This document shows positions 1 to 64,000 of a stretch of DNA of 64,000 nucleotides, in pieces. Below the pieces are notes generated by a model that saw only the letters and a list, made by a program, of their open reading frames with translations, was not told the origin of the DNA and did no database searches. The stretch is from assembly GCA_016787045.1 (NCBI GenBank), contig JAEUVA010000046.1:62001-126000 (forward strand), in the 5' to 3' direction. Source of the stretch: Chitinophagales bacterium. Its GTDB lineage: Bacteria; Bacteroidota; Bacteroidia; Chitinophagales; LD1. A program made the translations under genes and the position numbers. Positions within the stretch are counted from its first letter, which is position 1, and the number at the start of each line of letters is the position of its first letter.

Positions 1-1688
1 TAAAAAACCGATTGAAGGCAATTGGCGTAAAGTGTATTAACAATGTGGTGGATATTACCAATTATATCTTACACGAATATGGCCAGCCGTTACACGCTTT
101 TGATGCGAAAAAAATTAATGGCAACAAAGTAGTGGTTAAAAAATTGCCGGAGGGCACAGTTTTTAAAACGTTAGACAATACAGATATAAAATTACATGCA
201 GATGACCTGATGATATGTGATGCTGAGGGTGGCATGTGCTTAGCAGGAGTGTATGGCGGTTTAAACAGCGGAGTTACAGACCAAACCACCGATATATTTT
301 TAGAGAGTGCTTACTTCTCTCCCACTGCTATACGTAAAACGAGTGCCCGTCATGGGCTGCGTACAGATGCTGCCACCCATTTTGAAAAAGGCACTGACCC
401 CAACAGTACTGTTGAGGCATTGAAAAATGCCATCATTCTACTTACAAAAGAGGCCGGAGCCCAAATTGCATCAACTATTATTGATATTTATCCATCATCT
501 GTAACCGGTTGGAGATTTGAAGTTTCGTTGAGCAGAATGTTGCGCTTAGCCGGATTTGACATACCGGTAAATACAATCAAAAACATTTTACAGCACTTAG
601 AAATTACTATTGAAAAAGAGGATGGCGATGTTTGGTATTTGCATGTTCCGGCTTTTAAAACAGATGTGAAACGCGAGGCAGATGTAGTAGAGGAAGTTTT
701 GCGCATTTATGGATACAATAGTTTTACACTACCTAAAGCTGTAAAATCCTCTTTAGAGTTTTCACCGGCTGTTAATGCCATTAAAACAGAAAACTCCATT
801 GCTGATTTACTGAGTGGATTTGGACTCAATGAGGTTTGGACCAACTCTGTATCACAATCTAAGTTTGTAAACAATGATGAGGAGAAAAGTGAGTTAGTTG
901 TTTTACTCAACAGCCAAACAGCCGAACTGGATTCCCTTCGCGGCTCTTTGCTCTATTCGGGTTTAGAGGTTATTGCTCATAATCAAAACCATCAGCAAAG
1001 TGATTTGCGTTTTTATGAGTTTGGAAAAGTGTACGCTAAAAGTAATGACAATTACAGCGAGAAAAAAGAGTTAAGCATTTTTATTACAGGCAAAAATTTT
1101 GAAGAAAACTGGATAGGTAAGAGTGAGCAGTACAACTTTTACCATTTGAAAAATATAGTTCTGCAGGTCTTCGGAAAGTTGGGCTACGCTCTACCGATAG
1201 CCACTGAATTTGAACACAAAAATTTCAGCTACGCTTTGCAGTTAAAAATTGAAGATGAAACCGTAGCTGCTTTTGGTGCTGTAAGTTCGCGTTTGCTGAA
1301 ACAGTTTGATATAAAACGCGAAGTGTTTTATGCCAACGTTAACTGGGCTTACTTATTAGAAAAATCACAGTATGCTAAAACTTCGTTCAAAGAGCTGCCT
1401 AAGTTTCCTGCTGTTCGCAGAGATTTAGCTATGATTTTGAATAGCGACATTACGTTTGAGCAAATAGAAAAAATTGCACAGCGTGAATCTAAAAAGCTGT
1501 TGCGCGAAGTATCATTGTTTGACGTGTACAAAGGCGATAAAATACAAGCCGGCAAAAAGAGCTATGCGGTAAGTTTTGTTTTTCAGCATGAAGATAAAAC
1601 ACTTACAGATGCTGAAATTGAGAAAACAATGAGCCGCCTAATGGGCAAGTTGGAATCTGAATTGAATGCTGAAATCAGAAAATCATAA
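1..1688 (+). CDS. pheT: Phenylalanine--tRNA ligase beta subunit, 5'-truncated by window edge
   Basis: Charges tRNA-Phe with phenylalanine as part of the cytoplasmic alpha2beta2 PheST enzyme. The frame is open through the left edge, so the TTG at 12 is not a real start. PheT is usually near 800 residues; about 560 are visible and roughly 240 N-terminal residues (tRNA-binding EMAP-like domain and start of B3/B4) lie outside. Visible in order: the B3/B4 segment with INNVVDITNY and GQPLHAFD, a B5 domain near fragment residues 163-230, the catalytic-like core, and a C-terminal FDX-ACB anticodon-binding domain with FPAVRRDLAMIL. It ends 7 bp before the convergent SCO gene. The assignment is secure from these motifs. 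Confidence 0.96.
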   Translation, partial: KNRLKAIGVKCINNVVDITNYILHEYGQPLHAFDAKKINGNKVVVKKLPEGTVFKTLDNTDIKLHADDLMICDAEGGMCLAGVYGGLNSGVTDQTTDIFLESAYFSPTAIRKTSARHGLRTDAATHFEKGTDPNSTVEALKNAIILLTKEAGAQIASTIIDIYPSSVTGWRFEVSLSRMLRLAGFDIPVNTIKNILQHLEITIEKEDGDVWYLHVPAFKTDVKREADVVEEVLRIYGYNSFTLPKAVKSSLEFSPAVNAIKTENSIADLLSGFGLNEVWTNSVSQSKFVNNDEEKSELVVLLNSQTAELDSLRGSLLYSGLEVIAHNQNHQQSDLRFYEFGKVYAKSNDNYSEKKELSIFITGKNFEENWIGKSEQYNFYHLKNIVLQVFGKLGYALPIATEFEHKNFSYALQLKIEDETVAAFGAVSSRLLKQFDIKREVFYANVNWAYLLEKSQYAKTSFKELPKFPAVRRDLAMILNSDITFEQIEKIAQRESKKLLREVSLFDVYKGDKIQAGKKSYAVSFVFQHEDKTLTDAEIEKTMSRLMGKLESELNAEIRKS

Positions 1689-1695
1689 CCGGGCT

Positions 1696-2310
1696 TTACT
1701 CCTGAAGTAGCACATCCATATCTGCCAACAACTGAGTAACACTCTTTTCATCGGTACCTTCGTAGTAACCACGAATTTTTCCTTTACCATCTATTAGTAC
1801 AAACTTTCCGTTGTGCGCATAGCCACCGGGAGCATCTTCATCGGGTGAGGCGTATATCATTAGGCGCTCTGCCATTTGGTAAACCAATTCTTTGTTGCCG
1901 GTTAAAAAATGCCATGTACGGCTATCAGGCACACCTAACTTTTGCGAATAAATCTTTAATCGTTGCACAGAATCGCGTTGAGGATCTATGCTAAATGAAA
2001 GTAATTTTACGCTTTCATTTTGCTTATATTTTTCATATATCCGTAGCATTTGAGTTTTCATGCGTGGGCAAATGCTTGGGCAAGAGCAAAAAAAGAAATC
2101 AGCCACAGATACTTTCCCTTTCACTAACTTTTCTGATATAATTATGCTGTCCTGATTCAACAAATTGAATTGAGCATATCCAGGATAGATAGTATCTCCA
2201 TTTTCAGCTATGACAGGGGCGTCAATTACAGGTAGCTTTTTGCTTTTAAACAACTGGCAACTGCTCATTAACATCAGGCAGCCAAATGCCGCTGCCACAA
2301 ACATCTTCAT
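1696..2310 (-). CDS. SCO1/SenC-family copper-binding lipoprotein
   Basis: A 204-residue thioredoxin-fold protein of the SCO family, whose members deliver copper to, or reduce, the CuA site of cytochrome c oxidase. The copper/redox motif is visible as CPSIC (C77, C81), with the distal conserved histidine at about H166 in YAHNGKF. The N-terminus is a lipoprotein signal with lipobox LMSSC (C18), so it should be membrane anchored facing the periplasm. An extra Cys (C75) sits just before the motif. The Gfo/Idh gene lies 39 bp upstream on the same strand, so co-transcription is possible. No oxidase genes are adjacent, so its partner is inferred from the family only. Confidence 0.88.
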   Translation of the reverse strand: MKMFVAAAFGCLMLMSSCQLFKSKKLPVIDAPVIAENGDTIYPGYAQFNLLNQDSIIISEKLVKGKVSVADFFFCSCPSICPRMKTQMLRIYEKYKQNESVKLLSFSIDPQRDSVQRLKIYSQKLGVPDSRTWHFLTGNKELVYQMAERLMIYASPDEDAPGGYAHNGKFVLIDGKGKIRGYYEGTDEKSVTQLLADMDVLLQE

Positions 2311-2349
2311 GGTAAAAAATTTATTATAGGGCTAAAGTAGTTCGTTCCG

Positions 2350-3351
2350 CTACTTCTTTACTATCAACTGTGCGTTGATTTTATCTAGAATTTGTTGTGC
2401 CAAATGCATGGCTTTGTAACCATCTTCTACACTTACCGGAACCGGCTTGTTCTGGATGATAGATTTATGAAAGAGTTCTAACTCTAATTTAATGGCATTT
2501 ACATCTTTCTTTTCAATAGTTTCAAAAGTGATGTACTTCTTGGTGTTATCAGCCAGTTCAACTTCCAAATGTCTTTGTTCGCCATCGGGCATATAAGGTG
2601 CTTTGTCCTCTATGCGAAATACATCGCTTTTTTTCTTCAAAAAGTCAATACTGATGTAGGCACCCGGTTGAAAGATGCGCATTTTCCGCATGCTCTTTAC
2701 ACTCACCCGGCTGGCAGTTACGTTGGCTACACAGCCGTTGTCAAACTCAATACGTGCATTGGCTATATCCGGACTCTTGCTGAGAATAGCCACACCACTC
2801 GCGCTAATCTTTTTCACGTTTCCTTTCACCAAACTTAAAATGATGTCTATATCGTGTATCATCAAATCGAGCACCACACTTACATCTGTACCGCGCGGGT
2901 TAAACTCAGCCAAGCGGTGTACCTCTATAAATAACGGCTTAATGTGCTTTTTATCTAGCGATAAAATGGCAGGATTAAACCGCTCCACATGACCTACCAT
3001 TGCTTTCACCCTCGCCTCATCAACGAGCAGCATAAGGTCGTGCGCTTCTTTTACTGTGGCGGCCAATGGCTTTTCAATGAAAATATGTTTGCCTTGCTTA
3101 ATGGCTTCTTTGGCCAATTGAAAATGTGTGGTAGTGGTAGATACAATATCCAGCGCATCGCATTGCTCTATCAACTTTTTGGCGCTGTCAAAACGCTTAA
3201 CTCTATACTCAGATTCTGCACGGGCTGCATTCTTATCGTCCGGGTCGTAAAAGCCCACAATTTCAAACCCGGTTAACTCTTGGAGCAACTTCAGGTGTAT
3301 CTTACCCAAGTGCCCAACTCCCAATAAACCAATGCGAACTATTTTTGCCAT
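2350..3351 (-). CDS. Gfo/Idh/MocA family oxidoreductase
   Basis: A 333-residue NAD(P)-dependent oxidoreductase. The N-terminal Rossmann fold shows GVGHLG (11-16), and the family EKP motif is at 93-95 (EKPLA). The C-terminal half has the alpha/beta substrate domain, including MIHDIDIILSL, which carries the histidine and aspartate typical of the catalytic region. Members act on sugars, inositols, biliverdin or sugar nucleotides, and the substrate cannot be read from the sequence. It is divergent from the prenyltransferase (about 120 bp apart) and precedes the SCO gene on the same strand. Length and motifs are normal for the family. Confidence 0.85.
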   Translation of the reverse strand: MAKIVRIGLLGVGHLGKIHLKLLQELTGFEIVGFYDPDDKNAARAESEYRVKRFDSAKKLIEQCDALDIVSTTTTHFQLAKEAIKQGKHIFIEKPLAATVKEAHDLMLLVDEARVKAMVGHVERFNPAILSLDKKHIKPLFIEVHRLAEFNPRGTDVSVVLDLMIHDIDIILSLVKGNVKKISASGVAILSKSPDIANARIEFDNGCVANVTASRVSVKSMRKMRIFQPGAYISIDFLKKKSDVFRIEDKAPYMPDGEQRHLEVELADNTKKYITFETIEKKDVNAIKLELELFHKSIIQNKPVPVSVEDGYKAMHLAQQILDKINAQLIVKK

Positions 3352-3471
3352 GTACCGAAACGAAAGTACACGCAGTGAACACTTTTACTAATGCTACCCT
3401 AAACAGGTTGTTAAAGCCAAACTGTGGATTGTTAGTTATAGTTGACAATAAAATGTTTTCATCTTCACGCC

Positions 3472-4437
3472 ATGATGCAAAAAATACGCTTGTGGGCTAG
3501 TTTTTTTCGGGTATGGAATTTGGCCATACTCGCGCTGATGCTGGTGCTATTTTATCAGTACATAATTGTGCCAAACCACATCAATCAACTCTACACAAAA
3601 CTTTTACCGCTTACCAACTTTGACTTTGCTCTCTTTGTTTTATCGGTAGTGCTGGTGGCGGCTGCCGGTAACATTATTAACGATTACTACGATTATGATT
3701 TGGATAGCGAGTACAAGCCACACCGTGCCTTACCGCAGGGGTTAGTATCTTTAAATACCGCTTTCTACCTGCATGCTGCATTCGCTATTGTCGGTATCTG
3801 CATGGGCTTCTACTTAGGTTACGGCTACGGTGTAAGTCAGGCAGGGTATGTATATATTTTGGCTACACTGCTACTGTACTTGTATGCTGCCTATCTTAAA
3901 AAGATTGTATTTGTGGGTAATCTAGTTGTGGCGCTGCTTACCACCATGCCCTTGTTGCTCCTTTTTTTGTTTGAACTAAAATTTCTTGGCACCGTGCAAT
4001 TTGAGTTTACACCAAGGGTATCGGGGGTGCTGCGCAATGCGGTCATCTTTTATGCTGGGTTTGCATTTTTAACCAATCTTGCACGCGAAATTGTAAAAGA
4101 CATTGAGGATAAAAAAGGGGATGAACAACATGGTATTAAAACTATAGCGGTGCAATACGGTGAAATGGTTGCAAAACTAATGGCGGCACTCGTACTACTC
4201 ATTATGCTTGCTGCGCTGTGCTATTTTATGAAGGGCTTTTGGGATATGAATGCGATGAAAGAATTTTTCTATTTATTGGCCTTAATCGTTATGCCAACCG
4301 GAATAGTTATCGCGTTGCTGTTTACTGCAAACAGCGAAAAGCAACTGGCACTAGTTAGTGTGTTACTAAAAATTATCATGCTTTTTGGCATACTAAGTAT
4401 GGTAGCATTTTACTATTTCAATTTACCCAACGCTTGA
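3472..4437 (+). CDS. UbiA-type prenyltransferase (geranylgeranylglycerol-phosphate synthase-like)
   Basis: A polytopic membrane prenyltransferase of about 321 residues. Both aspartate-rich Mg-diphosphate motifs are present: NDYYDYDLD near residue 70 and DIEDKKGD near residue 205, separated by several hydrophobic helices. UbiA enzymes transfer a prenyl chain to an aromatic ring or, in the DGGGP-synthase-like group common in Bacteroidota annotations, to a glycerol-phosphate lipid; which applies here is uncertain. I chose the ATG at 3472 over a TTG at 3442 because the latter adds ten non-family residues. The acyl-CoA dehydrogenase gene follows after 34 bp on the same strand. Confidence 0.82.
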   Translation: MMQKIRLWASFFRVWNLAILALMLVLFYQYIIVPNHINQLYTKLLPLTNFDFALFVLSVVLVAAAGNIINDYYDYDLDSEYKPHRALPQGLVSLNTAFYLHAAFAIVGICMGFYLGYGYGVSQAGYVYILATLLLYLYAAYLKKIVFVGNLVVALLTTMPLLLLFLFELKFLGTVQFEFTPRVSGVLRNAVIFYAGFAFLTNLAREIVKDIEDKKGDEQHGIKTIAVQYGEMVAKLMAALVLLIMLAALCYFMKGFWDMNAMKEFFYLLALIVMPTGIVIALLFTANSEKQLALVSVLLKIIMLFGILSMVAFYYFNLPNA

Positions 4438-4471
4438 ATCATGCGGTCTTTTTAATAATTTGGCGATTGAT

Positions 4472-5332
4472 ATGTTAGAGATTAAAAAAGTAGGAATTGC
4501 AGGTGCAGGAGCCATGGGCTTAGGCATAGCTCAAGTGTTTGCCCAAAACAACTTTGGGGTAGTTTTGTACGACTCTGCTGATAAACAAATCGAAAAAGCA
4601 AAAAAGGAGATTGAAAAAAATCTGGATGTAGCAGTAAGCAAAGGTAAACTCACCGCTAATGCAAAAGCGGATACACTGCAACGCATTCACTTTAGCACAT
4701 CTATAAGCTCACTGGTTGCCGACCTAATCATTGAAGCCATTGTAGAAAAACTTGAACCCAAGCAATCTTTACTCCAGACCATTGCTGCTCAAAATTCTGA
4801 AGAAACTATACTCACCAGCAACACCTCTTCTATCCCCATCACCCGTATTGCTAAAGGCATTGTTAACCCCTCGCGCATAGCCGGATTACATTTTTTTAAT
4901 CCGGCACACTTAATGAAATTAGTGGAAGTAATAGCAGCTGCTGAAACTTCTTCTGAAACCATTCAAACACTCTCTGCATTAGTTTTAAAAATTGGCAAAA
5001 CACCGGTAGTATGCAAAGACTCCCCGGGATTTATTGTTAACCGCGTGGCTCGGCACTACTATGTAGAGAGTTTAAAAGCATTAGAAGAAAAAACCGCTAC
5101 TCAAGAAAATATTGATGCGCTGATGGAGAGTGCGGGATTTAAACTTGGGCCATTTAAGTTAATGGATATGGTAGGCAACGACATTAACTTTGCCGTTACT
5201 TCATCGCTCTTTGACTCCTTTCATCAAGACCCAAAATTTCGCCCATCGCGCATACAGCAGCAAAAAGTAGATGCGGGGCATTTAGGCCAAAAAACGGGCA
5301 AGGGCTTTTACGATTACAACTCTACCTTATGA
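4472..5332 (+). CDS. 3-hydroxyacyl-CoA (3-hydroxybutyryl-CoA) dehydrogenase
   Basis: A soluble NAD-dependent enzyme of 286 residues that interconverts 3-hydroxyacyl-CoA and 3-oxoacyl-CoA, the size of single-domain Hbd/PaaH proteins. The dinucleotide motif GAGAMG is at residues 11-16, and HFFNPAHLMKLVEVI carries the catalytic His and Asn region. The C-terminal dimerisation domain ends with GHLGQKTGKGFYDY, the usual family ending. The ATG at 4472 is preferred to a TTG at 4460. The gene overlaps the next by ATGA, so translational coupling is likely. Substrate chain length is not determined. Confidence 0.92.
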   Translation: MLEIKKVGIAGAGAMGLGIAQVFAQNNFGVVLYDSADKQIEKAKKEIEKNLDVAVSKGKLTANAKADTLQRIHFSTSISSLVADLIIEAIVEKLEPKQSLLQTIAAQNSEETILTSNTSSIPITRIAKGIVNPSRIAGLHFFNPAHLMKLVEVIAAAETSSETIQTLSALVLKIGKTPVVCKDSPGFIVNRVARHYYVESLKALEEKTATQENIDALMESAGFKLGPFKLMDMVGNDINFAVTSSLFDSFHQDPKFRPSRIQQQKVDAGHLGQKTGKGFYDYNSTL

Positions 5333-5793
5333 TTGAAAAATACAAACAACTACAATTGTTGCATCGCGCTTTATGTGGTGGTGTGGCATTGTTTATGGTA
5401 TTTGCATCATTTTTAAAACTCAAAGGTATGCTGCCATTTGCCGGTACAGACCAAGTAGAAATTTTTAGCGGTGTTGGAGTACTAGTTTTTTTCGCAACAG
5501 CAATTGCTTCGCGTATGATGTATTCAAATCAATTACAAACCATTGACCAATCTTTGCCTGCCGAACAAAAATTAGATGCCTATAGAGGTGCTTTCATTAT
5601 CAGAATTTCTCTACTTGAGGGTGGCACTATTATTAACCTTTTGATGTTTATGCTCAAAGCTTCTTGGTTGAGTTTAGGTGTTTGTTTTCTGGGGTTAGTG
5701 TTAATGCTCATTAGCAGACCAGATGTAGTTACGCTTCGCGAAGCGCTTCACCTATCGGCCGATGAACAAGCCGAGCTATCTGGCGCATTATGA
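5329..5793 (+). CDS. Unrecognised four-helix membrane protein
   Basis: A 154-residue protein I do not recognise. Four hydrophobic segments are visible at roughly residues 15-30, 45-62, 95-112 and 114-130, with a charged loop (about 65-92) between the second and third. It has no signal peptide cleavage site or catalytic motif that I can see. It overlaps the dehydrogenase upstream (ATGA, 4 bp) and the BASS transporter downstream (4 bp), so it is almost certainly translated as the middle gene of a three-gene unit. A role connected to the neighbouring transporter is only a guess. Confidence 0.72.
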   Translation: MIEKYKQLQLLHRALCGGVALFMVFASFLKLKGMLPFAGTDQVEIFSGVGVLVFFATAIASRMMYSNQLQTIDQSLPAEQKLDAYRGAFIIRISLLEGGTIINLLMFMLKASWLSLGVCFLGLVLMLISRPDVVTLREALHLSADEQAELSGAL

Positions 5794-6650
5794 ACTCGGC
5801 CACTATCACCACTGTTATTATGCCCTTTGCATTGGGCATTATCATGCTTGGCTTAGGGTTGAGTTTAACTGTTGATGACTTTAAGCGTGTGGCTCTTTAC
5901 CCTAAGGCAGTTTTCATTGGCCTCTGCTGCCAAATGCTTCTGTTACCGGCTGTATGCTTTTTGATTGCAAAACTATTTGCACTATCACCGGTTATGGCTG
6001 TTGGATTAATGCTGCTGGCTGCATCTCCGGGTGGGGCAATGGCCAACTTATATTCTCACTTAGCAAAGGGCGATGTGGCACTCAACGTTACCCTCACGGC
6101 AGTTAACAGCTTACTCACCATATTTAGTATTCCCATTATAGTTAATTTATCGCTGGCATACTTTATGGGCTCTGACCAATACATTCCATTACAGTTTAAA
6201 AAAGTTTTAGAAGTGTTTATGATTGTGCTTATCCCGGTGGGTATTGGCATGATTTTGCACAACAGGTTTCCTGCTCTATCTAAGAAAATGGAGAAACCCG
6301 TAAAGATTGCTTCTGCATTTATACTGGCATTAGTAATTATTGCGGCAACGCTCAAAGAAAAACAAAACATGGGTGCCTATTTTGCACAAGTGGGCTTTGC
6401 CGCTCTGCTGTTTAATATAGTGAGTATGAGTACCGGATACTTTATTTCCAAATGGTTCAAACTTCCTGAAAAACAAAGCATATCTATTGCCATGGAAATA
6501 GGCATTCACAATGGCACATTAGCCATTTTTATTGCACTGAATGCACTTCAAAATTCCGCTATGGCTATACCTGCTGCGGTGTATAGCTTAATGATGTTTT
6601 TTACGGCTGCTGCGTTTGGCTTTTTGGTGAACTACCGCAGAAGTCAATAA
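5790..6650 (+). CDS. Bile acid:sodium symporter (BASS) family transporter
   Basis: A 286-residue inner-membrane protein with about nine to ten hydrophobic helices. Family signatures are AASPGGAMANLYSHLAKGD near residue 75-93, which is part of the sodium-binding crossover, and MEIGIHNGTLAIFIAL in the C-terminal half, matching the second crossover. BASS proteins use sodium to import bile acids, pyruvate, pantothenate or other organic anions; nothing here identifies the substrate. It is the last gene of the overlapping run from 4472. The frame ends 64 bp before tRNA-Leu. Confidence 0.88.
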   Translation: MNSATITTVIMPFALGIIMLGLGLSLTVDDFKRVALYPKAVFIGLCCQMLLLPAVCFLIAKLFALSPVMAVGLMLLAASPGGAMANLYSHLAKGDVALNVTLTAVNSLLTIFSIPIIVNLSLAYFMGSDQYIPLQFKKVLEVFMIVLIPVGIGMILHNRFPALSKKMEKPVKIASAFILALVIIAATLKEKQNMGAYFAQVGFAALLFNIVSMSTGYFISKWFKLPEKQSISIAMEIGIHNGTLAIFIALNALQNSAMAIPAAVYSLMMFFTAAAFGFLVNYRRSQ

Positions 6651-6714
6651 TTTTTTTTGTTTTGCACCTCTCTGAAACGGAAGTGTTTTTTGCTGTTGCA
6701 AAAAATGTTTACAA

Positions 6715-6796
6715 GCCCGGGTGGCGAAATTGGTAGACGCGCTCGTTTCAGGTGCGAGAGCCGCAAGGTGTGGGGGTTCGAGTCCCTTCCCGGGCA
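6715..6796 (+). tRNA. tRNA-Leu (CAG)
   Basis: Acceptor arms GCCCGGG (6715-6721) and CCCGGGC (6789-6795) pair perfectly and the discriminator is A6796. The anticodon stem CTCGT/GCGAG encloses the loop TTCAGGT, giving anticodon CAG. The long variable arm and the TTCGAGTCC T-loop are typical of tRNA-Leu. CCA is not encoded. Confidence 0.97.
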
Positions 6797-6803
6797 CAAA
6801 CTG

Positions 6804-6844
6804 ATTAGCTAATTGGCCGTTTGTCAATTAGCTAATTTTATTTT
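6804..6844 (+). terminator. Intrinsic terminator after tRNA-Leu
   Basis: A perfect 12-bp inverted repeat, ATTAGCTAATTG (6804-6815) and CAATTAGCTAAT (6825-6836), with a 9-nt loop, runs into TTTTATTTT. It sits 8 nt after the tRNA and only a few bases before the start of the radical SAM gene, so it probably ends the tRNA transcript. Confidence 0.85.
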
Positions 6845-6850
6845 CGTGCT

Positions 6851-7870
6851 ATGGCATTTTTAGATGCATTGCATTTTTTATCTAATTTATCCGTAAGCAA
6901 AGTATGCAATGCTGTACTTGTTTATACTTCATTTTACTTAGCTAAGTGGCTACAAAAACCTATAGCTTGGGGAATGCCCTTCACTATTTCAGTTGAGCCC
7001 ACCACCAGCTGCAATCTTGGTTGCCCCGAATGCCCAAGTGGCTTGAAAAGTTTTACGCGCCCAACAGGTAATCTGGAGTTATCGCTTTACAAAAAATTAG
7101 TAGATGAAACACACCGTCACTTGCTGTACATGTACTTTTACTTTCAGGGAGAGCCGTACCTGCATCCTCAATTTTTAGAGATGGTGAAATATGCGTCTGA
7201 TAAAAAAATATATACCGTTACCAGTACAAATGCTCATTTTCTTACAGAGCGCAAAGCCCGAGAAACGGTGCAGAGTGGCCTAAGTCGTATTCTCATTTCC
7301 ATAGATGGTACCACACAAGATACATACGAGCAATATCGTATAGGTGGTACATTAGAGAAAGTGATTGAAGGCACAAAAAACCTTATTGCAGCCAAGCGAG
7401 AGTTAAAGTCTTCTACCCCGCATATTGTATTTCAGTTTTTGGTGGTAAAACCCAACGAACACCAAACCGAGGAAGTAAAAAAGTTGGCGGCTGAGTTGGG
7501 AGTAGATGAGGTAAAGTTTAAAACCGCCCAAATTTACGATTACAAAAACGGCCACGAACTTATTCCTACAGTTGCAGAATATTCAAGATATAAAAAAGCT
7601 GCTGACGGCACTTATCAAATCAAAAATGAACTCAAAAACCAGTGCTGGAAAATGTGGCACAGTAATGTAGTAACCTGGGATGGGAAGGTGGTTCCTTGTT
7701 GTTTTGACAAAGATGCGCAACATCAAATGGGCCATATCTCCACCAATTCCATAAGCGAGATATGGCATAACGAAGCGTACATTCAATTTCGCAAAAAACT
7801 AATTAGCGGCAGAAAGGAAATTGACATTTGCACCAATTGCAGCGAAGGCACAAAAGTGTGGGCAGATTAA
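6851..7870 (+). CDS. Radical SAM / SPASM domain protein
   Basis: A 339-residue protein with the radical SAM 4Fe-4S motif CNLGCPEC (C54, C58, C61). A C-terminal SPASM-type cysteine cluster is spread over CWKMW, VVPCCFD and CTNCSEG and would hold one or more auxiliary clusters. Such proteins often modify peptides or act in cofactor or sugar pathways. No precursor peptide is evident next to it, so the substrate is unknown. A hydrophobic stretch around residues 20-33 precedes the catalytic domain. It is separated from the tRNA-Leu by a terminator, so it needs its own promoter, for which there is little room. Confidence 0.9.
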   Translation: MAFLDALHFLSNLSVSKVCNAVLVYTSFYLAKWLQKPIAWGMPFTISVEPTTSCNLGCPECPSGLKSFTRPTGNLELSLYKKLVDETHRHLLYMYFYFQGEPYLHPQFLEMVKYASDKKIYTVTSTNAHFLTERKARETVQSGLSRILISIDGTTQDTYEQYRIGGTLEKVIEGTKNLIAAKRELKSSTPHIVFQFLVVKPNEHQTEEVKKLAAELGVDEVKFKTAQIYDYKNGHELIPTVAEYSRYKKAADGTYQIKNELKNQCWKMWHSNVVTWDGKVVPCCFDKDAQHQMGHISTNSISEIWHNEAYIQFRKKLISGRKEIDICTNCSEGTKVWAD

Positions 7871-7874
7871 TATG

Positions 7875-8291
7875 TTACCACCCCATGTTAGCTCTTAATT
7901 CTTTCCCAAGTGCTACTGCAAAAACCGCCCCTATCAGTATAGACATCAACCCCGAAAGCACAAAAAACCAAATCAGGCGGTTGATGGCTTTCTTCCAATC
8001 GTCAAGCAAGGCCATATCGCTTTTTATGGTTTTATGCATTTGGTAATAAAACCATACCAGTATAAAAGTTACTATAGCACCTACAGCTGCAATGCCGCCA
8101 ATTATCATTACCAATGGCATATCTACAGGGTTTTCTTCGGTTGCTTTTACAAATTCATTCAAAAGCCCTATAGAAAACGCGAGCGATGTAAGCAAACAGC
8201 CCGTAGCAAGCACTAACACCCAGCGGCTAAGTGCAATCAATTTTCCATATAATTTTTCGCTTACAACTTGATCGCTTAGCTCCTCCAACAT
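7875..8291 (-). CDS. Unrecognised small membrane protein (three helices)
   Basis: A 138-residue protein with an amphipathic charged N-terminus and three clear hydrophobic segments near residues 25-45, 60-84 and 108-128. A basic and acidic loop (KTIKSDMALLDDWKK) lies between the second and third. I recognise no domain. It is convergent with the radical SAM gene (4 bp gap) and divergent from gyrB (151 bp), so it stands alone. Reading-frame quality and membrane pattern support a real gene. Confidence 0.62.
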   Translation of the reverse strand: MLEELSDQVVSEKLYGKLIALSRWVLVLATGCLLTSLAFSIGLLNEFVKATEENPVDMPLVMIIGGIAAVGAIVTFILVWFYYQMHKTIKSDMALLDDWKKAINRLIWFFVLSGLMSILIGAVFAVALGKELRANMGW

Positions 8292-8427
8292 GCGGCAGAA
8301 TTAATACCCGAAATTAACCTACAATTCCAGTGTAAAAACCAAGCAAATTTGTGGGTACTTTTCCACATAAATTACACTAAAAATCAGTGCTTTTGGCGAG
8401 CTAAATGTTACATTCGCCAACCATTAA

Positions 8428-10422
<1,995 letters not shown>

Positions 10423-12036
10423 TTATTTGGGCAACGTAAAATAAAACTTAGAGCCGACCCCGTATTCGCTTTCCAAGCGAATGGTGCCACCTAACCGTTC
10501 AACAATTTTTTTGCAGATAGATAATCCCAGGCCCGTTCCTGGGATTTCAGCTTTAGTATGTAACCTGTGGAAGGGCTCAAAAATTCGCTTCTGATGTTCG
10601 GGTTTTATTCCGATGCCGTTATCGGCCACACAAAACTCAAAACCGGTGGCCATTGTTGTGCAGGTTACCTCCACTTCTGGAGTTTTTGAATGATTATACT
10701 TTAAGCCGTTTAGTGTAAGGTTTTGCAAAACTAACATCAGTAAATTCTTATCGCTAACTACCGAATACAACTCGCCAATAGTTATTTCAGCATTACGTTC
10801 CTTTATCTCCAATTGAATATTCCGCAATACCTCCTTCATCAACTGGTTCACGTTTACCTTTTCCTGTTTTATATCTGCCCGCGTAATCCGCGAATACGAC
10901 AACAAATCGCGCAGTAACTGCTGTAATGTTATAGCCCCATTTGAAGCAAAATCAATATACTCCTCGGCCTCCTTGTCTAATTTACCGGCATATTTTCTTT
11001 TGAGCAACTGCATATAGTTGGCAATCATCCGTAGCGGCTCTTGCATATCATGGCTGCTCACAAATGCAAATGTTTCTAAGTCTGCGTTACTGCGCTCCAG
11101 TTCTTTAGTTCGCTCTTCTAATTGTATTTGATACCCTTTACTCCTGCGAATATCGCGCGTTTGACTGAGCACTACATTTGTTTTGCCATCGGGGCTATCT
11201 AAAGGAGTAAAAATGGTTTCTATCCACACATACGAGCCATCTTTGTGTTTTAAGCGATACTGGATAGGGTGCTGTATAGAGGGGTGATTTTTGCCGGTTA
11301 GCACTAAACTTCGGATAATGTGCTTATCTGCTTCATGTACTATCTCGTAAGGTTTATGCCCAATCAATTCATCGGGTTCATAGCCGAGTAAGCGTTTTAC
11401 AGAAGGACTCACAAACTCCAAACTTCCATCTGCATCATGCACGCAGATCAGATCAAATGAATTTTGTGCCAGTAACCGGTACTTCTTTTCACTTTCGGTA
11501 AGCATGTGCTCCACATTAAACCTGTACCTTATGAGTACCACCTGGGCTACAGCCGCCACCACATAGGTGGCATAAAAATCAAACGTAGGTGGCGTGGTAC
11601 TACTGGCAACCAAAAGCGATAAAATGAGTGCCGTATTAATAGATGTAAAAAAGAATACGAATGCCAATTCACTTCTGAAAAACCAGCCCGAGATGACATA
11701 AACGACAATAAATTGATAAGAGTACTGAATATCGAAACCGGTAGCATACAATAGGTATACGTTTCCTATATTTAATATATATATCAGCAAGTATCCAAAC
11801 TCCTGAAAGTATTTTTTGCAAGGATTGCATAACAGCAGCAACAAAAAAAGGATAAACGAAACTATACTATCAAACGCATTAATCCATTCATGCTCTATTG
11901 GGCCTTGCAGTGGCTTGTTATCACCAAAAAAAGTAAACAGCCCAAAGCCAATGGCCACAATCAAGAACAAATAACGCGCTGTTCTTGCATCATGATCAAT
12001 AAATCGGGTTACCTTTTGGTATAAATTGAGAAGCAT
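10423..12036 (-). CDS. Membrane PAS-domain sensor histidine kinase
   Basis: A 537-residue sensor kinase. Several hydrophobic helices occupy about residues 20-170 and form an integral membrane sensor of unassigned type. A PAS domain follows (about 180-300, beginning YRLLAQNSFDLICVHDADG) with a PAC extension. The phosphoacceptor is the His of FVSSHDMQEPLR in the dimerisation helix. The HATPase domain has the N box QNLTLNGLKYNHSK, DNGIGI and GTGLGLSI. No response regulator is adjacent, so it is an orphan within this window. It converges with gyrB with no gap. The signal sensed is unknown. Confidence 0.9.
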   Translation of the reverse strand: MLLNLYQKVTRFIDHDARTARYLFLIVAIGFGLFTFFGDNKPLQGPIEHEWINAFDSIVSFILFLLLLLCNPCKKYFQEFGYLLIYILNIGNVYLLYATGFDIQYSYQFIVVYVISGWFFRSELAFVFFFTSINTALILSLLVASSTTPPTFDFYATYVVAAVAQVVLIRYRFNVEHMLTESEKKYRLLAQNSFDLICVHDADGSLEFVSPSVKRLLGYEPDELIGHKPYEIVHEADKHIIRSLVLTGKNHPSIQHPIQYRLKHKDGSYVWIETIFTPLDSPDGKTNVVLSQTRDIRRSKGYQIQLEERTKELERSNADLETFAFVSSHDMQEPLRMIANYMQLLKRKYAGKLDKEAEEYIDFASNGAITLQQLLRDLLSYSRITRADIKQEKVNVNQLMKEVLRNIQLEIKERNAEITIGELYSVVSDKNLLMLVLQNLTLNGLKYNHSKTPEVEVTCTTMATGFEFCVADNGIGIKPEHQKRIFEPFHRLHTKAEIPGTGLGLSICKKIVERLGGTIRLESEYGVGSKFYFTLPK

Positions 12037-12091
12037 AAATCTATTATCCCGAATTTAGCATAATAGTTTACGAATTGAGGTAAGCAAGTGT

Positions 12092-12418
12092 TTAGTACTT
12101 GCGCAAGGAGGTATCTATCTTATCTGCCCATGCCAAAATACCGCCTTGCAAATTATAGAGGTTAGAGTATCCGTAGTTTTCTTCTAAGTAATCGCATACA
12201 CGCCCACTGCGAGCACCGCTGCGGCAATGAATAATTACGGTCTTATCCTTAGCTATTTTTTCTATGTTATCAGGTATTTCTCCCATAGGTATCAGCAATC
12301 CATTGATGTGGCAGATATCGTATTCATGCGGCTCTCGTACATCTATAAGCTGAAAATCTGCATTTTCATCCATCATAATTTTAAGTTCTTCTACTGTTTT
12401 TTCTTTCATAAAACGCAT
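12092..12418 (-). CDS. Single-domain rhodanese-like sulfurtransferase
   Basis: A 108-residue cytoplasmic rhodanese domain with the active-site loop CRSGARSGR (C65) and the family opening LIDVREPHEY. Single-domain rhodaneses (GlpE, PspE type) carry a persulfide on this cysteine and pass sulfur to thiophilic acceptors. Its start at 12418 lies one nucleotide after the stop of the large T9SS cargo gene; an alternative ATG exists at 12409. It is therefore probably the last gene of the PorP-PorE-cargo transcript, although a functional link to secretion is not evident. Confidence 0.88.
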   Translation of the reverse strand: MRFMKEKTVEELKIMMDENADFQLIDVREPHEYDICHINGLLIPMGEIPDNIEKIAKDKTVIIHCRSGARSGRVCDYLEENYGYSNLYNLQGGILAWADKIDTSLRKY

Positions 12419-12419
12419 G

Positions 12420-15400
12420 TTATCTGATTAGTGTGAGATTGCCTTTTTTCTCGTAACTCTTGCCGTAGATGTCTTTAGCCGTAAGATGCCACACAAAAGT
12501 ACCCAAATTCTGCTTTACTCCTTTGTAGGTACCATCCCAACCACGATTCAAATCATTGAGATCGCTCACATCGCGGCTGCTGTACACCAGTTCTCCCCAG
12601 CGATTGTAGATACGAATCTCATACTGAGCAATATTGTTCCCAAATAGTGTGAAAAAGTCATTGTTGCCATCGCCATTTGGAGTAAATGCCTGTGGCACTT
12701 CAATGTATGCCAAGCAGTTCTTGACATCAATTTTTACCGTGTCGCTACTATAGCATCCGTTATCATCAGTAGCAATAATGATATACTCCACCGCTGATGA
12801 ATGGTTAAATGTTGGGTTAAGAATTGTGGTGCCACTTAAACCTGTTGCCGGATTCCACTGCACACTAGTGCCGGTAGTAGTGGCCGGAATGATGTAGTTT
12901 TCGCCATCGCATAACAAAGTATCATCACCGGCAAAAACAGTTGGCGGTTGAAATACGGTTACAAACATTGAGTCGCTATTCTTACAACCACTCGTATCGT
13001 AAATAAGTACACTGTATTGCCCACTCTGTTGTGGATTAAACTGAATTTGAGCAGTGGTATCACCGGTGTTCCAAATGTATTGCAATCCTCCTTTGGTGCG
13101 GTAGTAAACCTTACAATTGAGAATACGGCCAAACAAGCCACCCGATATGGTACCAAACGGGTAGTCAATACCCACACCGGTAGTGAAATCTAAAATTCCA
13201 TCTGTAGCAAAAACTCCTTGCTGTGGTATTGTGGTATTACCGAGTGCAATATTGATGATAGGCGGGTTGCTGATAGTAGTGATGTAGAATGCAGCCGTAT
13301 CGCCAGCAGCTATATTTGCGCTTACACCACCGGGTATTACCGTAAACTGCCCCACCGGATTGGGTTGAAAGTTAAAGAATCCACCCACCGAGAACCAATA
13401 GCCCTGCTGCTGCTCAAAACCTTTATATCCACCTGATTTACTATATATCTCTGCCTGCACTATCTGGTTACTCAGAAACTTCACTGCAAACGAATCAATA
13501 ATCACATCGCTATGGGCAATGAGGTTAAACATGGCGCCTTGCTTGCCAATTTTTGCCGTGTCTTGCGTAATCAGAAGTTTGCTTAAATAGTCGGTTTCGG
13601 CATTTAGCGTTACTTCGCCACCGGCACACAATTGTTTATCGGGGCCTACATCTACTTTGTAAAGCGTAACTACTTTTATGTTGTAAAAATCGCTATCGCT
13701 ACCACAATCGTTTAACGAAAAATTGGAAATGGTAAAATCGCCAATAGAATCAAAAATCATACTCACCTGGCTATTCGCTTCTTCCAAAATTTTCACTCCG
13801 GGTGGAGCATCCCAGTCGTAGTAAGTTTTCTTTAAATATCCTACAAAAAAATTGACCGTGTCGCCTAAACAAATTTGTTGAGGGCCGGTAATATCTACAT
13901 CCGGTTCACCTATTATGGTCAATTTGCTTTTTTCTGCCCAAGGCCCAGAGCAACCAAAATTAATTTCACGTACAAAAAAATTGTAATCATTAAGGGGTGC
14001 TCCGGTAAAATCTACCAAAAGTGGGTTGTAAGGCCATATGAATGGCAAACCATTATTCAAGCCATTAGACAACCATTCATAATCAGAAGGCGGATGCTTA
14101 AACGGTGAAACTTCCAGTGCGACTAAGCCCAGGTTACAATGCACGGTATCTTCCATGATGATGATGGGAGGTACCGTATCTGGAGCACCAATGGTAATTC
14201 GTATTACACTACCAGTTTGGTTCCAACCCTGATCAGAACAGTTGCTTAATATCCTCATATAATAAGCACCTGGTGCTACAGGCAATGAATCGCGTACCGA
14301 AGGCATACAGAGTTTAAAATATCCTCCAACGCTATCTTTGTAAACGCCCAGTCCGCCACTATTCACCAAACCAAAATCCATCATGCTGCGTAGCTCAATT
14401 GTCCACTGGTTGCAGGTATCATAGTTGGCTTGTGGTGTCCAATAGTTGGGCTGTATTCTAAACGTATCGCAAAGGGGGTTTTCTTTTGCCGGTATGCAAA
14501 ACTTTAAATCGGTGTGATCATTAGTTAACTCATCGCAACGCACCAAACAAAATGGGCCAATGAGATTTCCGACTACTGCAGGTGAAGTAGATCGTACGCG
14601 AATGTAGTAGCCACAACCCGGTGGCACATTTTGCGGTATGAGTCCTGACACGTTACCGGGAGGGCCTGGAAATGCTTTGTTAGAGCCCAGTTTACCAAGG
14701 AAAAACGGGTTGATAAACAACCCATTGCTATCGCTAAGTTCAGCGATGTAATCATTCGTGTTACTAAATACGCCAAAGGACAAAAACTTGACATCTATCA
14801 CACTGAGTATGCAAGTAGTATCAGGGTCGTTCATTACCGGTGCTCCTTGTGTAAACACCTGTTCCGGGCAATCAATAATTGAAAAACAAACCGATGCTTG
14901 CCCAACTATTGTTGGCTGCGGGCTAACCCGTACCAACCGCACTTTAAAACAAACGCCCAAACTATCTTTGGGCACCTGAAACCCAATGGCACCTGCTGTA
15001 TCGGGTGCAAAAATGGTAAACACACCTCCGTTGAGCGGGTTGGGTCCAAAGTTGCCATTCTTATCGCTCATTTGTATTTGATAAGTGGCATCGCACAATG
15101 GTGCGCTCAGTTTCCAGTTTAGAATCAAATAATTATCCTGACAGACTTGCAACGGTGAAATAGAAGTGAGTGAAAGTGTAACCGGGTTATTTACATTATC
15201 GTAAGTACCTACAGCAATAATGTCATCTATTGCAAATGAAACATTAGATGTGCCTCCAGGTGTATTTACCCACCTAAACCCAAGCTGCAAGTTTTGAATA
15301 TTATTGAAAGCCGGGTTCTGAATCACTTCATACTTCCATTTACTTTGGTTGTTGTACTTCTGTTGTCCGGTTTTTATCCATGCTCCTCCGTCTATTCGGT

Positions 15401-15839
15401 AGTAAACTTCGCCATACGAATCGTTGTTGCCCTCTGCAATCCAAAAGAACGTAAATGTAACGTTGGTCATGCCCAGCGTACAAAATGGCTTGTCTATGTA
15501 GGTGAATCTATCGCTGCTGTTTGCAGTATTCCAGTTGGCATTTGATACGCTGCTTGCAGTGGCATCGGATATGTGAAGGTAAGTAGAATTGGGGGCGTTT
15601 GTAATGTTGCCGCTTACAATACTATCTTGTGGTGGGGTGTTTGGATAAACAGGTACCCCTGTATAACTGCTGTTAATAATCCATTGATTAGTGCCTGAGT
15701 TGGTACCCACACCTGCTCCATTGAGCATCATGGTTGTACTCGGTGACTCAAAGTTTTCGGTGAGCAAAAGTATCTGCTGCTGTGCTTGCACAAGCACAGA
15801 AAACGTTAGCAATAAAAAAAATATATGTAGTTTTCTCAT
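12420..15839 (-). CDS. Large secreted protein with type B T9SS sorting domain
   Basis: A surface or secreted protein of about 1139 residues. The signal peptide is MRKLHIFFLLLTFSVLVQAQ. The body looks like repeated beta-sandwich (Ig/PKD-like) modules, and the last 90 residues are the gliding-motility-associated C-terminal domain with FTPNGDGNNDFF, YNRWGELVY and GWDGTYKG, the T9SS type B signal. I chose the ATG at 15839 rather than a GTG at 15857 because an AGGAG Shine-Dalgarno lies 7-8 nt upstream and the signal peptide starts there. Gene order after PorP/SprF and the PorE-like gene suggests those proteins secrete or anchor it, by analogy to SprB and SprF. Confidence 0.88.
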   Translation of the reverse strand: MRKLHIFFLLLTFSVLVQAQQQILLLTENFESPSTTMMLNGAGVGTNSGTNQWIINSSYTGVPVYPNTPPQDSIVSGNITNAPNSTYLHISDATASSVSNANWNTANSSDRFTYIDKPFCTLGMTNVTFTFFWIAEGNNDSYGEVYYRIDGGAWIKTGQQKYNNQSKWKYEVIQNPAFNNIQNLQLGFRWVNTPGGTSNVSFAIDDIIAVGTYDNVNNPVTLSLTSISPLQVCQDNYLILNWKLSAPLCDATYQIQMSDKNGNFGPNPLNGGVFTIFAPDTAGAIGFQVPKDSLGVCFKVRLVRVSPQPTIVGQASVCFSIIDCPEQVFTQGAPVMNDPDTTCILSVIDVKFLSFGVFSNTNDYIAELSDSNGLFINPFFLGKLGSNKAFPGPPGNVSGLIPQNVPPGCGYYIRVRSTSPAVVGNLIGPFCLVRCDELTNDHTDLKFCIPAKENPLCDTFRIQPNYWTPQANYDTCNQWTIELRSMMDFGLVNSGGLGVYKDSVGGYFKLCMPSVRDSLPVAPGAYYMRILSNCSDQGWNQTGSVIRITIGAPDTVPPIIIMEDTVHCNLGLVALEVSPFKHPPSDYEWLSNGLNNGLPFIWPYNPLLVDFTGAPLNDYNFFVREINFGCSGPWAEKSKLTIIGEPDVDITGPQQICLGDTVNFFVGYLKKTYYDWDAPPGVKILEEANSQVSMIFDSIGDFTISNFSLNDCGSDSDFYNIKVVTLYKVDVGPDKQLCAGGEVTLNAETDYLSKLLITQDTAKIGKQGAMFNLIAHSDVIIDSFAVKFLSNQIVQAEIYSKSGGYKGFEQQQGYWFSVGGFFNFQPNPVGQFTVIPGGVSANIAAGDTAAFYITTISNPPIINIALGNTTIPQQGVFATDGILDFTTGVGIDYPFGTISGGLFGRILNCKVYYRTKGGLQYIWNTGDTTAQIQFNPQQSGQYSVLIYDTSGCKNSDSMFVTVFQPPTVFAGDDTLLCDGENYIIPATTTGTSVQWNPATGLSGTTILNPTFNHSSAVEYIIIATDDNGCYSSDTVKIDVKNCLAYIEVPQAFTPNGDGNNDFFTLFGNNIAQYEIRIYNRWGELVYSSRDVSDLNDLNRGWDGTYKGVKQNLGTFVWHLTAKDIYGKSYEKKGNLTLIR

Positions 15840-15856
15840 TTTATCAACTCCTGCCA

Positions 15857-17908
15857 CTAATCGTAAATTAATTTTCCGTCTAACTCACCAGTTATTTTGA
15901 ACTCTGTTCTCCTATTATTTTGGTGGCACTCACAATCTCCACTTTGGTCTTGCGGGCAATCACTATACTTTGAACAATCATCCAACGTTTTGGTTTCGCC
16001 ATAGCCCTTGGCTGTAATCCTTTCTTTAGGGATACCCTTTTCATTGATCAGATAGTTGACGCAACTCTCTGCACGCTTTTGCGAAAGGTTAAGGTTGTAT
16101 TGGTCAGACCCCCGGGTATCTGTATGCGAACTCAGTTCTATGATGATAGTCGGATTTTCAACTAAGATGTTGTAAAGTGTGTCTAAGGTTGTTTTGCTCT
16201 CTGGCCTTAAATCCCATTTATCAAAATCGTAGTAAATATTGTTGAGTCGGTATGCTTTGTTTTTCTCCAATTTTTTCAAAAACAAATCCACAACCAATGT
16301 ATCGCTCTTAGATATACCCTGTGTGGTAAATGACTGCGAAGACGTGAAATAACCCTCTTTAAGTGCACTAAGTTTGTAAAGCTTTTCTGCCTTCAAATTG
16401 AAAAAATAGGGGTCATTACCACGCGAGGTGTCGGTGTTAATCACCACTTCGCCCTCTGTGAGATTATCGCTACGTAGCGATAAGTTGACCGCAGCACCGG
16501 TGATGGTTTCTTTGGTGGCATCATCAAACACGCGGCCTTTTACGGCTATAAAAATCCTGCGATCATAGCGGTAACTAAAAATATCATCGCAACAGGTTTT
16601 GCCTCGCACACTGTATATCCCCGGACGATTAGATACCAAGTACCCGTTTTCACTGTTTTTACCGTATATAAAGTTGTAGTCATCGCAACTGGAGTTGAAC
16701 GGTGCACCTAAATTTTCTGAATTCAAATTATACCGCCCAGAAGCATCTGCTTGCGATTTATATACATCGCGCCCACCCATGCTTATCCATCCATTGGATG
16801 AAAAATAAAGCGTATTTGTTTTAGCATCATAAAATGGCGATACCTCATCACGGTCTGTATTTATCTTTGAACCAAGGTTTCTTGGAAACACAAACTCTCC
16901 TTTTTTGTTGATAGTACATTGCCAAATATCTAAGCCGCCTCTGCCACCCTCTCTGTTAGATACGAAGTATAACACCTCGGTGCCGTTGGTCAATTTTGCG
17001 TAGCGAGGTTGTGTATTGGTGCTCCCTTTCAGATTTATCTCATCATTTAAGCGCTTTCCTTCTTGCCAAACACCTTCTTTGCGTTCGCTCAGATATATCT
17101 CGCAGATAGGTGCCAAAAAATTAACCTCGCATACGGTGTAAAACATTTTGCTGCCTTCGTCATTAAATGCCGGGTTGGTAACATGCTTGCCGCTTACAGT
17201 CAGGTTTTTAAACCGCTCTGCTTTTTCATATACACCGTTTCCGTAAGTAGCGTAAAACATTTTCACCACTGCATCATCCGATTTACCTTTCCCCTTCTCA
17301 TCTCTGATAACTGTGTCTGAGCGGACAGAGGCAAAAAACAGGGTATCACCATCTAAGGCCGGTGCCATGTCTCCATAGTTAGAGTTAACCTCTAAACCTA
17401 AGTGATCTATCTTTATAAATGGATCGGGCTTAGCTTCATTTAATGCGAAATTGCAACCATCTATTTCTACTTTACTCCACTTTTTCCATTTAGCGGCATC
17501 ATCTTCTTTGTACAGTTTCTGAAAGCGCTGAAACAACGGAATGGCAACTTTGTATTGGCCTTGCATTTTTTGCATGAGTGCTGAGTAGTATAGTGCTATA
17601 ATATTTTTTACAGAGTCGGCAGCATAACACTCCTGAAAATATTTGCCGGCTTGCTCATAATCGTTGGCTAAGTAATAGGAGTAAGCCAGGTTATACAAAA
17701 TACTCTTCTCGGATGGCTCGTTTTTCAAAATTTCTTGATACAAATCAATAGCACCAAAAATATTGCCCTGCTTAAATGCCTCTGCAGCACCATTGAGATA
17801 TTTTTTCTTATTGAATTTTTCATCAGCATGAGCATACACTAGATATTCCGTACACAACAACAACACTGCTGCAAAAAATAAACGACAAAAAATATTTCTG
17901 ATACTCAT
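15857..17908 (-). CDS. PorE-like OmpA/TPR/PD40 peptidoglycan-binding protein
   Basis: A 683-residue envelope protein with the PorE domain order. A signal peptide (about 1-26) is followed by TPR-like repeats (about 30-150), a WD40/PD40-type beta-propeller (about 170-430, including YFVSNREGGRGGLDIW and TLYFSSNGW), a carboxypeptidase-regulatory-like domain (about 450-540) and an OmpA C-terminal domain (about 560-680). The last has IYYDFDKWDLRPES and HTDTRGSDQYNLNLSQ for binding peptidoglycan. In T9SS, PorE-type proteins tether outer-membrane components to the cell wall. It lies between PorP/SprF (49 bp) and the type B cargo (17 bp), and so is probably a dedicated partner rather than the core PorE. 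Confidence 0.86.
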   Translation of the reverse strand: MSIRNIFCRLFFAAVLLLCTEYLVYAHADEKFNKKKYLNGAAEAFKQGNIFGAIDLYQEILKNEPSEKSILYNLAYSYYLANDYEQAGKYFQECYAADSVKNIIALYYSALMQKMQGQYKVAIPLFQRFQKLYKEDDAAKWKKWSKVEIDGCNFALNEAKPDPFIKIDHLGLEVNSNYGDMAPALDGDTLFFASVRSDTVIRDEKGKGKSDDAVVKMFYATYGNGVYEKAERFKNLTVSGKHVTNPAFNDEGSKMFYTVCEVNFLAPICEIYLSERKEGVWQEGKRLNDEINLKGSTNTQPRYAKLTNGTEVLYFVSNREGGRGGLDIWQCTINKKGEFVFPRNLGSKINTDRDEVSPFYDAKTNTLYFSSNGWISMGGRDVYKSQADASGRYNLNSENLGAPFNSSCDDYNFIYGKNSENGYLVSNRPGIYSVRGKTCCDDIFSYRYDRRIFIAVKGRVFDDATKETITGAAVNLSLRSDNLTEGEVVINTDTSRGNDPYFFNLKAEKLYKLSALKEGYFTSSQSFTTQGISKSDTLVVDLFLKKLEKNKAYRLNNIYYDFDKWDLRPESKTTLDTLYNILVENPTIIIELSSHTDTRGSDQYNLNLSQKRAESCVNYLINEKGIPKERITAKGYGETKTLDDCSKYSDCPQDQSGDCECHQNNRRTEFKITGELDGKLIYD

Positions 17909-17957
17909 TATTTTAAATCTTCAATTCTAAAATCAATTTAACTAACCAATTGCTGCA

Positions 17958-18983
17958 CTACATTCTGGGGCATGGCACCAGTATGGGTGCTGTCACCGAT
18001 TTTGTTTTGATAATACCTGTATAAAGTACTGCAATTTCGAAACCACCACGACCGTTGGTGGCTGCACGTAGTGTAGAAACATTTACATCATAAGCGGCTA
18101 ACACCCGCAGGTTGTAGTACTCTAATCCGGCAGTAACTATGGCCGCATCTTTTAATCTGTACCATCCGCCTACGCTGGCCACTAAAACCGATTTACCTAC
18201 AGGCATGTGATACTCTATACCACTACCAAAATTGATTTCCTGCGCTTTGCTTTGATATTGATAGATGAAGTTGGGGGTGATAAATAAATTTTTAACCGCC
18301 TTGATGCGCAGCCCTGCATGTGCGGTGATGCGATTGCGAAGCAGAACTGTTTTATCGCCAAAAAATGATTCTTTGGGAGGTACTAAGTGATACACCGTAA
18401 CACCGGTCATAATGCCCACTACATCTTTAATGGTGCTTTGGTGCAAGAAACCTGCATTCATGTCAAAATACCCAATTTGGGGTTTGGTAAAAAACTCATT
18501 GTTGCTGATGTTCAAATCAAAATCTTGCCCATTAAACTGATTGGGGAAGGCCAACTGCTGCCAGCGCAAACTTTTTTGTGTATAGCCCAACTGTACGCCT
18601 AAACCCAAAAAATGTTTTTGGTCTTTGTCTAAACTTTTATGAAACGCTGCACTAACCATACCACTGTTCATAGTCAGTTTACCATCTCCACTCTTATCGC
18701 CCACAAACATGGCTCCAACGCCAAAAATATCTTTAGGCAATTTGGTTTGCAGCAATTTCATATCAAACGAACCGCTATAGCTCACAAAAGGTGTAGAAAT
18801 GCTGCGCCATTGGTTGCGGTAAATACCTGCTGCGCGAAAAGTGCCATCGTTTACACCACTCAATGCCGGATTGAGGTTAAGCGGGCTAGCATAAAACATA
18901 CTGAAGTGCACATCTTGCGCATAGTTAGCTAATGGCGCAAAGAAACTTGTAGCAATGAATAAGATGAAAGTAGAAATTTTCAA
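17958..18983 (-). CDS. PorP/SprF family outer-membrane protein
   Basis: A 341-residue outer-membrane beta-barrel of the PorP/SprF family. It opens with a signal peptide ending near YAQ and the family start DVHFSMFYASPLNLNPALSG, followed by FRAAGIYRNQW. SprF proteins are needed for export of the type B adhesin SprB in gliding Bacteroidota, and here the gene heads a PorE-like and type B cargo set. The only in-frame start that keeps the signal peptide is TTG at 18983; an in-frame stop lies shortly upstream. A 7-bp inverted repeat overlaps that start. Confidence 0.87.
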   Translation of the reverse strand: MKISTFILFIATSFFAPLANYAQDVHFSMFYASPLNLNPALSGVNDGTFRAAGIYRNQWRSISTPFVSYSGSFDMKLLQTKLPKDIFGVGAMFVGDKSGDGKLTMNSGMVSAAFHKSLDKDQKHFLGLGVQLGYTQKSLRWQQLAFPNQFNGQDFDLNISNNEFFTKPQIGYFDMNAGFLHQSTIKDVVGIMTGVTVYHLVPPKESFFGDKTVLLRNRITAHAGLRIKAVKNLFITPNFIYQYQSKAQEINFGSGIEYHMPVGKSVLVASVGGWYRLKDAAIVTAGLEYYNLRVLAAYDVNVSTLRAATNGRGGFEIAVLYTGIIKTKSVTAPILVPCPRM

Positions 18984-19007
18984 ACTCGTGGTATTTTCTT
19001 ACGAGTT
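18983..19007 (-). other. Inverted repeat overlapping the PorP/SprF start
   Basis: ACGAGTT and AACTCGT (19001-19007 and 18983-18989 on the plus strand) form a 7-bp hairpin with an 11-nt loop. The first base of the TTG start codon lies inside its arm, so the stem could limit ribosome access. Confidence 0.45.
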
Positions 19008-19114
19008 GAATATAGAAAAACTTTGAATGCAAATGCAAATCAAAATTTACAAGTGTGCAGAACTCGCAGCACCCAAAATGCTATATGCTTTGTTAGTGGG
19101 CTGATATAGCTGCA

Positions 19115-19151
19115 TAAAAAACCTCGCAGGTTTTTGAGTACTGCGAGGTTT
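19115..19151 (-). terminator. Intrinsic terminator after the TPR gene
   Basis: On the minus strand AAACCTCGCAG and CTGCGAGGTTT make a perfect 11-bp stem with an 11-nt loop, followed by a run of T. It lies 21 nt past the TPR gene's stop and closes the exb/TonB-linked gene set. Confidence 0.88.
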
Positions 19152-19171
19152 GGGTAGATTGTGGTATTTAA

Positions 19172-20761
19172 CTAGTTAATAGCTTTCAGCATTTCAGTAG
19201 CCGTGGCATCGTTAGGGTCAAGTTCCAGCGATTTCATAAAAAATGCCTTTGCTTGTTCGTTGCTTTTTGCCTTTTCGTACTGATACAAACCATTGATGTT
19301 GTATGCCTCTATCAGTTTTGCTTTATGGGTTTTTGTATCCTTCTCGCCTATCTCAATCACTTTTTGGTAGAGTGGCAATGCCGAAAACACATCTGTACTC
19401 ATTTTAAAGTTGATTACGTTGGTTTGTGCTTTCCAGTAGTAGCCATCTATAGAGTTGGGATATTTTGCAATTACTTCTGTAAAAGTGCTATCGGCATTTA
19501 CAGAATCGCCAATGCTGATGTAGCTTCTTCCCAGATAGTACATATCTACGTTAGTGAATCGGGTACAGTTTTCTTTTTTGGTAACGTACTGGGTAATGGC
19601 TTCTTTAAAGCGCTTTGCTTTGTATAGAGCCGATGCATAATCGCCCAAAAGGTCGCAGTTAAGTGAGTCGTTTTGCAGTGCTACGGTATAAAATTTCATG
19701 GCACGTGCGGTATCGCCAAATTGTGAAGCAATTTTGGCTGAGTAGATGTAATCGCGTGGTTTGGCTTTTACGTTGGGCACATCCCAAAAACGTTTCATGG
19801 TTTCGTAGCCATCTTTGTAGCGTTTTAGTTCGTAGTTGCCATAAAACTGAAAGCGCAGATAATCAATATCATTAGCAGCTACCAGCAAACCTTTATTGGC
19901 TTCCTCCACAGCTTTTTCATAATCCTTATTTTTAAAATACATTTCCATCAGCGCTTTGCGGGCACGAATGTCTTCCGGATTTTTATTGATGTATATCTTA
20001 AAGTTATCGGCCATTTTATCGTACTGCTTGGTAAAGTAGTAGGCCTCGCCTAACTCTTTGTAAGGCAACGATGCGTTTGGGTCTAACTCAATGGCTTTTT
20101 TATAGCACTCAATGGCCTTGTCATACACTTTGCCGCTCAGCCATATACGGCCTTGCTTTACCCAAGCTAATACTGCTTTATTGTCTAACTCGGTGGCATA
20201 TTCGTACTTGTTCATGGCTTTGCCGGCCATAGTTTGGTCGTTAGCCGAATTGGCCATGTAAGCATCGGCCAGGGCCACTACAGTTATCACATTTTTATTA
20301 TCTAAGTTAAAGGCAGATTCTAAACTCTGCACTGCAGCTGCTGCATCGGTTACTTCCGGGCGCAGGTAGGCATCGCCTATCTCGTAGAAAATATTAGCGT
20401 TTTTTGATTTGCTGGTTTGCAACGCACGGTCAAAATTTGCTTTTGCATCTACTTTGTTTTTTGCCAACAATGCCAAACGTCCGTTGGCTACATAACCCAG
20501 AGCTGTGCGGGTATCGGCATTAAACACTTGCTTGTAACACAGTTTTGCAGAGTCCACATCATCATCTTTCAAATAGGCATTACCCAAGTAGTAATACACA
20601 TCGTTTTTAGATACGCTGCCTGCTGCCAGTATTTTGTACAAAATCTGACGGGCCTTAAAGTAGTTTTCGTTGTCAATTTCTTTTTGCGCATCGGCAATGG
20701 TTTGTGCGCTTGCACCGATGGCTACACATAACACAGAAAGAAAAACAAATACTGATTTCAT
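19172..20761 (-). CDS. Periplasmic tetratricopeptide-repeat protein of the ExbBD/TonB cluster
   Basis: A 529-residue protein with signal peptide MKSVFVFLSVLCVAIGASAQ, followed almost entirely by TPR helices. Clear units include KAIECYKKAIELDPNASLPY and AKAFFMKSLELDPNDATA. TPR arrays are protein-docking scaffolds, so a role in bridging envelope complexes is plausible. It follows the PstS-like gene by 50 bp. The same neighbours (ExbB, two ExbD, TonB, PstS-like, TPR) recur in many Bacteroidota genomes as I recall, which suggests one machine, but its exact job is unknown. A strong terminator lies just downstream. Confidence 0.85.
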   Translation of the reverse strand: MKSVFVFLSVLCVAIGASAQTIADAQKEIDNENYFKARQILYKILAAGSVSKNDVYYYLGNAYLKDDDVDSAKLCYKQVFNADTRTALGYVANGRLALLAKNKVDAKANFDRALQTSKSKNANIFYEIGDAYLRPEVTDAAAAVQSLESAFNLDNKNVITVVALADAYMANSANDQTMAGKAMNKYEYATELDNKAVLAWVKQGRIWLSGKVYDKAIECYKKAIELDPNASLPYKELGEAYYFTKQYDKMADNFKIYINKNPEDIRARKALMEMYFKNKDYEKAVEEANKGLLVAANDIDYLRFQFYGNYELKRYKDGYETMKRFWDVPNVKAKPRDYIYSAKIASQFGDTARAMKFYTVALQNDSLNCDLLGDYASALYKAKRFKEAITQYVTKKENCTRFTNVDMYYLGRSYISIGDSVNADSTFTEVIAKYPNSIDGYYWKAQTNVINFKMSTDVFSALPLYQKVIEIGEKDTKTHKAKLIEAYNINGLYQYEKAKSNEQAKAFFMKSLELDPNDATATEMLKAIN

Positions 20762-20811
20762 GGTGGTGGTTTTATTTTATAGCTTGACTTTAATTTTTGT
20801 GCCGCGTTTGA

Positions 20812-21780
20812 TTATTGCGCTGAAACTGCATCGGTATTAACATTTATTTCACGTTCGGGCATTCGGGCGGGTATTAAACCGGCTTTTAAAAATATGCGTG
20901 CTCCTTTTTCTTTGTACATAAAATTGACAAAAAGCCATTCCAGATTATCGCCATGCCCGTATTTGAGCACCGCATTTACAGGTCTTATGAGTGGATAGCT
21001 GCCATCTGCAATATCGCTTTGGTTGGCTGCCACTCTTACCACTTCTCCTTGGGCATTTTTGGCGCGCAAACTTAAAATTTTTACCTGCTTGAGTATGGCT
21101 TGGGCTTTGACATCGTCCACATCGCTTACTAAGGAGTAAGGGATAAAGCCAAAAGCATCTGCATTTTGGCTACAATAATTTACTACCTCATCGGCTGACT
21201 TTAGCGCGAATACATTTTTGGAGGGCTGCCCGGTGTAACCCAACTTTTGAAGTACAAAACTAACGGTGCTGGCATCCTGATGGTCAAAAACCAGTTTCAC
21301 TTTACCGGTAGCTTCGGGTGAAAACAAATTTTTGAGTCCGGTGTAATCTAAATCCAATTCCTCTTTTTGTTTTTTGCAAATGATGGCTACTGCATCATAA
21401 CTCACAAGTACCTCGCGCGGGTAGATGGTGTCTGTTGCTTTCATCTGCTCTAACTCGCGATTGTCTAAGTCTCGTGTAATGACCACTACACCGGCATGTT
21501 TGCTCCGAAAGCTGTCTATCACTTCTTTTTCGTGTACATATTTTACGTTCACTTTTACACTATCGTACAAATATTCAAAAACATCTATTTGTTGTTGAAT
21601 AACGGGCTTCAATCCTTCATCTGCAAAAACGGTCAATTCGCCTTTGTACACTTTATCTTTGCCAATATCTGTTCGGTTGTCATTTTTAGCCGGTGGCGGG
21701 GTAGTGCTGCTGTTGCAAGCTTGCAGCACAAGCAGCATGAGGCAGGCAGCAGACCAAAAATACGGGTTACTCTTGCTCAT
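20812..21780 (-). CDS. PstS-like substrate-binding lipoprotein
   Basis: A 322-residue protein with a lipoprotein signal (lipobox LQAC near residue 22) and the periplasmic binding fold of the PstS/phosphate-binding type. Features include the opening GELTVFADEGLKP and the repeated pattern ending in YPLIRPVNAVLKYG. No phosphate ABC permease or ATPase genes are nearby. Because it sits in the ExbBD-TonB set, it may sense or bind a ligand for that machine rather than feed an ABC importer. That is inference. Its start overlaps the small membrane gene by 14 bp. Confidence 0.8.
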   Translation of the reverse strand: MSKSNPYFWSAACLMLLVLQACNSSTTPPPAKNDNRTDIGKDKVYKGELTVFADEGLKPVIQQQIDVFEYLYDSVKVNVKYVHEKEVIDSFRSKHAGVVVITRDLDNRELEQMKATDTIYPREVLVSYDAVAIICKKQKEELDLDYTGLKNLFSPEATGKVKLVFDHQDASTVSFVLQKLGYTGQPSKNVFALKSADEVVNYCSQNADAFGFIPYSLVSDVDDVKAQAILKQVKILSLRAKNAQGEVVRVAANQSDIADGSYPLIRPVNAVLKYGHGDNLEWLFVNFMYKEKGARIFLKAGLIPARMPEREINVNTDAVSAQ

Positions 21781-22009
21781 CTCGTTTCACTTTTTTGTAT
21801 TCGGTGTAAAAGGTGAGTAAACGAAAAATACCGTACACTAATAACAGCGCACTAAACCCTTTGCGGGTGCTATCGTCCATTTCGCGAACTAAAGAGGGGG
21901 TAAAAAAAATACCGAATGCCAAACCGATAAAAATAAGCGCTGCACCGGCCTTCCAGATGAGTGAAGGATGGCTATACAGGGTGAAAAAAAAATGGTTTAT
22001 CGGATTCAT
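21767..22009 (-). CDS. Small two-helix membrane protein
   Basis: An 80-residue protein with two hydrophobic segments (about residues 17-36 and 50-65) and a very basic and acidic tail (EYKKVKRDEQE). I recognise no named family. It overlaps the PstS-like gene by 14 bp, so the two are probably coupled in translation. Upstream lies the terminator that follows tonB, so it is the first gene of the downstream sub-unit. Confidence 0.65.
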   Translation of the reverse strand: MNPINHFFFTLYSHPSLIWKAGAALIFIGLAFGIFFTPSLVREMDDSTRKGFSALLLVYGIFRLLTFYTEYKKVKRDEQE

Positions 22010-22024
22010 ATTCTATGCTCTAAA

Positions 22025-22069
22025 AATCAAAAAATCATAACCATCCAATAGGTGAATGATTATGATTTT
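22025..22069 (-). terminator. Intrinsic terminator between tonB and the downstream genes
   Basis: On the minus strand AAAATCATAATCAT pairs with ATGGTTATGATTTT (22056-22069 with 22031-22044), 14 bp with one G-T wobble. The hairpin leads into TTGATTTTTA. It lies 25 nt past the tonB stop and 22 nt before the small membrane gene. Confidence 0.78.
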
Positions 22070-22093
22070 CTGTAAAGTTTGTATCAATAGCGT

Positions 22094-22888
22094 TTACTGC
22101 AATTTGAAAACTACCGGTAGGTTGTAATACACCTTTACGGCTTTGCCTTGTTGTTTGCCGGGTTTAAACTTGGGCAGCATTTTTACCACCCGTACCGCTT
22201 CTTTGTCTAAGCCGGGGCTTACACCGCGCACAATGCTGGCATCGGTTACGGCACCATCTTCGGATACTACGAAACGGATAAGTACTTTGCCTTGTATATC
22301 GTTATCGCGCTCCATTTGAGGGTACTGAATATTGTTGCGCAAAAACTTCATCAACTCGGCATCGCCACCCGGAAACTCGGGCATTTGCTCAACAAATGTA
22401 AATGGTTTATCATCTACAACGGGGGTTTCTACCACCGGCTCTTCTACTACCTCTTTGGCGTTAGGGTCGCCCTCTTGGGTTTGTGTGGATATGGTTTGCT
22501 CTTTAATTTCTTCAATCTTTGTGGGTTCTTCCTCTTCTTTCACCTCTTCCTGTTTTTTCACAATCATCTCCACAAACTTGATGGTTGGGCGAGTGGGCGG
22601 TGGTGGTGGTGGCGGTGGTGGTGGTGGTGGTGTGTTGTTGATAGAAGGTGGCTCGGCAAGGGTAACTGAGGTATTTACTTCTTCTTCTTCTTTTTGTTTG
22701 CTTAAAAAAGACCAGTCTATGGCCGAAGCAACCAAAAACAAGACGAAGGTAATTACCGCAATTATCAAACCAATGCGGATGTGTTTGGGGGTGATTTTTC
22801 GCAATTCGTATGCGCCATATTCTTTGTTTCGTGTTTCAAACACGATGTCGTCCATGGACCACCCTAAGTAATTATTGTTTGAAGCCAT
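22094..22888 (-). CDS. tonB: Energy transducer TonB
   Basis: A 264-residue inner-membrane protein that passes proton-motive energy from ExbB/ExbD to outer-membrane receptors. The N-terminal cytoplasmic part (YLGWSMDDIVFETRNKEYGA) is typical of Bacteroidota TonB. One transmembrane helix lies near residues 36-56, then a spacer with a run of twelve prolines (about 90-101) and an acidic, Lys/Glu-rich stretch. The TonB C-terminal domain covers about 165-264 (FPGGDAELMKFL, GKVLIRFVV, FKPGKQQGKAVKV). It is the last of four exb genes, before a terminator. Another transporter in this window, the BtuB-like receptor, is a possible client. Confidence 0.95.
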   Translation of the reverse strand: MASNNNYLGWSMDDIVFETRNKEYGAYELRKITPKHIRIGLIIAVITFVLFLVASAIDWSFLSKQKEEEEVNTSVTLAEPPSINNTPPPPPPPPPPPPTRPTIKFVEMIVKKQEEVKEEEEPTKIEEIKEQTISTQTQEGDPNAKEVVEEPVVETPVVDDKPFTFVEQMPEFPGGDAELMKFLRNNIQYPQMERDNDIQGKVLIRFVVSEDGAVTDASIVRGVSPGLDKEAVRVVKMLPKFKPGKQQGKAVKVYYNLPVVFKLQ

Positions 22889-22938
22889 TGTTCGTTTTAG
22901 TTTAATACCTGATGCAGTGCACCGGGTAATTCCACAAA

Positions 22939-23565
22939 TTACTCTCTCGCAAATTCTTTTACTACACCACCGTTGAGCACGGCCTCTACTTCAATAGGGT
23001 CGGCATCTTGTATGGCGTAAATCTGACAATCGGTAATATCCATTTCGTCCAAAATATCCACCATGTTTTTGTAGCGGGCACCTTTGAGCATTTTAATCAG
23101 CACAATGGCATCGCGGTCGGCCATGGCAAACTCGTTGTCTTGCTTTTGGCCATCTCCGTTTTGGTCTTTCCATCTGCGCACCTGCGGACATTCTTTGGGT
23201 ACTTTCTTGATCATTTTCATGATGACTTTACGAATGCCTTCATCACCGGCAAAAGTGGTTTTTTGCAAGCCGGCCACTTTGAGGCCTTCGTAATACCATA
23301 CTTGGTCAAGTGTATCTAACAATACGTTTAGTACCTGACACTCGCCTACATCCTGTTTGTCTTTTTCGTCAATCACCTTCTTGGGCATGTTCAACTCCAT
23401 GGCTTTGGGTTTATTCAAAGTGGTGGTGAGCATAAAGAAAGAGATGAGCAAAAAGGCCAAGTCCACCATGGGGGTTAGGTCCACACGGGTACTCATTTTT
23501 TTGGACCGGGGGCCTCCGGAGTGTTTCCCTCCTCCGCCCCCACCTGAGGTATCTATATCTGCCAT
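22939..23565 (-). CDS. exbD: Biopolymer transport protein ExbD (first copy)
   Basis: A 208-residue ExbD/TolR-family protein. After a glycine-rich N-terminus, one transmembrane helix (about residues 33-50) carries the motif DLTPMVDLAFLLISFFM, whose second Asp is the proton-translocation residue of the family. The periplasmic domain is longer than E. coli ExbD (141 residues). It is one of two adjacent, diverged exbD genes (30 bp apart), which suggests a heteromeric ExbD pair in the ExbB pentamer. Confidence 0.92.
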   Translation of the reverse strand: MADIDTSGGGGGGKHSGGPRSKKMSTRVDLTPMVDLAFLLISFFMLTTTLNKPKAMELNMPKKVIDEKDKQDVGECQVLNVLLDTLDQVWYYEGLKVAGLQKTTFAGDEGIRKVIMKMIKKVPKECPQVRRWKDQNGDGQKQDNEFAMADRDAIVLIKMLKGARYKNMVDILDEMDITDCQIYAIQDADPIEVEAVLNGGVVKEFARE

Positions 23566-23595
23566 GTTACTGTCTCCTTTTTAATCGTTACTAAA

Positions 23596-24249
23596 TTATT
23601 CTTCTGCTTTTGCTTCTTCTTCGGCAGCTCCTCCACCGGTAGCCAGTGTAGTGATGAGCAAAAAGCGGTGAATGTCTTTTTCGGTGAGCCGCTTGATGAT
23701 TTCACGTACGTATTCTACGCTGGCGTTTTTATCTGCCTTAATTCCGATTTTGATGTTGCCCTCGGTGGCGTATCGTGCTGCTTGTACCCAGTCGCCTATC
23801 TGATTGTGGAGAGAGTCGTAAGGAATGCCGGGCATTTGTTTTTCCTGGTATTCTTTAAACTCGGTACCGTTCATAGAGAGCACGCGTTTGGTGTCTTCTA
23901 TGGGTGTACCCCATGTATCTGTTAAAGAGAAAAACTCTTTTTGGTTTTGGGTAAGCCCGGTGATGCCGGGATAGTTTTGACCATACTTGGCATCTAACTG
24001 CTCAAGCATGGCATAGCGGGTTACTTTCTCTTTAAGAGAGATAAACGCTTTGCCTTCTTGGTTTACCGTTATCACGATTACGTTTTCGGGCGTAACGGTG
24101 GCGCGTGCAGTGGGTACATCTACCGCTACTACCGCCTGGGGTTTAAACTTGGCAGTTAAGATGAAGAAGGTGAGCAGCAGAAACGATACATCGCACATAG
24201 CGGTCATGTCCACTACGGGGTTGCTTCGTTTAGGTTTTACTTTTGGCAT
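23596..24249 (-). CDS. exbD: Biopolymer transport protein ExbD (second copy)
   Basis: A 217-residue ExbD/TolR-family protein. The motif PVVDMTAMCDVSFLLLTFFI near residues 11-30 contains the conserved membrane Asp; the following helix and a long periplasmic domain complete it. The C-terminus is acidic (EEEAKAEE). It differs clearly from the other ExbD, so the two are probably not redundant. It lies 36 bp after exbB in the transcript order exbB-exbD-exbD-tonB. Confidence 0.92.
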   Translation of the reverse strand: MPKVKPKRSNPVVDMTAMCDVSFLLLTFFILTAKFKPQAVVAVDVPTARATVTPENVIVITVNQEGKAFISLKEKVTRYAMLEQLDAKYGQNYPGITGLTQNQKEFFSLTDTWGTPIEDTKRVLSMNGTEFKEYQEKQMPGIPYDSLHNQIGDWVQAARYATEGNIKIGIKADKNASVEYVREIIKRLTEKDIHRFLLITTLATGGGAAEEEAKAEE

Positions 24250-24285
24250 TAGCTGCTTTTTTAATGTTTTAGATAATGATGGCTA

Positions 24286-25092
24286 CTACTTCTTTGAAGT
24301 TTGGAAGGTTTGAGCAATAGAGTAGCCCATTTCATCAATACCGTAAGTTAAGCTGTCTATCATAGACGTAAAGAAGTTGTAGAATATGATAGCGAAAGCT
24401 GAAGTACCGATACCGATAGCGGTGTTGATCAACGCCTCAGAAATACCGGCTGCAAGGGCTGCCGGGTCGGGGTTACCGGTGGTGGCTAGTGCCGCGAAGG
24501 CCTTAATCATACCGATTACCGTACCCAAAAGTGCCACGAGTGTGGCTACTGATGCGATGGTAGCCAATATAGGCAGGTTTTGCTGCAAGCTGGGCAACTC
24601 TAATGAGGTGGCCTCTTCAATTTCTTGTTGAATGTGCTGTACTTTTTGCTCTAAGGTAAAGTCGGTGTTTTTCTCCATTTCCTGATATTTGTGCAGGCCG
24701 GCTTGTACCACATTGGCTACAGAGCCCTTTTGCTTGTTGCACTCTGCTAATGCACCATTAATATCGCCACTGTGCAGTTTTGTTTTTACTACTTGTAAGA
24801 ACCCTTCTAAAGAGCCGGAACCTTGTGCCTTGCGGATAGTTAAGAAGCGCTCAATACCGAAAGTAAGCGTTACTAACCCCATCGTCATTAGAAATGGTAC
24901 GATAAATCCACCTTTGTAGATAATGCCGAAGAAATCACCGGGAAGCGGTTCTTTTTTCATGTCGTCAATAAAGTGTTTGCGGTCGCCAAACACGAAATGG
25001 AAAATTAATTCGGAAACAATAAGGGCGACTACCATAACTACTAATGCCCAAGGAAATCCACTTTTTTTCTGAGCTGTTTTTGCCTGACTCAT
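24286..25092 (-). CDS. exbB: MotA/TolQ/ExbB proton channel protein
   Basis: A 268-residue inner-membrane protein that forms the proton channel with ExbD. It has an extra N-terminal helix (about 14-33), a second near 60-80, and the conserved pair of helices in the C-terminal half. Key segments are LPILATIASVATLVALLGTV and MIKAFAALATTGNPDPAALA, followed by GISEALINTAIGI. It is the first gene of the exb operon and lies directly behind the promoter at 25154-25184. Confidence 0.95.
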   Translation of the reverse strand: MSQAKTAQKKSGFPWALVVMVVALIVSELIFHFVFGDRKHFIDDMKKEPLPGDFFGIIYKGGFIVPFLMTMGLVTLTFGIERFLTIRKAQGSGSLEGFLQVVKTKLHSGDINGALAECNKQKGSVANVVQAGLHKYQEMEKNTDFTLEQKVQHIQQEIEEATSLELPSLQQNLPILATIASVATLVALLGTVIGMIKAFAALATTGNPDPAALAAGISEALINTAIGIGTSAFAIIFYNFFTSMIDSLTYGIDEMGYSIAQTFQTSKK

Positions 25093-25153
25093 GTTGCTTT
25101 TGTTTTGGGTTGTTTAAATGATTTTTTGTAAGCGATAATGTTTTAGAGAGCGT

Positions 25154-25184
25154 CAAAAATATTTCTTAAATCCACTCTACCAAA
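25154..25184 (-). promoter_or_regulatory. Bacteroidota-type promoter for exbB operon
   Basis: On the minus strand TTTG (25184-25181), exactly 19 bp, then TATTTTTG (25161-25154). This matches the Bacteroidota housekeeping consensus TTTG-N19-TAnnTTTG completely. Transcription would start about 55 nt upstream of the exbB ATG. Confidence 0.75.
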
Positions 25185-25440
25185 CCGATGTTTGAAAATT
25201 TTGAAAGAACCAATTTTGAGGGTGCACCTTATTGATTTGCAAGAGTAACGGCTCTACTTGCGGTTTAGTATCTGCATAACAATTGGATAACGTGTTTATG
25301 ACAATTCTATGACAATTGCCCGCCTGCAGCGCGCAGCCGGTGTGGTGGTGCGCCATGCATAACCGGTATGGCTTACTGGCGGCCATGCCGATGTATGCAG
25401 AGCGGTGTGCCGGTGGTAGGCGGTATAGTAGTGGGGGTAT

Positions 25441-25782
25441 CGGAAGTTTTTCCGAACGGGTGGTGAAAGTCATGGAAGTGTCGGAAGTTTTTCCGAACAG
25501 GTGGTGAAAGTCATGGAGGTGTCGGAAGTTTTTCCGAATGGGTGGTGAAAGTCATGGAGGTGTCGGAAGTTTTTCCGAACAGGTGGTGAAAGTCATGGAG
25601 GTGTCGGAAGTTTTTCCGAATGGGTGGTGAAAGTCATGGAGGTGTCGGAAGTTTTTCCGAACGGGTGGTGAAAGTCATGGAAGTGTCGGAAGTTTTTCCG
25701 AACAGGTGGTGAAAGTCATGGAGGTGTCGGAAGTTTTTCCGAACGGGTGGTGAAAGTCATGGAGGTGTCGAAAGTTTTTCCG
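25441..25782 (+). repeat. 41-bp tandem repeat, 8.3 copies, each a complete 11-codon mini-ORF
   Basis: The core CGGAAGTTTTTCCG occurs at 25441, 25482, 25523, 25564, 25605, 25646, 25687 and 25728, with a variant at 25769: a strict 41-bp period. The core is an inverted repeat (CGGAA, 4-nt loop, TTCCG). From 25472 each unit reads ATG-GAR-GTG-TCG-GAA-GTT-TTT-CCG-AAY-RGG-TGG-TGA followed by AAGTC, encoding MEVSEVFPN(R/G)W. Starts are at 25472, 25513, 25554, 25595, 25636, 25677, 25718 and 25759. Units differ only at three sites: GAA/GAG, AAC/AAT and GGG/AGG. The last unit is altered and reads on to a stop at 25834-25836. The period is not a multiple of three, so no long frame runs through it. Expression is not shown. 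Confidence 0.93.
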
Positions 25783-25858
25783 AAAGGTATAAGCGAAATA
25801 TTTTGGGGCATTGCGGAGTTGAGGTACTTGTACTAATATTGACTATAAGCCCAATGCT

Positions 25859-26422
25859 ATGTTGGTAGTTTGCTGTTACAAAAAATGGTGGTGGTGGTGG
25901 GGTGTTTGTTTGATGTGTGTTGGCGCTATGCCCATTTTTGCGCAAACAGATACCACCCTATCTGCCCAAAAACTGCACGAGTACCGGGTGGCATTTTGGG
26001 AAACTCCTCCGGCACCGGTGGGTTGGGTAACCGATTTTGAGCAATTGTTTACCGCTGCTGAGGCAGATACGCTCAACCGATTGTTGGCTGCCTTTGAAAA
26101 GCAAACCGGTAACGAAATGGCAGTGGTTACTTTAGATACTTTTTGTGTAACCAAAGATTTGTTTGCTGCCTTGAGTTTGCACTTGGCCAATGAATGGGGG
26201 GTGGGTAAAAAAGGCAAGGACAACGGGGTGCTGATAGCCCTTAGCCGCGGGCACCGGCAGGTTAGAGTAAATGTGGGCGATGGTTTGCTGCCACTATTGC
26301 CCGATGCACAAACCAAACAGTTGATTGATGAGGTAATGATTCCTTACTTCAAAAACGGGCAATATTATGAGGGCACATTGGCGGGAGTGCGAGCAGTGCT
26401 GATTCAAATTGGCATTAAATAA
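25859..26422 (+). CDS. TPM-domain (YgcG-type) exported protein
   Basis: A 187-residue protein. The N-terminal signal is odd: MLVVCCYKK, then five Trp codons in a row, then a hydrophobic stretch to MPIFAQ, where signal peptidase could cut. The TPM domain follows (about 55-185), with VTDFEQLFTAAEADTLNRLL, TGNEMAVVTLD, KDNGVLIALS and RVNVGDGL. TPM domains occur in photosystem repair phosphatases and in many uncharacterised bacterial envelope proteins. The usual C-terminal membrane helix and Gly-rich tail of YgcG are absent. It lies downstream of the 41-bp repeat array and converges with the vWA gene. A shorter start is possible. Confidence 0.75.
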   Translation: MLVVCCYKKWWWWWGVCLMCVGAMPIFAQTDTTLSAQKLHEYRVAFWETPPAPVGWVTDFEQLFTAAEADTLNRLLAAFEKQTGNEMAVVTLDTFCVTKDLFAALSLHLANEWGVGKKGKDNGVLIALSRGHRQVRVNVGDGLLPLLPDAQTKQLIDEVMIPYFKNGQYYEGTLAGVRAVLIQIGIK

Positions 26423-26472
26423 ACAGCAAAAACAATTGCCTAACGGATGTAAGGTGTGCCGGGCAAGGGTTA

Positions 26473-27708
26473 TCACATTTCATACACGGGCTTAAACTTG
26501 CCGTATTGGAGTTTAAACTTCTGCCCTTTAAACTCAAAGTATTCGCCCTCGTTTATCTTCACTAAGTCTTCAATATCTTTTTCTATGGTGTGTACGCTGC
26601 CGCCTGTCATGCGGGCTATGTTGAGGTAATCGGCATTAATGCCATAACCCGTACCGCAAAGTACTATGCGGATGGGCTTGCGTATTTTGTAGAGTAGCTC
26701 TATGTCTTTCACGTTAGCGGGGTTATCGGCTATCATCACTATTTCTTTGGTATCCGGAAATTTTTCCAGCGTTTTAATCACCGCTTCCAAATTGTTTTCG
26801 GGGGCATCTCCCCCGCTGCCTTTGCGCATGGTGGCAAACAGGAAGTTTTCAATCGTATCGTACACCATTGTTTTTTGCGCATACACCCCACCGGTTTCGC
26901 CTACCTTTTTTTCGGCATCCATTTTTCCATCTCCATCATTAAAAAACGTATAGCTGCTTACCTTGGTGGCTTTGGCGTTTAGTTTTAGCCAAATAAGTGT
27001 TTGTGCCACGTAGGGGGTCATGCTACCCGTTACATCGCACACAATGGCAAAGTTTTTCCAGTCGGTTTTCCGGTTGAGCACACTGAGCACTGCCGTGTCG
27101 CGCAGTTCCATCACGTTTTCGCCACATACAGGTGGCTTGGGGGCATCTGCCAAATCGGGTTTTGTTTTGCCATAGGCGGCAGATTTGATGAGCTTGCTGT
27201 AGTCGGGGTTGGTGTATTTTTCTACAGTGCAGTGGATGAGGTCGTATTGGTCGCTGCTGAGCGGGGCGGCTAACTCCGGGCGGTAGGTAATCACAAAACC
27301 ATGAAACAGGTTTTTGGCCTCGTCTTCGGTTTTGCAATCGGTTTGGGCAATAAACTTCCATTTGGTAAGTGTGCTGTTAAAGGCCTCCGGAGCGTTTTTG
27401 CGCAGCGCGTTTAGCCGCTCTATGTTCAGTTTGGGTTGGTCAAAGTAATCGCTCTTGCGGTAGGCGGTGTACACCAACTCCACTTTTAATATCGTGTTGT
27501 ATTTGATTTCTCGCCAGGCACTCAGGTCTTTCATTTCTGCGGAGTTAAAATCCATGGGTATATACACCTGGTTGGTTTTTATTTTGGAAATAAAATAGCG
27601 GGCAGTGGTATCTTGCTTAAAGCGCACCAGCTCATCGGGGGTTACAACTTGCGCAGATAAAAAGTATGTACTAACAAGCAGCAAACAAGCGGTAATCATT
27701 TTTTTCAT
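26473..27708 (-). CDS. Exported von Willebrand factor A domain protein
   Basis: A protein of about 411 residues with signal peptide MKKMITACLLLVSTYFLSAQ. I used this ATG (27708) because the longer frame to 27933 only adds sequence upstream of a clear signal peptide. The C-terminal half is a vWA-like domain: IVCDVTGSMTPYVAQT supplies a D-x-T-G-S MIDAS-type metal site, and GGDAPENNLEAV and IVMIADNPANVKDI follow the fold. Such domains mediate metal-dependent protein adhesion or complex assembly. The N-terminal half (about 20-220) is unrecognised. The family role is not known to me. Confidence 0.75.
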   Translation of the reverse strand: MKKMITACLLLVSTYFLSAQVVTPDELVRFKQDTTARYFISKIKTNQVYIPMDFNSAEMKDLSAWREIKYNTILKVELVYTAYRKSDYFDQPKLNIERLNALRKNAPEAFNSTLTKWKFIAQTDCKTEDEAKNLFHGFVITYRPELAAPLSSDQYDLIHCTVEKYTNPDYSKLIKSAAYGKTKPDLADAPKPPVCGENVMELRDTAVLSVLNRKTDWKNFAIVCDVTGSMTPYVAQTLIWLKLNAKATKVSSYTFFNDGDGKMDAEKKVGETGGVYAQKTMVYDTIENFLFATMRKGSGGDAPENNLEAVIKTLEKFPDTKEIVMIADNPANVKDIELLYKIRKPIRIVLCGTGYGINADYLNIARMTGGSVHTIEKDIEDLVKINEGEYFEFKGQKFKLQYGKFKPVYEM

Positions 27709-27856
27709 GGCGGTGGTTTGTAAGTTGCAGATGTGGGCGTTACTTATTTGTAATACCCCTACCACCAAAAAGTAACGCGCCACACTGCTTTTGTGTAACG
27801 CTTTTTTGACCACCGGTATTTTGTAGCAAAAGTTAAAAGTGAGTGGCCCCTGTAAA

Positions 27857-28519
27857 TTACCTCTCGCCAAAAAGCATACTACCCACCCTAATGTAAGTAC
27901 TGCCATAGCGCAAAGCAATTTTGTAATCGGCACTCATGCCCATACTCAGCTCTTTGAAATGCGGCTGAGCAGAAAAGAAACTTGTTTTCAGTTTTTTGAA
28001 AAACGATTGCAGCTGCGCAAACTCGCTGGCAATTTTTGCTTCATCACCGGTATTAGTAGCCATACCCATCAAACCGCAAATGCGCACGTTTTGAAGTCGT
28101 GTGTACTCTGTTGATATCAGCAACTCTTCAGCTTCCGGCTCTGATAAACCAAACTTGGTTTCTTCATCGGCAATAAACATTTGCAACAACACATCTATCA
28201 CCCGGTTATTTTTTTGTGCCTGCTTGTCTATTTCCGCCAGCAGTTTCAAACTATCTACCGAGTGTATCAGCCGCACAAACGGAGCAATGTATTTTACCTT
28301 ATTGGTTTGCAGGTGCCCAATCAAGTGCCACTCTATGTCTTTAGGAAGTTGCTCGTATTTGCTGCACATTTCCTGCACCTTGTTTTCACCAAAAACTCTT
28401 TGCCCGGCCCCATACAACTGCAAAATATCTTCTACCGGTTTGGTTTTAGATACCGCCACCAACCGGCAGTGGTGCGGTTTTAGTTCTTCACAAATAGCGC
28501 GGTAATTTTCCGGATTCAT
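27857..28519 (-). CDS. YggS-family pyridoxal phosphate homeostasis protein
   Basis: A single-domain, fold-type III PLP-binding protein of 220 residues, the normal length for YggS/PLPBP. The PLP lysine is K25 in VAVSKTKPV. Other family marks are FGENKVQE, WHLIGHLQTNK, IHSVDSL and SMGMSADYKIAL near the C-terminus. The family buffers PLP rather than catalysing a reaction, and its loss disturbs amino acid and vitamin B6 metabolism. I chose ATG 28519 because the longer frame to 28660 adds unrelated residues. It is divergent from the DUF4296 lipoprotein only 37 bp away. Confidence 0.92.
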   Translation of the reverse strand: MNPENYRAICEELKPHHCRLVAVSKTKPVEDILQLYGAGQRVFGENKVQEMCSKYEQLPKDIEWHLIGHLQTNKVKYIAPFVRLIHSVDSLKLLAEIDKQAQKNNRVIDVLLQMFIADEETKFGLSEPEAEELLISTEYTRLQNVRICGLMGMATNTGDEAKIASEFAQLQSFFKKLKTSFFSAQPHFKELSMGMSADYKIALRYGSTYIRVGSMLFGER

Positions 28520-28556
28520 GTTCAGGAGAAAAATATTTTTGGCGAAAATAAGATTG

Positions 28557-28901
28557 ATGCGCTTAGCCGCTTTGTTGCTTTTGTTGCTAATGGGCTGCTC
28601 GACCGATATGCCCAAAGTACCGGCCGATGTTATTGCCCCCGAAAAAATGGTACTCATCATGGCTGATGTTCATTTGGCCGATGCCATAGCCGAAACCAAA
28701 GCGCAACAAGGCGCCAACGAGCAACAGGTAAGCGAACAATTGTACGTATCCATTTTCAAAAATTATGACATTAGCCGCGAAACATTTAACCACAGTTTGC
28801 GCTTCTACGAACAATCGCCAGAGTGGATGAATAAAATGTATGAAGAGGTGCAAACCGCCATCAGCAAACGACAAAATGAACTCAACACCAAACCGCAATA
28901 G
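28557..28901 (+). CDS. DUF4296-type lipoprotein
   Basis: A 114-residue lipoprotein with signal MRLAALLLLLLMGC (lipobox LLMGC, C14). The mature part is helical and matches DUF4296, a family I know mainly from Bacteroidota: PEKMVLIMADVHLADAIAE, then YVSIFKNYDISRETFNHSLRF-like text and a short C-terminal helix. Function is unknown. The start at 28557 fits the lipoprotein signal; a start at 28518 would overlap the divergent YggS start and spoil the signal. It lies 3 bp before scoA and so probably leads that transcript. Confidence 0.82.
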   Translation: MRLAALLLLLLMGCSTDMPKVPADVIAPEKMVLIMADVHLADAIAETKAQQGANEQQVSEQLYVSIFKNYDISRETFNHSLRFYEQSPEWMNKMYEEVQTAISKRQNELNTKPQ

Positions 28902-28904
28902 ATT

Positions 28905-29603
28905 ATGATTAACAAAACCGTAGCCAATGCCGATGAGGCCGTGAAAGATATTTTTGACAACGCCACCCTTATGTTAGGCGGCTTTGGCCTTTGCGGCATA
29001 CCCGAAAACTGCATTGCCGCACTAATTCGCAAAGGAGTAAGGGGCTTAACCTGCATTAGCAACAATGCCGGTGTAGATGATTTTGGTATAGGGCTGATGC
29101 TCAAAACCAAGCAGGTAAAAAAGATGATTTCGTCCTACGTAGGCGAAAATGCCGAGTTTGAACGCCAACTGCTTAGTGGCGAGTTAGAGGTAGAATTAAT
29201 ACCCCAAGGCACCCTCGCCACTCGCTGCATGATGGCCGGCTATGGCATACCGGCCTTTTATACACCGGCCGGAGTGGGCACCGAGGTGGCCAACCAGAAA
29301 GAAACCCGAAACTTTAAAGGCAAGGAATACCTGATGGAACACGCCTTTGATGCCGACTTTGCCATTGTAAAAGCATGGAAAGGCGATGCGGCAGGCAACT
29401 TAGTATTTAGAGGCACCGCCCGCAACTTTAATCCGCTAATGGCCATGGCCGGAAAAATTACCATTGCCGAAGTAGAAGAATTAGTAGAAGTGGGTGAACT
29501 TGACCCCAACGAAATACATACTCCGGGCATTTATGTAAACCGAATTTTTAAGGGAGAAAACTACGAAAAGCGCATTGAGCAACGCACAATTAGAAAAGGA
29601 TAA
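28905..29603 (+). CDS. scoA: 3-oxoacid CoA-transferase subunit A
   Basis: Transfers CoA between succinyl-CoA and a 3-oxo acid such as acetoacetate, in complex with subunit B. It has 232 residues, the standard length. Motifs are [16 protein letters not shown] near the N-terminus, [15 protein letters not shown], and [16 protein letters not shown]. The B subunit follows after 63 bp. With the 3-hydroxyacyl-CoA dehydrogenase elsewhere in the window it suggests ketone-body or branched-chain amino acid breakdown. Substrate specificity within the family I CoA-transferases cannot be settled by eye. Confidence 0.93.
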
Positions 29604-29666
29604 CATCTAATATCAAAGCTCAAATTTCAAAATTCAAAAACCATAAACACATCACAACTCAAAAAT

Positions 29667-30323
29667 ATGGCACTCACTAAAGAACAAATAGCCCAGCGTA
29701 TAGCCCGTGAATTGCAAAACGGATTTTATGTCAACCTCGGCATTGGCATTCCCACTCTTGTAGCCAATTATATACCGCAAGGCATGAACGTAGTGCTGCA
29801 AAGCGAAAACGGATTGTTGGGCATGGGGCCTTTCCCCTACGAAAACGAAGTAGATGCCGACATCATTAATGCCGGTAAGCAAACTATTACCACACTACCC
29901 GGCACTTCGTTTTTTGATTCGGCCATGAGTTTTGGTATGATTCGTTCGCAGCGCATAGACCTTACGGTACTGGGCGCCATGGAAGTATCAGAAAATGGCG
30001 ACATTGCCAACTGGAAAATACCCGGCAAAATGGTAAAGGGCATGGGCGGTGCTATGGACCTGGTGGCCAGCGCTAAAAACATTGTAGTGGCCATGATGCA
30101 AACCAACCCCAAAGGCGAAAGCAAACTATTGCCAGCTTGTACGCTGCCACTCACCGGTCAAAAATGCATTAAAAAAGTTTGTACTGAATTGGGATACTAC
30201 GAAATTAAAGATGGCGCCTTTCACCTCATAGAACTAGCGCCCGGAGTAACGGTAAATGAAATAAAAGCTAAAACCGCTGGTAAGTTGGTAGTACCCGATG
30301 GCGTAAGGGAAATGACATTTTAA
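29667..30323 (+). CDS. scoB: 3-oxoacid CoA-transferase subunit B
   Basis: A 218-residue partner of scoA. It carries the catalytic glutamate in SENGLLGMGP (E47), which forms the glutamyl-CoA thioester intermediate of family I CoA-transferases. Other marks are YVNLGIGIPTLVANYI and GGAMDLVASAKNIVVAM. It lies 63 bp after scoA, which is long for this operon but contains no terminator that I can see. The membrane protein follows after 18 bp. Confidence 0.94.
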   Translation: MALTKEQIAQRIARELQNGFYVNLGIGIPTLVANYIPQGMNVVLQSENGLLGMGPFPYENEVDADIINAGKQTITTLPGTSFFDSAMSFGMIRSQRIDLTVLGAMEVSENGDIANWKIPGKMVKGMGGAMDLVASAKNIVVAMMQTNPKGESKLLPACTLPLTGQKCIKKVCTELGYYEIKDGAFHLIELAPGVTVNEIKAKTAGKLVVPDGVREMTF

Positions 30324-30341
30324 CCACACCCATTTCTTGAA

Positions 30342-31883
30342 ATGATTAAGGGCAACATTTCTACCCTTCTTTTTGCAGTAGCATGTTGGTGCTTGCTTAT
30401 CCAAAAATTTGGCTACCGTTTTGGCAGCGAAGACCACGCAGAGCATTTGCCATACATCCTCTATTTAGCCGACCAATCGCTGTATGCCAAAGATTTTTTT
30501 ATTCAAAACCTACACGCCAAAATTCCGAATGAACGGACAGTGTTTTGTAACCTGTTGTTACCGTTCGTTAATCACTTAGCGCTGGCCTGCTTTGTTTTAC
30601 ATTTTCTCACCACCGTTTTTCTGATAGCCGGTTTAGAAAAACTTGGAACACTATTAACTGGCAATAGGTGGCTTGTACGCATGGCCATACTCATCAATTT
30701 CTTATTGTTGTTTGATAAGGGTTTGGGAAACGTGGAACTGATTACAGATGCCGTGCAGGGCAGCAGTATAAGTGTGGTGTTTTTAGCTTGGGCACTCTAT
30801 TATTTCTTTAAACAAAATTGGATTACTGCCACAGTTTTAGCTGCCATTGGCTCTATCTTTCATCCCTTGGATGGGCTGGTTGTTTACAGCGTGATGGCTG
30901 CACTAATGCTGTACTTAGCGCTTACTAATAATGAATGGAAAAAAGCGATTGCCGCATACACCGTGTATGCAGCAACTGCCGGTGGCTTTATTGTTATGCT
31001 CATGTTGGGCAAAATAGATGGGGTAAATGCCCTAAGCACAAGCTTTGATGCAAAAACATTTTATAGCATCTACCACGAGTTTCGGCTGTCGCACCACTTT
31101 GTGTTTTCTTATTTTCCGGCAATAGACAAACTGCTGTTTGTGGCATTTGCGCTTATCAATTTGCTCTGGTGGCCGCTGGGGCGCAAGCAAGTGTTTCTGT
31201 TTTGCTTGTTTGGTACCAGCATGCTTTTGGTGTACATGTTAATTGCCAATGGTTTAAAAATACCTGATATAGCCAACCTGCATTTTTACAAAATTACGCA
31301 GTGGACCAAGTTTTTTGCCGTGCTCGCACTTTGCAAATTAGCCGCACCTGTTTTACATAAAGCACATGAACCCAAGAGTAAATACAACTTACACATTAGT
31401 GTACTGTTGCTAACTGTAGTGTTGGCGATAACTCTCGCAAATAAAAGTTGGATGCACCGCAAAAACATTGCGTACGAATACGGCTGCGAATGGCAAAACA
31501 ATAACGACTTATTGAACATCTGCAAAACTATTGATGAGCAGGTGCCTAAAGATGCACTGTTTGTTCAGCCATTGCTTTGCAGCGAAATCAAGTACTGGGG
31601 GCGCACCAGCAGTTTTGTAGATTGGAAGGCCTTTGTGAAAAACCGCTCAAAAGTTGCCGAATGGTACCGTAGGATAAATTTGGTGTACGGCATATCATTA
31701 CAAGACCCTGAAAAGGGCTTTGCGCTCAGCACAAAAGCAGATGAGTATTTTGAGCACATGAGCCAAACCACAGCTCTTGAGCTAAAACATGAGGGCGTAA
31801 CCCACCTGCTCAGCAAAAACAAAAATTTACCTTTTGCTAAATTGCTTTTCAGCAACGCTACCTATGCAGTATATCAACTTTAA
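30342..31883 (+). CDS. Polytopic membrane protein (DUF6798-like, GT-C-type architecture)
   Basis: A 513-residue integral membrane protein with around ten hydrophobic helices followed by a C-terminal soluble part of about 120 residues. After the first helix comes the short signature GSEDHAEHLPYILYLAD, with acidic residues in the first external loop as in GT-C glycosyltransferases. It resembles proteins annotated DUF6798, of unknown function. The last 20 nt overlap the PabC-like gene. A polyprenyl-linked sugar transferase role is possible but not shown. Confidence 0.68.
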   Translation: MIKGNISTLLFAVACWCLLIQKFGYRFGSEDHAEHLPYILYLADQSLYAKDFFIQNLHAKIPNERTVFCNLLLPFVNHLALACFVLHFLTTVFLIAGLEKLGTLLTGNRWLVRMAILINFLLLFDKGLGNVELITDAVQGSSISVVFLAWALYYFFKQNWITATVLAAIGSIFHPLDGLVVYSVMAALMLYLALTNNEWKKAIAAYTVYAATAGGFIVMLMLGKIDGVNALSTSFDAKTFYSIYHEFRLSHHFVFSYFPAIDKLLFVAFALINLLWWPLGRKQVFLFCLFGTSMLLVYMLIANGLKIPDIANLHFYKITQWTKFFAVLALCKLAAPVLHKAHEPKSKYNLHISVLLLTVVLAITLANKSWMHRKNIAYEYGCEWQNNNDLLNICKTIDEQVPKDALFVQPLLCSEIKYWGRTSSFVDWKAFVKNRSKVAEWYRRINLVYGISLQDPEKGFALSTKADEYFEHMSQTTALELKHEGVTHLLSKNKNLPFAKLLFSNATYAVYQL

Positions 31884-32724
31884 CGGCAACATACATAAAG
31901 CTAACGAGCCGCTTATCACAGTTAGCAACAGGGCATTCAGATATGGCGATGGTTTTTTTGAAAGCATAGCCATGTTTAATAAAAGAATGCCACTGATTGA
32001 GTATCACTGGAACAGAGTAACGCGAGTGGCAGATTTTTTAGGATGCCAACTCCCTAAAAGATTACACAAAGAATCATTCACGCAAATGATTTTGGATTTG
32101 GCATCCGTAAATGAATGTAGTAACGCCCGCATCCGGCTGCAACTATATCGCAAAGGCGATGGCTTCTACAAACCCGAGGACAATGAATTGGGGTATGCCA
32201 TAGAGATGTTCCCCACTACGTACACTAAATTTGAAACCGGTAATGGGCTAAACATAGGCGTGTACCCTGAGCCAAAGCCCATTTCTTCGCTATCGCTCAT
32301 CAAAAGCAGTAGCGCATTGTACTATGTGGTGGCTGCAAAATGGTGTGCCGAAAACGGATACGATGAGTGTATTATCCCCAATACCGGCTACGATGAAGAC
32401 ACAAAAAGCATAGTACCATTTGTGAGCGAGGCCATTTCCTCCAACATCATTATCCCTACCAACGAAGCCATGCTGATTGTAAACGAAGATGATTTTGCGG
32501 TGGATGGCGTAATGCAAGAAACGCTCATTGACTTGTTTGGCGATGATGTCACTTTTGCAGAAGCAGAAATTTCGGTGGCACAACTCATGCAGGCCGAGGA
32601 AATTTGGTTAGTAAACGCGGTGCAAGGCATTAAATGGGTAAAAACATTTAATGAAAAAACATACACCAACAGCAAGGCAGTTGAATATGCACAGTTACTG
32701 AATACTCGGCTGGGATTGGTTTAG
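31864..32724 (+). CDS. Class IV aminotransferase, probably aminodeoxychorismate lyase-like
   Basis: A 286-residue fold-type IV PLP enzyme. NRAFRYGDGFFESIA is the family N-terminal motif. The PLP lysine is K147 in SLIKSSSALYYV, and E189 in VSEAISSNI contacts the PLP ring nitrogen. The group includes branched-chain and D-amino acid aminotransferases and 4-amino-4-deoxychorismate lyase (PabC). Because folB, a folate gene, follows within 75 bp, PabC is the best guess. The ATG at 31864 is chosen over the frame's earlier codon because the family begins MQYINFNG-like. It overlaps the membrane gene by 20 nt. Confidence 0.8.
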   Translation: MQYINFNGNIHKANEPLITVSNRAFRYGDGFFESIAMFNKRMPLIEYHWNRVTRVADFLGCQLPKRLHKESFTQMILDLASVNECSNARIRLQLYRKGDGFYKPEDNELGYAIEMFPTTYTKFETGNGLNIGVYPEPKPISSLSLIKSSSALYYVVAAKWCAENGYDECIIPNTGYDEDTKSIVPFVSEAISSNIIIPTNEAMLIVNEDDFAVDGVMQETLIDLFGDDVTFAEAEISVAQLMQAEEIWLVNAVQGIKWVKTFNEKTYTNSKAVEYAQLLNTRLGLV

Positions 32725-32798
32725 TTATAGTTTTTTAGTTTATGTTTTTAGCGTTTAGCGGACTCTTAAAAATATTCAATCATCAAAATTCAATTTCA

Positions 32799-33149
32799 AT
32801 GGGTCATATAGCAATAGAAGGCATGCAATTTTACTCGCACCACGGTTATTACAAAGAAGAACAAGTATTGGGCGGAAAGTTTACCGTAGATGTGTACCTG
32901 GAAACAGACTTCAATGAAGCCGCCTTGAAAGACGACTTAACCAAGACCATTGACTACGAGCAGGTGTACCGGCTTACCAAAGCAGAAATGGAAGTACATG
33001 CGCGGCTCATAGAGCATGTTTGCCAGCGCATATTGCAAAAAATAAAAAGCAATTATCCGCACCTCAAAAAACTAAAAGTGCGGGTTAGCAAACACAATCC
33101 ACCCATGAAAGGCAACGTAGAAAAAGTGTTTGTAGAATTAGAGGAATAG
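32799..33149 (+). CDS. folB: Dihydroneopterin aldolase
   Basis: Cleaves dihydroneopterin to 6-hydroxymethyl-dihydropterin in folate synthesis. It has 116 residues, the usual size, and forms octamers in the family. Motifs are FYSHHGYYKEEQ near the N-terminus, with the substrate-binding glutamate, and KVRVSKHNPPM near the C-terminus, with the catalytic lysine. The start at 32799 is preferred; the longer frame from 32742 adds residues not found in the family. It ends 1 bp before the RmlD-like gene. Confidence 0.92.
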   Translation: MGHIAIEGMQFYSHHGYYKEEQVLGGKFTVDVYLETDFNEAALKDDLTKTIDYEQVYRLTKAEMEVHARLIEHVCQRILQKIKSNYPHLKKLKVRVSKHNPPMKGNVEKVFVELEE

Positions 33150-33150
33150 T

Positions 33151-34044
33151 ATGGCAATTACAGACAACAAAAAAAGATTATTGATTACCGGTGGCTCCGG
33201 CTTTTTGGGCTATCATCTTTTAGCATCTGCTTCAACACAGTGGGAGGTTTGCGCCATCCATCATCAACACCAACCCAGATACAATACCTGCATTTCCTTG
33301 TTGTGCGATGTTACCAACTACATTGAACTGGGAAATTTGTTAGAAGATATTGAACCCGATGCCGTAATACATACGGCTGCATTAACTGATGTAAACTATT
33401 GCCAAAACAATCCGCAAGAAAGTTATTCGGTAAACGTAGAGGCCTCTCGCAATTTAGCCGGCTTATGTTCAGACCTCAACATACCTTTTGCCTTCACATC
33501 AACAGATTTAGTGTTCGATGGACAAAAAGGAAACTATACCGAAGAGGATACACCAAACCCGCTGATGCGCTATGGAGAACACAAAGTAATGGCTGAAGAA
33601 GAGGTGCTGCGCATTTATCCCAGAGCTACCGTATTTCGCCTGCCTGTAATGTTTGGCTACAAGGCCGCAAGCGAAAAAAACTATCTCCAACAATTGATAA
33701 AAAATCTAAATGCAGGCCTTCCACAAAAACTGTTTACCGATGAATACCGAAGTGTTTGCGGTGCAAAATCTATTGCAAAAGGTTTGTTGCAGTTGTTTGA
33801 AAACACCAATGGCATTTATCATTTAGCCGGTACCGAAAAGTTTTCGCGCTACGAATTTGCTTTGCTGGCTGCTGAACTTTATGACCTAAACAAATCACTT
33901 ATTCTACCTTGCCTGCAAGCTGATGTGCGTATGGCAGCACCCCGTCCGGCAGATGTATCGCTCAACATCAGCAAAGCAGTAGCTATAGGGTACCAACCAC
34001 TATTGATTACAGATGAGTTGACGCTGATAAAAGATAATGAATAA
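33151..34044 (+). CDS. RmlD-like NAD(P)-dependent sugar-nucleotide reductase/epimerase
   Basis: A 297-residue extended short-chain dehydrogenase. The Rossmann motif is TGGSGFLGYH near residues 14-23. The YxxxK catalytic pair is in YGEHK, and the dTDP-4-dehydrorhamnose reductase pattern appears in AALTDVNYCQNNP and AFTSTDLVFDG. The C-terminal RPADVSLNISKA is also RmlD-like. No other rhamnose genes are near, and neighbours are folate and lipoate genes, so the substrate stays open. It begins 1 bp after folB and is probably co-transcribed. Confidence 0.82.
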   Translation: MAITDNKKRLLITGGSGFLGYHLLASASTQWEVCAIHHQHQPRYNTCISLLCDVTNYIELGNLLEDIEPDAVIHTAALTDVNYCQNNPQESYSVNVEASRNLAGLCSDLNIPFAFTSTDLVFDGQKGNYTEEDTPNPLMRYGEHKVMAEEEVLRIYPRATVFRLPVMFGYKAASEKNYLQQLIKNLNAGLPQKLFTDEYRSVCGAKSIAKGLLQLFENTNGIYHLAGTEKFSRYEFALLAAELYDLNKSLILPCLQADVRMAAPRPADVSLNISKAVAIGYQPLLITDELTLIKDNE

Positions 34045-34074
34045 AACCAGATGCTATTTTTCTAAGTTTGCCCC

Positions 34075-34944
34075 ATGAGCGATACTACTGTTACCACCAA
34101 ACGAATTTCTAAACCCGACTGGCTGAAAATAAAACTGCCATCGGGCAAAGAGTTTAGTGAGGTAAAACAAAATGTAGAAAACAACCGCCTGCACACCATT
34201 TGCGAGAGCGGCAAGTGCCCCAACCAAACCGAATGTTGGGGAGCCGGCACTGCTACTCTAATGATTTTGGGTAACGTGTGTACACGCTCTTGTATGTTTT
34301 GTAGTGTAGCCACCGGCAACCCCGAACAAGTAGATATTACCGAACCACTGCGAGTGGCCGAATCAGTAAAACTGATGGGGCTAAAACATGTGGTGATTAC
34401 CTCTGTAGATAGGGATGATTTGATTGACGGTGGTTCAAAAATATGGGCGGCTACCATCCGCGCCATTCGTAGAAAAAACCCGGGCGTTACCTTAGAAACA
34501 CTTATTCCTGATTTTAAAGGAGTAAAAGAAAACATTCAGCAAATTATTGATGTGAAACCTGAGGTAGTTTCGCATAATCTGGAAACCGTAAAACGGCTAA
34601 CTCGTCAAGTACGGATTCAGGCACTTTATGAAAGGAGTTTAGCCGTGTTACTTCAACTTAAAGAAGGTGGAATTGAACGCACCAAAAGCGGACTTATGCT
34701 TGGTTTGGGAGAAACTGAAGTTGAAATTTTTGAAGCCATGGACGACTTGCGCCATAGCAAAGTAGATATTCTTACACTGGGTCAATACCTACAACCCACA
34801 CGCAACCATTTACCGGTTGCCCGCTATGTAACTCCACAAGAGTTTGCCCGCTACAAAGCAGTGGCCCTAGAAAAGGGATTCAAGTACGTAGAAAGTGGCC
34901 CTATGGTGCGCAGCAGCTACCATGCCGAAAAACATTTGTACTAA
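34075..34944 (+). CDS. lipA: Lipoyl synthase
   Basis: A radical SAM enzyme that inserts two sulfurs into octanoyl groups on E2 and H proteins to make lipoate. It has 289 residues. The auxiliary cluster cysteines C43, C48 and C54 are in CESGKCPNQTEC, and the radical SAM cluster is CTRSCMFC (C69, C73, C76). The C-terminal GPMVRSSYHAEK includes the RSSY motif whose serine ligates the auxiliary cluster. It abuts the SDR gene without a gap, in a run of plus-strand metabolic genes. Confidence 0.97.
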   Translation: MSDTTVTTKRISKPDWLKIKLPSGKEFSEVKQNVENNRLHTICESGKCPNQTECWGAGTATLMILGNVCTRSCMFCSVATGNPEQVDITEPLRVAESVKLMGLKHVVITSVDRDDLIDGGSKIWAATIRAIRRKNPGVTLETLIPDFKGVKENIQQIIDVKPEVVSHNLETVKRLTRQVRIQALYERSLAVLLQLKEGGIERTKSGLMLGLGETEVEIFEAMDDLRHSKVDILTLGQYLQPTRNHLPVARYVTPQEFARYKAVALEKGFKYVESGPMVRSSYHAEKHLY

Positions 34945-35757
34945 ATGGCAACTCTTCAAAACAAAGTGATTTGGCTCACAGGCGCCTCCTCCGGCATTGG
35001 TGAGGCGCTGGCATACGAGTTGGCAAGAAGAGGAGCAAAACTAATTCTCTCTGCCCGCAGAGAAGATGAACTGAACCGAGTAGCAGAAAATATTATCAAT
35101 GTAATGGGGTTTAATGAGCAGGATGTTCACGTGCTGCCATTAGACCTTGCCGATACAGGTTCATTAGCCCATAAAACAGATGAGGCCATTTTACAATTTG
35201 GCCACGTAGATATTCTTATCAATAACGGGGGCATCAGTCAGCGTTCGCTGGTAAAGGATACTCCAGTGGAAGTAGATAGAAAACTGTTTGAAGTCAATTT
35301 CTTTGGCACAGTGGCGCTCACCAAGGCCCTGCTACCTCACTTTTTAGAAACTAAACAAGGTACGTTTGTAACTATTACCAGCGCAGTGGGCAAGTTTGGC
35401 TCACCGTGGCGTAGTGGTTACTCTGCCAGCAAACATGCACTGCATGGCTTTTTTGATTCGTTGCGGGCAGAGGTGCATGAACAAAACATCAAAGTATTGT
35501 TGGTTTGTCCGGGGTTTATCCAAACTAATGTTTCTATAAATGCTCTTACCGCCAGTGGCGAAAAATTAGGCACCATGGATGCTGCCACAGCCCAAGGGCT
35601 TACAGCCGAAAGCTGTGCACATCAAATAGCCAATGCCATAGAAAAACAAAAGGAAGAAGTATTGATTGGTGGTGTAAAAGAAAAATTTGGAGCGTTCATG
35701 AAACGCTTTTTTCCCTCTATTTTCGCTATAATGCTTCGCAAAATGGCTGTGCGTTAA
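34945..35757 (+). CDS. Short-chain dehydrogenase/reductase
   Basis: A 270-residue classical SDR. It has the cofactor motif TGASSGIGEALA near residues 14-25, NNGG near 93-96 and catalytic Ser plus YSASK, with TSAVGKFG before it. The closest familiar group is the DHRS7-like reductases, for which substrate is unclear. It starts immediately after lipA and its last four bases overlap the convergent M48 protease gene. Confidence 0.85.
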   Translation: MATLQNKVIWLTGASSGIGEALAYELARRGAKLILSARREDELNRVAENIINVMGFNEQDVHVLPLDLADTGSLAHKTDEAILQFGHVDILINNGGISQRSLVKDTPVEVDRKLFEVNFFGTVALTKALLPHFLETKQGTFVTITSAVGKFGSPWRSGYSASKHALHGFFDSLRAEVHEQNIKVLLVCPGFIQTNVSINALTASGEKLGTMDAATAQGLTAESCAHQIANAIEKQKEEVLIGGVKEKFGAFMKRFFPSIFAIMLRKMAVR

Positions 35758-36569
35758 GGCAACGATGCTTTGAAGGCCGCATAGCCCGTTAACTCTACCT
35801 GAGCGGTTGGTGAGCCGGTACAACCGGAATCATCTTTATGCTTGTGAATGTTTTGAATACGATTATCAGGGTTGGGGTGTGTGCTCAAAAACTGCGGTGG
35901 GTTTTGCGCTCCGCTATCTACTATCTTCTGAAAAAAATCTGCAGCTCCATCGGCACGGTATTGGGTTGGGCACAAATACAGAACGGAATGTTTATCGGCA
36001 TCTGTCTCGTGCGAACGGCTAAATGCCAACAAAGAAAGGTTGGCGGCAATGTCTGTCAATACACTTTGATTTTTACCAAGCAGTACATCCATCAAAATAG
36101 AAAAGCCATACTGCTGAGTAAGTTGCTGAGTAGAATGTCTGCGGTCGGCATGAGCCATTTCATGACCAAGTACTCCGGCCAAAGATGATGCATTGTCTAA
36201 ATATTTAATTAACCCGGTATATACATATATATACCCACCGGGAGTACAAAAAGCATTGAGCGTATTGTCATCTTGAACGATGTATAGTTTCCATACAAAC
36301 TTATCTGCATTTTGCAACTGGCCACTGGAGATTATCTGCTGTTTCATGTTTTCCAGATACTGATAAGCCGATGCATACTGTGTTTGGTTCAGTAAAGGGT
36401 ACTGCCCTGGGTTGGCGGCAATCTCTGCCTCCATTTGAGCACCAAAGTTTTTATCGTCTTCTATGCTAAAGAAATTCAAACCGCCCTTTTTGCAAGCAGT
36501 TATTGTAGTAATGCCCATTACAATTGTAGTAATCATCAGGGCCATCAGTAGCTTTTTCATGTTTTTCAT
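35754..36569 (-). CDS. M48 family metalloprotease lipoprotein
   Basis: A 271-residue zinc peptidase of the BepA/LoiP type. The active site is HEMAH (HExxH) in LGHEMAHADRRHS, with the third ligand region in RSHETDADKHS. The N-terminus is a lipoprotein signal with a candidate lipobox Cys in TTITACKKGG, so it likely works at the outer-membrane inner face. Family members degrade misassembled outer-membrane proteins; that role here is inferred. It overlaps the SDR gene's 3' end by 4 bp. Confidence 0.87.
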   Translation of the reverse strand: MKNMKKLLMALMITTIVMGITTITACKKGGLNFFSIEDDKNFGAQMEAEIAANPGQYPLLNQTQYASAYQYLENMKQQIISSGQLQNADKFVWKLYIVQDDNTLNAFCTPGGYIYVYTGLIKYLDNASSLAGVLGHEMAHADRRHSTQQLTQQYGFSILMDVLLGKNQSVLTDIAANLSLLAFSRSHETDADKHSVLYLCPTQYRADGAADFFQKIVDSGAQNPPQFLSTHPNPDNRIQNIHKHKDDSGCTGSPTAQVELTGYAAFKASLP

Positions 36570-36601
36570 TTTTTTTATCTAAGAAAATATTGTGCCGAAA
36601 A

Positions 36602-37219
36602 TCAGGCGGTTTCTTGCAGTAGTTTTTGTTGGATAGTAGCCACCACCATATCAATTGCCACCTGGTTTTCTCCGCCTTGTGGTATAATAAGGTCGGCAAA
36701 TCGTTTGGTAGGTTCTATAAACTGTTGGTGCATTTCTTTCACCACGGCATAGCGGGCAATTACCTGCTGTGCCGTACGGCCACGTTCCATCATATCGCGC
36801 TCTATGATGCGAATGAGCCGGTCGTCCGGCTCAGCATCTACAAACACTTTAATATCGCACAAATCGCGAACTCGCTTATCAGTAAAAAGCAAAATACCTT
36901 CCACAATAATTACATGCTTTGGCTCTATGTGAATAGTAGCTTGCTGTCGGGTAGAGGTTATATAATCGTAAGTAGGTTCTTCAATGGCTCTATCGCTTCT
37001 TAGCCATTTCAAATGCTGCACCAGCAAGTCAAACTCAATACTATCCGGGTGGTCAAAGTTGATGTTTCTCCTCTCCTGTTCGGAAATATGACTATTGTCT
37101 TTATAGTAGCTATCTTGCGATATAACAGCCACTTGTGCACTGTTAAACCGCTCCATAATTTTACGTACCACAGTTGTTTTGCCCGAACCGGAGCCACCGG
37201 CTATGCCTATCACCAACAT
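36602..37219 (-). CDS. udk: Uridine kinase
   Basis: Phosphorylates uridine and cytidine in pyrimidine salvage. It has 205 residues, matching the usual length. The P-loop is GGSGSGKTT (about residues 8-16). SQDSYYKD, NFDHPDSIEFD and YDYITSTRQ correspond to nucleoside-binding segments, and VEGILLFTDKRVRDL is another typical motif. It is followed on the same strand by the protease gene after 32 bp. Confidence 0.95.
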   Translation of the reverse strand: MLVIGIAGGSGSGKTTVVRKIMERFNSAQVAVISQDSYYKDNSHISEQERRNINFDHPDSIEFDLLVQHLKWLRSDRAIEEPTYDYITSTRQQATIHIEPKHVIIVEGILLFTDKRVRDLCDIKVFVDAEPDDRLIRIIERDMMERGRTAQQVIARYAVVKEMHQQFIEPTKRFADLIIPQGGENQVAIDMVVATIQQKLLQETA

Positions 37220-37297
37220 TCGTTTTAGAATTGATTGGAGTCAAATTTAACCCCTCTGAGCAGATATGAAAATTGTATCCCCTCAGCTATTCTCAAT

Positions 37298-37319
37298 AGA
37301 GCAAACTTTTTGTTGCTCT
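37298..37319. other. Hairpin between udk and yceI
   Basis: AGAGCAA (37298-37304) and TTGCTCT (37313-37319) form a 7-bp stem with an 8-nt loop in the divergent intergenic space, upstream of the yceI promoter. Role unknown. Confidence 0.5.
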
Positions 37320-37388
37320 GTTTGTTTACCAAGATAGTATTGAATATAAGTTAGTGGGTAATGTGTTTGCAAAAATCTTTTAAAAACG

Positions 37389-37419
37389 TTTGCAACTGTT
37401 GTACAAACAACTATTATTG
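37389..37419 (+). promoter_or_regulatory. Bacteroidota-type promoter for yceI
   Basis: TTTG (37389-37392), exactly 19 bp, then TATTATTG (37412-37419), one mismatch from TAnnTTTG. The start of transcription would fall about 15 nt before the yceI ATG. Confidence 0.6.
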
Positions 37420-37439
37420 CAACAAAAATAATAACTACC

Positions 37440-38057
37440 ATGAAAAAAATCTTTAGCGTATTTACAGCAGTATTGCTTTTGGCTTCCTGCAACAACAAAC
37501 CGGCAGAAACTGAAACCACTACCACAGAACCTACCGGCACTGCAGTTACTTACACAGTAAATGCAGATTCTACCAGTGTAATAAAATGGAAAGGCGAAAT
37601 GCTTGGAGTGAAAGAACATTTTGGCACATTGGGCTTTAAAGAGGGCAGCTTTACAGTAACAGGTGGCGCATTGAGCGGTGGCAGCTTTGTAGCAGACCTT
37701 AGCTCTATTAAACCAACAGACAGTAACTTTGATGAGAAAAAAGGTTCTACTCCCGAAAAATTAGTGGGTCACCTTTCATCTCCCGATTTTTTTGATGTGG
37801 CTAACTTCCCCACCGCATCTTTTAAAATTGACAGCGTAAGCGGCAACACAGCCACCGGTACACTCACAGTACGCGGTAAATCAAATACAGAAACATTAAC
37901 CGATATAGTAATTAACGAAACTGAAACTGGTGTAACAGCCAGTGGCAAGCTAAAATTTGACCGCAAGAAGTATGACGTTGCTTTTGATATGCCCGTTAAA
38001 GACATGGTGATATCAAACGACATTACTCTCACTGTAGAACTAACCGGTAAAAAGTAA
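37440..38057 (+). CDS. YceI-family lipoprotein
   Basis: A 205-residue lipoprotein with signal MKKIFSVFTAVLLLASC (lipobox C17). After a Thr-rich linker, the YceI lipocalin-like domain runs to the C-terminus: STSVIKWKGEMLGVKEHFG, FVADLSSIKPTD, FFDVANFPTASFKI and DRKKYDVAFD are family features. YceI proteins bind polyisoprenoids in known structures; the ligand here is unknown. It has its own promoter and a strong terminator, so it is probably monocistronic. Confidence 0.9.
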   Translation: MKKIFSVFTAVLLLASCNNKPAETETTTTEPTGTAVTYTVNADSTSVIKWKGEMLGVKEHFGTLGFKEGSFTVTGGALSGGSFVADLSSIKPTDSNFDEKKGSTPEKLVGHLSSPDFFDVANFPTASFKIDSVSGNTATGTLTVRGKSNTETLTDIVINETETGVTASGKLKFDRKKYDVAFDMPVKDMVISNDITLTVELTGKK

Positions 38058-38078
38058 GGGGTTTTTTATTGGTGTTTG

Positions 38079-38110
38079 AAGGGCAGTCCGCAAGGGCTGC
38101 CTTTTGTTTT
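38079..38110 (+). terminator. Intrinsic terminator after yceI
   Basis: AAGGGCAGTCC (38079-38089) and GGGCTGCCTTT (38094-38104) pair over 11 bp with two wobbles around a GCAA tetraloop, followed by CTTTTGTTTT. A frame beginning at TTG 38076 would start inside this hairpin, so the epimerase must begin further down. Confidence 0.88.
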
Positions 38111-38168
38111 ACCGCATGTTTTAAAAACTTGCAAACTATGTGTAATCTCGTATCTGCAACCCCTTAGA

Positions 38169-39119
38169 ATGAACGATACCATATTAGTAACCGGTGCTTG
38201 TGGCCAAATTGGCACTGAACTGGTACTTGCCCTTCGCAAAATATATAAAAACGTTATTGCATCTGACTTAAAGGAACCGATTGGCGAGCTAAAAGATACC
38301 GGTGAATTTGTACGCTTAGATGTGCTGTATAAAAATGGCTTGAACGATTGTGTAAAACGATTTAAGGTTACACAGATTTATCATTTGGCGGCTGTGTTAT
38401 CTGCTACAGGTGAGCGCAACCCCGAAATGGCGTGGCGTATAAACATGAAAGGGCTGCGCAACATATTAGACGTGTGCGTAAAAAACGGTATCGCTAAACT
38501 TTTTTTTCCTTCCACCATTGCCGTTTTTGGCCCTACCACACCGCGAGTAAACACACCGCAGTTCACCGTCATGGAACCCAATACTATTTACGGTATTTCA
38601 AAGCAAGCCGGTGAGCGCTGGTGCGATTGGTACTTTCAAAAAAAGGGATTAGATGTGCGTAGTTTGCGCTACCCGGGGCTAATTTCCTACAAAACAAAGG
38701 CAGGTGGCGGCACCACCGACTATGCAGTAGATATTTTTTTTGAGGCCGTAGAAAAAAAACAATACACCTGTTTTTTGAAAGCTGATACCGTGTTGCCCAT
38801 GATGTACATGCCCGATGCCATACGCGGAACTATAGAACTGATGGAAGCCCCATCCCAAAAAATTTCTACCCGCAGTGGCTACAACTTTGCGGGATTCAGT
38901 TTTTCGCCTGCGGAGTTAGCTACAGTCATACAAACGCAAATGCCTGAGTTTGCCATTTCTTACGCTCCAGATTTTAGGCAACAAATAGCAGAAAGCTGGC
39001 CACAGAGTATAGACGATGCTGTGGCTAGACAAGACTGGTCGTGGAAACCGGAATACTCACTAACCGATATGAGTGAAGACATGCTGCGAAACATTGCAGC
39101 AATGCATACCTCTGTTTAA
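38169..39119 (+). CDS. NAD-dependent epimerase/dehydratase, L-threonine 3-dehydrogenase-like
   Basis: A 316-residue extended SDR. TGACGQIGTEL near residue 7 is the NAD motif, FFPSTIAVFGP holds the catalytic Ser/Thr, and YGISK is the YxxxK pair. The pattern RYPGLISYKTKAGGGTTDYA near the middle matches the short-chain L-threonine dehydrogenases known from Flavobacterium and related bacteria, which make 2-amino-3-ketobutyrate. Substrate is inferred from that resemblance. The start at 38169 is downstream of the yceI terminator. It is convergent with the LysM gene. Confidence 0.8.
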   Translation: MNDTILVTGACGQIGTELVLALRKIYKNVIASDLKEPIGELKDTGEFVRLDVLYKNGLNDCVKRFKVTQIYHLAAVLSATGERNPEMAWRINMKGLRNILDVCVKNGIAKLFFPSTIAVFGPTTPRVNTPQFTVMEPNTIYGISKQAGERWCDWYFQKKGLDVRSLRYPGLISYKTKAGGGTTDYAVDIFFEAVEKKQYTCFLKADTVLPMMYMPDAIRGTIELMEAPSQKISTRSGYNFAGFSFSPAELATVIQTQMPEFAISYAPDFRQQIAESWPQSIDDAVARQDWSWKPEYSLTDMSEDMLRNIAAMHTSV

Positions 39120-39122
39120 AAA

Positions 39123-41216
39123 TTACTGGCAGCTTCTTTTTATAGCTTTCTCTGCCGCTGTATAACCCATGCTTGAGGCAGTAGATAAATCTAAACAACC
39201 TTCCAATAAATCACTATGACCTATTTTGGCTAAACCACGATAGTAGTAGGCGGCTGGGTCGGTTTCTTCAAAAATCAAATACCGCGTAAAGTCATCAATA
39301 GCTTTGGCGTAATCGCGATTGAGCATATAAACATGCCCGCGTTGCTTGTAAGCAAAATGGTAAGAGCGATTAACCTGTACTACGCGGTTGTAATCTTCTA
39401 CCGCCAAATCATATTTTTTCCAGTCTGAATAGGTTTGCGCCCGCTCCATGAGTGCCTGCACATAATCCGGATTTAACTCTATTGCTTTATTGAAATTATT
39501 GAACGCCTCCGTTTTGCGCTTCATGCGGTTGAGCAGCAAACCCATCTTGTAAAACAAAAGTGGCTTACTGCTATCTATACTCATGCAAGTTTGGTACTCT
39601 TTAAGTGCGCTGCCATAAGCGCCAAACAAATCATTCATCTCGGCTTTGGCATACCAGGCATCATAATATCTTGGGTATAACTCAATGCTTTTATCTAAAT
39701 ACTGTTCTGCATTTCTAAAATTCTTTTCGGTGATGGCTTTTTGTGCTCTGCGGTAGAAAAACTCGGCCTTTATCCTTTTCACCGAATCTGACGAAGCAAT
39801 GGCCATATCAGCTACACTGGTTTTCTTCACTTCAGTTTTTTGAGGTGCTACTTCTACACTGGCTGCGCTGTCCGTTTTCTCCAAAACAACAGGAGTAACC
39901 AACTGTGCAGTGTCTGGACTTTTCACTACAGCTACTACGCTATCTATGGCTGCTATTTTTTCCGGTTTCACGGGCTCATTCACAATTGCGGTAACAACCG
40001 TATCTTTTTTGGCATTGGGTGTAGGAGTTTTCTCCACTTTATTAGCTACCACCTGCTTTGTACTATCTTGCTTTGCGGGAATGGGTTTTATGGGCTTTAT
40101 CACCACCGAGTCTAAGGTATTAGGAATCTTGATTTTGATAGAGGCGAGAGTATCTGTGGGCATTACTATCGGCTTGTTAAAAAGAGCGGTATCTACCGGC
40201 ATAATGGCATGTGCGGTATCCCAATAGTCTCCTTTTTTCACTATGGCAGTTTCCGGTATTTTTTTCTTTTCCGGCTCCGGTTTCATACCCAGTACAGGTG
40301 CGGCATCATACACTATAATGGTATCTATCGGGAAATTGTTTTTATACTTATTTTTCTTCTGCTCATTTTTCTTCACCTCAATGCGTTTGTCATCGTCTTT
40401 TTCAATCAGTTTTGCTTCGGCTATGGTATCAATAACCACCGCATAAGGTGTTTCTACATCAGTTGCAGGAATTACATCGGTTTGCTTTTCAGTGGAAGTG
40501 GTATTAGCTGACGTAGTAGTTGGTTTATGCTCGCTACTGTTGGATTCAACATTTGCTACAACTGGCGGAGATATGATGCGATCTAACTGCAACTTGTCTT
40601 TTTTCAGCGTAATAATTTCGGTTTGAATACTATCGCGGATGTGCTCTAGATACGGCAACAACAATACCCTATCGCGCGAGCGCTTCATTTTGAGCAACAT
40701 GGCCTGAATATTCTTTTCATCCACCGCATCGTTATTCACGGCATTTAGCGTGTCTATGCTGGCTTGCACTCCTTGCAGCATGGCATCGTTTAGCTCAATG
40801 TAGGCCTCTATCATCATCAGGCGGTCTTTGGCCTCGCTAACGGTAATGTAGGTGAAGGGATTGTACGACACTTCCTTGGCTGTATCTGCATAAAGCAAGG
40901 CGAGAGCGGCACTGTCTAAATCCACTTTTTTGTGTACCACTACTTTTTCGGGCTCGTACTTGTACCCCTTGGGATACACCGGTATTTTGATGCGCTGCCC
41001 GGGGTACAAGTCTTGCTGCGTATTTCTAAACTTGTTGAGTTTAACAATAGTATTAGGATCCACACTCAGGCGTGCGGCAATGGCGTACACTTTTATCTGC
41101 TTGGTAATATCATAGGTGCCCACTTTGTAGGGAATGGTGTCGGTTTGTGCCGATAGCCGCAAAACACTCAGTAATAAAAAGGTAAAACACGTAAAAAGTG
41201 TGGCTTTAAAATTCAT
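39123..41216 (-). CDS. LysM and TPR domain envelope protein
   Basis: A 697-residue exported protein. The signal peptide ends near LRLSAQ, and a LysM-like peptidoglycan-binding module follows (about 30-80; VGTYDITKQIKVYAIAAR, YPGQRIKIPVYP). Next is a long low-complexity linker rich in Lys, Thr, Pro and Val (about 100-470) with many VDT/DTV repeats. The C-terminal 200 residues are TPR units (NAEQYLDKSIELYPRYYDAW, AIELNPDYVQALMERAQ). This order suggests a wall-anchored scaffold. No family name is known to me. Confidence 0.78.
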   Translation of the reverse strand: MNFKATLFTCFTFLLLSVLRLSAQTDTIPYKVGTYDITKQIKVYAIAARLSVDPNTIVKLNKFRNTQQDLYPGQRIKIPVYPKGYKYEPEKVVVHKKVDLDSAALALLYADTAKEVSYNPFTYITVSEAKDRLMMIEAYIELNDAMLQGVQASIDTLNAVNNDAVDEKNIQAMLLKMKRSRDRVLLLPYLEHIRDSIQTEIITLKKDKLQLDRIISPPVVANVESNSSEHKPTTTSANTTSTEKQTDVIPATDVETPYAVVIDTIAEAKLIEKDDDKRIEVKKNEQKKNKYKNNFPIDTIIVYDAAPVLGMKPEPEKKKIPETAIVKKGDYWDTAHAIMPVDTALFNKPIVMPTDTLASIKIKIPNTLDSVVIKPIKPIPAKQDSTKQVVANKVEKTPTPNAKKDTVVTAIVNEPVKPEKIAAIDSVVAVVKSPDTAQLVTPVVLEKTDSAASVEVAPQKTEVKKTSVADMAIASSDSVKRIKAEFFYRRAQKAITEKNFRNAEQYLDKSIELYPRYYDAWYAKAEMNDLFGAYGSALKEYQTCMSIDSSKPLLFYKMGLLLNRMKRKTEAFNNFNKAIELNPDYVQALMERAQTYSDWKKYDLAVEDYNRVVQVNRSYHFAYKQRGHVYMLNRDYAKAIDDFTRYLIFEETDPAAYYYRGLAKIGHSDLLEGCLDLSTASSMGYTAAEKAIKRSCQ

Positions 41217-41224
41217 TGCAACGA

Positions 41225-41249
41225 ATGTATCTAATTAGTACCGATACAT
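41225..41249 (-). other. Inverted repeat upstream of the LysM-TPR gene
   Basis: ATGTATC (41225-41231) and GATACAT (41243-41249), a 7-bp stem with 11-nt loop, begins 8 nt before the LysM gene's ATG. It could be a leader hairpin or operator. Confidence 0.45.
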
Positions 41250-41338
41250 TTAAGGGTAGTATTCCACAAAAAAGGGGCGGGGTGGAGTATAGAATGGATA
41301 GAAATAAATTCAGTCAATCCGAATTCTTAACCATAGCT

Positions 41339-44026
41339 CTAATCTAACTTGATTAATTTCAAATTGAACACATCGCCTGTTTCCTGATACCGCAACCTTA
41401 TAGTATATAGCCCCGATTGAAAACTTGACAAATCCAAAACTAACTGCTTCTGCATAACTTTAAGTTCGCTGTAAACTTTCTGACCTACTGAGTTAACTAA
41501 AAAAACATCGTAAGCACCTTGCTGTTCATTTATCAAATTAACTAACCCGGAAGTAGGGTTTGGAAAAACAAGCATCGTTTTAATAGGTACAGGTGAATCA
41601 GACAACTCTGGCTTTTTTAAATAGCTGGTACTTACGGCATTTGTAAAAATGGGCTCATTAAAATCAAAATAAATTGCTGCGCTGTTGTAGATCACAGAGT
41701 TAAATGGCATGTTAGTATTTGGTCTTATACTGAACTTTACAAAACCATGGCTTGCCGGCTCATTGGTTGTGCTGTCTGGCAACATAATATTTTTAAATAC
41801 CCACTCCAACCCTCTTTTCCCTTGCACATTTACCTCATAACTGTGACTCGCAGACAACATACGAAAAGATAAGAGATCTAATTTATCGCTTATTGTATCG
41901 CGCAACACCACTCTAAATGCAGTATCATTTCCTGTGTTTTGAAAATTAATTTGATAGGTCAAAGTAGTATTGATGTCATAAAACGCCTCATCCTTTCTTA
42001 CCTTCAACGGGTACACTATTTTGTCATTAGGATCATAGGAGCCAAACACTATATCTGACAACGAATCTTCAACAAGTGTTTCTCCTTGTGAGCAATTAGT
42101 AGTAATAAATGCTTGATGGGTAAAATTTGTGCCGAATGTGGCTGATACAGAGACAACCGCTTGAATTTCTCTCTCATCACCAACAGTTAAATTAGCGTAA
42201 TTCCAATAATAGATATTATTAACAACTGAATCATATGGTGGTATAGAACTGCTGATAGCAAACCCCACAGCCAATTTCAAACCAATCGTTCCTGATATTG
42301 ATGGAGCAGACTCATTACCGTAGTTAACGTAAATGGTTTGTTGAAATCCAAATCTTGCTCTTGTAGCTGAAATAGTAACAAACACATCACATGAAGGATT
42401 AGGGGTAAGTGTAAAATATTCTCCGCTTGAAACTGATGCACTTTGTACAATAAATGATTTCACCGTATCACAATCCCCGTCTAGATATTTTGGCGGTATC
42501 ACGCTGGCATGCAATAATCCTATTTGTTCGGTGGTAAATGCATACTTCCCTCCAGAGTTTGTAATCGATACAAGACCAACCGGATCTAAAAAAACCAGTG
42601 CCCCCTTTACTCCCGGTTCTGTTGTTGCCGGAATGCAGTCTGCCACTGTATCAATCAGAACATAGCCAGTTACATTATCCCTACATCCTATGCAGTACTT
42701 TGCAGAATACCACATCCACTGCTTAATATGCTGTGCGGTTCCTCCAACACCGAATATTTGAGGGTTTTTAAAATTGTAATTGAAGTACACATTCCCTGAT
42801 TTATCCATAATCGTTCTGGAGTAATCCCCTGTGCGGTTATATACAGGATAGTACAGCGTATCTTTATAATTAAGTATGTTAACTCCATTGGAATCGATTT
42901 TATAGATGTATGCAATAGAATATGGAGAAGGTCTATTGGGCATATTGGGGTAGTCTTTTTGCAGTAGTGTGGCGAGAGTGGTAGTGTTGGTAGCATTCAC
43001 AAAAAAACTATTCTTATCGCATGACAGTGGAATAGATACATTGAACAGCACATTTCCGTTTTTGTCTACTCTTACTAACTTATCATCATTAACAAATTTC
43101 TTATCTATCAGTATAAATAAATCTCCATTTGAACCGAATTTAACCTCGTGTATAGTGTAAGGCGAGAAATTTATAGACCACAAATAGTGATGATCTGAGT
43201 CAAACTTTGTAATGAACTCATTTTTTGAGAAATAGATACCGCCAAACGCATCTACTTTGAAGTTGTGATTGCTGTAAAGTGTATTATGAACAATTGTATC
43301 CCATACCACATTAGCATTAGAATCATATTTTGCAATGTGTGTATTGGTTACGCCAGAATCTTTTACAAAATAACAAGTGTACAAGTTACTTGCAGTATCA
43401 ATACCGATTGCGCTCCTATCCAACTTAAGCCCAAAAGAACTGTATTCTTTAATATACTGGCCATGTTGGTCAAACTCCACTAAAAAATTAGTCATACTTA
43501 CATTGCGCACTTGACAATCCACATAGAAGTGGTTGTTAAATTCTTTCTTAATAGCCAAATCATACACAATACCTTTTGAATTTGGAACATGACGCTCATA
43601 AACTACAACATGTGAACCACTTGTATCAATTCTATGTAGTTTTAAAGTATCAAACTCTAAAGTTGGGGTATATATAAAACTATCATACACATCAAGAATT
43701 TTGTGATAGTTCATCTCCGGCATAAAATCCTTGCCGATATTCACTTCCCACTTTTTGTTTCCGTTTTTATCTAATGCAACTACATACTTTCTTGGCTCTA
43801 AGTTAAAGTAAGGGTCTTCTCTTGACTCATAAACTCTTAAATACATATTGTCAAACTTATCTCTTTCCACATCGTCAAGGTAGATACTCCGACCGTTAGG
43901 TACACTTGGCGTGGTAAGCCATTCTAACTGATATTGCGCAGTAGCAAAAACTAATTGCATCAAAAAGATTACCAACAAGTAAATCCTTATCTGATTGCTT
44001 TTCACAGACATAAAGTTACTATTCAT
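41339..44026 (-). CDS. Large secreted protein with DUF7619-like and T9SS type A sorting domains
   Basis: About 895 residues. The signal peptide ends at FATAQ. The N-terminal two thirds look like a beta-propeller or strip of SBBP-type repeats (DKNGNKKWEVN, DSNANVVWDTI, DKNGNVLFNVS). A conserved block near 690-800 starts SYDPNDKIVYPLKV and includes YQINFQNTGNDTA, the DUF7619-type repeat. The C-terminus is a T9SS type A signal (VFPNPTSGLVNL, FQSGLYTIRL). The start is uncertain between ATG 44026 and 44011. It is probably a surface or secreted protein of unknown function. It stands in tandem with, but far from, other genes. Confidence 0.83.
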   Translation of the reverse strand: MNSNFMSVKSNQIRIYLLVIFLMQLVFATAQYQLEWLTTPSVPNGRSIYLDDVERDKFDNMYLRVYESREDPYFNLEPRKYVVALDKNGNKKWEVNIGKDFMPEMNYHKILDVYDSFIYTPTLEFDTLKLHRIDTSGSHVVVYERHVPNSKGIVYDLAIKKEFNNHFYVDCQVRNVSMTNFLVEFDQHGQYIKEYSSFGLKLDRSAIGIDTASNLYTCYFVKDSGVTNTHIAKYDSNANVVWDTIVHNTLYSNHNFKVDAFGGIYFSKNEFITKFDSDHHYLWSINFSPYTIHEVKFGSNGDLFILIDKKFVNDDKLVRVDKNGNVLFNVSIPLSCDKNSFFVNATNTTTLATLLQKDYPNMPNRPSPYSIAYIYKIDSNGVNILNYKDTLYYPVYNRTGDYSRTIMDKSGNVYFNYNFKNPQIFGVGGTAQHIKQWMWYSAKYCIGCRDNVTGYVLIDTVADCIPATTEPGVKGALVFLDPVGLVSITNSGGKYAFTTEQIGLLHASVIPPKYLDGDCDTVKSFIVQSASVSSGEYFTLTPNPSCDVFVTISATRARFGFQQTIYVNYGNESAPSISGTIGLKLAVGFAISSSIPPYDSVVNNIYYWNYANLTVGDEREIQAVVSVSATFGTNFTHQAFITTNCSQGETLVEDSLSDIVFGSYDPNDKIVYPLKVRKDEAFYDINTTLTYQINFQNTGNDTAFRVVLRDTISDKLDLLSFRMLSASHSYEVNVQGKRGLEWVFKNIMLPDSTTNEPASHGFVKFSIRPNTNMPFNSVIYNSAAIYFDFNEPIFTNAVSTSYLKKPELSDSPVPIKTMLVFPNPTSGLVNLINEQQGAYDVFLVNSVGQKVYSELKVMQKQLVLDLSSFQSGLYTIRLRYQETGDVFNLKLIKLD

Positions 44027-44054
44027 ATTCAACAAAAGAAATATAGCTATATCA

Positions 44055-44345
44055 TCAATAAATCACTACTTCCATCACCACCTGCTCGTTAAATTCTTTA
44101 TTGAAAATATCTTTGATTTTATCGCGGGAATAATGCAACTCTTGTTTGAGTGGAGCAGAGGAGATTTTTACATATAGTTTGCCCTTTTTGAGTGATAAAC
44201 TCTGGGTATGGCGCGCAATAGTCAACCCCATAAGGTCTTTCCAACGCATTTTTACCCGCGATTCGTTGATGCGCGGTTTTAGCTTTAGCTCATCTACCAT
44301 GCGGTTGAGAGCTTCTGCAAGGGTAATGTTGTTTTTGAGCGGCAC
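44055..44345 (-). CDS. DUF721 domain protein
   Basis: A small protein of about 96 residues if it starts at the GTG (44345), the usual DUF721 length in Bacteroidota. The frame is open to 44426, but the extra upstream residues do not look like the family. Characteristic text is NNITLAEALNRMVDELKL, MRWKDLMGLTIARHTQSL and LYVKISSAPLKQEL. DUF721 (DciA-related) proteins are thought to help load replicative helicase in some bacteria; for this short version the role is uncertain. It is divergent from rpsP. Confidence 0.75.
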   Translation of the reverse strand: MPLKNNITLAEALNRMVDELKLKPRINESRVKMRWKDLMGLTIARHTQSLSLKKGKLYVKISSAPLKQELHYSRDKIKDIFNKEFNEQVVMEVVIY

Positions 44346-44366
44346 GGGGCAATATTTGTAAAAGCA

Positions 44367-44397
44367 TTGTGAAAAACCGAAAATAGTTTCATATTTG
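44367..44397 (+). promoter_or_regulatory. Candidate promoter for rpsP
   Basis: TTG (44367-44369), 20 bp, then CATATTTG (44390-44397), one mismatch from TAnnTTTG. It would give a leader of about 45-50 nt before rpsP. Confidence 0.42.
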
Positions 44398-44450
44398 CAG
44401 CCCTTTTTGAAATAATAATTATTCACCCAACCCTTAAATTCATTTAAGAC

Positions 44451-45014
44451 ATGGCAGTAAAACTAAGATTACAAAGACACGGACGCGGCAAGCGCCCATT
44501 TTACCACATCGTAGCGTCCGACAGCCGCTCACCCCGCGATGGTAAGTATATTGAGCGCCTTGGCGACTACAACCCGCTTACCCGCCCTGCATCTATCCAC
44601 GTAAATGTGGACAAAGCAGTTGACTGGTTGATGAAAGGCGCTGAACCTACAGATACCGTTAAGGCAATTTTGAAGTATAAAGGTGTAATGTATAAAAAGC
44701 ACTTGTTGCGCGGTGTAGCTAAAGGTGCACTTACTACTGAGGCAGCCGAAGCACAGTTTCAAAAATGGACTGATGAGCACAAAAATGCCGTGCTTGACCA
44801 TGCTAAAAAGCACCACAAAGATAAGGCCGAGATAGCCGCAAAATTGTTAGAACAAGAGCAGAAAAAAGCTGCTGACCGCGAAGCAAAACGCGCTGCCGCT
44901 TTGGCCGCTGCTGAAAGTGCTGTTACCGAAGAAACAACCGCACCGGCTACAGAAGAAGCCCCAGCCACTGATGTTGCAGCTACAGATGCTGCTGCTGAAA
45001 CTCCGGCAGAATAA
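44451..45014 (+). CDS. rpsP: 30S ribosomal protein S16 with long C-terminal extension
   Basis: Ribosomal protein of the small subunit. The first 80 or so residues are classic S16: MAVKLRLQRHGRGKRPFYHI, then SRSPRDGKYIERLGDYNP. The total is 187 residues, about twice the bacterial norm, with a tail rich in Ala, Lys and Glu (about 90-187) ending AAAETPAE. Tails of this kind are known in Bacteroidota S16. It lies 10 bp before rimM, the usual pair. Confidence 0.97.
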   Translation: MAVKLRLQRHGRGKRPFYHIVASDSRSPRDGKYIERLGDYNPLTRPASIHVNVDKAVDWLMKGAEPTDTVKAILKYKGVMYKKHLLRGVAKGALTTEAAEAQFQKWTDEHKNAVLDHAKKHHKDKAEIAAKLLEQEQKKAADREAKRAAALAAAESAVTEETTAPATEEAPATDVAATDAAAETPAE

Positions 45015-45024
45015 ATTACTACCA

Positions 45025-45540
45025 ATGGCTGACGAATACGTATCAGTCGGAAAACTCGGAAAGCCCCACGGAATTAGTGGGGCTTTTCGGTTTTTGCTGC
45101 ACCGCGAACTAAAAACCAAAAAACTTCCCGCTCACTTCTTTTTGCACTTACGGGGACAATATCTGCCCTTCTTTATCAAAACCACAGAGTGGTTAGAATG
45201 GGGAAGCGGGTTTATACAGTTTGAAGAAATAGACACACCAGAAGCAGCAAAACTACACAGTGGCAAAGAACTTTACCTGACCGAAAAGGAGGCGAAAAAA
45301 TATTTTAAAGCCCAGATAGGCGAGTGGGATTTTTTGATCGGGTACAAAGTGCTGGAACAAATTTTTGGAGAAATTGGCAAGGTAGCTTTTGTAGAAGAAA
45401 TGCCCGCTCAAATTTTATTGACCATTCAATCCGATAATGGCGAACATACTATTCCGTTAGTAGATGATTTTGTAGTGAGCATTCATAAGCCCAAAAAAGA
45501 AATTATGCTACAATTACCCGATGGGTTGTTAGATCTGTAA
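45025..45540 (+). CDS. rimM: 16S rRNA processing protein RimM
   Basis: Assembly factor for the 30S subunit head that binds S19. It has 171 residues. The N-terminal RimM domain begins YVSVGKLGKPHGISGAFRF and the C-terminal PRC-barrel contains IGYKVLEQIFGEIGKV and IPLVDDFVVSIH. The ATG at 45025 is chosen; an overlapping frame start at 44917 would run through the rpsP tail and is not family sequence. trmD and rplS, common next genes, are absent here. Confidence 0.94.
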   Translation: MADEYVSVGKLGKPHGISGAFRFLLHRELKTKKLPAHFFLHLRGQYLPFFIKTTEWLEWGSGFIQFEEIDTPEAAKLHSGKELYLTEKEAKKYFKAQIGEWDFLIGYKVLEQIFGEIGKVAFVEEMPAQILLTIQSDNGEHTIPLVDDFVVSIHKPKKEIMLQLPDGLLDL

Positions 45541-45547
45541 AGCAGGG

Positions 45548-46045
45548 CTATTCACTAACAGAACTTGGGGTAAAAAAATGTTTCAATCTACTTTTATCAC
45601 TTTTGCTTAATAGCCAATCTTTGCCGCTAAATTCTAACCAAACCACACCGGTTGTGGGTACATCATCTATTTGCACGTTGGCGTACTTATTTGCAAAGTA
45701 CGTGATAGATGGATTGTGGCCAATAACTACAAGTGTATTCACCACAGCAACTACTTCTTGTATCACTGCCATGTAATCTTCGGCAGATGATTCATAGAGC
45801 CGCTCATCAAATACTATTTTCTCAAAATCAAATTTCAACCCTTTGCAGAGTAACTTTGCTGTTTGCTTTGTGCGTAAGGCCGGTGAGCAAATAATACCAT
45901 CTGGCTGCAACCCAAGTTTATACAAGTGCTTCGCCATATTGGTTGCATCTTGCTTACGCGATTCTTTAATGGGCCGGTCATAATCGCGGAGCGAAAAATT
46001 ACTCCAATCACTTTTGGTGTGGCGGATGAGCACTAACTGCTTCAT
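45548..46045 (-). CDS. SixA-like histidine phosphatase
   Basis: A 165-residue phosphoglycerate-mutase-superfamily protein. The catalytic motif is LIRHTKSD (R8, H9), the second Arg lies in SPALRTKQTA, and the C-terminal histidine is in VVIGHNPS. Small proteins of this type (SixA) remove phosphate from phosphohistidine in signalling or PTS proteins, while others are generic phosphatases; there is no decisive context. It converges with rimM 7 bp away. Confidence 0.88.
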   Translation of the reverse strand: MKQLVLIRHTKSDWSNFSLRDYDRPIKESRKQDATNMAKHLYKLGLQPDGIICSPALRTKQTAKLLCKGLKFDFEKIVFDERLYESSAEDYMAVIQEVVAVVNTLVVIGHNPSITYFANKYANVQIDDVPTTGVVWLEFSGKDWLLSKSDKSRLKHFFTPSSVSE

Positions 46046-46091
46046 AGAGTGAAAATAGCTTTTTAGTGCTTAATTTGTGCCATACAGAATT

Positions 46092-47075
46092 ATGCAACAC
46101 GGCAAGTTGGTTATCTCTTTAGATTTTGAATTGCTTTGGGGTGTGCGCGATAAAAAAACCATTGCCCAATACGGAGAAAATATTCGTGCTGTGCATACTA
46201 TCGTTCCGCGCTTGTTAGAACTGTTTGACCGGTATGAAGTAAAGGCCACTTTCAGCACCGTTGGTTTTTTGTTCTTTGAAAACAAATCAGCACTCCTCTC
46301 CTCATTGCCTGAATTATTGCCGGAGTACGCCAATAAAAACTTATCTCCATACAATGGTCACTTTGATTTACTAAAAGAAGCATTTCCGCAAGATGAATAT
46401 CACTTTGGCTGGCACCTCGTAGAAAAAATAAAACAACATCCGCAGCACGAAATCGGAACACACACCTTTTCGCACTATTACTGTTTAGAAGAAGGGCAAA
46501 CTATTAAACAGTTTCGGGCTGATATTGAGCAAGCCATCAAGGTAGCTGCCGAAAGGGGCATCAAAATCACTTCGTTGATTTTTCCTCGCAATCAGTTTAA
46601 TGATGCATACCTTAAAGTATGCCACGAATTAGACATTATTTGCTATCGCGGCAACGAACATTCGTGGCTATACGAGGCGCGCAATAAAAACGATGAACAG
46701 CTACACCGCAGAGCACTCCGCTTATTGGATGCTTACATTAATATATCCGGTCATCATGTATATAGCGACACATATATGCGGAGCAAATTTCCGATAGATA
46801 TTCCGAGCAGTCGTTTTTTAAGACCATACAGTTCAACACTATCATTTTTAGAATCACTCAAACTACGCAGAATTACGCAGAGCATGTCTTATGCAGCTAA
46901 AAATAATTTAACCTATCATTTGTGGTGGCATCCACACAATTTTGGCGACCATACTGATGAAAACTTTGCTTGTCTGGAGCAAATACTCAGTCACTATAAA
47001 AAACTACAATACGAGCATTCTTTCCAAAGCTATACGATGACCGAACTGGCAAAATCATTGATGAATGAGCAATAA
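46092..47075 (+). CDS. Polysaccharide deacetylase family protein
   Basis: About 327 residues with a NodB-homology fold. The metal-site Asp is in LVISLDFELLWG, and the HxxxH motif is in GTHTFSHYY. Family enzymes remove N-acetyl or O-acetyl groups from cell-wall or capsule sugars. No signal peptide is seen, so it may act on a cytoplasmic lipid-linked sugar. The ATG at 46092 is preferred to GTG 46077. It overlaps the formyltransferase gene by 11 bp, which suggests a shared pathway in sugar modification. Confidence 0.85.
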   Translation: MQHGKLVISLDFELLWGVRDKKTIAQYGENIRAVHTIVPRLLELFDRYEVKATFSTVGFLFFENKSALLSSLPELLPEYANKNLSPYNGHFDLLKEAFPQDEYHFGWHLVEKIKQHPQHEIGTHTFSHYYCLEEGQTIKQFRADIEQAIKVAAERGIKITSLIFPRNQFNDAYLKVCHELDIICYRGNEHSWLYEARNKNDEQLHRRALRLLDAYINISGHHVYSDTYMRSKFPIDIPSSRFLRPYSSTLSFLESLKLRRITQSMSYAAKNNLTYHLWWHPHNFGDHTDENFACLEQILSHYKKLQYEHSFQSYTMTELAKSLMNEQ

Positions 47076-47838
47076 AAAGATTGTTCTTTTGGCCGGTAAA
47101 GGCGTTTCTACAAGTATTGTTTTTCATGCGCTGAAAAACGATTTCGCTATTGCTGCCGTGATACTGGAAGAAAAAGAAAGTGCATGGCTTTTTGTAAAGC
47201 GCAGAGCAAAAAAATTGGGTTGGTTCACTGCTATTGGTCAAGTACTTTTTCAATTGCTTGTAGTGCGCATATTGAACCTTATCGCTAAACACAGAAAGGA
47301 AGAAATTTTAGAAAATTATCAATTAAACAGTAGTGATATTCCTGACGTTTTGGTAAAAAGTGTCTCCTCAGTTAACTCTCCAGACTGTATTCAGTTACTG
47401 CAAAGTATTTCACCTGATGCTGTAGTGGTCAATGGCACCCGAATCATATCAAAAAAAGTACTCTCCGCTATTCCTTCCAAATTTATCAATATGCACGCGG
47501 GCATTACACCGGCATACAGAGGTGTACATGGTGGCTATTGGGCATTGGTAAATAACGACAAAGAAAATTGTGGAGTAACTATTCACCTGGTAGATGCGGG
47601 TGTGGACACAGGTAATGTGTTGTATCAGGAGCGGATAGTTAAGACCGCTAAAGACAGCTTTGTTACTTATCCATTACTACAACTGGCAGCCGGATTACCG
47701 TGGCTTAAGCAAGCGGTAAATGATGCATTAACATCGCAACTGCATCCCATAGCAACCACAGCAACAAACAGTAAACAGTGGTATCACCCAACTATCGGGC
47801 AATACATTTGGCACTTAGCGACTAAAGCAGTTTGCTAA
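47065..47838 (+). CDS. Formyltransferase-family protein
   Basis: A 257-residue protein with the formyltransferase catalytic set: Asn in VVVNGTRI, His in FINMHAGITPAYRG, and Asp in LVDAGVDTGNVLY. The usual N-terminal 10-formyl-THF Rossmann motif is degenerate, and the first about 90 residues are shorter than in Fmt, so this is not methionyl-tRNA formyltransferase. Related enzymes formylate amino sugars such as dTDP-aminosugars. Overlap with the deacetylase gene supports a sugar-modification pair. Confidence 0.85.
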   Translation: MSNKKIVLLAGKGVSTSIVFHALKNDFAIAAVILEEKESAWLFVKRRAKKLGWFTAIGQVLFQLLVVRILNLIAKHRKEEILENYQLNSSDIPDVLVKSVSSVNSPDCIQLLQSISPDAVVVNGTRIISKKVLSAIPSKFINMHAGITPAYRGVHGGYWALVNNDKENCGVTIHLVDAGVDTGNVLYQERIVKTAKDSFVTYPLLQLAAGLPWLKQAVNDALTSQLHPIATTATNSKQWYHPTIGQYIWHLATKAVC

Positions 47839-47879
47839 ACGTTTTAATTATGGATATAATGTGTTTAGTTTGAAAAACA

Positions 47880-48917
47880 ATGTTGCCACTTATCATACAA
47901 CCTTTATCGGGTATATCTGAATTTATTGCCAGTCGTGCGTATTCTAACGTATTTGTACTTACTGATGAAAACACCGTAAAGTATTGCTACCCCGTAGTGG
48001 AACCACTGCTTCGCAATCATGTACTGCTGAAAATACCTGCCGGTGAACCACACAAAACACTAAACACCTGCACGTCAGTATGGCAACAATTTACTATACA
48101 TGAGGCAGACAGAAATTCACTACTTATCAACTTAGGTGGCGGCATGGTAGGCGATTTGGGGGGCTTTGCCGCGGGCTGCTACAAACGCGGTATTGACTTT
48201 GTAAATATCCCCACATCTCTACTGGCTATGGTAGATGCAAGTGTAGGCGCCAAAACAGGAATTGATTTTCTGGGGTACAAAAATCTGCTGGGGTTGTTTT
48301 ACGAGCCGCAGAAAATTTTTCTGCATACCGATTTTTTAAAAACATTACCTCACCGGGAGTTTCGTAGCGGTATGGCCGAAGTAATGAAGCATGCACTCAT
48401 TGCAGATAAGACACTTTGGGGAAAACTTCCACTAAAATTTTTGCTGCAAAACATGGAAAACGTTAGTGATTTAGTATTACAAAACATTGCAATAAAATCA
48501 AAATTTGTAATTGCTGATCCTACCGAAAAAGGGGTTAGGCAAGCACTAAATTTTGGGCACACTATTGGCCATGCGCTGGAAAGTTTGTTATTAACCACGC
48601 CACAGCCGCTGCTACACGGTGAGGCGGTAGCTGCGGGCATTGTTATGGAGAGTTTCTTATCTATGAAAGTTGGATTGCTTACAAACGATGAACTAGAAGC
48701 TATTGTAAAAGCTGTATCCCTAAATTTTGATTTGCCTGTGCTTACCGAAGAGCAACACGCAACCATTATTCACTACTTAAAAAATGACAAAAAGAATCGT
48801 GAGAAACATATTACCTGCTGCTTTTTGAATGGGATTGGTAACTACTCTTTACCCCATTACGTAACAGAAAAAGATATTTTTAATGCATTGGAATTTTACA
48901 ATGATGTAGCGACATGA
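47880..48917 (+). CDS. aroB: 3-Dehydroquinate synthase
   Basis: Second step of the shikimate pathway, making 3-dehydroquinate from DAHP with NAD. It has 345 residues. GGGMVGDLGGFAAG binds NAD, and zinc ligands are the Glu of EVMKHALIAD, His of NFGHTIGHALES and His of LLHGEAVAAG. The ATG at 47880 is 41 bp after the formyltransferase gene. It overlaps aroA by ATGA, so the two are translated together. Confidence 0.96.
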   Translation: MLPLIIQPLSGISEFIASRAYSNVFVLTDENTVKYCYPVVEPLLRNHVLLKIPAGEPHKTLNTCTSVWQQFTIHEADRNSLLINLGGGMVGDLGGFAAGCYKRGIDFVNIPTSLLAMVDASVGAKTGIDFLGYKNLLGLFYEPQKIFLHTDFLKTLPHREFRSGMAEVMKHALIADKTLWGKLPLKFLLQNMENVSDLVLQNIAIKSKFVIADPTEKGVRQALNFGHTIGHALESLLLTTPQPLLHGEAVAAGIVMESFLSMKVGLLTNDELEAIVKAVSLNFDLPVLTEEQHATIIHYLKNDKKNREKHITCCFLNGIGNYSLPHYVTEKDIFNALEFYNDVAT

Positions 48918-50152
48918 GTTTTGTGCATCTTTTTCATCCGACCCGTATTGTTAGGCAGACAATACCATTGCCCGGCTCCAAAAGCGAAAGCAATCGCGCT
49001 TTAGTTCTAAACCGGTTGTGTGGTGGCAAATTACAAATCAATAACCTCTCCAATGCACTTGATACACAACGGCTGCTACAAATATTAAACTCAAACGATC
49101 TCACAATTGATGTTGCTGATACGGGTACCAGCATGCGTTTTCTTACGGCTATGTACGCTGTTCTCAACGAGCACAAAATCATTACTGGCACAGCACGAAT
49201 GCAAGAGCGCCCCATTAGCGAATTGGTAAATGCTCTAAATGATATTGGATTCGATGTGCGATACACCGAACAAGAAGGTTACCCACCAGTGGAGATTATA
49301 CCCATTCAAAATTTACACCATTTAAAAAATGAGGTACATATAGCCGGCCATGTAAGCAGTCAGTTTATCAGCGCGCTGTTACTAATAGCACCTTTTTTAC
49401 CCAACGGATTAACCATACATTTCACTACCCCCTTGCGTTCACGACCGTATGCTGAAATGACCGTACAACTTTTGCAGCGAATAGGAGCAGATGCGAGCAT
49501 AGGTAAAGACTACTGTTATGCTAAAAATTTACCCCAGATGGAACCACAGGAAATACAGATAGGCGCAGACTGGAGCAGTGCATCATATTGGTACAGCATT
49601 GCATTTTTGGCGCAGGAAGCAGAGATTACTTTTCTGAATTTGCGCGATGACTGGAGCCAGGGCGATTGCATAGTTTCGGAATGGATGCACCGGTTTGGGA
49701 TAGAAACTACGTTTACCGAACAAGGAGCGGCCATTAAAAAAAGGCAGGTAAAACTGCCCGAAATGATGAAGTATAACTTTGCCGATAATCCGGATTTAGT
49801 ACAAACATTTGCTGTAATGCTTGGTGCGGCTAATATCTGTACTACCTTTTCTGGTTTAGAAAGCTTACGGTTAAAAGAAACCGATCGTATAGCCGCACTA
49901 CACAACGAGTTAAAAAAATTTAACCTACATTTTGACTATTCGGAGATGTATGATTTTCATCAAGTTCGTGGTCAGTTTCAACCATCATCAGATGTTGTGA
50001 AAACATACCATGACCACCGCATGGCTATGGCTTTCGCACCATTAGCTATTATCAATCCCATCAACATTGAAAATCCGGGTGTGGTGGCTAAATCCTATCC
50101 TGCATTTTGGGAGCATCTAATCTCCGCAGGTTTTGAGTTGCGTTTTGGTTAG
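48914..50152 (+). CDS. aroA: 3-Phosphoshikimate 1-carboxyvinyltransferase (EPSP synthase)
   Basis: Sixth step of the shikimate pathway. It has 412 residues, slightly short of the 420-430 norm. PGSKSESNRALVLNRL binds phosphate, DTGTSMRFLTA replaces the usual GNAGT-type PEP loop, and RPYAEMTVQLL, LKETDRIAAL and YHDHRMAMAFA are further conserved segments. It shares its start with the end of aroB, giving an aroB-aroA pair. The loop has Thr-Gly-Thr-Ser rather than Asn-Ala-Gly-Thr, a pattern I associate with other Bacteroidota AroA proteins. Confidence 0.94.
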   Translation: MSFVHLFHPTRIVRQTIPLPGSKSESNRALVLNRLCGGKLQINNLSNALDTQRLLQILNSNDLTIDVADTGTSMRFLTAMYAVLNEHKIITGTARMQERPISELVNALNDIGFDVRYTEQEGYPPVEIIPIQNLHHLKNEVHIAGHVSSQFISALLLIAPFLPNGLTIHFTTPLRSRPYAEMTVQLLQRIGADASIGKDYCYAKNLPQMEPQEIQIGADWSSASYWYSIAFLAQEAEITFLNLRDDWSQGDCIVSEWMHRFGIETTFTEQGAAIKKRQVKLPEMMKYNFADNPDLVQTFAVMLGAANICTTFSGLESLRLKETDRIAALHNELKKFNLHFDYSEMYDFHQVRGQFQPSSDVVKTYHDHRMAMAFAPLAIINPINIENPGVVAKSYPAFWEHLISAGFELRFG

Positions 50153-50166
50153 ATATATAGAACAAA

Positions 50167-50709
50167 CTATTTGTTCAAAGCACTTTCAATTGCAGTAGTT
50201 ACTACTGCCTCGTTTACAGAAGTTTTGGGAGCGAAACTCTCAATGAGTTTACCATCCTTGCCCACCAGAAATTTTTGAAAATTCCAGGTAACCGGGGCAT
50301 CCTTTAATCCGTTTTCTTTTTGCTGTGTAAGAAAACTATAGAGCGGTGCAATATCTTTGCCTTTAACGGATACTTTAGAAAACATAGGAAAGGTAACGGC
50401 ATACTCTCTGGTACAAAAATCTTTAATTGTCTCATCAGAACCCGGCTCTTGTCCCATAAAGTTGTTAGCCGGAAAGCCCAGTACAACCAACCCCTTAGAT
50501 TGGTACTTTTTGTACAATGCCTCTATATCTTTGTATTGCGGTGTATGCCCGCAATAGCTGGCCACGTTAACAATCAACAGCACTTTACCTTTGTAGGCAC
50601 TGAGCGATACATTTTTGCCATCAATATTTTTTACAGTATAGTCAAACACAGACTTGCCAGATGGCAGTGTGGTGATTAGCAGCATTGAAAAAAAGAAAAT
50701 GCTTTTCAT
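50167..50709 (-). CDS. Glutathione peroxidase-family protein, exported
   Basis: A 180-residue thiol peroxidase. The peroxidatic Cys is C53 in NVASYCGHTPQY, with GFPANNFMGQEPG and VTWNFQKFLV supplying the other catalytic residues. Bacterial members usually work with thioredoxin rather than glutathione. The N-terminus MKSIFFFSMLLITTLPSG looks like a signal peptide, so it may act in the periplasm. It faces the aroA gene across 14 bp. Confidence 0.88.
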   Translation of the reverse strand: MKSIFFFSMLLITTLPSGKSVFDYTVKNIDGKNVSLSAYKGKVLLIVNVASYCGHTPQYKDIEALYKKYQSKGLVVLGFPANNFMGQEPGSDETIKDFCTREYAVTFPMFSKVSVKGKDIAPLYSFLTQQKENGLKDAPVTWNFQKFLVGKDGKLIESFAPKTSVNEAVVTTAIESALNK

Positions 50710-50755
50710 AAGATTATTTTAAGGATAAACAGATTTTAGAATAAAAGGTTTGATA

Positions 50756-50965
50756 TTAATGGGCAAAAGCTTTGTGCGCACCATCGCAAAACGGCATTTT
50801 TTGGCTCATACCACAGCGGCAAATAGAAACTTTCTCTCGTTTCTCTAACACTGAGCCATCTTCTAGAGTTACTTCAAAAGAGCCGGATATAGAAACGGGG
50901 CCTTTGGGTTTCAAAACTATAAATGCTTTATCGGGTGCGTTGTCTTCGGTAAATTCTTCCATCAT
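50756..50965 (-). CDS. CDGSH iron-sulfur domain protein
   Basis: A 69-residue protein with the CDGSH motif C49-R-C51 through C60-D-G-A-H64 (CRCGMSQKMPFCDGAHK), which binds a redox-active, pH-labile 2Fe-2S cluster through three Cys and one His. It lies one base after the stop of the subtilase gene on the same strand, so it is probably transcribed with it. Its partner is unknown. Confidence 0.92.
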   Translation of the reverse strand: MMEEFTEDNAPDKAFIVLKPKGPVSISGSFEVTLEDGSVLEKREKVSICRCGMSQKMPFCDGAHKAFAH

Positions 50966-50966
50966 A

Positions 50967-52604
50967 TTATTTCAGTTTTACAATTCGGTGCGAGGTAGTT
51001 TTGCTCTTGTTCCACCGCAACAAATATTCTCCCGCTGGCAGATTAACAGTTTGTGTGAGCGTTACAATCTCGAATGTTTTATCTCGTATAAATATTTTTT
51101 CTTCTACAATCTTCCGTCCCTGTAAATCATAAATCTCAAAGGTATTGAATCCGGTGCCCTGTCCATAGGCGGCAATATTCACTTCGTCAATAAATGGATT
51201 GGGGTACACCACCACATCATTATCGGTGCGCAGTATTTTATCGTTATAGTTGGTTTTCAGCAACAGGTAGGCGGTATAAAAATCGGGAATACCGTAGCCG
51301 TAATTATTGTCTGGATCCCAAAACTTATCACAGCTAATCATTATAGCATCGGTTATCTCTTTAGATGATTTGTTTGGAAACGCACTCCAAAGCGCTGCTA
51401 CACTACCGGCAAAAATGGGGCATGAAAAAGAAGTGCCATTTGTTTTTCCCACATCTCCGTTTACGGTAATGCAATAGTTGCCTTTGCCGTGTGCCACTAC
51501 ATTGGGCTTTATGGCTCCACTATAAGCCGGACCACGCCCGCTGAAATCTGCAATCACTTCTGCAGAATCTACTGCTCCTACGGCAATAATTTTGTCTCCA
51601 TCAGCAGCGGCAGATATGTGGTACCACGATTTGTTGCCTTCATTACCTGCGCTGTTACATACTATAATGCCTTTGCTCGCTGCAAAATTTCCGGCACGGG
51701 TAATAATCGTAGTGTTTCCATCTAAATCAGCATACGTGTGGTCGCCAAGTCCATCGTCAAAAGTGGTATATCCCAAAGATGTAGAAAACAATTGCGCACC
51801 TGCACTATCTGCCCACTCGGCTGCAGCAGCCCAATTGTATTCTTCCATTTGCCATTCGTTATCGTTGTCTTCGCTTTCTAACAAAAAGTAATTGGCTTCT
51901 GTGGCGGTGCCCACAAACTGCCCTGGCCAGTTGGCAGCAATGCAACTGAAGGTGTTGGTACCATGGGCGCCATCATCATATACATTTTGTTCATTATGCA
52001 CAAAATCGTACGTAAAAAGAATACGGCTGCGCACCGAATCAAACGCTTTAATGTTGTCTAAACTGCTGTAACCATTATCCATCAGCGCCATCGTAATTCC
52101 CTGACCTTTGTAACCCAGTTGATGCAGCAAATCTACATTGAGCATATTGGCTTGGCGGTAGGCCAAGCCATATCGGTTAGGGTACACAAATTGCTGATTC
52201 ACAGGTTTTACTTCTTCCACTTTACTGCTCAGCATCATTTTCTTGTACGGGTTCTTGTATATGGTATCTGCTGACTCTACAAATGAAAATTGCAACACTG
52301 AGTCTATACTCTGCGTGCCATTGAGTTTAACCACCGCTGTGTTAAACCACTTGAGTACGTGCTTCACTTCTTCTACATAAGGTAGTATGGCATTGACATA
52401 AGCAGCGTTTACCGGTAAGTCGGTACTATCAATGGCAATACCTTCTTTAGTTCTTCGCTCAATGGCACTTGCCGACAAATAATTTTGCGGCATTTGAACA
52501 CTAAACGGAGAATTGTTTTTATCCGTAAACTTAACCCAGTAGTAAGTTTGCGAATAACAGATTGCGTTTAACATTACAAAAGCAACAATCCAAAAAGTTC
52601 TCAT
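50967..52604 (-). CDS. Secreted subtilisin-like (S8) protease with T9SS type A sorting domain
   Basis: A 545-residue protease. The signal peptide (about 1-18) is followed by a propeptide-like region, then the S8 domain with catalytic Asp in ALMDNGYSS, His in DDGAHGTNTF and Ser in NGTSFSCPIFAG. The C-terminal 85 residues are a T9SS type A signal beginning VVVYPNPFIDEV and ending SHRIVKLK. An AGGAG Shine-Dalgarno lies 7 nt before the ATG, which is stronger than most leaders here. It heads a two-gene unit with the CDGSH gene. Confidence 0.93.
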   Translation of the reverse strand: MRTFWIVAFVMLNAICYSQTYYWVKFTDKNNSPFSVQMPQNYLSASAIERRTKEGIAIDSTDLPVNAAYVNAILPYVEEVKHVLKWFNTAVVKLNGTQSIDSVLQFSFVESADTIYKNPYKKMMLSSKVEEVKPVNQQFVYPNRYGLAYRQANMLNVDLLHQLGYKGQGITMALMDNGYSSLDNIKAFDSVRSRILFTYDFVHNEQNVYDDGAHGTNTFSCIAANWPGQFVGTATEANYFLLESEDNDNEWQMEEYNWAAAAEWADSAGAQLFSTSLGYTTFDDGLGDHTYADLDGNTTIITRAGNFAASKGIIVCNSAGNEGNKSWYHISAAADGDKIIAVGAVDSAEVIADFSGRGPAYSGAIKPNVVAHGKGNYCITVNGDVGKTNGTSFSCPIFAGSVAALWSAFPNKSSKEITDAIMISCDKFWDPDNNYGYGIPDFYTAYLLLKTNYNDKILRTDNDVVVYPNPFIDEVNIAAYGQGTGFNTFEIYDLQGRKIVEEKIFIRDKTFEIVTLTQTVNLPAGEYLLRWNKSKTTSHRIVKLK

Positions 52605-52708
52605 AGTTTAACTCCTGTGTAATATTAACAAAGTACAGCTACTCCACTCTTAACCCGCTGTTTTTACGATTTTAAAACACAGTGCAAACAGTTTTTTTTT
52701 GAAAAAGG

Positions 52709-52738
52709 TTTGAAATTTAAACAAGCTCCTTATTTTCG
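52709..52738 (+). promoter_or_regulatory. Promoter for the cysteine operon leader
   Basis: TTTG (52709-52712), 18 bp, then TATTTTCG (52731-52738), one mismatch from the Bacteroidota -7 element. Transcription would begin just before the leader ORF's ATG at 52752, leaving a very short 5' UTR. Confidence 0.6.
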
Positions 52739-52751
52739 TGTTACAATAGTT

Positions 52752-52832
52752 ATGAAATTTAATTGCTTACATACCCTAATGTGTTGTTGCTGCTGCTGTA
52801 AAGCACAGTTAACGGGCTATTGGTGGGCGTAG
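52752..52832 (+). CDS. Cys-rich leader peptide with six consecutive Cys codons
   Basis: A 26-codon frame (ATG 52752 to TAG 52832). It begins MKFNCLHTLM, then six consecutive Cys codons (52782-52799), then KAQLTGYWWA. A seventh Cys is codon 5. It lies 9-14 nt behind the promoter's -7 element and ends 31 nt before a strong terminator hairpin. The position and codon run fit a leader whose translation stalls when Cys-tRNA is scarce. I do not claim the peptide has a function of its own. Translation is not shown; no Shine-Dalgarno is seen, as is normal here. Confidence 0.75.
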   Translation: MKFNCLHTLMCCCCCCKAQLTGYWWA

Positions 52833-52863
52833 CCGATTTTGTTTCATATCAAAAGATATTTCT

Positions 52864-52893
52864 AAAGCTCCACACGTGTGGGGCTTTTTTTTT
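52864..52893 (+). terminator. Attenuator terminator upstream of the cysteine synthase gene
   Basis: AAAGCTCCACAC (52864-52875) pairs over 12 positions with GTGTGGGGCTTT (52876-52887), one G-T wobble, and runs into nine T (52885-52893). It lies between the poly-Cys leader and the CysM ATG at 52911, so full-length transcripts must read through it. I did not find a clear competing antiterminator by eye; short G-rich segments at 52813-52817 and 52823-52827 could pair with the left arm over about 5 bp. Confidence 0.88.
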
Positions 52894-52910
52894 GACTAAA
52901 ACCGAAAAAC

Positions 52911-53846
52911 ATGACAACCGTAGAAGAAACCATAAGCGTATCGCTTCAAAAACGAATAAGGCAAGTAGAGCAACAAATAGGCAACACACCAATGTTGGAA
53001 GTTACCAAACTGTATGCTAAAAGTGGAGTAAAGATTTATGCTAAAGCAGAGTGGAAGCAACTTTCGGGCAGTGTAAAAGCAAGAGCCGCCTTCAACATTT
53101 TTAAACATGCCTTACTAAACGGATTGCTAACCGATAGAAAATCGCTATTAGATGCCACAAGTGGAAATACCGGCATTGCTTATGCAGCTATTGGAAAAGA
53201 ATTGGGAATACCCGTTACCTTGTGTTTGCCGGAAAATGCTTCGCGAGAGCGCAAAGAAATTTTGCAATCGCTGGGAGCCACCATTATTTTCACTTCAAAG
53301 TTTGGCGGTACCGATGAAGCGCAACAGGTGGCTGCTGAATTGTACGAACAGTATCCCGAAAAATATTACTATGCTAATCAATACACCAATCCCCAAAATT
53401 GGAAAGCACATTACTATGGCACTGCGGTAGAAATTATTGAACAAGTACCCAACGTTACCCACTTTGTGGCCGGGCTGGGTACTACAGGTACATTTACCGG
53501 CACAGGCAGAAGATTGTTTGAATACAATGAGGATATTGAATTTATAGCCCTACAACCGGATTTTGCTTTGCATGGTTTAGAAGGTTGGAAACATTTAGAA
53601 ACGGCCATAGTTCCGGAAATTTATGACGATACCATTGCCAATAAAATAATTGAGGTAGATACCCAAACCGCCTATGACTACATTGTAAAAACCGCCAAAA
53701 CTGAGGGATGGTTGATTAGTCCATCTTCTGCGGCAAATCTGGCCGGAGCCATAGCTGTGGCCGAAACAATTACGCATGGAAACATTGTTACTGTATTGCC
53801 AGACAACTCTCTAAAGTACAGCGAAATTATCAATAAACTATTCTAA
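52911..53846 (+). CDS. cysM: CysM-type cysteine synthase
   Basis: A 311-residue fold-type II PLP enzyme. The PLP lysine is K56 in SGSVKARAA, and TSGNTG is at 83-88. PENASRERKEILQSLGATI and GTTGTFTGTGRRL follow the pattern of mycobacterial CysM, which uses O-phosphoserine and the thiocarboxylate of CysO, more than of CysK. The residue aligned with Arg220 of the mycobacterial enzyme, as I recall it, appears to be Trp or Lys here (GLEGWKH), so acceptor preference needs testing. It is the first gene after the poly-Cys attenuator. Mec-, CysO- and MoeZ-like genes follow. Confidence 0.88.
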   Translation: MTTVEETISVSLQKRIRQVEQQIGNTPMLEVTKLYAKSGVKIYAKAEWKQLSGSVKARAAFNIFKHALLNGLLTDRKSLLDATSGNTGIAYAAIGKELGIPVTLCLPENASRERKEILQSLGATIIFTSKFGGTDEAQQVAAELYEQYPEKYYYANQYTNPQNWKAHYYGTAVEIIEQVPNVTHFVAGLGTTGTFTGTGRRLFEYNEDIEFIALQPDFALHGLEGWKHLETAIVPEIYDDTIANKIIEVDTQTAYDYIVKTAKTEGWLISPSSAANLAGAIAVAETITHGNIVTVLPDNSLKYSEIINKLF

Positions 53847-53847
53847 A

Positions 53848-54282
53848 ATGTTGCTACTAAACAAACCTATTGTTGCACAACTTAGCGAAGATGCCTTACG
53901 CACTTTTCCGGATGAATGCTGCGGTTTTCTACTGGGCTTAGAAAAACACGATTACAGAGCCATTGAAGAGATAATTGTAGTAAACAATGCCAAAGAAGGT
54001 GACAAGCGAAGACGGTTTGAGATTACTGCAAAAGATTACCTGAAGGCAGAGCAATACGCAGAAAATAAAGGGCTTACACTTTTAGGAGTTTATCATTCTC
54101 ACCCTAATCATCCATCTGTTCCGTCTGAGCACGATAGAGTGGTGGCGCAACCCTATTTCAGCTACATCATACTATCAGTAAATGTCAGCCACGTAGAGTC
54201 CATACGATCCTGGCGATTGAATGATGACTTGCAGTTTGAGGAAGAGAAGATTCATACATTAGTAAATTCATTAACACAATAA
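53848..54282 (+). CDS. JAMM/MPN metalloprotease (Mec-like)
   Basis: A 144-residue zinc isopeptidase-fold protein. The JAMM motif is complete: H83-x-H85-x7-S93-x2-D96, with the catalytic Glu E23 in FPDECCGFLLG. Mycobacterial Mec cleaves the cysteine off CysO-cysteine. In other bacteria such proteases trim a C-terminal extension from ThiS-like proteins. Here both may be needed, because the neighbouring carrier ends in GGSH. It begins 1 bp after the cysM stop and ends 12 bp before the carrier gene. Confidence 0.9.
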   Translation: MLLLNKPIVAQLSEDALRTFPDECCGFLLGLEKHDYRAIEEIIVVNNAKEGDKRRRFEITAKDYLKAEQYAENKGLTLLGVYHSHPNHPSVPSEHDRVVAQPYFSYIILSVNVSHVESIRSWRLNDDLQFEEEKIHTLVNSLTQ

Positions 54283-54294
54283 ACACCCACTACA

Positions 54295-54573
54295 ATGGCT
54301 ACAGTTATTATTCCCACACCACTCCGTAAATTTACCAACCAAAATTCTCGCGTACAGGTGAGCGGCAGTTCCGTACAAGAAGCAATAGGTGACCTTACGC
54401 TCAATTTTCCTGACCTAAAAAAGAACCTGCTTGATGAAAACGGCAAGCTACGCAGTTTTGTAAATGTGTTTGTAGGCGAAGAGGACATTCGGAATCTGCA
54501 AAACGAACAGACACAACTTCAACCGGATAGCACCATTAGCATCATACCGGCTATAGCAGGTGGCAGTCATTAA
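54295..54573 (+). CDS. CysO/MoaD-like ubiquitin-fold sulfur carrier ending in GGSH
   Basis: A 92-residue beta-grasp protein that closely follows mycobacterial CysO as I remember it: an IPTPLR start, RSFVNVFVGEEDIR in the middle, and a C-terminus IIPAIAGGSH. The Gly-Gly (89-90) must be C-terminal for adenylation and thiocarboxylation, yet it is followed by Ser-His. Removal of two residues by the adjacent JAMM protease is therefore likely. It should be charged by the E1-like protein downstream and deliver sulfide to CysM. Confidence 0.9.
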   Translation: MATVIIPTPLRKFTNQNSRVQVSGSSVQEAIGDLTLNFPDLKKNLLDENGKLRSFVNVFVGEEDIRNLQNEQTQLQPDSTISIIPAIAGGSH

Positions 54574-54593
54574 AATACTTTAAACTTAAAAAT

Positions 54594-55730
54594 ATGAGTT
54601 ACAAAGACATTACTTTTAGTAAAGAAGAATTGGCGCGATACAATCGGCACATCATTATTCCCGATTTTGGTTTAGAAGCGCAGCAAAAACTTAAAGCAGC
54701 AAAGGTGTTGGTGATTGGCTCCGGTGGATTGGGCAGCCCATTGCTGCTGTATTTGGCCGCTGCCGGAGTGGGCACATTGGGCATTGTAGATTTTGATGTG
54801 GTGGACGATAGCAACTTACAACGGCAGGTGCTGTTTGGAGTAGATGAAGTGGGCAAGCCAAAAGTAGAAGCAGCTAAGCAGCGTCTGCAAAGTTTGAATC
54901 CGCATATTCAGATTAATGTTTACAACACACAACTCACCTCAAAAAATGCGTTAGAGTTGATAAAGCAGTACGATGTAGTGGCTGATGGTACCGATAACTT
55001 TCCAACCCGATATCTGGTAAACGATGCCAGTGTAATTGCCGGTAAGCCAAACGTATATGCATCTATTTTCCAATTTGAAGGTCAGGTATCTGTTTTTAAC
55101 TATACCGATAATAATGGCAATACCGGCCCTAACTACCGCGACCTCTACCCTACTCCACCACCTCCGGGTTTAGTGCCCAATTGTGCAGAAGGTGGTGTGT
55201 TGGGAGTACTACCCGGAATAATTGGAAGTTTGCAAGCCAATGAGGTGATTAAGGTGATAACCGGAGTAGGTGAGCCATTAAGCGGCAGATTTTTTGTATT
55301 TGATGCGCTAACCTTTGAAACACGCACCCTCAAAATAAAAAAGCAAGAAAATACACCCCTCATTGAACGACTGATTGATTACGAACAATTTTGCGGAGTT
55401 AAAGCCGTAGAAAGAAAAATTAAAGAGATAAGTGTGGAGGAGTTTATTGGATGGCAGGAAAGCAGTGAAGATGTACAAGTAATAGATGTGCGCGAACCGG
55501 CTGAATATGCTGAGGCAAATATTGGTGGCTTACTTATTCCATTAGCAACAGTGTCGGATAAAGCTAACGAAATTGAACGCAATAAAAAAGTAGTGGTTCA
55601 TTGTAAAATGGGTGGCCGAAGCGCAAAGGCCATTCGCGAATTGGAAGAAAAATTTGGGTTTGAAAATCTCTACAACCTAAAGGGTGGAATAACTGCGTAC
55701 TTGCAACAAGTACAACAAACATCAACTTGA
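54594..55730 (+). CDS. moeZ: MoeZ-like E1 adenylyltransferase/rhodanese fusion
   Basis: A 378-residue protein with two domains. The ThiF/MoeB domain (about 1-250) has GSGGLGSP (42-49), DFDVVDDSNLQRQ, and a cysteine at C197 in VPNCAEGG. The two CxxC zinc pairs of MoeB are replaced (NYRDLYP), as in mycobacterial MoeZ. The rhodanese domain (about 280-376) has active Cys C337 in HCKMGGRS. In the mycobacterial pathway MoeZ adenylates CysO and transfers sulfur to form the thiocarboxylate. It is 20 bp after the carrier gene and the last protein gene of the operon. Confidence 0.93.
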   Translation: MSYKDITFSKEELARYNRHIIIPDFGLEAQQKLKAAKVLVIGSGGLGSPLLLYLAAAGVGTLGIVDFDVVDDSNLQRQVLFGVDEVGKPKVEAAKQRLQSLNPHIQINVYNTQLTSKNALELIKQYDVVADGTDNFPTRYLVNDASVIAGKPNVYASIFQFEGQVSVFNYTDNNGNTGPNYRDLYPTPPPPGLVPNCAEGGVLGVLPGIIGSLQANEVIKVITGVGEPLSGRFFVFDALTFETRTLKIKKQENTPLIERLIDYEQFCGVKAVERKIKEISVEEFIGWQESSEDVQVIDVREPAEYAEANIGGLLIPLATVSDKANEIERNKKVVVHCKMGGRSAKAIRELEEKFGFENLYNLKGGITAYLQQVQQTST

Positions 55731-55816
55731 TAATTGATCATTAATTTACAGTAGTTCAACCACACAATGCTGAGCTGTAAATACCCAATCATCAATATTC
55801 AATTTTCAGTATAAAA

Positions 55817-55887
55817 GGTGCTGTGGCCGAGAGGCGAGGCACGGCTCTGCAAAAGCCGCCACACCGGTTCAAATCCGGTCAGCACCT
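55817..55887 (+). tRNA. tRNA-Cys (GCA)
   Basis: Acceptor GGTGCTG (55817-55823) pairs with CAGCACC (55880-55886); the discriminator is T55887, a tRNA-Cys identity base. The anticodon stem CGGCT/AGCCG encloses CTGCAAA, anticodon GCA at 55849-55851. CCA is not encoded. It lies 86 bp after the moeZ-like gene on the same strand. Confidence 0.97.
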
Positions 55888-55918
55888 CTAAACATTTTTC
55901 ATCATTAAAAAAAACAAA

Positions 55919-56557
55919 ATGGCAATCAGATTAGGCGATATCGCACCCGATTTTACAGCAGAAACCACAGAGGGCACTATTCGGTTTCACGAGTGGCTGG
56001 GTTCCTCATGGGGAGTATTGTTTTCTCACCCGGCAGATTTTACTCCCGTATGTACTACAGAACTTGGTCTTACGGCAAAACTTAAAGATGAATTTGCCAA
56101 ACGGAATACTAAGGTTATTGCTGTAAGCGTTGACCCTTTGCAATCACACAAAGAATGGATTAAAGACATCAACGAAACACAAAACACGGTAGTCAACTTT
56201 CCGATTATTGCCGATGCCGATAAGTCTGTAGCCAACCTGTACGACATGATTCATCCGAATGCCAACGAAACTTTCACGGTACGATCAGTATTTATTATCG
56301 GCCCCGATAAGAAGGTAAAACTTACCATAACATATCCCGCTTCTACAGGCAGAAATTTTTTGGAGATACTGCGTGTACTGGATAGTTTGCAGTTGACCGC
56401 CAATTACTCTGTTGCCACACCGGCAAATTGGGAGCAAGGGCAAGATGTGGTTATTGTGCCTGCTGTGAAAGATGAAGATATAGCTGCAAAGTTTCCGAAA
56501 GGGTACACCAAGGTAAAACCTTATCTGCGTATTACTCCTCAACCCAACTTAGGGTAG
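55919..56557 (+). CDS. 1-Cys peroxiredoxin (Prx6-like)
   Basis: A 212-residue peroxidase. The peroxidatic Cys is C45 in FTPVCTTELG, and it is the only cysteine in the protein, so the 1-Cys mechanism applies. The length and the C-terminal domain (about 160-212, GYTKVKPYLRITP) match the Prx6 group. It reduces peroxides in the cytoplasm with an external thiol. It begins 31 bp after tRNA-Cys; whether it is transcribed with the cysteine operon is not clear. It converges with the btuD-like gene. Confidence 0.93.
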   Translation: MAIRLGDIAPDFTAETTEGTIRFHEWLGSSWGVLFSHPADFTPVCTTELGLTAKLKDEFAKRNTKVIAVSVDPLQSHKEWIKDINETQNTVVNFPIIADADKSVANLYDMIHPNANETFTVRSVFIIGPDKKVKLTITYPASTGRNFLEILRVLDSLQLTANYSVATPANWEQGQDVVIVPAVKDEDIAAKFPKGYTKVKPYLRITPQPNLG

Positions 56558-56579
56558 TGATGGTTAAGGGCTATGCTTA

Positions 56580-57290
56580 TCATTCAAGCAACATTTGAAT
56601 CATTTGCTCAAATGTTTTGTTGCTTTGTTGCAGCAAATGATAATCATTATGCTTTTGCAAAACAATAAACTTAGTGGCATGTCTGTACGTTACCTCCACA
56701 TCATGCGTAGAAAATAAAATACATTTGTTCTGTTCTTTTGCAAGCTTGTATAATACCACTAAAACAGCCCGTTTGTTTTTGTAATCCAAAAAAGCTGTAG
56801 GTTCATCTAATACAATTAGCGGGCTCTGCTGCACAACAGCACGAGCTATGTTGCACAATTGCTTTTCGCCATCGCTTAAATGGTGGTAGTAACGGTTTGA
56901 CAAATGCGATATCCCCAAATCGCCAATTGTACGGGTTACAACTTCCAAATCCTGATGGCCCATTTTACCGGTCCATGATGTGTATGGTGAACGGCCTAGT
57001 GCAATAAAGTCTATCACACTCATAGCGTCTAATTGGAGGCGCTCTGTGGTAACAACACTTACTAATCTGCTGCGCTCAGTTGGAGTAAGCAAACCAATGT
57101 TGCTTTCGTTAATCTTTACCATGCCACTTAGTGGTTTCTGCAAACCTGATAAAGTTCTAAGTAAAGTAGATTTACCTATTCCGTTTGAGCCCATAAGCGC
57201 CACTACTTCACCGCTCTTTATCTGAAAACTAAGCGAACTAAAAAGCGCACAACTGCCGTACCCTATACTTAACTGCTCTACGCTTACCAT
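56580..57290 (-). CDS. btuD: ABC transporter ATP-binding protein, BtuD-like
   Basis: A 236-residue ATPase subunit of a type II importer. Walker A is GSNGIGKST, the signature is LSDGEKQ and Walker B is LIVLDEPT, followed by HDVEVTYRHA with the switch His. In this context (permease, binding protein, BtuB-like receptor, cobalamin riboswitch) it most likely powers vitamin B12 uptake. It overlaps the permease gene by 7 bp and is last in the operon. Confidence 0.86.
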   Translation of the reverse strand: MVSVEQLSIGYGSCALFSSLSFQIKSGEVVALMGSNGIGKSTLLRTLSGLQKPLSGMVKINESNIGLLTPTERSRLVSVVTTERLQLDAMSVIDFIALGRSPYTSWTGKMGHQDLEVVTRTIGDLGISHLSNRYYHHLSDGEKQLCNIARAVVQQSPLIVLDEPTAFLDYKNKRAVLVVLYKLAKEQNKCILFSTHDVEVTYRHATKFIVLQKHNDYHLLQQSNKTFEQMIQMLLE

Positions 57291-58303
57291 GATTGCTGTT
57301 TACGTTGTTGCAGAATAATCCATATAACCACTGGCGCACTGAGTATGTTCATAATAGCATTTAGTGGCAGTATTTTATCAGACCCCGGAAGCACGGCAAC
57401 TACATTGGCTACTCCACATACAATAGCACCAATGAGCATACATGCAGGAACCAATGTTTGATGGTTGGCTGTACCAAAAATTTTGCGGGCAATATGAGGA
57501 ACTGCCAAGCCCACAAAACCAATTGGCCCACAAAATGAAGTAACTGTACCGGCCAACAAACTCGTGAGTATAATAATCTGAATTTTGGTCTTGCGGATGC
57601 TCAGACCACTACTCTCGGCATACACATCTCCTAACAAAAGTAGGTTCAGAGATTTGCACAAAAAGAACGCCCCTATTAAAGCTGCACAAACAATTGCAGA
57701 TAAATACAAGACTTGACTATTGTTTACATACCTGAAACTACCAAAAGTCCACATCAAGTAACTTTTTAATGCATCGCTGCCTGATAAAGATTGTAGTACT
57801 TCAACAACAGCACTAATAGCCCCACCAATCATGAGCCCAATAATGAGCATGGCTACTACACTGCGCATGTACAACGAAACAAAAAAAGTAAATAGAAAAA
57901 CAGTCAAAGCACCGGTTGCTGCTGCAAAGACCAAAGCCATAGCACCTATACCATAAATTTCGCGGATACCCATAGCCCCAGCCCCTAATACCAATAGCGC
58001 AACGCCAAGCATAGCTCCTGAGCTAATGCCCAATACATAAGGCCCAGCCACCGGATTACGAAACATAGTTTGCATCATTAATCCGCTAACAGCTAACGCA
58101 GCACCCGATACCAATGCAGCTATTGCAGATGGTAGTCTGGAACCAAAAACAATGTTTGTAACAATCTGATTTTGCGTATCTCCAGTAAACAATTGCAAGA
58201 GCTCGTTGGCTGAAACAAAAACCGAGCCCACCGTTAACTGTAATACAAATGCAGCCAGCAAGAGTGCACCCAATAGCAAAAAGGTAGTTTTATTATTGTA
58301 CAC
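57284..58303 (-). CDS. btuC: ABC transporter permease, BtuC/FecCD family
   Basis: About 339 residues with roughly ten transmembrane helices, the normal FecCD/BtuC size. Conserved text: FGSRLPSAIAALVSGAALAV, FRNPVAGPYVLGISSGAMLG, and GPIGFVGLAVPHIARKIFG, which forms the coupling region with the ATPase. The frame is open to 58414, but the GTG at 58303, overlapping the binding-protein stop (TAGTG), gives a normal-length protein and typical coupling. It probably carries cobalamin. Confidence 0.87.
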   Translation of the reverse strand: MYNNKTTFLLLGALLLAAFVLQLTVGSVFVSANELLQLFTGDTQNQIVTNIVFGSRLPSAIAALVSGAALAVSGLMMQTMFRNPVAGPYVLGISSGAMLGVALLVLGAGAMGIREIYGIGAMALVFAAATGALTVFLFTFFVSLYMRSVVAMLIIGLMIGGAISAVVEVLQSLSGSDALKSYLMWTFGSFRYVNNSQVLYLSAIVCAALIGAFFLCKSLNLLLLGDVYAESSGLSIRKTKIQIIILTSLLAGTVTSFCGPIGFVGLAVPHIARKIFGTANHQTLVPACMLIGAIVCGVANVVAVLPGSDKILPLNAIMNILSAPVVIWIILQQRKQQSW

Positions 58304-59454
58304 TATTGCAGTTGCTTGTAATAATATAATTGATGCGCTGGCATCAACTCCGGGTGAAAAATGTGTATCAAATCTGCCAATAAAACATCCGGACTCATTA
58401 CACCGCTCTCCCAATAGTCAGAGCCGCCTGCCACAGTAGTTCGGTTATTGTGGTTATATACTTTGCCTTTTTTAAATGCTCCAAACTCTTTGTTTTTTGT
58501 GTCTGCACCGCTCATTTCTTTCAATGAATTTACCAGTGAGTTAACTAACCAAATATCTGCATTAGCTGCTTTGGCATATACGGCCTCATAATCTAAACTC
58601 AAGTTTAGTCCGTTATTCGGCTTTGCATCTTTCCACAGAAAATCTCCCCCTGCATCAGCAATTAGCTGTGCTGAAAAATTTTGCCCGGTAGGCATGTACC
58701 AAATTTCTTTGAACGGCATGTTGCAAAAAACCGTGGGCTTGTGCTCTACAGAGGCGGCTAATTGCTTTAACTGCAAATATTTATTCTCTGTAATTTGAAA
58801 AAGCGAATCCGCTACTGCTTCCATGTTGTAAAAAGTGGCTACAAACTTTATCCACTCGGCACGTGCAAGTGGGTTTTGCTCCATATAATCAGCACACAAA
58901 ACTGTTTTAACTCCCATCGATTTCAATTTCACTTGTAGCTTATCGCCACCATCATAACTGCCAGAATGAAGTACAAACGAGGGGTAAAGCATGGCAATTA
59001 ACTCAAAATCGTATTCATTGGATCCTACCGACACTAACTTTTTCTCAGCAAGGTTTTTACGAACCAATGAATCATAGATCAATTCTGCATTTGCTACTGC
59101 AAGCAGAGTGTCTGCAATGCCCAGTTTGGAATATATAGCAACATGATTTGTAGAAACAGCGATAGAGCTACGTACAGGAGTTTCAATAAGTGTTGCTTTA
59201 TCAAAACCAACGGGTGCAGGTTTATTTTTAGGCAGTAGAACATACTGTGCAAGCAAGTTAGCAGTATCAGTGCCGTACACAGTTACCACCTTAAAGCCAT
59301 CGTAGTAATCAACACTAAAATGCGGCTTATACTTTAATGGTAATGAAGATTGCTTTTCGCAATGTGCCTTTTGTTTTTGTGGCTGGTTACAACTACAAAG
59401 CAGCACTACAAATGCCACACAGAAGAAACTGCATAATTTTTGGCTATGGTTCAT
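58303..59454 (-). CDS. btuF: ABC transporter substrate-binding lipoprotein, BtuF-like
   Basis: A 383-residue class III (TroA-type) periplasmic binding protein with lipobox VVLLCSC near residue 20. Family marks are the two globular domains joined by a long helix, VTVYGTDTANLLAQYVL and LHSGSYDGGDKLQVKLKSMG. It lies between the BtuG-like gene (11 bp overlap) and the permease (1 bp overlap). Tight coupling supports one uptake system, likely for cobalamin. Confidence 0.86.
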   Translation of the reverse strand: MNHSQKLCSFFCVAFVVLLCSCNQPQKQKAHCEKQSSLPLKYKPHFSVDYYDGFKVVTVYGTDTANLLAQYVLLPKNKPAPVGFDKATLIETPVRSSIAVSTNHVAIYSKLGIADTLLAVANAELIYDSLVRKNLAEKKLVSVGSNEYDFELIAMLYPSFVLHSGSYDGGDKLQVKLKSMGVKTVLCADYMEQNPLARAEWIKFVATFYNMEAVADSLFQITENKYLQLKQLAASVEHKPTVFCNMPFKEIWYMPTGQNFSAQLIADAGGDFLWKDAKPNNGLNLSLDYEAVYAKAANADIWLVNSLVNSLKEMSGADTKNKEFGAFKKGKVYNHNNRTTVAGGSDYWESGVMSPDVLLADLIHIFHPELMPAHQLYYYKQLQ

Positions 59455-60487
59455 AAAATATAAAGTTACCCGAAATTACTCCGGCTGTAAAAGAATGGAT
59501 GAAATCACCGTTAGCATGGTAGCGCGAAATTTGTGCCGGTTGCACAAAATCTAAGGCATCGCTCAGATAAATATCTCCGCTGGCCGAGTGCACATACATG
59601 GCATATATGTTTTTACCTGCTGTGCTTATGACATGCGCAGAGGGCAGCTGCGTGGCAGAAGACGGCAGTTTATACACCTGCTGGTTGACGTAGTAGAGCT
59701 CGTCTGTTTGCGTATTGTAGCTCATTATGCTCGCCTTTTGCCCATACGCTGCAAAATCAAACTGTTTTTTCAATTGCAAATTGGTATCATAACAATATAT
59801 AGCTGCTTTAACCTGTGAGGCAGTATCTTCATTTACACCCACCCATAAATCGCCTGCTTTGTCTATCACTAAATCCAACACATCGCGGCCGTTAAACAAA
59901 TTAGCATTCTGTAAAGTATGATTGCTGGTGTTTATCTTAAGTATAGTTCCATAACTCCCCGGTAGCAAGGCATTTTTCTTTTGTTGTACAAATACCCAAT
60001 TTCCACTCTTGTACATTTTCTCTGTCCACCCGGTAGTCACAATGCTACCAGTAACTGTCCCGTTCAAGTAGTTAACTACCCAAATTTTTTTTGCATACAA
60101 CTCAGATACATACGCCAAGCTATCGTTAATCGGTAAAAAATAACGAGGAGATGAATTAGGCAGTGTAATAGTTCGTAACCATTGCAACGATGGCATACGA
60201 ACCACTTCTATTTTAGAAGAATTATTCACTACAATAAAGCCCGTAGAATCTTGCACATACATGCTTTGTGCCACATCGCCTAACTGAAAACCATTACGAG
60301 CAAAAAACAAGCCGTTAGTAACCTCGCTCTTTTGTGGGTTGTAGTACGATACCTCTGCATTACCAAAATTAAAATTGCCTTCATTAATAATGTACAACCC
60401 GCTTAGTGCATTAGGTGCTACTTTTTTCTCTTTCTCGCAAGAAGAGAAAGTTAGTATGCTTATTATTACTATGTAAACTTGTTTCAC
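59444..60487 (-). CDS. BtuG/YncE-like beta-propeller lipoprotein
   Basis: A 347-residue lipoprotein (lipobox TFSSC, C17) whose body is a repeated WxxV/GDLWVG-type propeller with motifs SGLYIINEGNFNFGNAEVS, LAYVSELYAKKIWVVNYLNG and DKAGDLWVGV. In Bacteroides the surface lipoprotein BtuG has such a propeller and binds B12 with great affinity next to BtuB. The position right after a BtuB-like receptor makes a BtuG role likely. The start is GTG in a GTGA overlap with the receptor stop. Confidence 0.8.
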   Translation of the reverse strand: MKQVYIVIISILTFSSCEKEKKVAPNALSGLYIINEGNFNFGNAEVSYYNPQKSEVTNGLFFARNGFQLGDVAQSMYVQDSTGFIVVNNSSKIEVVRMPSLQWLRTITLPNSSPRYFLPINDSLAYVSELYAKKIWVVNYLNGTVTGSIVTTGWTEKMYKSGNWVFVQQKKNALLPGSYGTILKINTSNHTLQNANLFNGRDVLDLVIDKAGDLWVGVNEDTASQVKAAIYCYDTNLQLKKQFDFAAYGQKASIMSYNTQTDELYYVNQQVYKLPSSATQLPSAHVISTAGKNIYAMYVHSASGDIYLSDALDFVQPAQISRYHANGDFIHSFTAGVISGNFIFYEP

Positions 60488-62397
60488 TTTTGTAGTTTAA
60501 ATTTTATAGTTCCTTCAAAACTTCTGCCGGGCATGGGTCTTTGCAGCACAGTCTGATACATCGCATCGGCCACGTTTGAAACCTTGAAAGAGAACCCAAT
60601 TTCATTATTCCAGAAAACAAAATCTTTTCCGGCTTCAATATCAATCAGGTGAAATCTGCTGAGAGAATGAGAATTATCTGTAGTAACAAAAACCTTGTCC
60701 GTGTAATTTGCTGTGGCTTTGATAAAAAATCTTCGGAAAGCAACATGTAGCGCTGTACTTGCTACATGTTGTGGCACATATATCAACTGTTTGCCATTAG
60801 AGTTATCATTAGCTGTTACCGATGTAAGGTTGGTAGCTTTGGTGTAGCTGTAATTTATCAATACGCCAGCATACCAGTGGTTATGCTGCCAGGATAGTTG
60901 CATCCTCAACTCTGCACCTCTTGAAAATACTTTTTTGACATTAAGTGGTTGCCAATAAACTCCGTTGATTAGCCACATTATCCAGTTGGTTACATGCTTG
61001 GCATAGCCCTTGGCCTCTAACGATAACAATACTTTTTTTTGATGTACAAATCTGGTCCCCAACTCTCCATCCCAACTCTTTTCCGGTTTCAAATTGGGGT
61101 TGCCACCGGGTTGCCAGTACCAATCGTTTAGTGTTGGATACCTAAAGTTACGGGCAGCACTACCAAAAAAAGTAACGCTATTGTCTGCATTTATTGGTTG
61201 AGCATATATCAAAGAAAGTAAAGGCGAAAATGGAGACAGTGCTTTATCGTACAATGCTTGCCGCAGTTGTAACTCCAGTTGCAACTCAGAAACCGGTTTG
61301 TAAGTAACACCTGCCAACCAACGGTTAACATGACGCAACTTTGCAACTTGATAAGCAGGAACAATTGCCCGCTCTAAATCATAATCCCACAATAGTTTTG
61401 CAATTATTTTCCCAATAGGTCTGTAACTCAACCTTGCTGTGTTTCTAAATGCCTGCATGGTTGATTTGCTGCGAAGATTAATTTCCGGGTTAGAGTAATC
61501 AATCACATTATGCAGCCATGCAGTGGAGTAATGAATGGTCACTTTCCGCAAAACACCCTCCCAACCCATCAATGTGCGAATACTATAGTCATTTTGTGTT
61601 TCCTTACTCATTTGTTTGCTAACTATAGGGGGTATTTGCCGCTGTGCGTCTGTAAGCCAAATACTAGCATACAAGTTATTGTTAGCATTGGCCTTAAGCG
61701 TAAACTGCTGCATTGCACTTAGAGTACTTACTCGCGCATGAGTCAAATGCTCAGTTGGCAAACCGGGCTTATAACTATTTTTGAATGGGTAGTTATTACG
61801 CGAATGTAAGTAGTTAAACGCAGTTACCCCCATTAACTTTCCGTTACCATACTTGGCCTGCATACCTGCGCGAGTAGTTTCAAAGCTACCGTAGGTAACA
61901 CTTCCCTCTGCCACAAATCCGGAATCGGGCTGCTGGTAGCTTTGCAACTGTATGGCAGCGCCAATATTGCCGGTGGCCGCTACTCCGCTCATACTCACCG
62001 ATTGCATGCCATTAACGGCAAAGAGCGAAAAATCTACCTGACCCAGCGATGGATTGTTGAGCCGGATGCCATTCCACAGTACATCGGTTTGCGCAGCGCT
62101 TGTACCTCTGTAACTGATGGAAGACAACTGCCCATTGCCATAATTTTTAAAGTAGATGCCGGAGTTTTCACTCAGCAACTGATTTAAACTTCTTGCGGCA
62201 TAGTATCTGCTGCCACCTACCGGGCTTTGCTGCACAATACGAATTATACGGGTAGAAGTTTTTTCTAATGTACTCAATTGTTTCACCACAGAATCGGTGT
62301 GCATAGTTACGGATGGAGCATCAAACACACTACTGCCCGCCTGAGCTGAAACGGCTAAGGCAAATAACACAAGCAGCAATGTGTGAATGATTTTCAT
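60484..62397 (-). CDS. btuB: TonB-dependent receptor, BtuB-like
   Basis: A 637-residue outer-membrane receptor. The signal peptide ends AQAG; a plug domain (about 50-165) contains QSPVGGSRYYAARSLNQLL and GNGQLSSISYRGTSAAQTDVLWNGI, and the barrel follows to the C-terminus. There is no N-terminal carboxypeptidase-like domain as in SusC proteins, which agrees with BtuB. The riboswitch and ABC genes indicate cobalamin. It is driven by TonB, possibly the exb set in this window. Confidence 0.86.
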   Translation of the reverse strand: MKIIHTLLLVLFALAVSAQAGSSVFDAPSVTMHTDSVVKQLSTLEKTSTRIIRIVQQSPVGGSRYYAARSLNQLLSENSGIYFKNYGNGQLSSISYRGTSAAQTDVLWNGIRLNNPSLGQVDFSLFAVNGMQSVSMSGVAATGNIGAAIQLQSYQQPDSGFVAEGSVTYGSFETTRAGMQAKYGNGKLMGVTAFNYLHSRNNYPFKNSYKPGLPTEHLTHARVSTLSAMQQFTLKANANNNLYASIWLTDAQRQIPPIVSKQMSKETQNDYSIRTLMGWEGVLRKVTIHYSTAWLHNVIDYSNPEINLRSKSTMQAFRNTARLSYRPIGKIIAKLLWDYDLERAIVPAYQVAKLRHVNRWLAGVTYKPVSELQLELQLRQALYDKALSPFSPLLSLIYAQPINADNSVTFFGSAARNFRYPTLNDWYWQPGGNPNLKPEKSWDGELGTRFVHQKKVLLSLEAKGYAKHVTNWIMWLINGVYWQPLNVKKVFSRGAELRMQLSWQHNHWYAGVLINYSYTKATNLTSVTANDNSNGKQLIYVPQHVASTALHVAFRRFFIKATANYTDKVFVTTDNSHSLSRFHLIDIEAGKDFVFWNNEIGFSFKVSNVADAMYQTVLQRPMPGRSFEGTIKFKLQK

Positions 62398-62399
62398 GC

Positions 62400-62433
62400 T
62401 AAAAAAATGTCCTGTGGTGGTTTGCCACAGGAC
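62400..62433 (-). terminator. Terminator-like hairpin inside the cobalamin operon
   Basis: On the minus strand GTCCTGTGG and CCACAGGAC (62433-62425 and 62417-62409) form a perfect 9-bp stem with a 7-nt loop, followed by A and seven T. It sits between the DUF4465 gene and the receptor, so it could reduce receptor expression relative to the first gene. Confidence 0.8.
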
Positions 62434-62445
62434 TTTTAAAGTTAT

Positions 62446-63675
62446 TTAGCGCTTAACCAACTTTTGGGTAAAATCCTTCACTTTTAAAAAATACAACCCC
62501 GATGGCCAACTTTGTGTTTCAATAGAAATGATTGCAGATGCAGCTCGTTGTTCAAAGACTACTTCACCTATTGTGTTCAATACAACTATGTCACTTCCAG
62601 GTTGCGTACTTACCGTTAACTCTTGACTAAACGGATTAGGATACACTTTAATACTTTCAGCGATAATGTTGTCAATTGCATTTACACCGGTAATGTTTAC
62701 TGCTAACAATGCAGTATCACAAGCCCCCAACACATCGCATACGCGGTAGGTAATAGTATCAATAGCCAATACTCCCACCTGAGGTGTGTAATGTATATGA
62801 TTGTTCGTTACAGCAACGGTGGCACCGGATACTAATGGGCCACCTATTATGCTAACAGTAAGTGGAGTTGCAGTAGCATCTGCATCATTAAACAATACAT
62901 CTACAACAGTATCGGTTACATAATCTATAGTTACAAAATCGTTTGCAGCTACCGGTGCACTGTTGGCTACATCTAAAGTGATTAGGTTATCTAAACAAAA
63001 ATAGGCCGGGGTATTCATCCCAAAACTGCCGGTATCAGATGAAGTGAGCAAAAAATCTAAACTATCCACTTCTCCCAATGTGATAAGATCTACCCATTGC
63101 CAGTTTTTCAAAATATAATCTTGTGTACTATCGGCAGAACGAAAATCAGCCAAATACACATCCACAAAGCTTTGTTTTAGTGCGCCATTGCGGTAGGCGG
63201 TTACGGTTAGTTTAAACCAATCGGGGTCGGTGCCAGCAGTACCACCAAATTTTTTGGCAAACATATCGCCATGGCGCATGCTCAGGTACGCGTAAGTGGA
63301 GTTAGTTACGTAAAATCCACTCACTAACTTACCGGCAGAGTTGCTAGTGAGCACTGTGCGTACATTGCCATAGGCACTAACTACTGCATAGGTGCTGCTG
63401 TTGTATCCGCTGGCAGTAATGGCCGAATACTGATTCAGATAACCGGCAGTAACCGAGTCGCGCATGGTAGAGTAGCCAAAGCCGCTCCATGAACCCCACT
63501 GTTGGTTATAGTCATTCTGAAAAGTAGCGTAGCCACTGCTAAAACTGCCGGAGAGATCGCTGCCATTCCAAAAAGTATCAATTGGCAGAGCAAGGTTTTC
63601 AAAACCGGCAGTGGTTTGGGCAAATAAAGAAATGGCCAACATAGTGGCACTGAGCATGAGGTTGAATTTCTTCAT
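62446..63675 (-). CDS. DUF4465 protein with T9SS type A sorting domain, first gene of the cobalamin operon
   Basis: A 409-residue secreted or surface protein. The signal peptide ends LFAQ. The DUF4465 domain (about 20-235) has FENLALPIDTFWNGSDLSG and GFGYSTMRDS. A cadherin-like or tandem-95-type module (about 240-330; APVAANDFVTIDY, DVLFNDADA) follows. The C-terminus is a T9SS type A signal (VYPNPFSQELTV, SGLYFLKVKDF). It lies directly behind the riboswitch, so its expression should fall when cobalamin is plentiful. A role in capturing corrinoids at the surface is plausible but unproven. Confidence 0.86.
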   Translation of the reverse strand: MKKFNLMLSATMLAISLFAQTTAGFENLALPIDTFWNGSDLSGSFSSGYATFQNDYNQQWGSWSGFGYSTMRDSVTAGYLNQYSAITASGYNSSTYAVVSAYGNVRTVLTSNSAGKLVSGFYVTNSTYAYLSMRHGDMFAKKFGGTAGTDPDWFKLTVTAYRNGALKQSFVDVYLADFRSADSTQDYILKNWQWVDLITLGEVDSLDFLLTSSDTGSFGMNTPAYFCLDNLITLDVANSAPVAANDFVTIDYVTDTVVDVLFNDADATATPLTVSIIGGPLVSGATVAVTNNHIHYTPQVGVLAIDTITYRVCDVLGACDTALLAVNITGVNAIDNIIAESIKVYPNPFSQELTVSTQPGSDIVVLNTIGEVVFEQRAASAIISIETQSWPSGLYFLKVKDFTQKLVKR

Positions 63676-63796
63676 GGTTTGAAGGGTTTAATGGTTTTTA
63701 AAAAAATTCAGCCACGAAAACGAAAATTGGAAATAGAAACCCTGCAGTGTTTCATTTCTCCGCTTTTTTTCCCGAAAGCTTTTGAATATTGTTGCT

Positions 63797-63997
63797 ACTG
63801 GCAGGTCTTCTGGTTTCCCCGGTTTTTGAAGGCCTTCCCACCGGCTTTGTCCGGCAGTGGCGTGTATCTTCAAAACTTGTAAGCACTATTGGTGCTTCGG
63901 GGTTACAGCAGCGGGTACTACTCAGGATTTTCACCTGATTCCCTCTTAGGGCGTTGTGGAAATGCTCCACGCGGCCACCGGTAACGGGTGCGAAATA
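63797..63997 (-). promoter_or_regulatory. Cobalamin riboswitch
   Basis: Read on the minus strand, the right edge contains the conserved set in order: GTGGA-GCATT-TCCAC hairpin, GGGAATCAGGTG (63943-63932), GTAGTACCCGCTGCTGTAA (near 63920-63903), GCCACTG (B12 box, 63861-63855) and a 3' AAGACCTGCC (near 63809-63800). This order and text match the adenosylcobalamin-type aptamer closely. It is about 120 nt upstream of the DUF4465 ATG. No expression platform was assigned with confidence; the promoter lies beyond the window. Confidence 0.93.
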
Positions 63998-64000
63998 AGC

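Follow-up and report, generated by a model that had tools for sequence, protein, structure and literature searches.

The window analysed here, a 64,000-nucleotide stretch of the genome of a Chitinophagales bacterium, carries on its forward strand an operon whose first structural gene encodes a cysM-like cysteine synthase (52911–53846; TIGR01138, E 1.1e-79, which is below the model's cut-off, and PALP). It is followed on the same strand by genes for a mec-like JAB/MPN peptidase (53848–54282; Prok-JAB, 3.2e-25), a cysO-like ThiS/MoaD sulfur carrier (54295–54573) and a moeZ-like ThiF/rhodanese activating enzyme (54594–55730; MoeB/MoeZ models), all three conserved beside cysM. The gene set cysM-mec-cysO-moeZ is the thiocarboxylate pathway of cysteine synthesis that mycobacteria are known to use. 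It is kept in almost every relative with a contig long enough to show it, and its product is the amino acid that the leader described below would sense. A peroxiredoxin gene lies downstream of moeZ, at 55919–56557.

Between a promoter-like site and the cysM start codon, again on the forward strand, lies a short leader open reading frame (ORF). The promoter-like site, read from the sequence, is of the Bacteroidota type (52709–52738) and consists of TTTG at 52709–52712, a spacer of 18 nucleotides and TATTTTCG at 52731–52738; the motif TAnnTTYG occurs within 60 nucleotides upstream of the leader ATG in 15 of 58 cases, against 2 of 58 in a downstream control window. The leader ORF, MKFNCLHTLMCCCCCCKAQLTGYWWA* (52752–52832), has 26 codons, running from an ATG at 52752 to a TAG stop at 52830–52832, and contains six consecutive cysteine codons (TGT TGT TGC TGC TGC TGT, 52782–52799), the proposed site of stalling and sensing. 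Both the promoter-like site and the 26-codon frame had been pointed out in a first-pass annotation made from the sequence alone; the former is indeed present where it was placed, and the latter was confirmed by reading and translation.

The leader ORF is separated from the cysM ATG at 52911 by an intrinsic terminator on the forward strand (52864–52893), with a folding energy of −13.9 kcal/mol. Its hairpin proper (52864–52887) has a 10-bp stem and the loop ACGT, and of the nine T at 52885–52893 three lie inside the stem and six beyond it. The first-pass annotation had thus placed the terminator and counted its T correctly, while the 12-bp stem that it described is to be amended to 10 bp with a 4-nucleotide loop. 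The terminator is conserved across relatives with A-U for G-C changes, and the forward strand upstream of it holds no gene that it could serve. As a whole, the leader region is predicted to fold more stably than shuffled sequence (z −4.2).

Within its own genome this is the one poly-Cys leader in sense orientation. Four other sites with five TGY codons in a row were rejected as leaders, since a longer ORF occupies the opposite strand or another frame at each of them; three of the four lie opposite in-frame Gln runs. No Rfam family matched the window leader at its gathering score, the best sub-threshold matches including Phe_leader with 23.7 bits against the 55 needed, and none of three leader peptides queried against NCBIfam matched a family.

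Of 61 relatives, 14 yielded a CysM orthologue, and a scan of the collection contributed 80 further loci with organism names, so that the loci sampled span Chitinophagales, Saprospiraceae, Cytophagales, Flavobacteriales and Balneolales as well as a few Acidobacteria. A poly-Cys ORF followed by an intrinsic terminator precedes cysM at 62 loci, mostly of Bacteroidota, and 75 such leaders were found in total; all three elements from which the first-pass annotation had built its reading, namely leader, Cys run and terminator, are kept in relatives. Both TGT and TGC occur in 48 of the 75 runs, and this interchange indicates that the amino acid cysteine is conserved and not a DNA repeat. The Cys codons are the one conserved feature of the leader peptide, whose run length and flanking residues vary freely. 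When upstream regions were scanned for a terminator together with an ORF having at least four Cys in seven codons, 58 of 85 regions upstream of cysM matched, against 11 of 432 for other genes; ten of these 11 matches belong to sulfur genes or to peroxiredoxin genes that head a cysM operon, and unrelated genes alone gave one match in about 420. A Cys/Met version of the scan matched 7 of 363 control genes, all of them sulfur genes (sulfite reductase, sulfurtransferase, sulfhydrylase), and none of the remaining 356. A recognisable leader directly before cysM is absent at about 20 of the 85 loci, in several of which the leader heads a longer operon instead.

Most leaders contain a segment, starting 5–25 nucleotides after the last Cys codon, whose sequence complements the terminator's 5' arm and which may act as an antiterminator. 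The two pairing partners change together across sequence classes, the pairs of antiterminator and arm differing by group: GGTGGA/CTCCACC, GGTGAGG/CCTCACC, GGAAAGGC/GCCTTTCC, CGGAAGG/CCCTTCCG, TCGAAAAG/CTTTTCGA and CCGGGAG/CTCCCGG. Among 64 non-redundant leaders, the mean pairing of each antiterminator with its own arm is −10.9 kcal/mol, compared with −8.2 kcal/mol (sd 0.26) when the arms are permuted, and 0 of 20,000 permutations reach the value of the true pairs. Genomes with tandem attenuators allow a comparison of own with crossed pairings that controls for base composition, since the two attenuators of a genome share it, and in 11 of these 13 genomes the own pairings, added up, are stronger than the crossed ones. 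The antiterminator keeps a narrowly held distance from the last Cys codon (median 13, sd 4.5 nucleotides) and a loosely held one from the stop codon (sd 11.2 nucleotides), which is what a geometry set by the stall site would predict, and the motif GGTGG is found in all three reading frames of the leaders, which indicates that the RNA is conserved and not the peptide. These observations speak for the antiterminator as an RNA element that would be positioned relative to the stall site.

Folding of the nascent RNA in the stalled state gave at least four antiterminator pairs in 62 of the 75 leaders, a count to be read beside shuffled spacers, which often pair too; the expected number of pairs with the terminator arm is 9.3 for real spacers and 5.8 for shuffled ones. 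A sequestering hairpin of the 1:2 type, in which the Cys run itself would pair with the antiterminator, left no overall sign of coevolution across leaders (P 0.14), although some is seen for the bases immediately 5' of the antiterminator (5 of 10,000 permutations).

In the window the corresponding segment is GGTGGGC (52822–52828, forward strand), which forms the 3' end of the leader ORF, starts 22 nucleotides past the last Cys codon and is complementary to 52867–52873 in the 5' arm of the terminator; relatives keep both its position and its complementarity, with differing sequences and in all three reading frames. The first-pass annotation had seen no clear antiterminator by eye, and it is this GGTGGGC that was missed, the relatives having an antiterminator with compensatory changes. 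An alternative pairing that would exclude the terminator is found at the level of the family, and the window's own pairing is present but by itself not significant: at −7.8 kcal/mol it is among the weaker ones, and 52 of 200 shuffles pair equally well (z −0.6). A nested model of the stalled nascent RNA gives the window's antiterminator 0.41 expected pairs, a low value because the fold prefers a hairpin, P1, and a rival GGGCT/AGCTC pairing. Within the window's sequence class the antiterminator pairing is conserved without covariation, so that the case for the window is carried by the wider family.

The hairpin P1 (52815–52834, forward strand), with the stem GGCTA/TAGCC, holds the antiterminator segment in its loop. 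The stem is kept in the window's class with changes (among them GGCTAT/ATAGCC, GGTTAT/ATGACC and GGCTA/TAGTC), at marginal statistical support (P about 0.05); RNAalifold, run on a MAFFT alignment of this class, recovered the terminator alone, because MAFFT misplaces the P1 stems. A pairing of loop to strand, that is, a pseudoknot between the antiterminator in the P1 loop and the terminator arm, is possible.

We consider it highly likely that the window element is a ribosome-mediated transcription attenuator responding to charged tRNA-Cys. As RNA polymerase transcribes the leader, a ribosome would be at work on the poly-Cys ORF, a short translatable frame with a run of codons for the amino acid of the pathway. 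With ample cysteine, the ribosome would reach the stop codon at 52830 and cover GGTGGGC just before it, upon which the terminator would form and transcription would end before cysM. With scarce cysteine, the ribosome would stall on the Cys run, leaving GGTGGGC outside its footprint and available for pairing with the terminator's 5' arm, and the polymerase would read into cysM-mec-cysO-moeZ; the operon would thus very probably be switched on when cysteine is short. Comparison among the sequences establishes the ORF, its Cys codons, the terminator and the complementary segment with its coevolution. The proposal of the first-pass annotation, a cysteine-responsive attenuator, gains support from this conserved leader, Cys run, terminator and coevolving antiterminator, and from downstream genes that belong to cysteine and sulfur metabolism; we infer stalling on the Cys codons, the extent of the footprint, readthrough and the response to cysteine.

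The poly-Cys run could instead govern translation, as in the mycobacterial poly-Cys uORFs cited as translation attenuators (Canestrari 2020, via PMC13236596), in which case a stalled ribosome would open the ribosome binding region of cysM and the terminator would have no regulatory role. We regard this as very unlikely for the window, since at 62 loci leader and cysM are separated by a terminator with a U tract, the 5' arm of which coevolves with the antiterminator, whereas mycobacterial translation control of this type has no terminator in the leader; a second mode of this kind may nevertheless exist in four loci of Balneolota (L062, L069, L074 and L089, in our numbering), where the Cys run lies at or near the stop and a terminator was not found.

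It is also conceivable that the nascent poly-Cys peptide itself, and not charged tRNA-Cys, senses a metal, an oxidant or sulfide and stalls the ribosome, and the peroxiredoxin gene that some genomes have at the head of the operon or as a member of it would agree with such a sensor. This is very unlikely, however, given that only the Cys codons of the peptide are kept while run length and flanks are free, and that metY leaders mix Met and Cys codons, as would suit leaders that sense the amino acids being supplied. A chance or decayed arrangement with no regulation, in which a TGY repeat happens to lie near another transcript's terminator, could account for a window whose antiterminator pairing taken alone is no better than that of shuffled sequence, but it is already contradicted by conservation. 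The excess of matches before cysM over unrelated genes, the synonymous TGT/TGC variation, the covariation of antiterminator and arm, and the lack of an upstream forward-strand gene for the terminator to serve make chance extremely improbable.

Attenuation, the reading that we prefer, is ribosome-mediated in the classical trp, his, leu and ilv leaders. The window element and its counterparts resemble these in their peptide rich in codons for the product, their intrinsic terminator and their mutually exclusive antiterminator just after the regulatory codons, and differ from them in that the amino acid is cysteine, that the antiterminator consists of one strand, located where the leader ORF ends, which would pair directly with the terminator 5' arm, and that two complete attenuators often stand in series. 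Cysteine operons of actinobacteria also have leaders with Cys runs, which lack a conserved terminator (PMC1262725), and mycobacterial poly-Cys leaders are, as noted above, cited at second hand as translational attenuators. All of these share a short ORF with a Cys run near its stop before cysteine genes; unlike the actinobacterial leaders, those described here have a terminator and a coevolving antiterminator. The LEU element of actinobacterial leuA, which may form a pseudoknot (PMC1262725), can be likened, by its description alone, to the antiterminator in the P1 loop of the window's class.

Another relevant case is uORFC-8-2, a uORF with tandem Cys codons and an intrinsic terminator before cysS in Rhodobacterales, for which attenuation by uncharged tRNA-Cys has likewise been proposed (PMC8632094). 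In uORFC-8-2 two Cys codons lie inside the first of two stems and one gene, cysS, is concerned, in Alphaproteobacteria (PMC8632094), whereas the leaders found here have mostly 3–7 Cys codons, precede biosynthetic and sulfur-assimilation operons in Bacteroidota and differ in sequence and fold; the window element, which precedes cysM, is set apart from uORFC-8-2 by that motif's description. A paper on Flavobacterium psychrophilum refers in general terms to amino-acid operons attenuated by leader peptides, the main text giving no detail (PMC9723704). The first-pass annotation knew of no described case in this phylum, and we likewise found no description of a cysteine attenuator in Bacteroidota in the main texts of the open-licence literature. 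Ribosome-mediated attenuation is itself a textbook kind of regulation, and the closest cysteine cases in the searchable literature are the mycobacterial poly-Cys uORFs, which have no terminator, and uORFC-8-2.

The same architecture occurs before other genes, namely those for sulfite reductase (L061, L088, L096, L143 and L145), O-acetylhomoserine sulfhydrylase (L068 and L081) and rhodanese (L062, L069, L177 and L178). Poly-Cys or Met/Cys leaders with terminators were also noted before sulfite reductase or rhodanese genes close to cysM in L061, L062, L069, L088 and L096. Mixed Met/Cys leaders with terminators (e.g. NMCCMCMC and MMCMCC) precede 12 of 30 metY genes (L147–L176), as if they sensed both products. 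In L068, L079 and L081 the cysM operon begins with a peroxiredoxin gene that follows a poly-Cys leader, and in the window's own family DUF4395 genes lie behind a leader of the window's sequence class in four relatives (L110, L113, L114 and L115) that yielded no close cysM.

At 13 loci (L011, L023, L031, L034, L042, L043, L045, L051, L063, L065, L072, L076 and L093) cysM is preceded by two complete attenuators in series, both of them having an antiterminator and a terminator of their own. In the four Balneolota loci, where the poly-Cys run reaches or nearly reaches the stop and no U-tract terminator was found upstream of cysM, the mechanism may differ. A long hairpin of the TACCGG...CCGGTA type directly follows the poly-Cys run in L062, L069 and L089.

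A wider reading, which we offer tentatively and with nearly as much to be said for it as against it, is that Bacteroidota and their neighbours may possess a phylum-wide cysteine (and Met/Cys) attenuation regulon. Its leaders would have codon mixes matched to each enzyme, would often stand two in series, and would control cysM-cysO, sulfite reductase, O-acetylhomoserine sulfhydrylase, sulfurtransferase and DUF4395 operons, with the antiterminator of the window's class acting from a hairpin loop as a pseudoknot. If true, such a regulon would take the place of the regulatory proteins that are known to control cysteine genes in other phyla. The leader of the window's class before DUF4395 ties this orphan family to cysteine or sulfur supply, and the architecture as a whole provides an annotation signature for leader peptides that have gone unnoticed. 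The searched literature holds no description of cysteine sensing in Bacteroidota, for which the attenuator is a concrete candidate switch across the phylum; the model gives a prediction for each of its parts down to the base and points to a sulfur regulon of wider extent.
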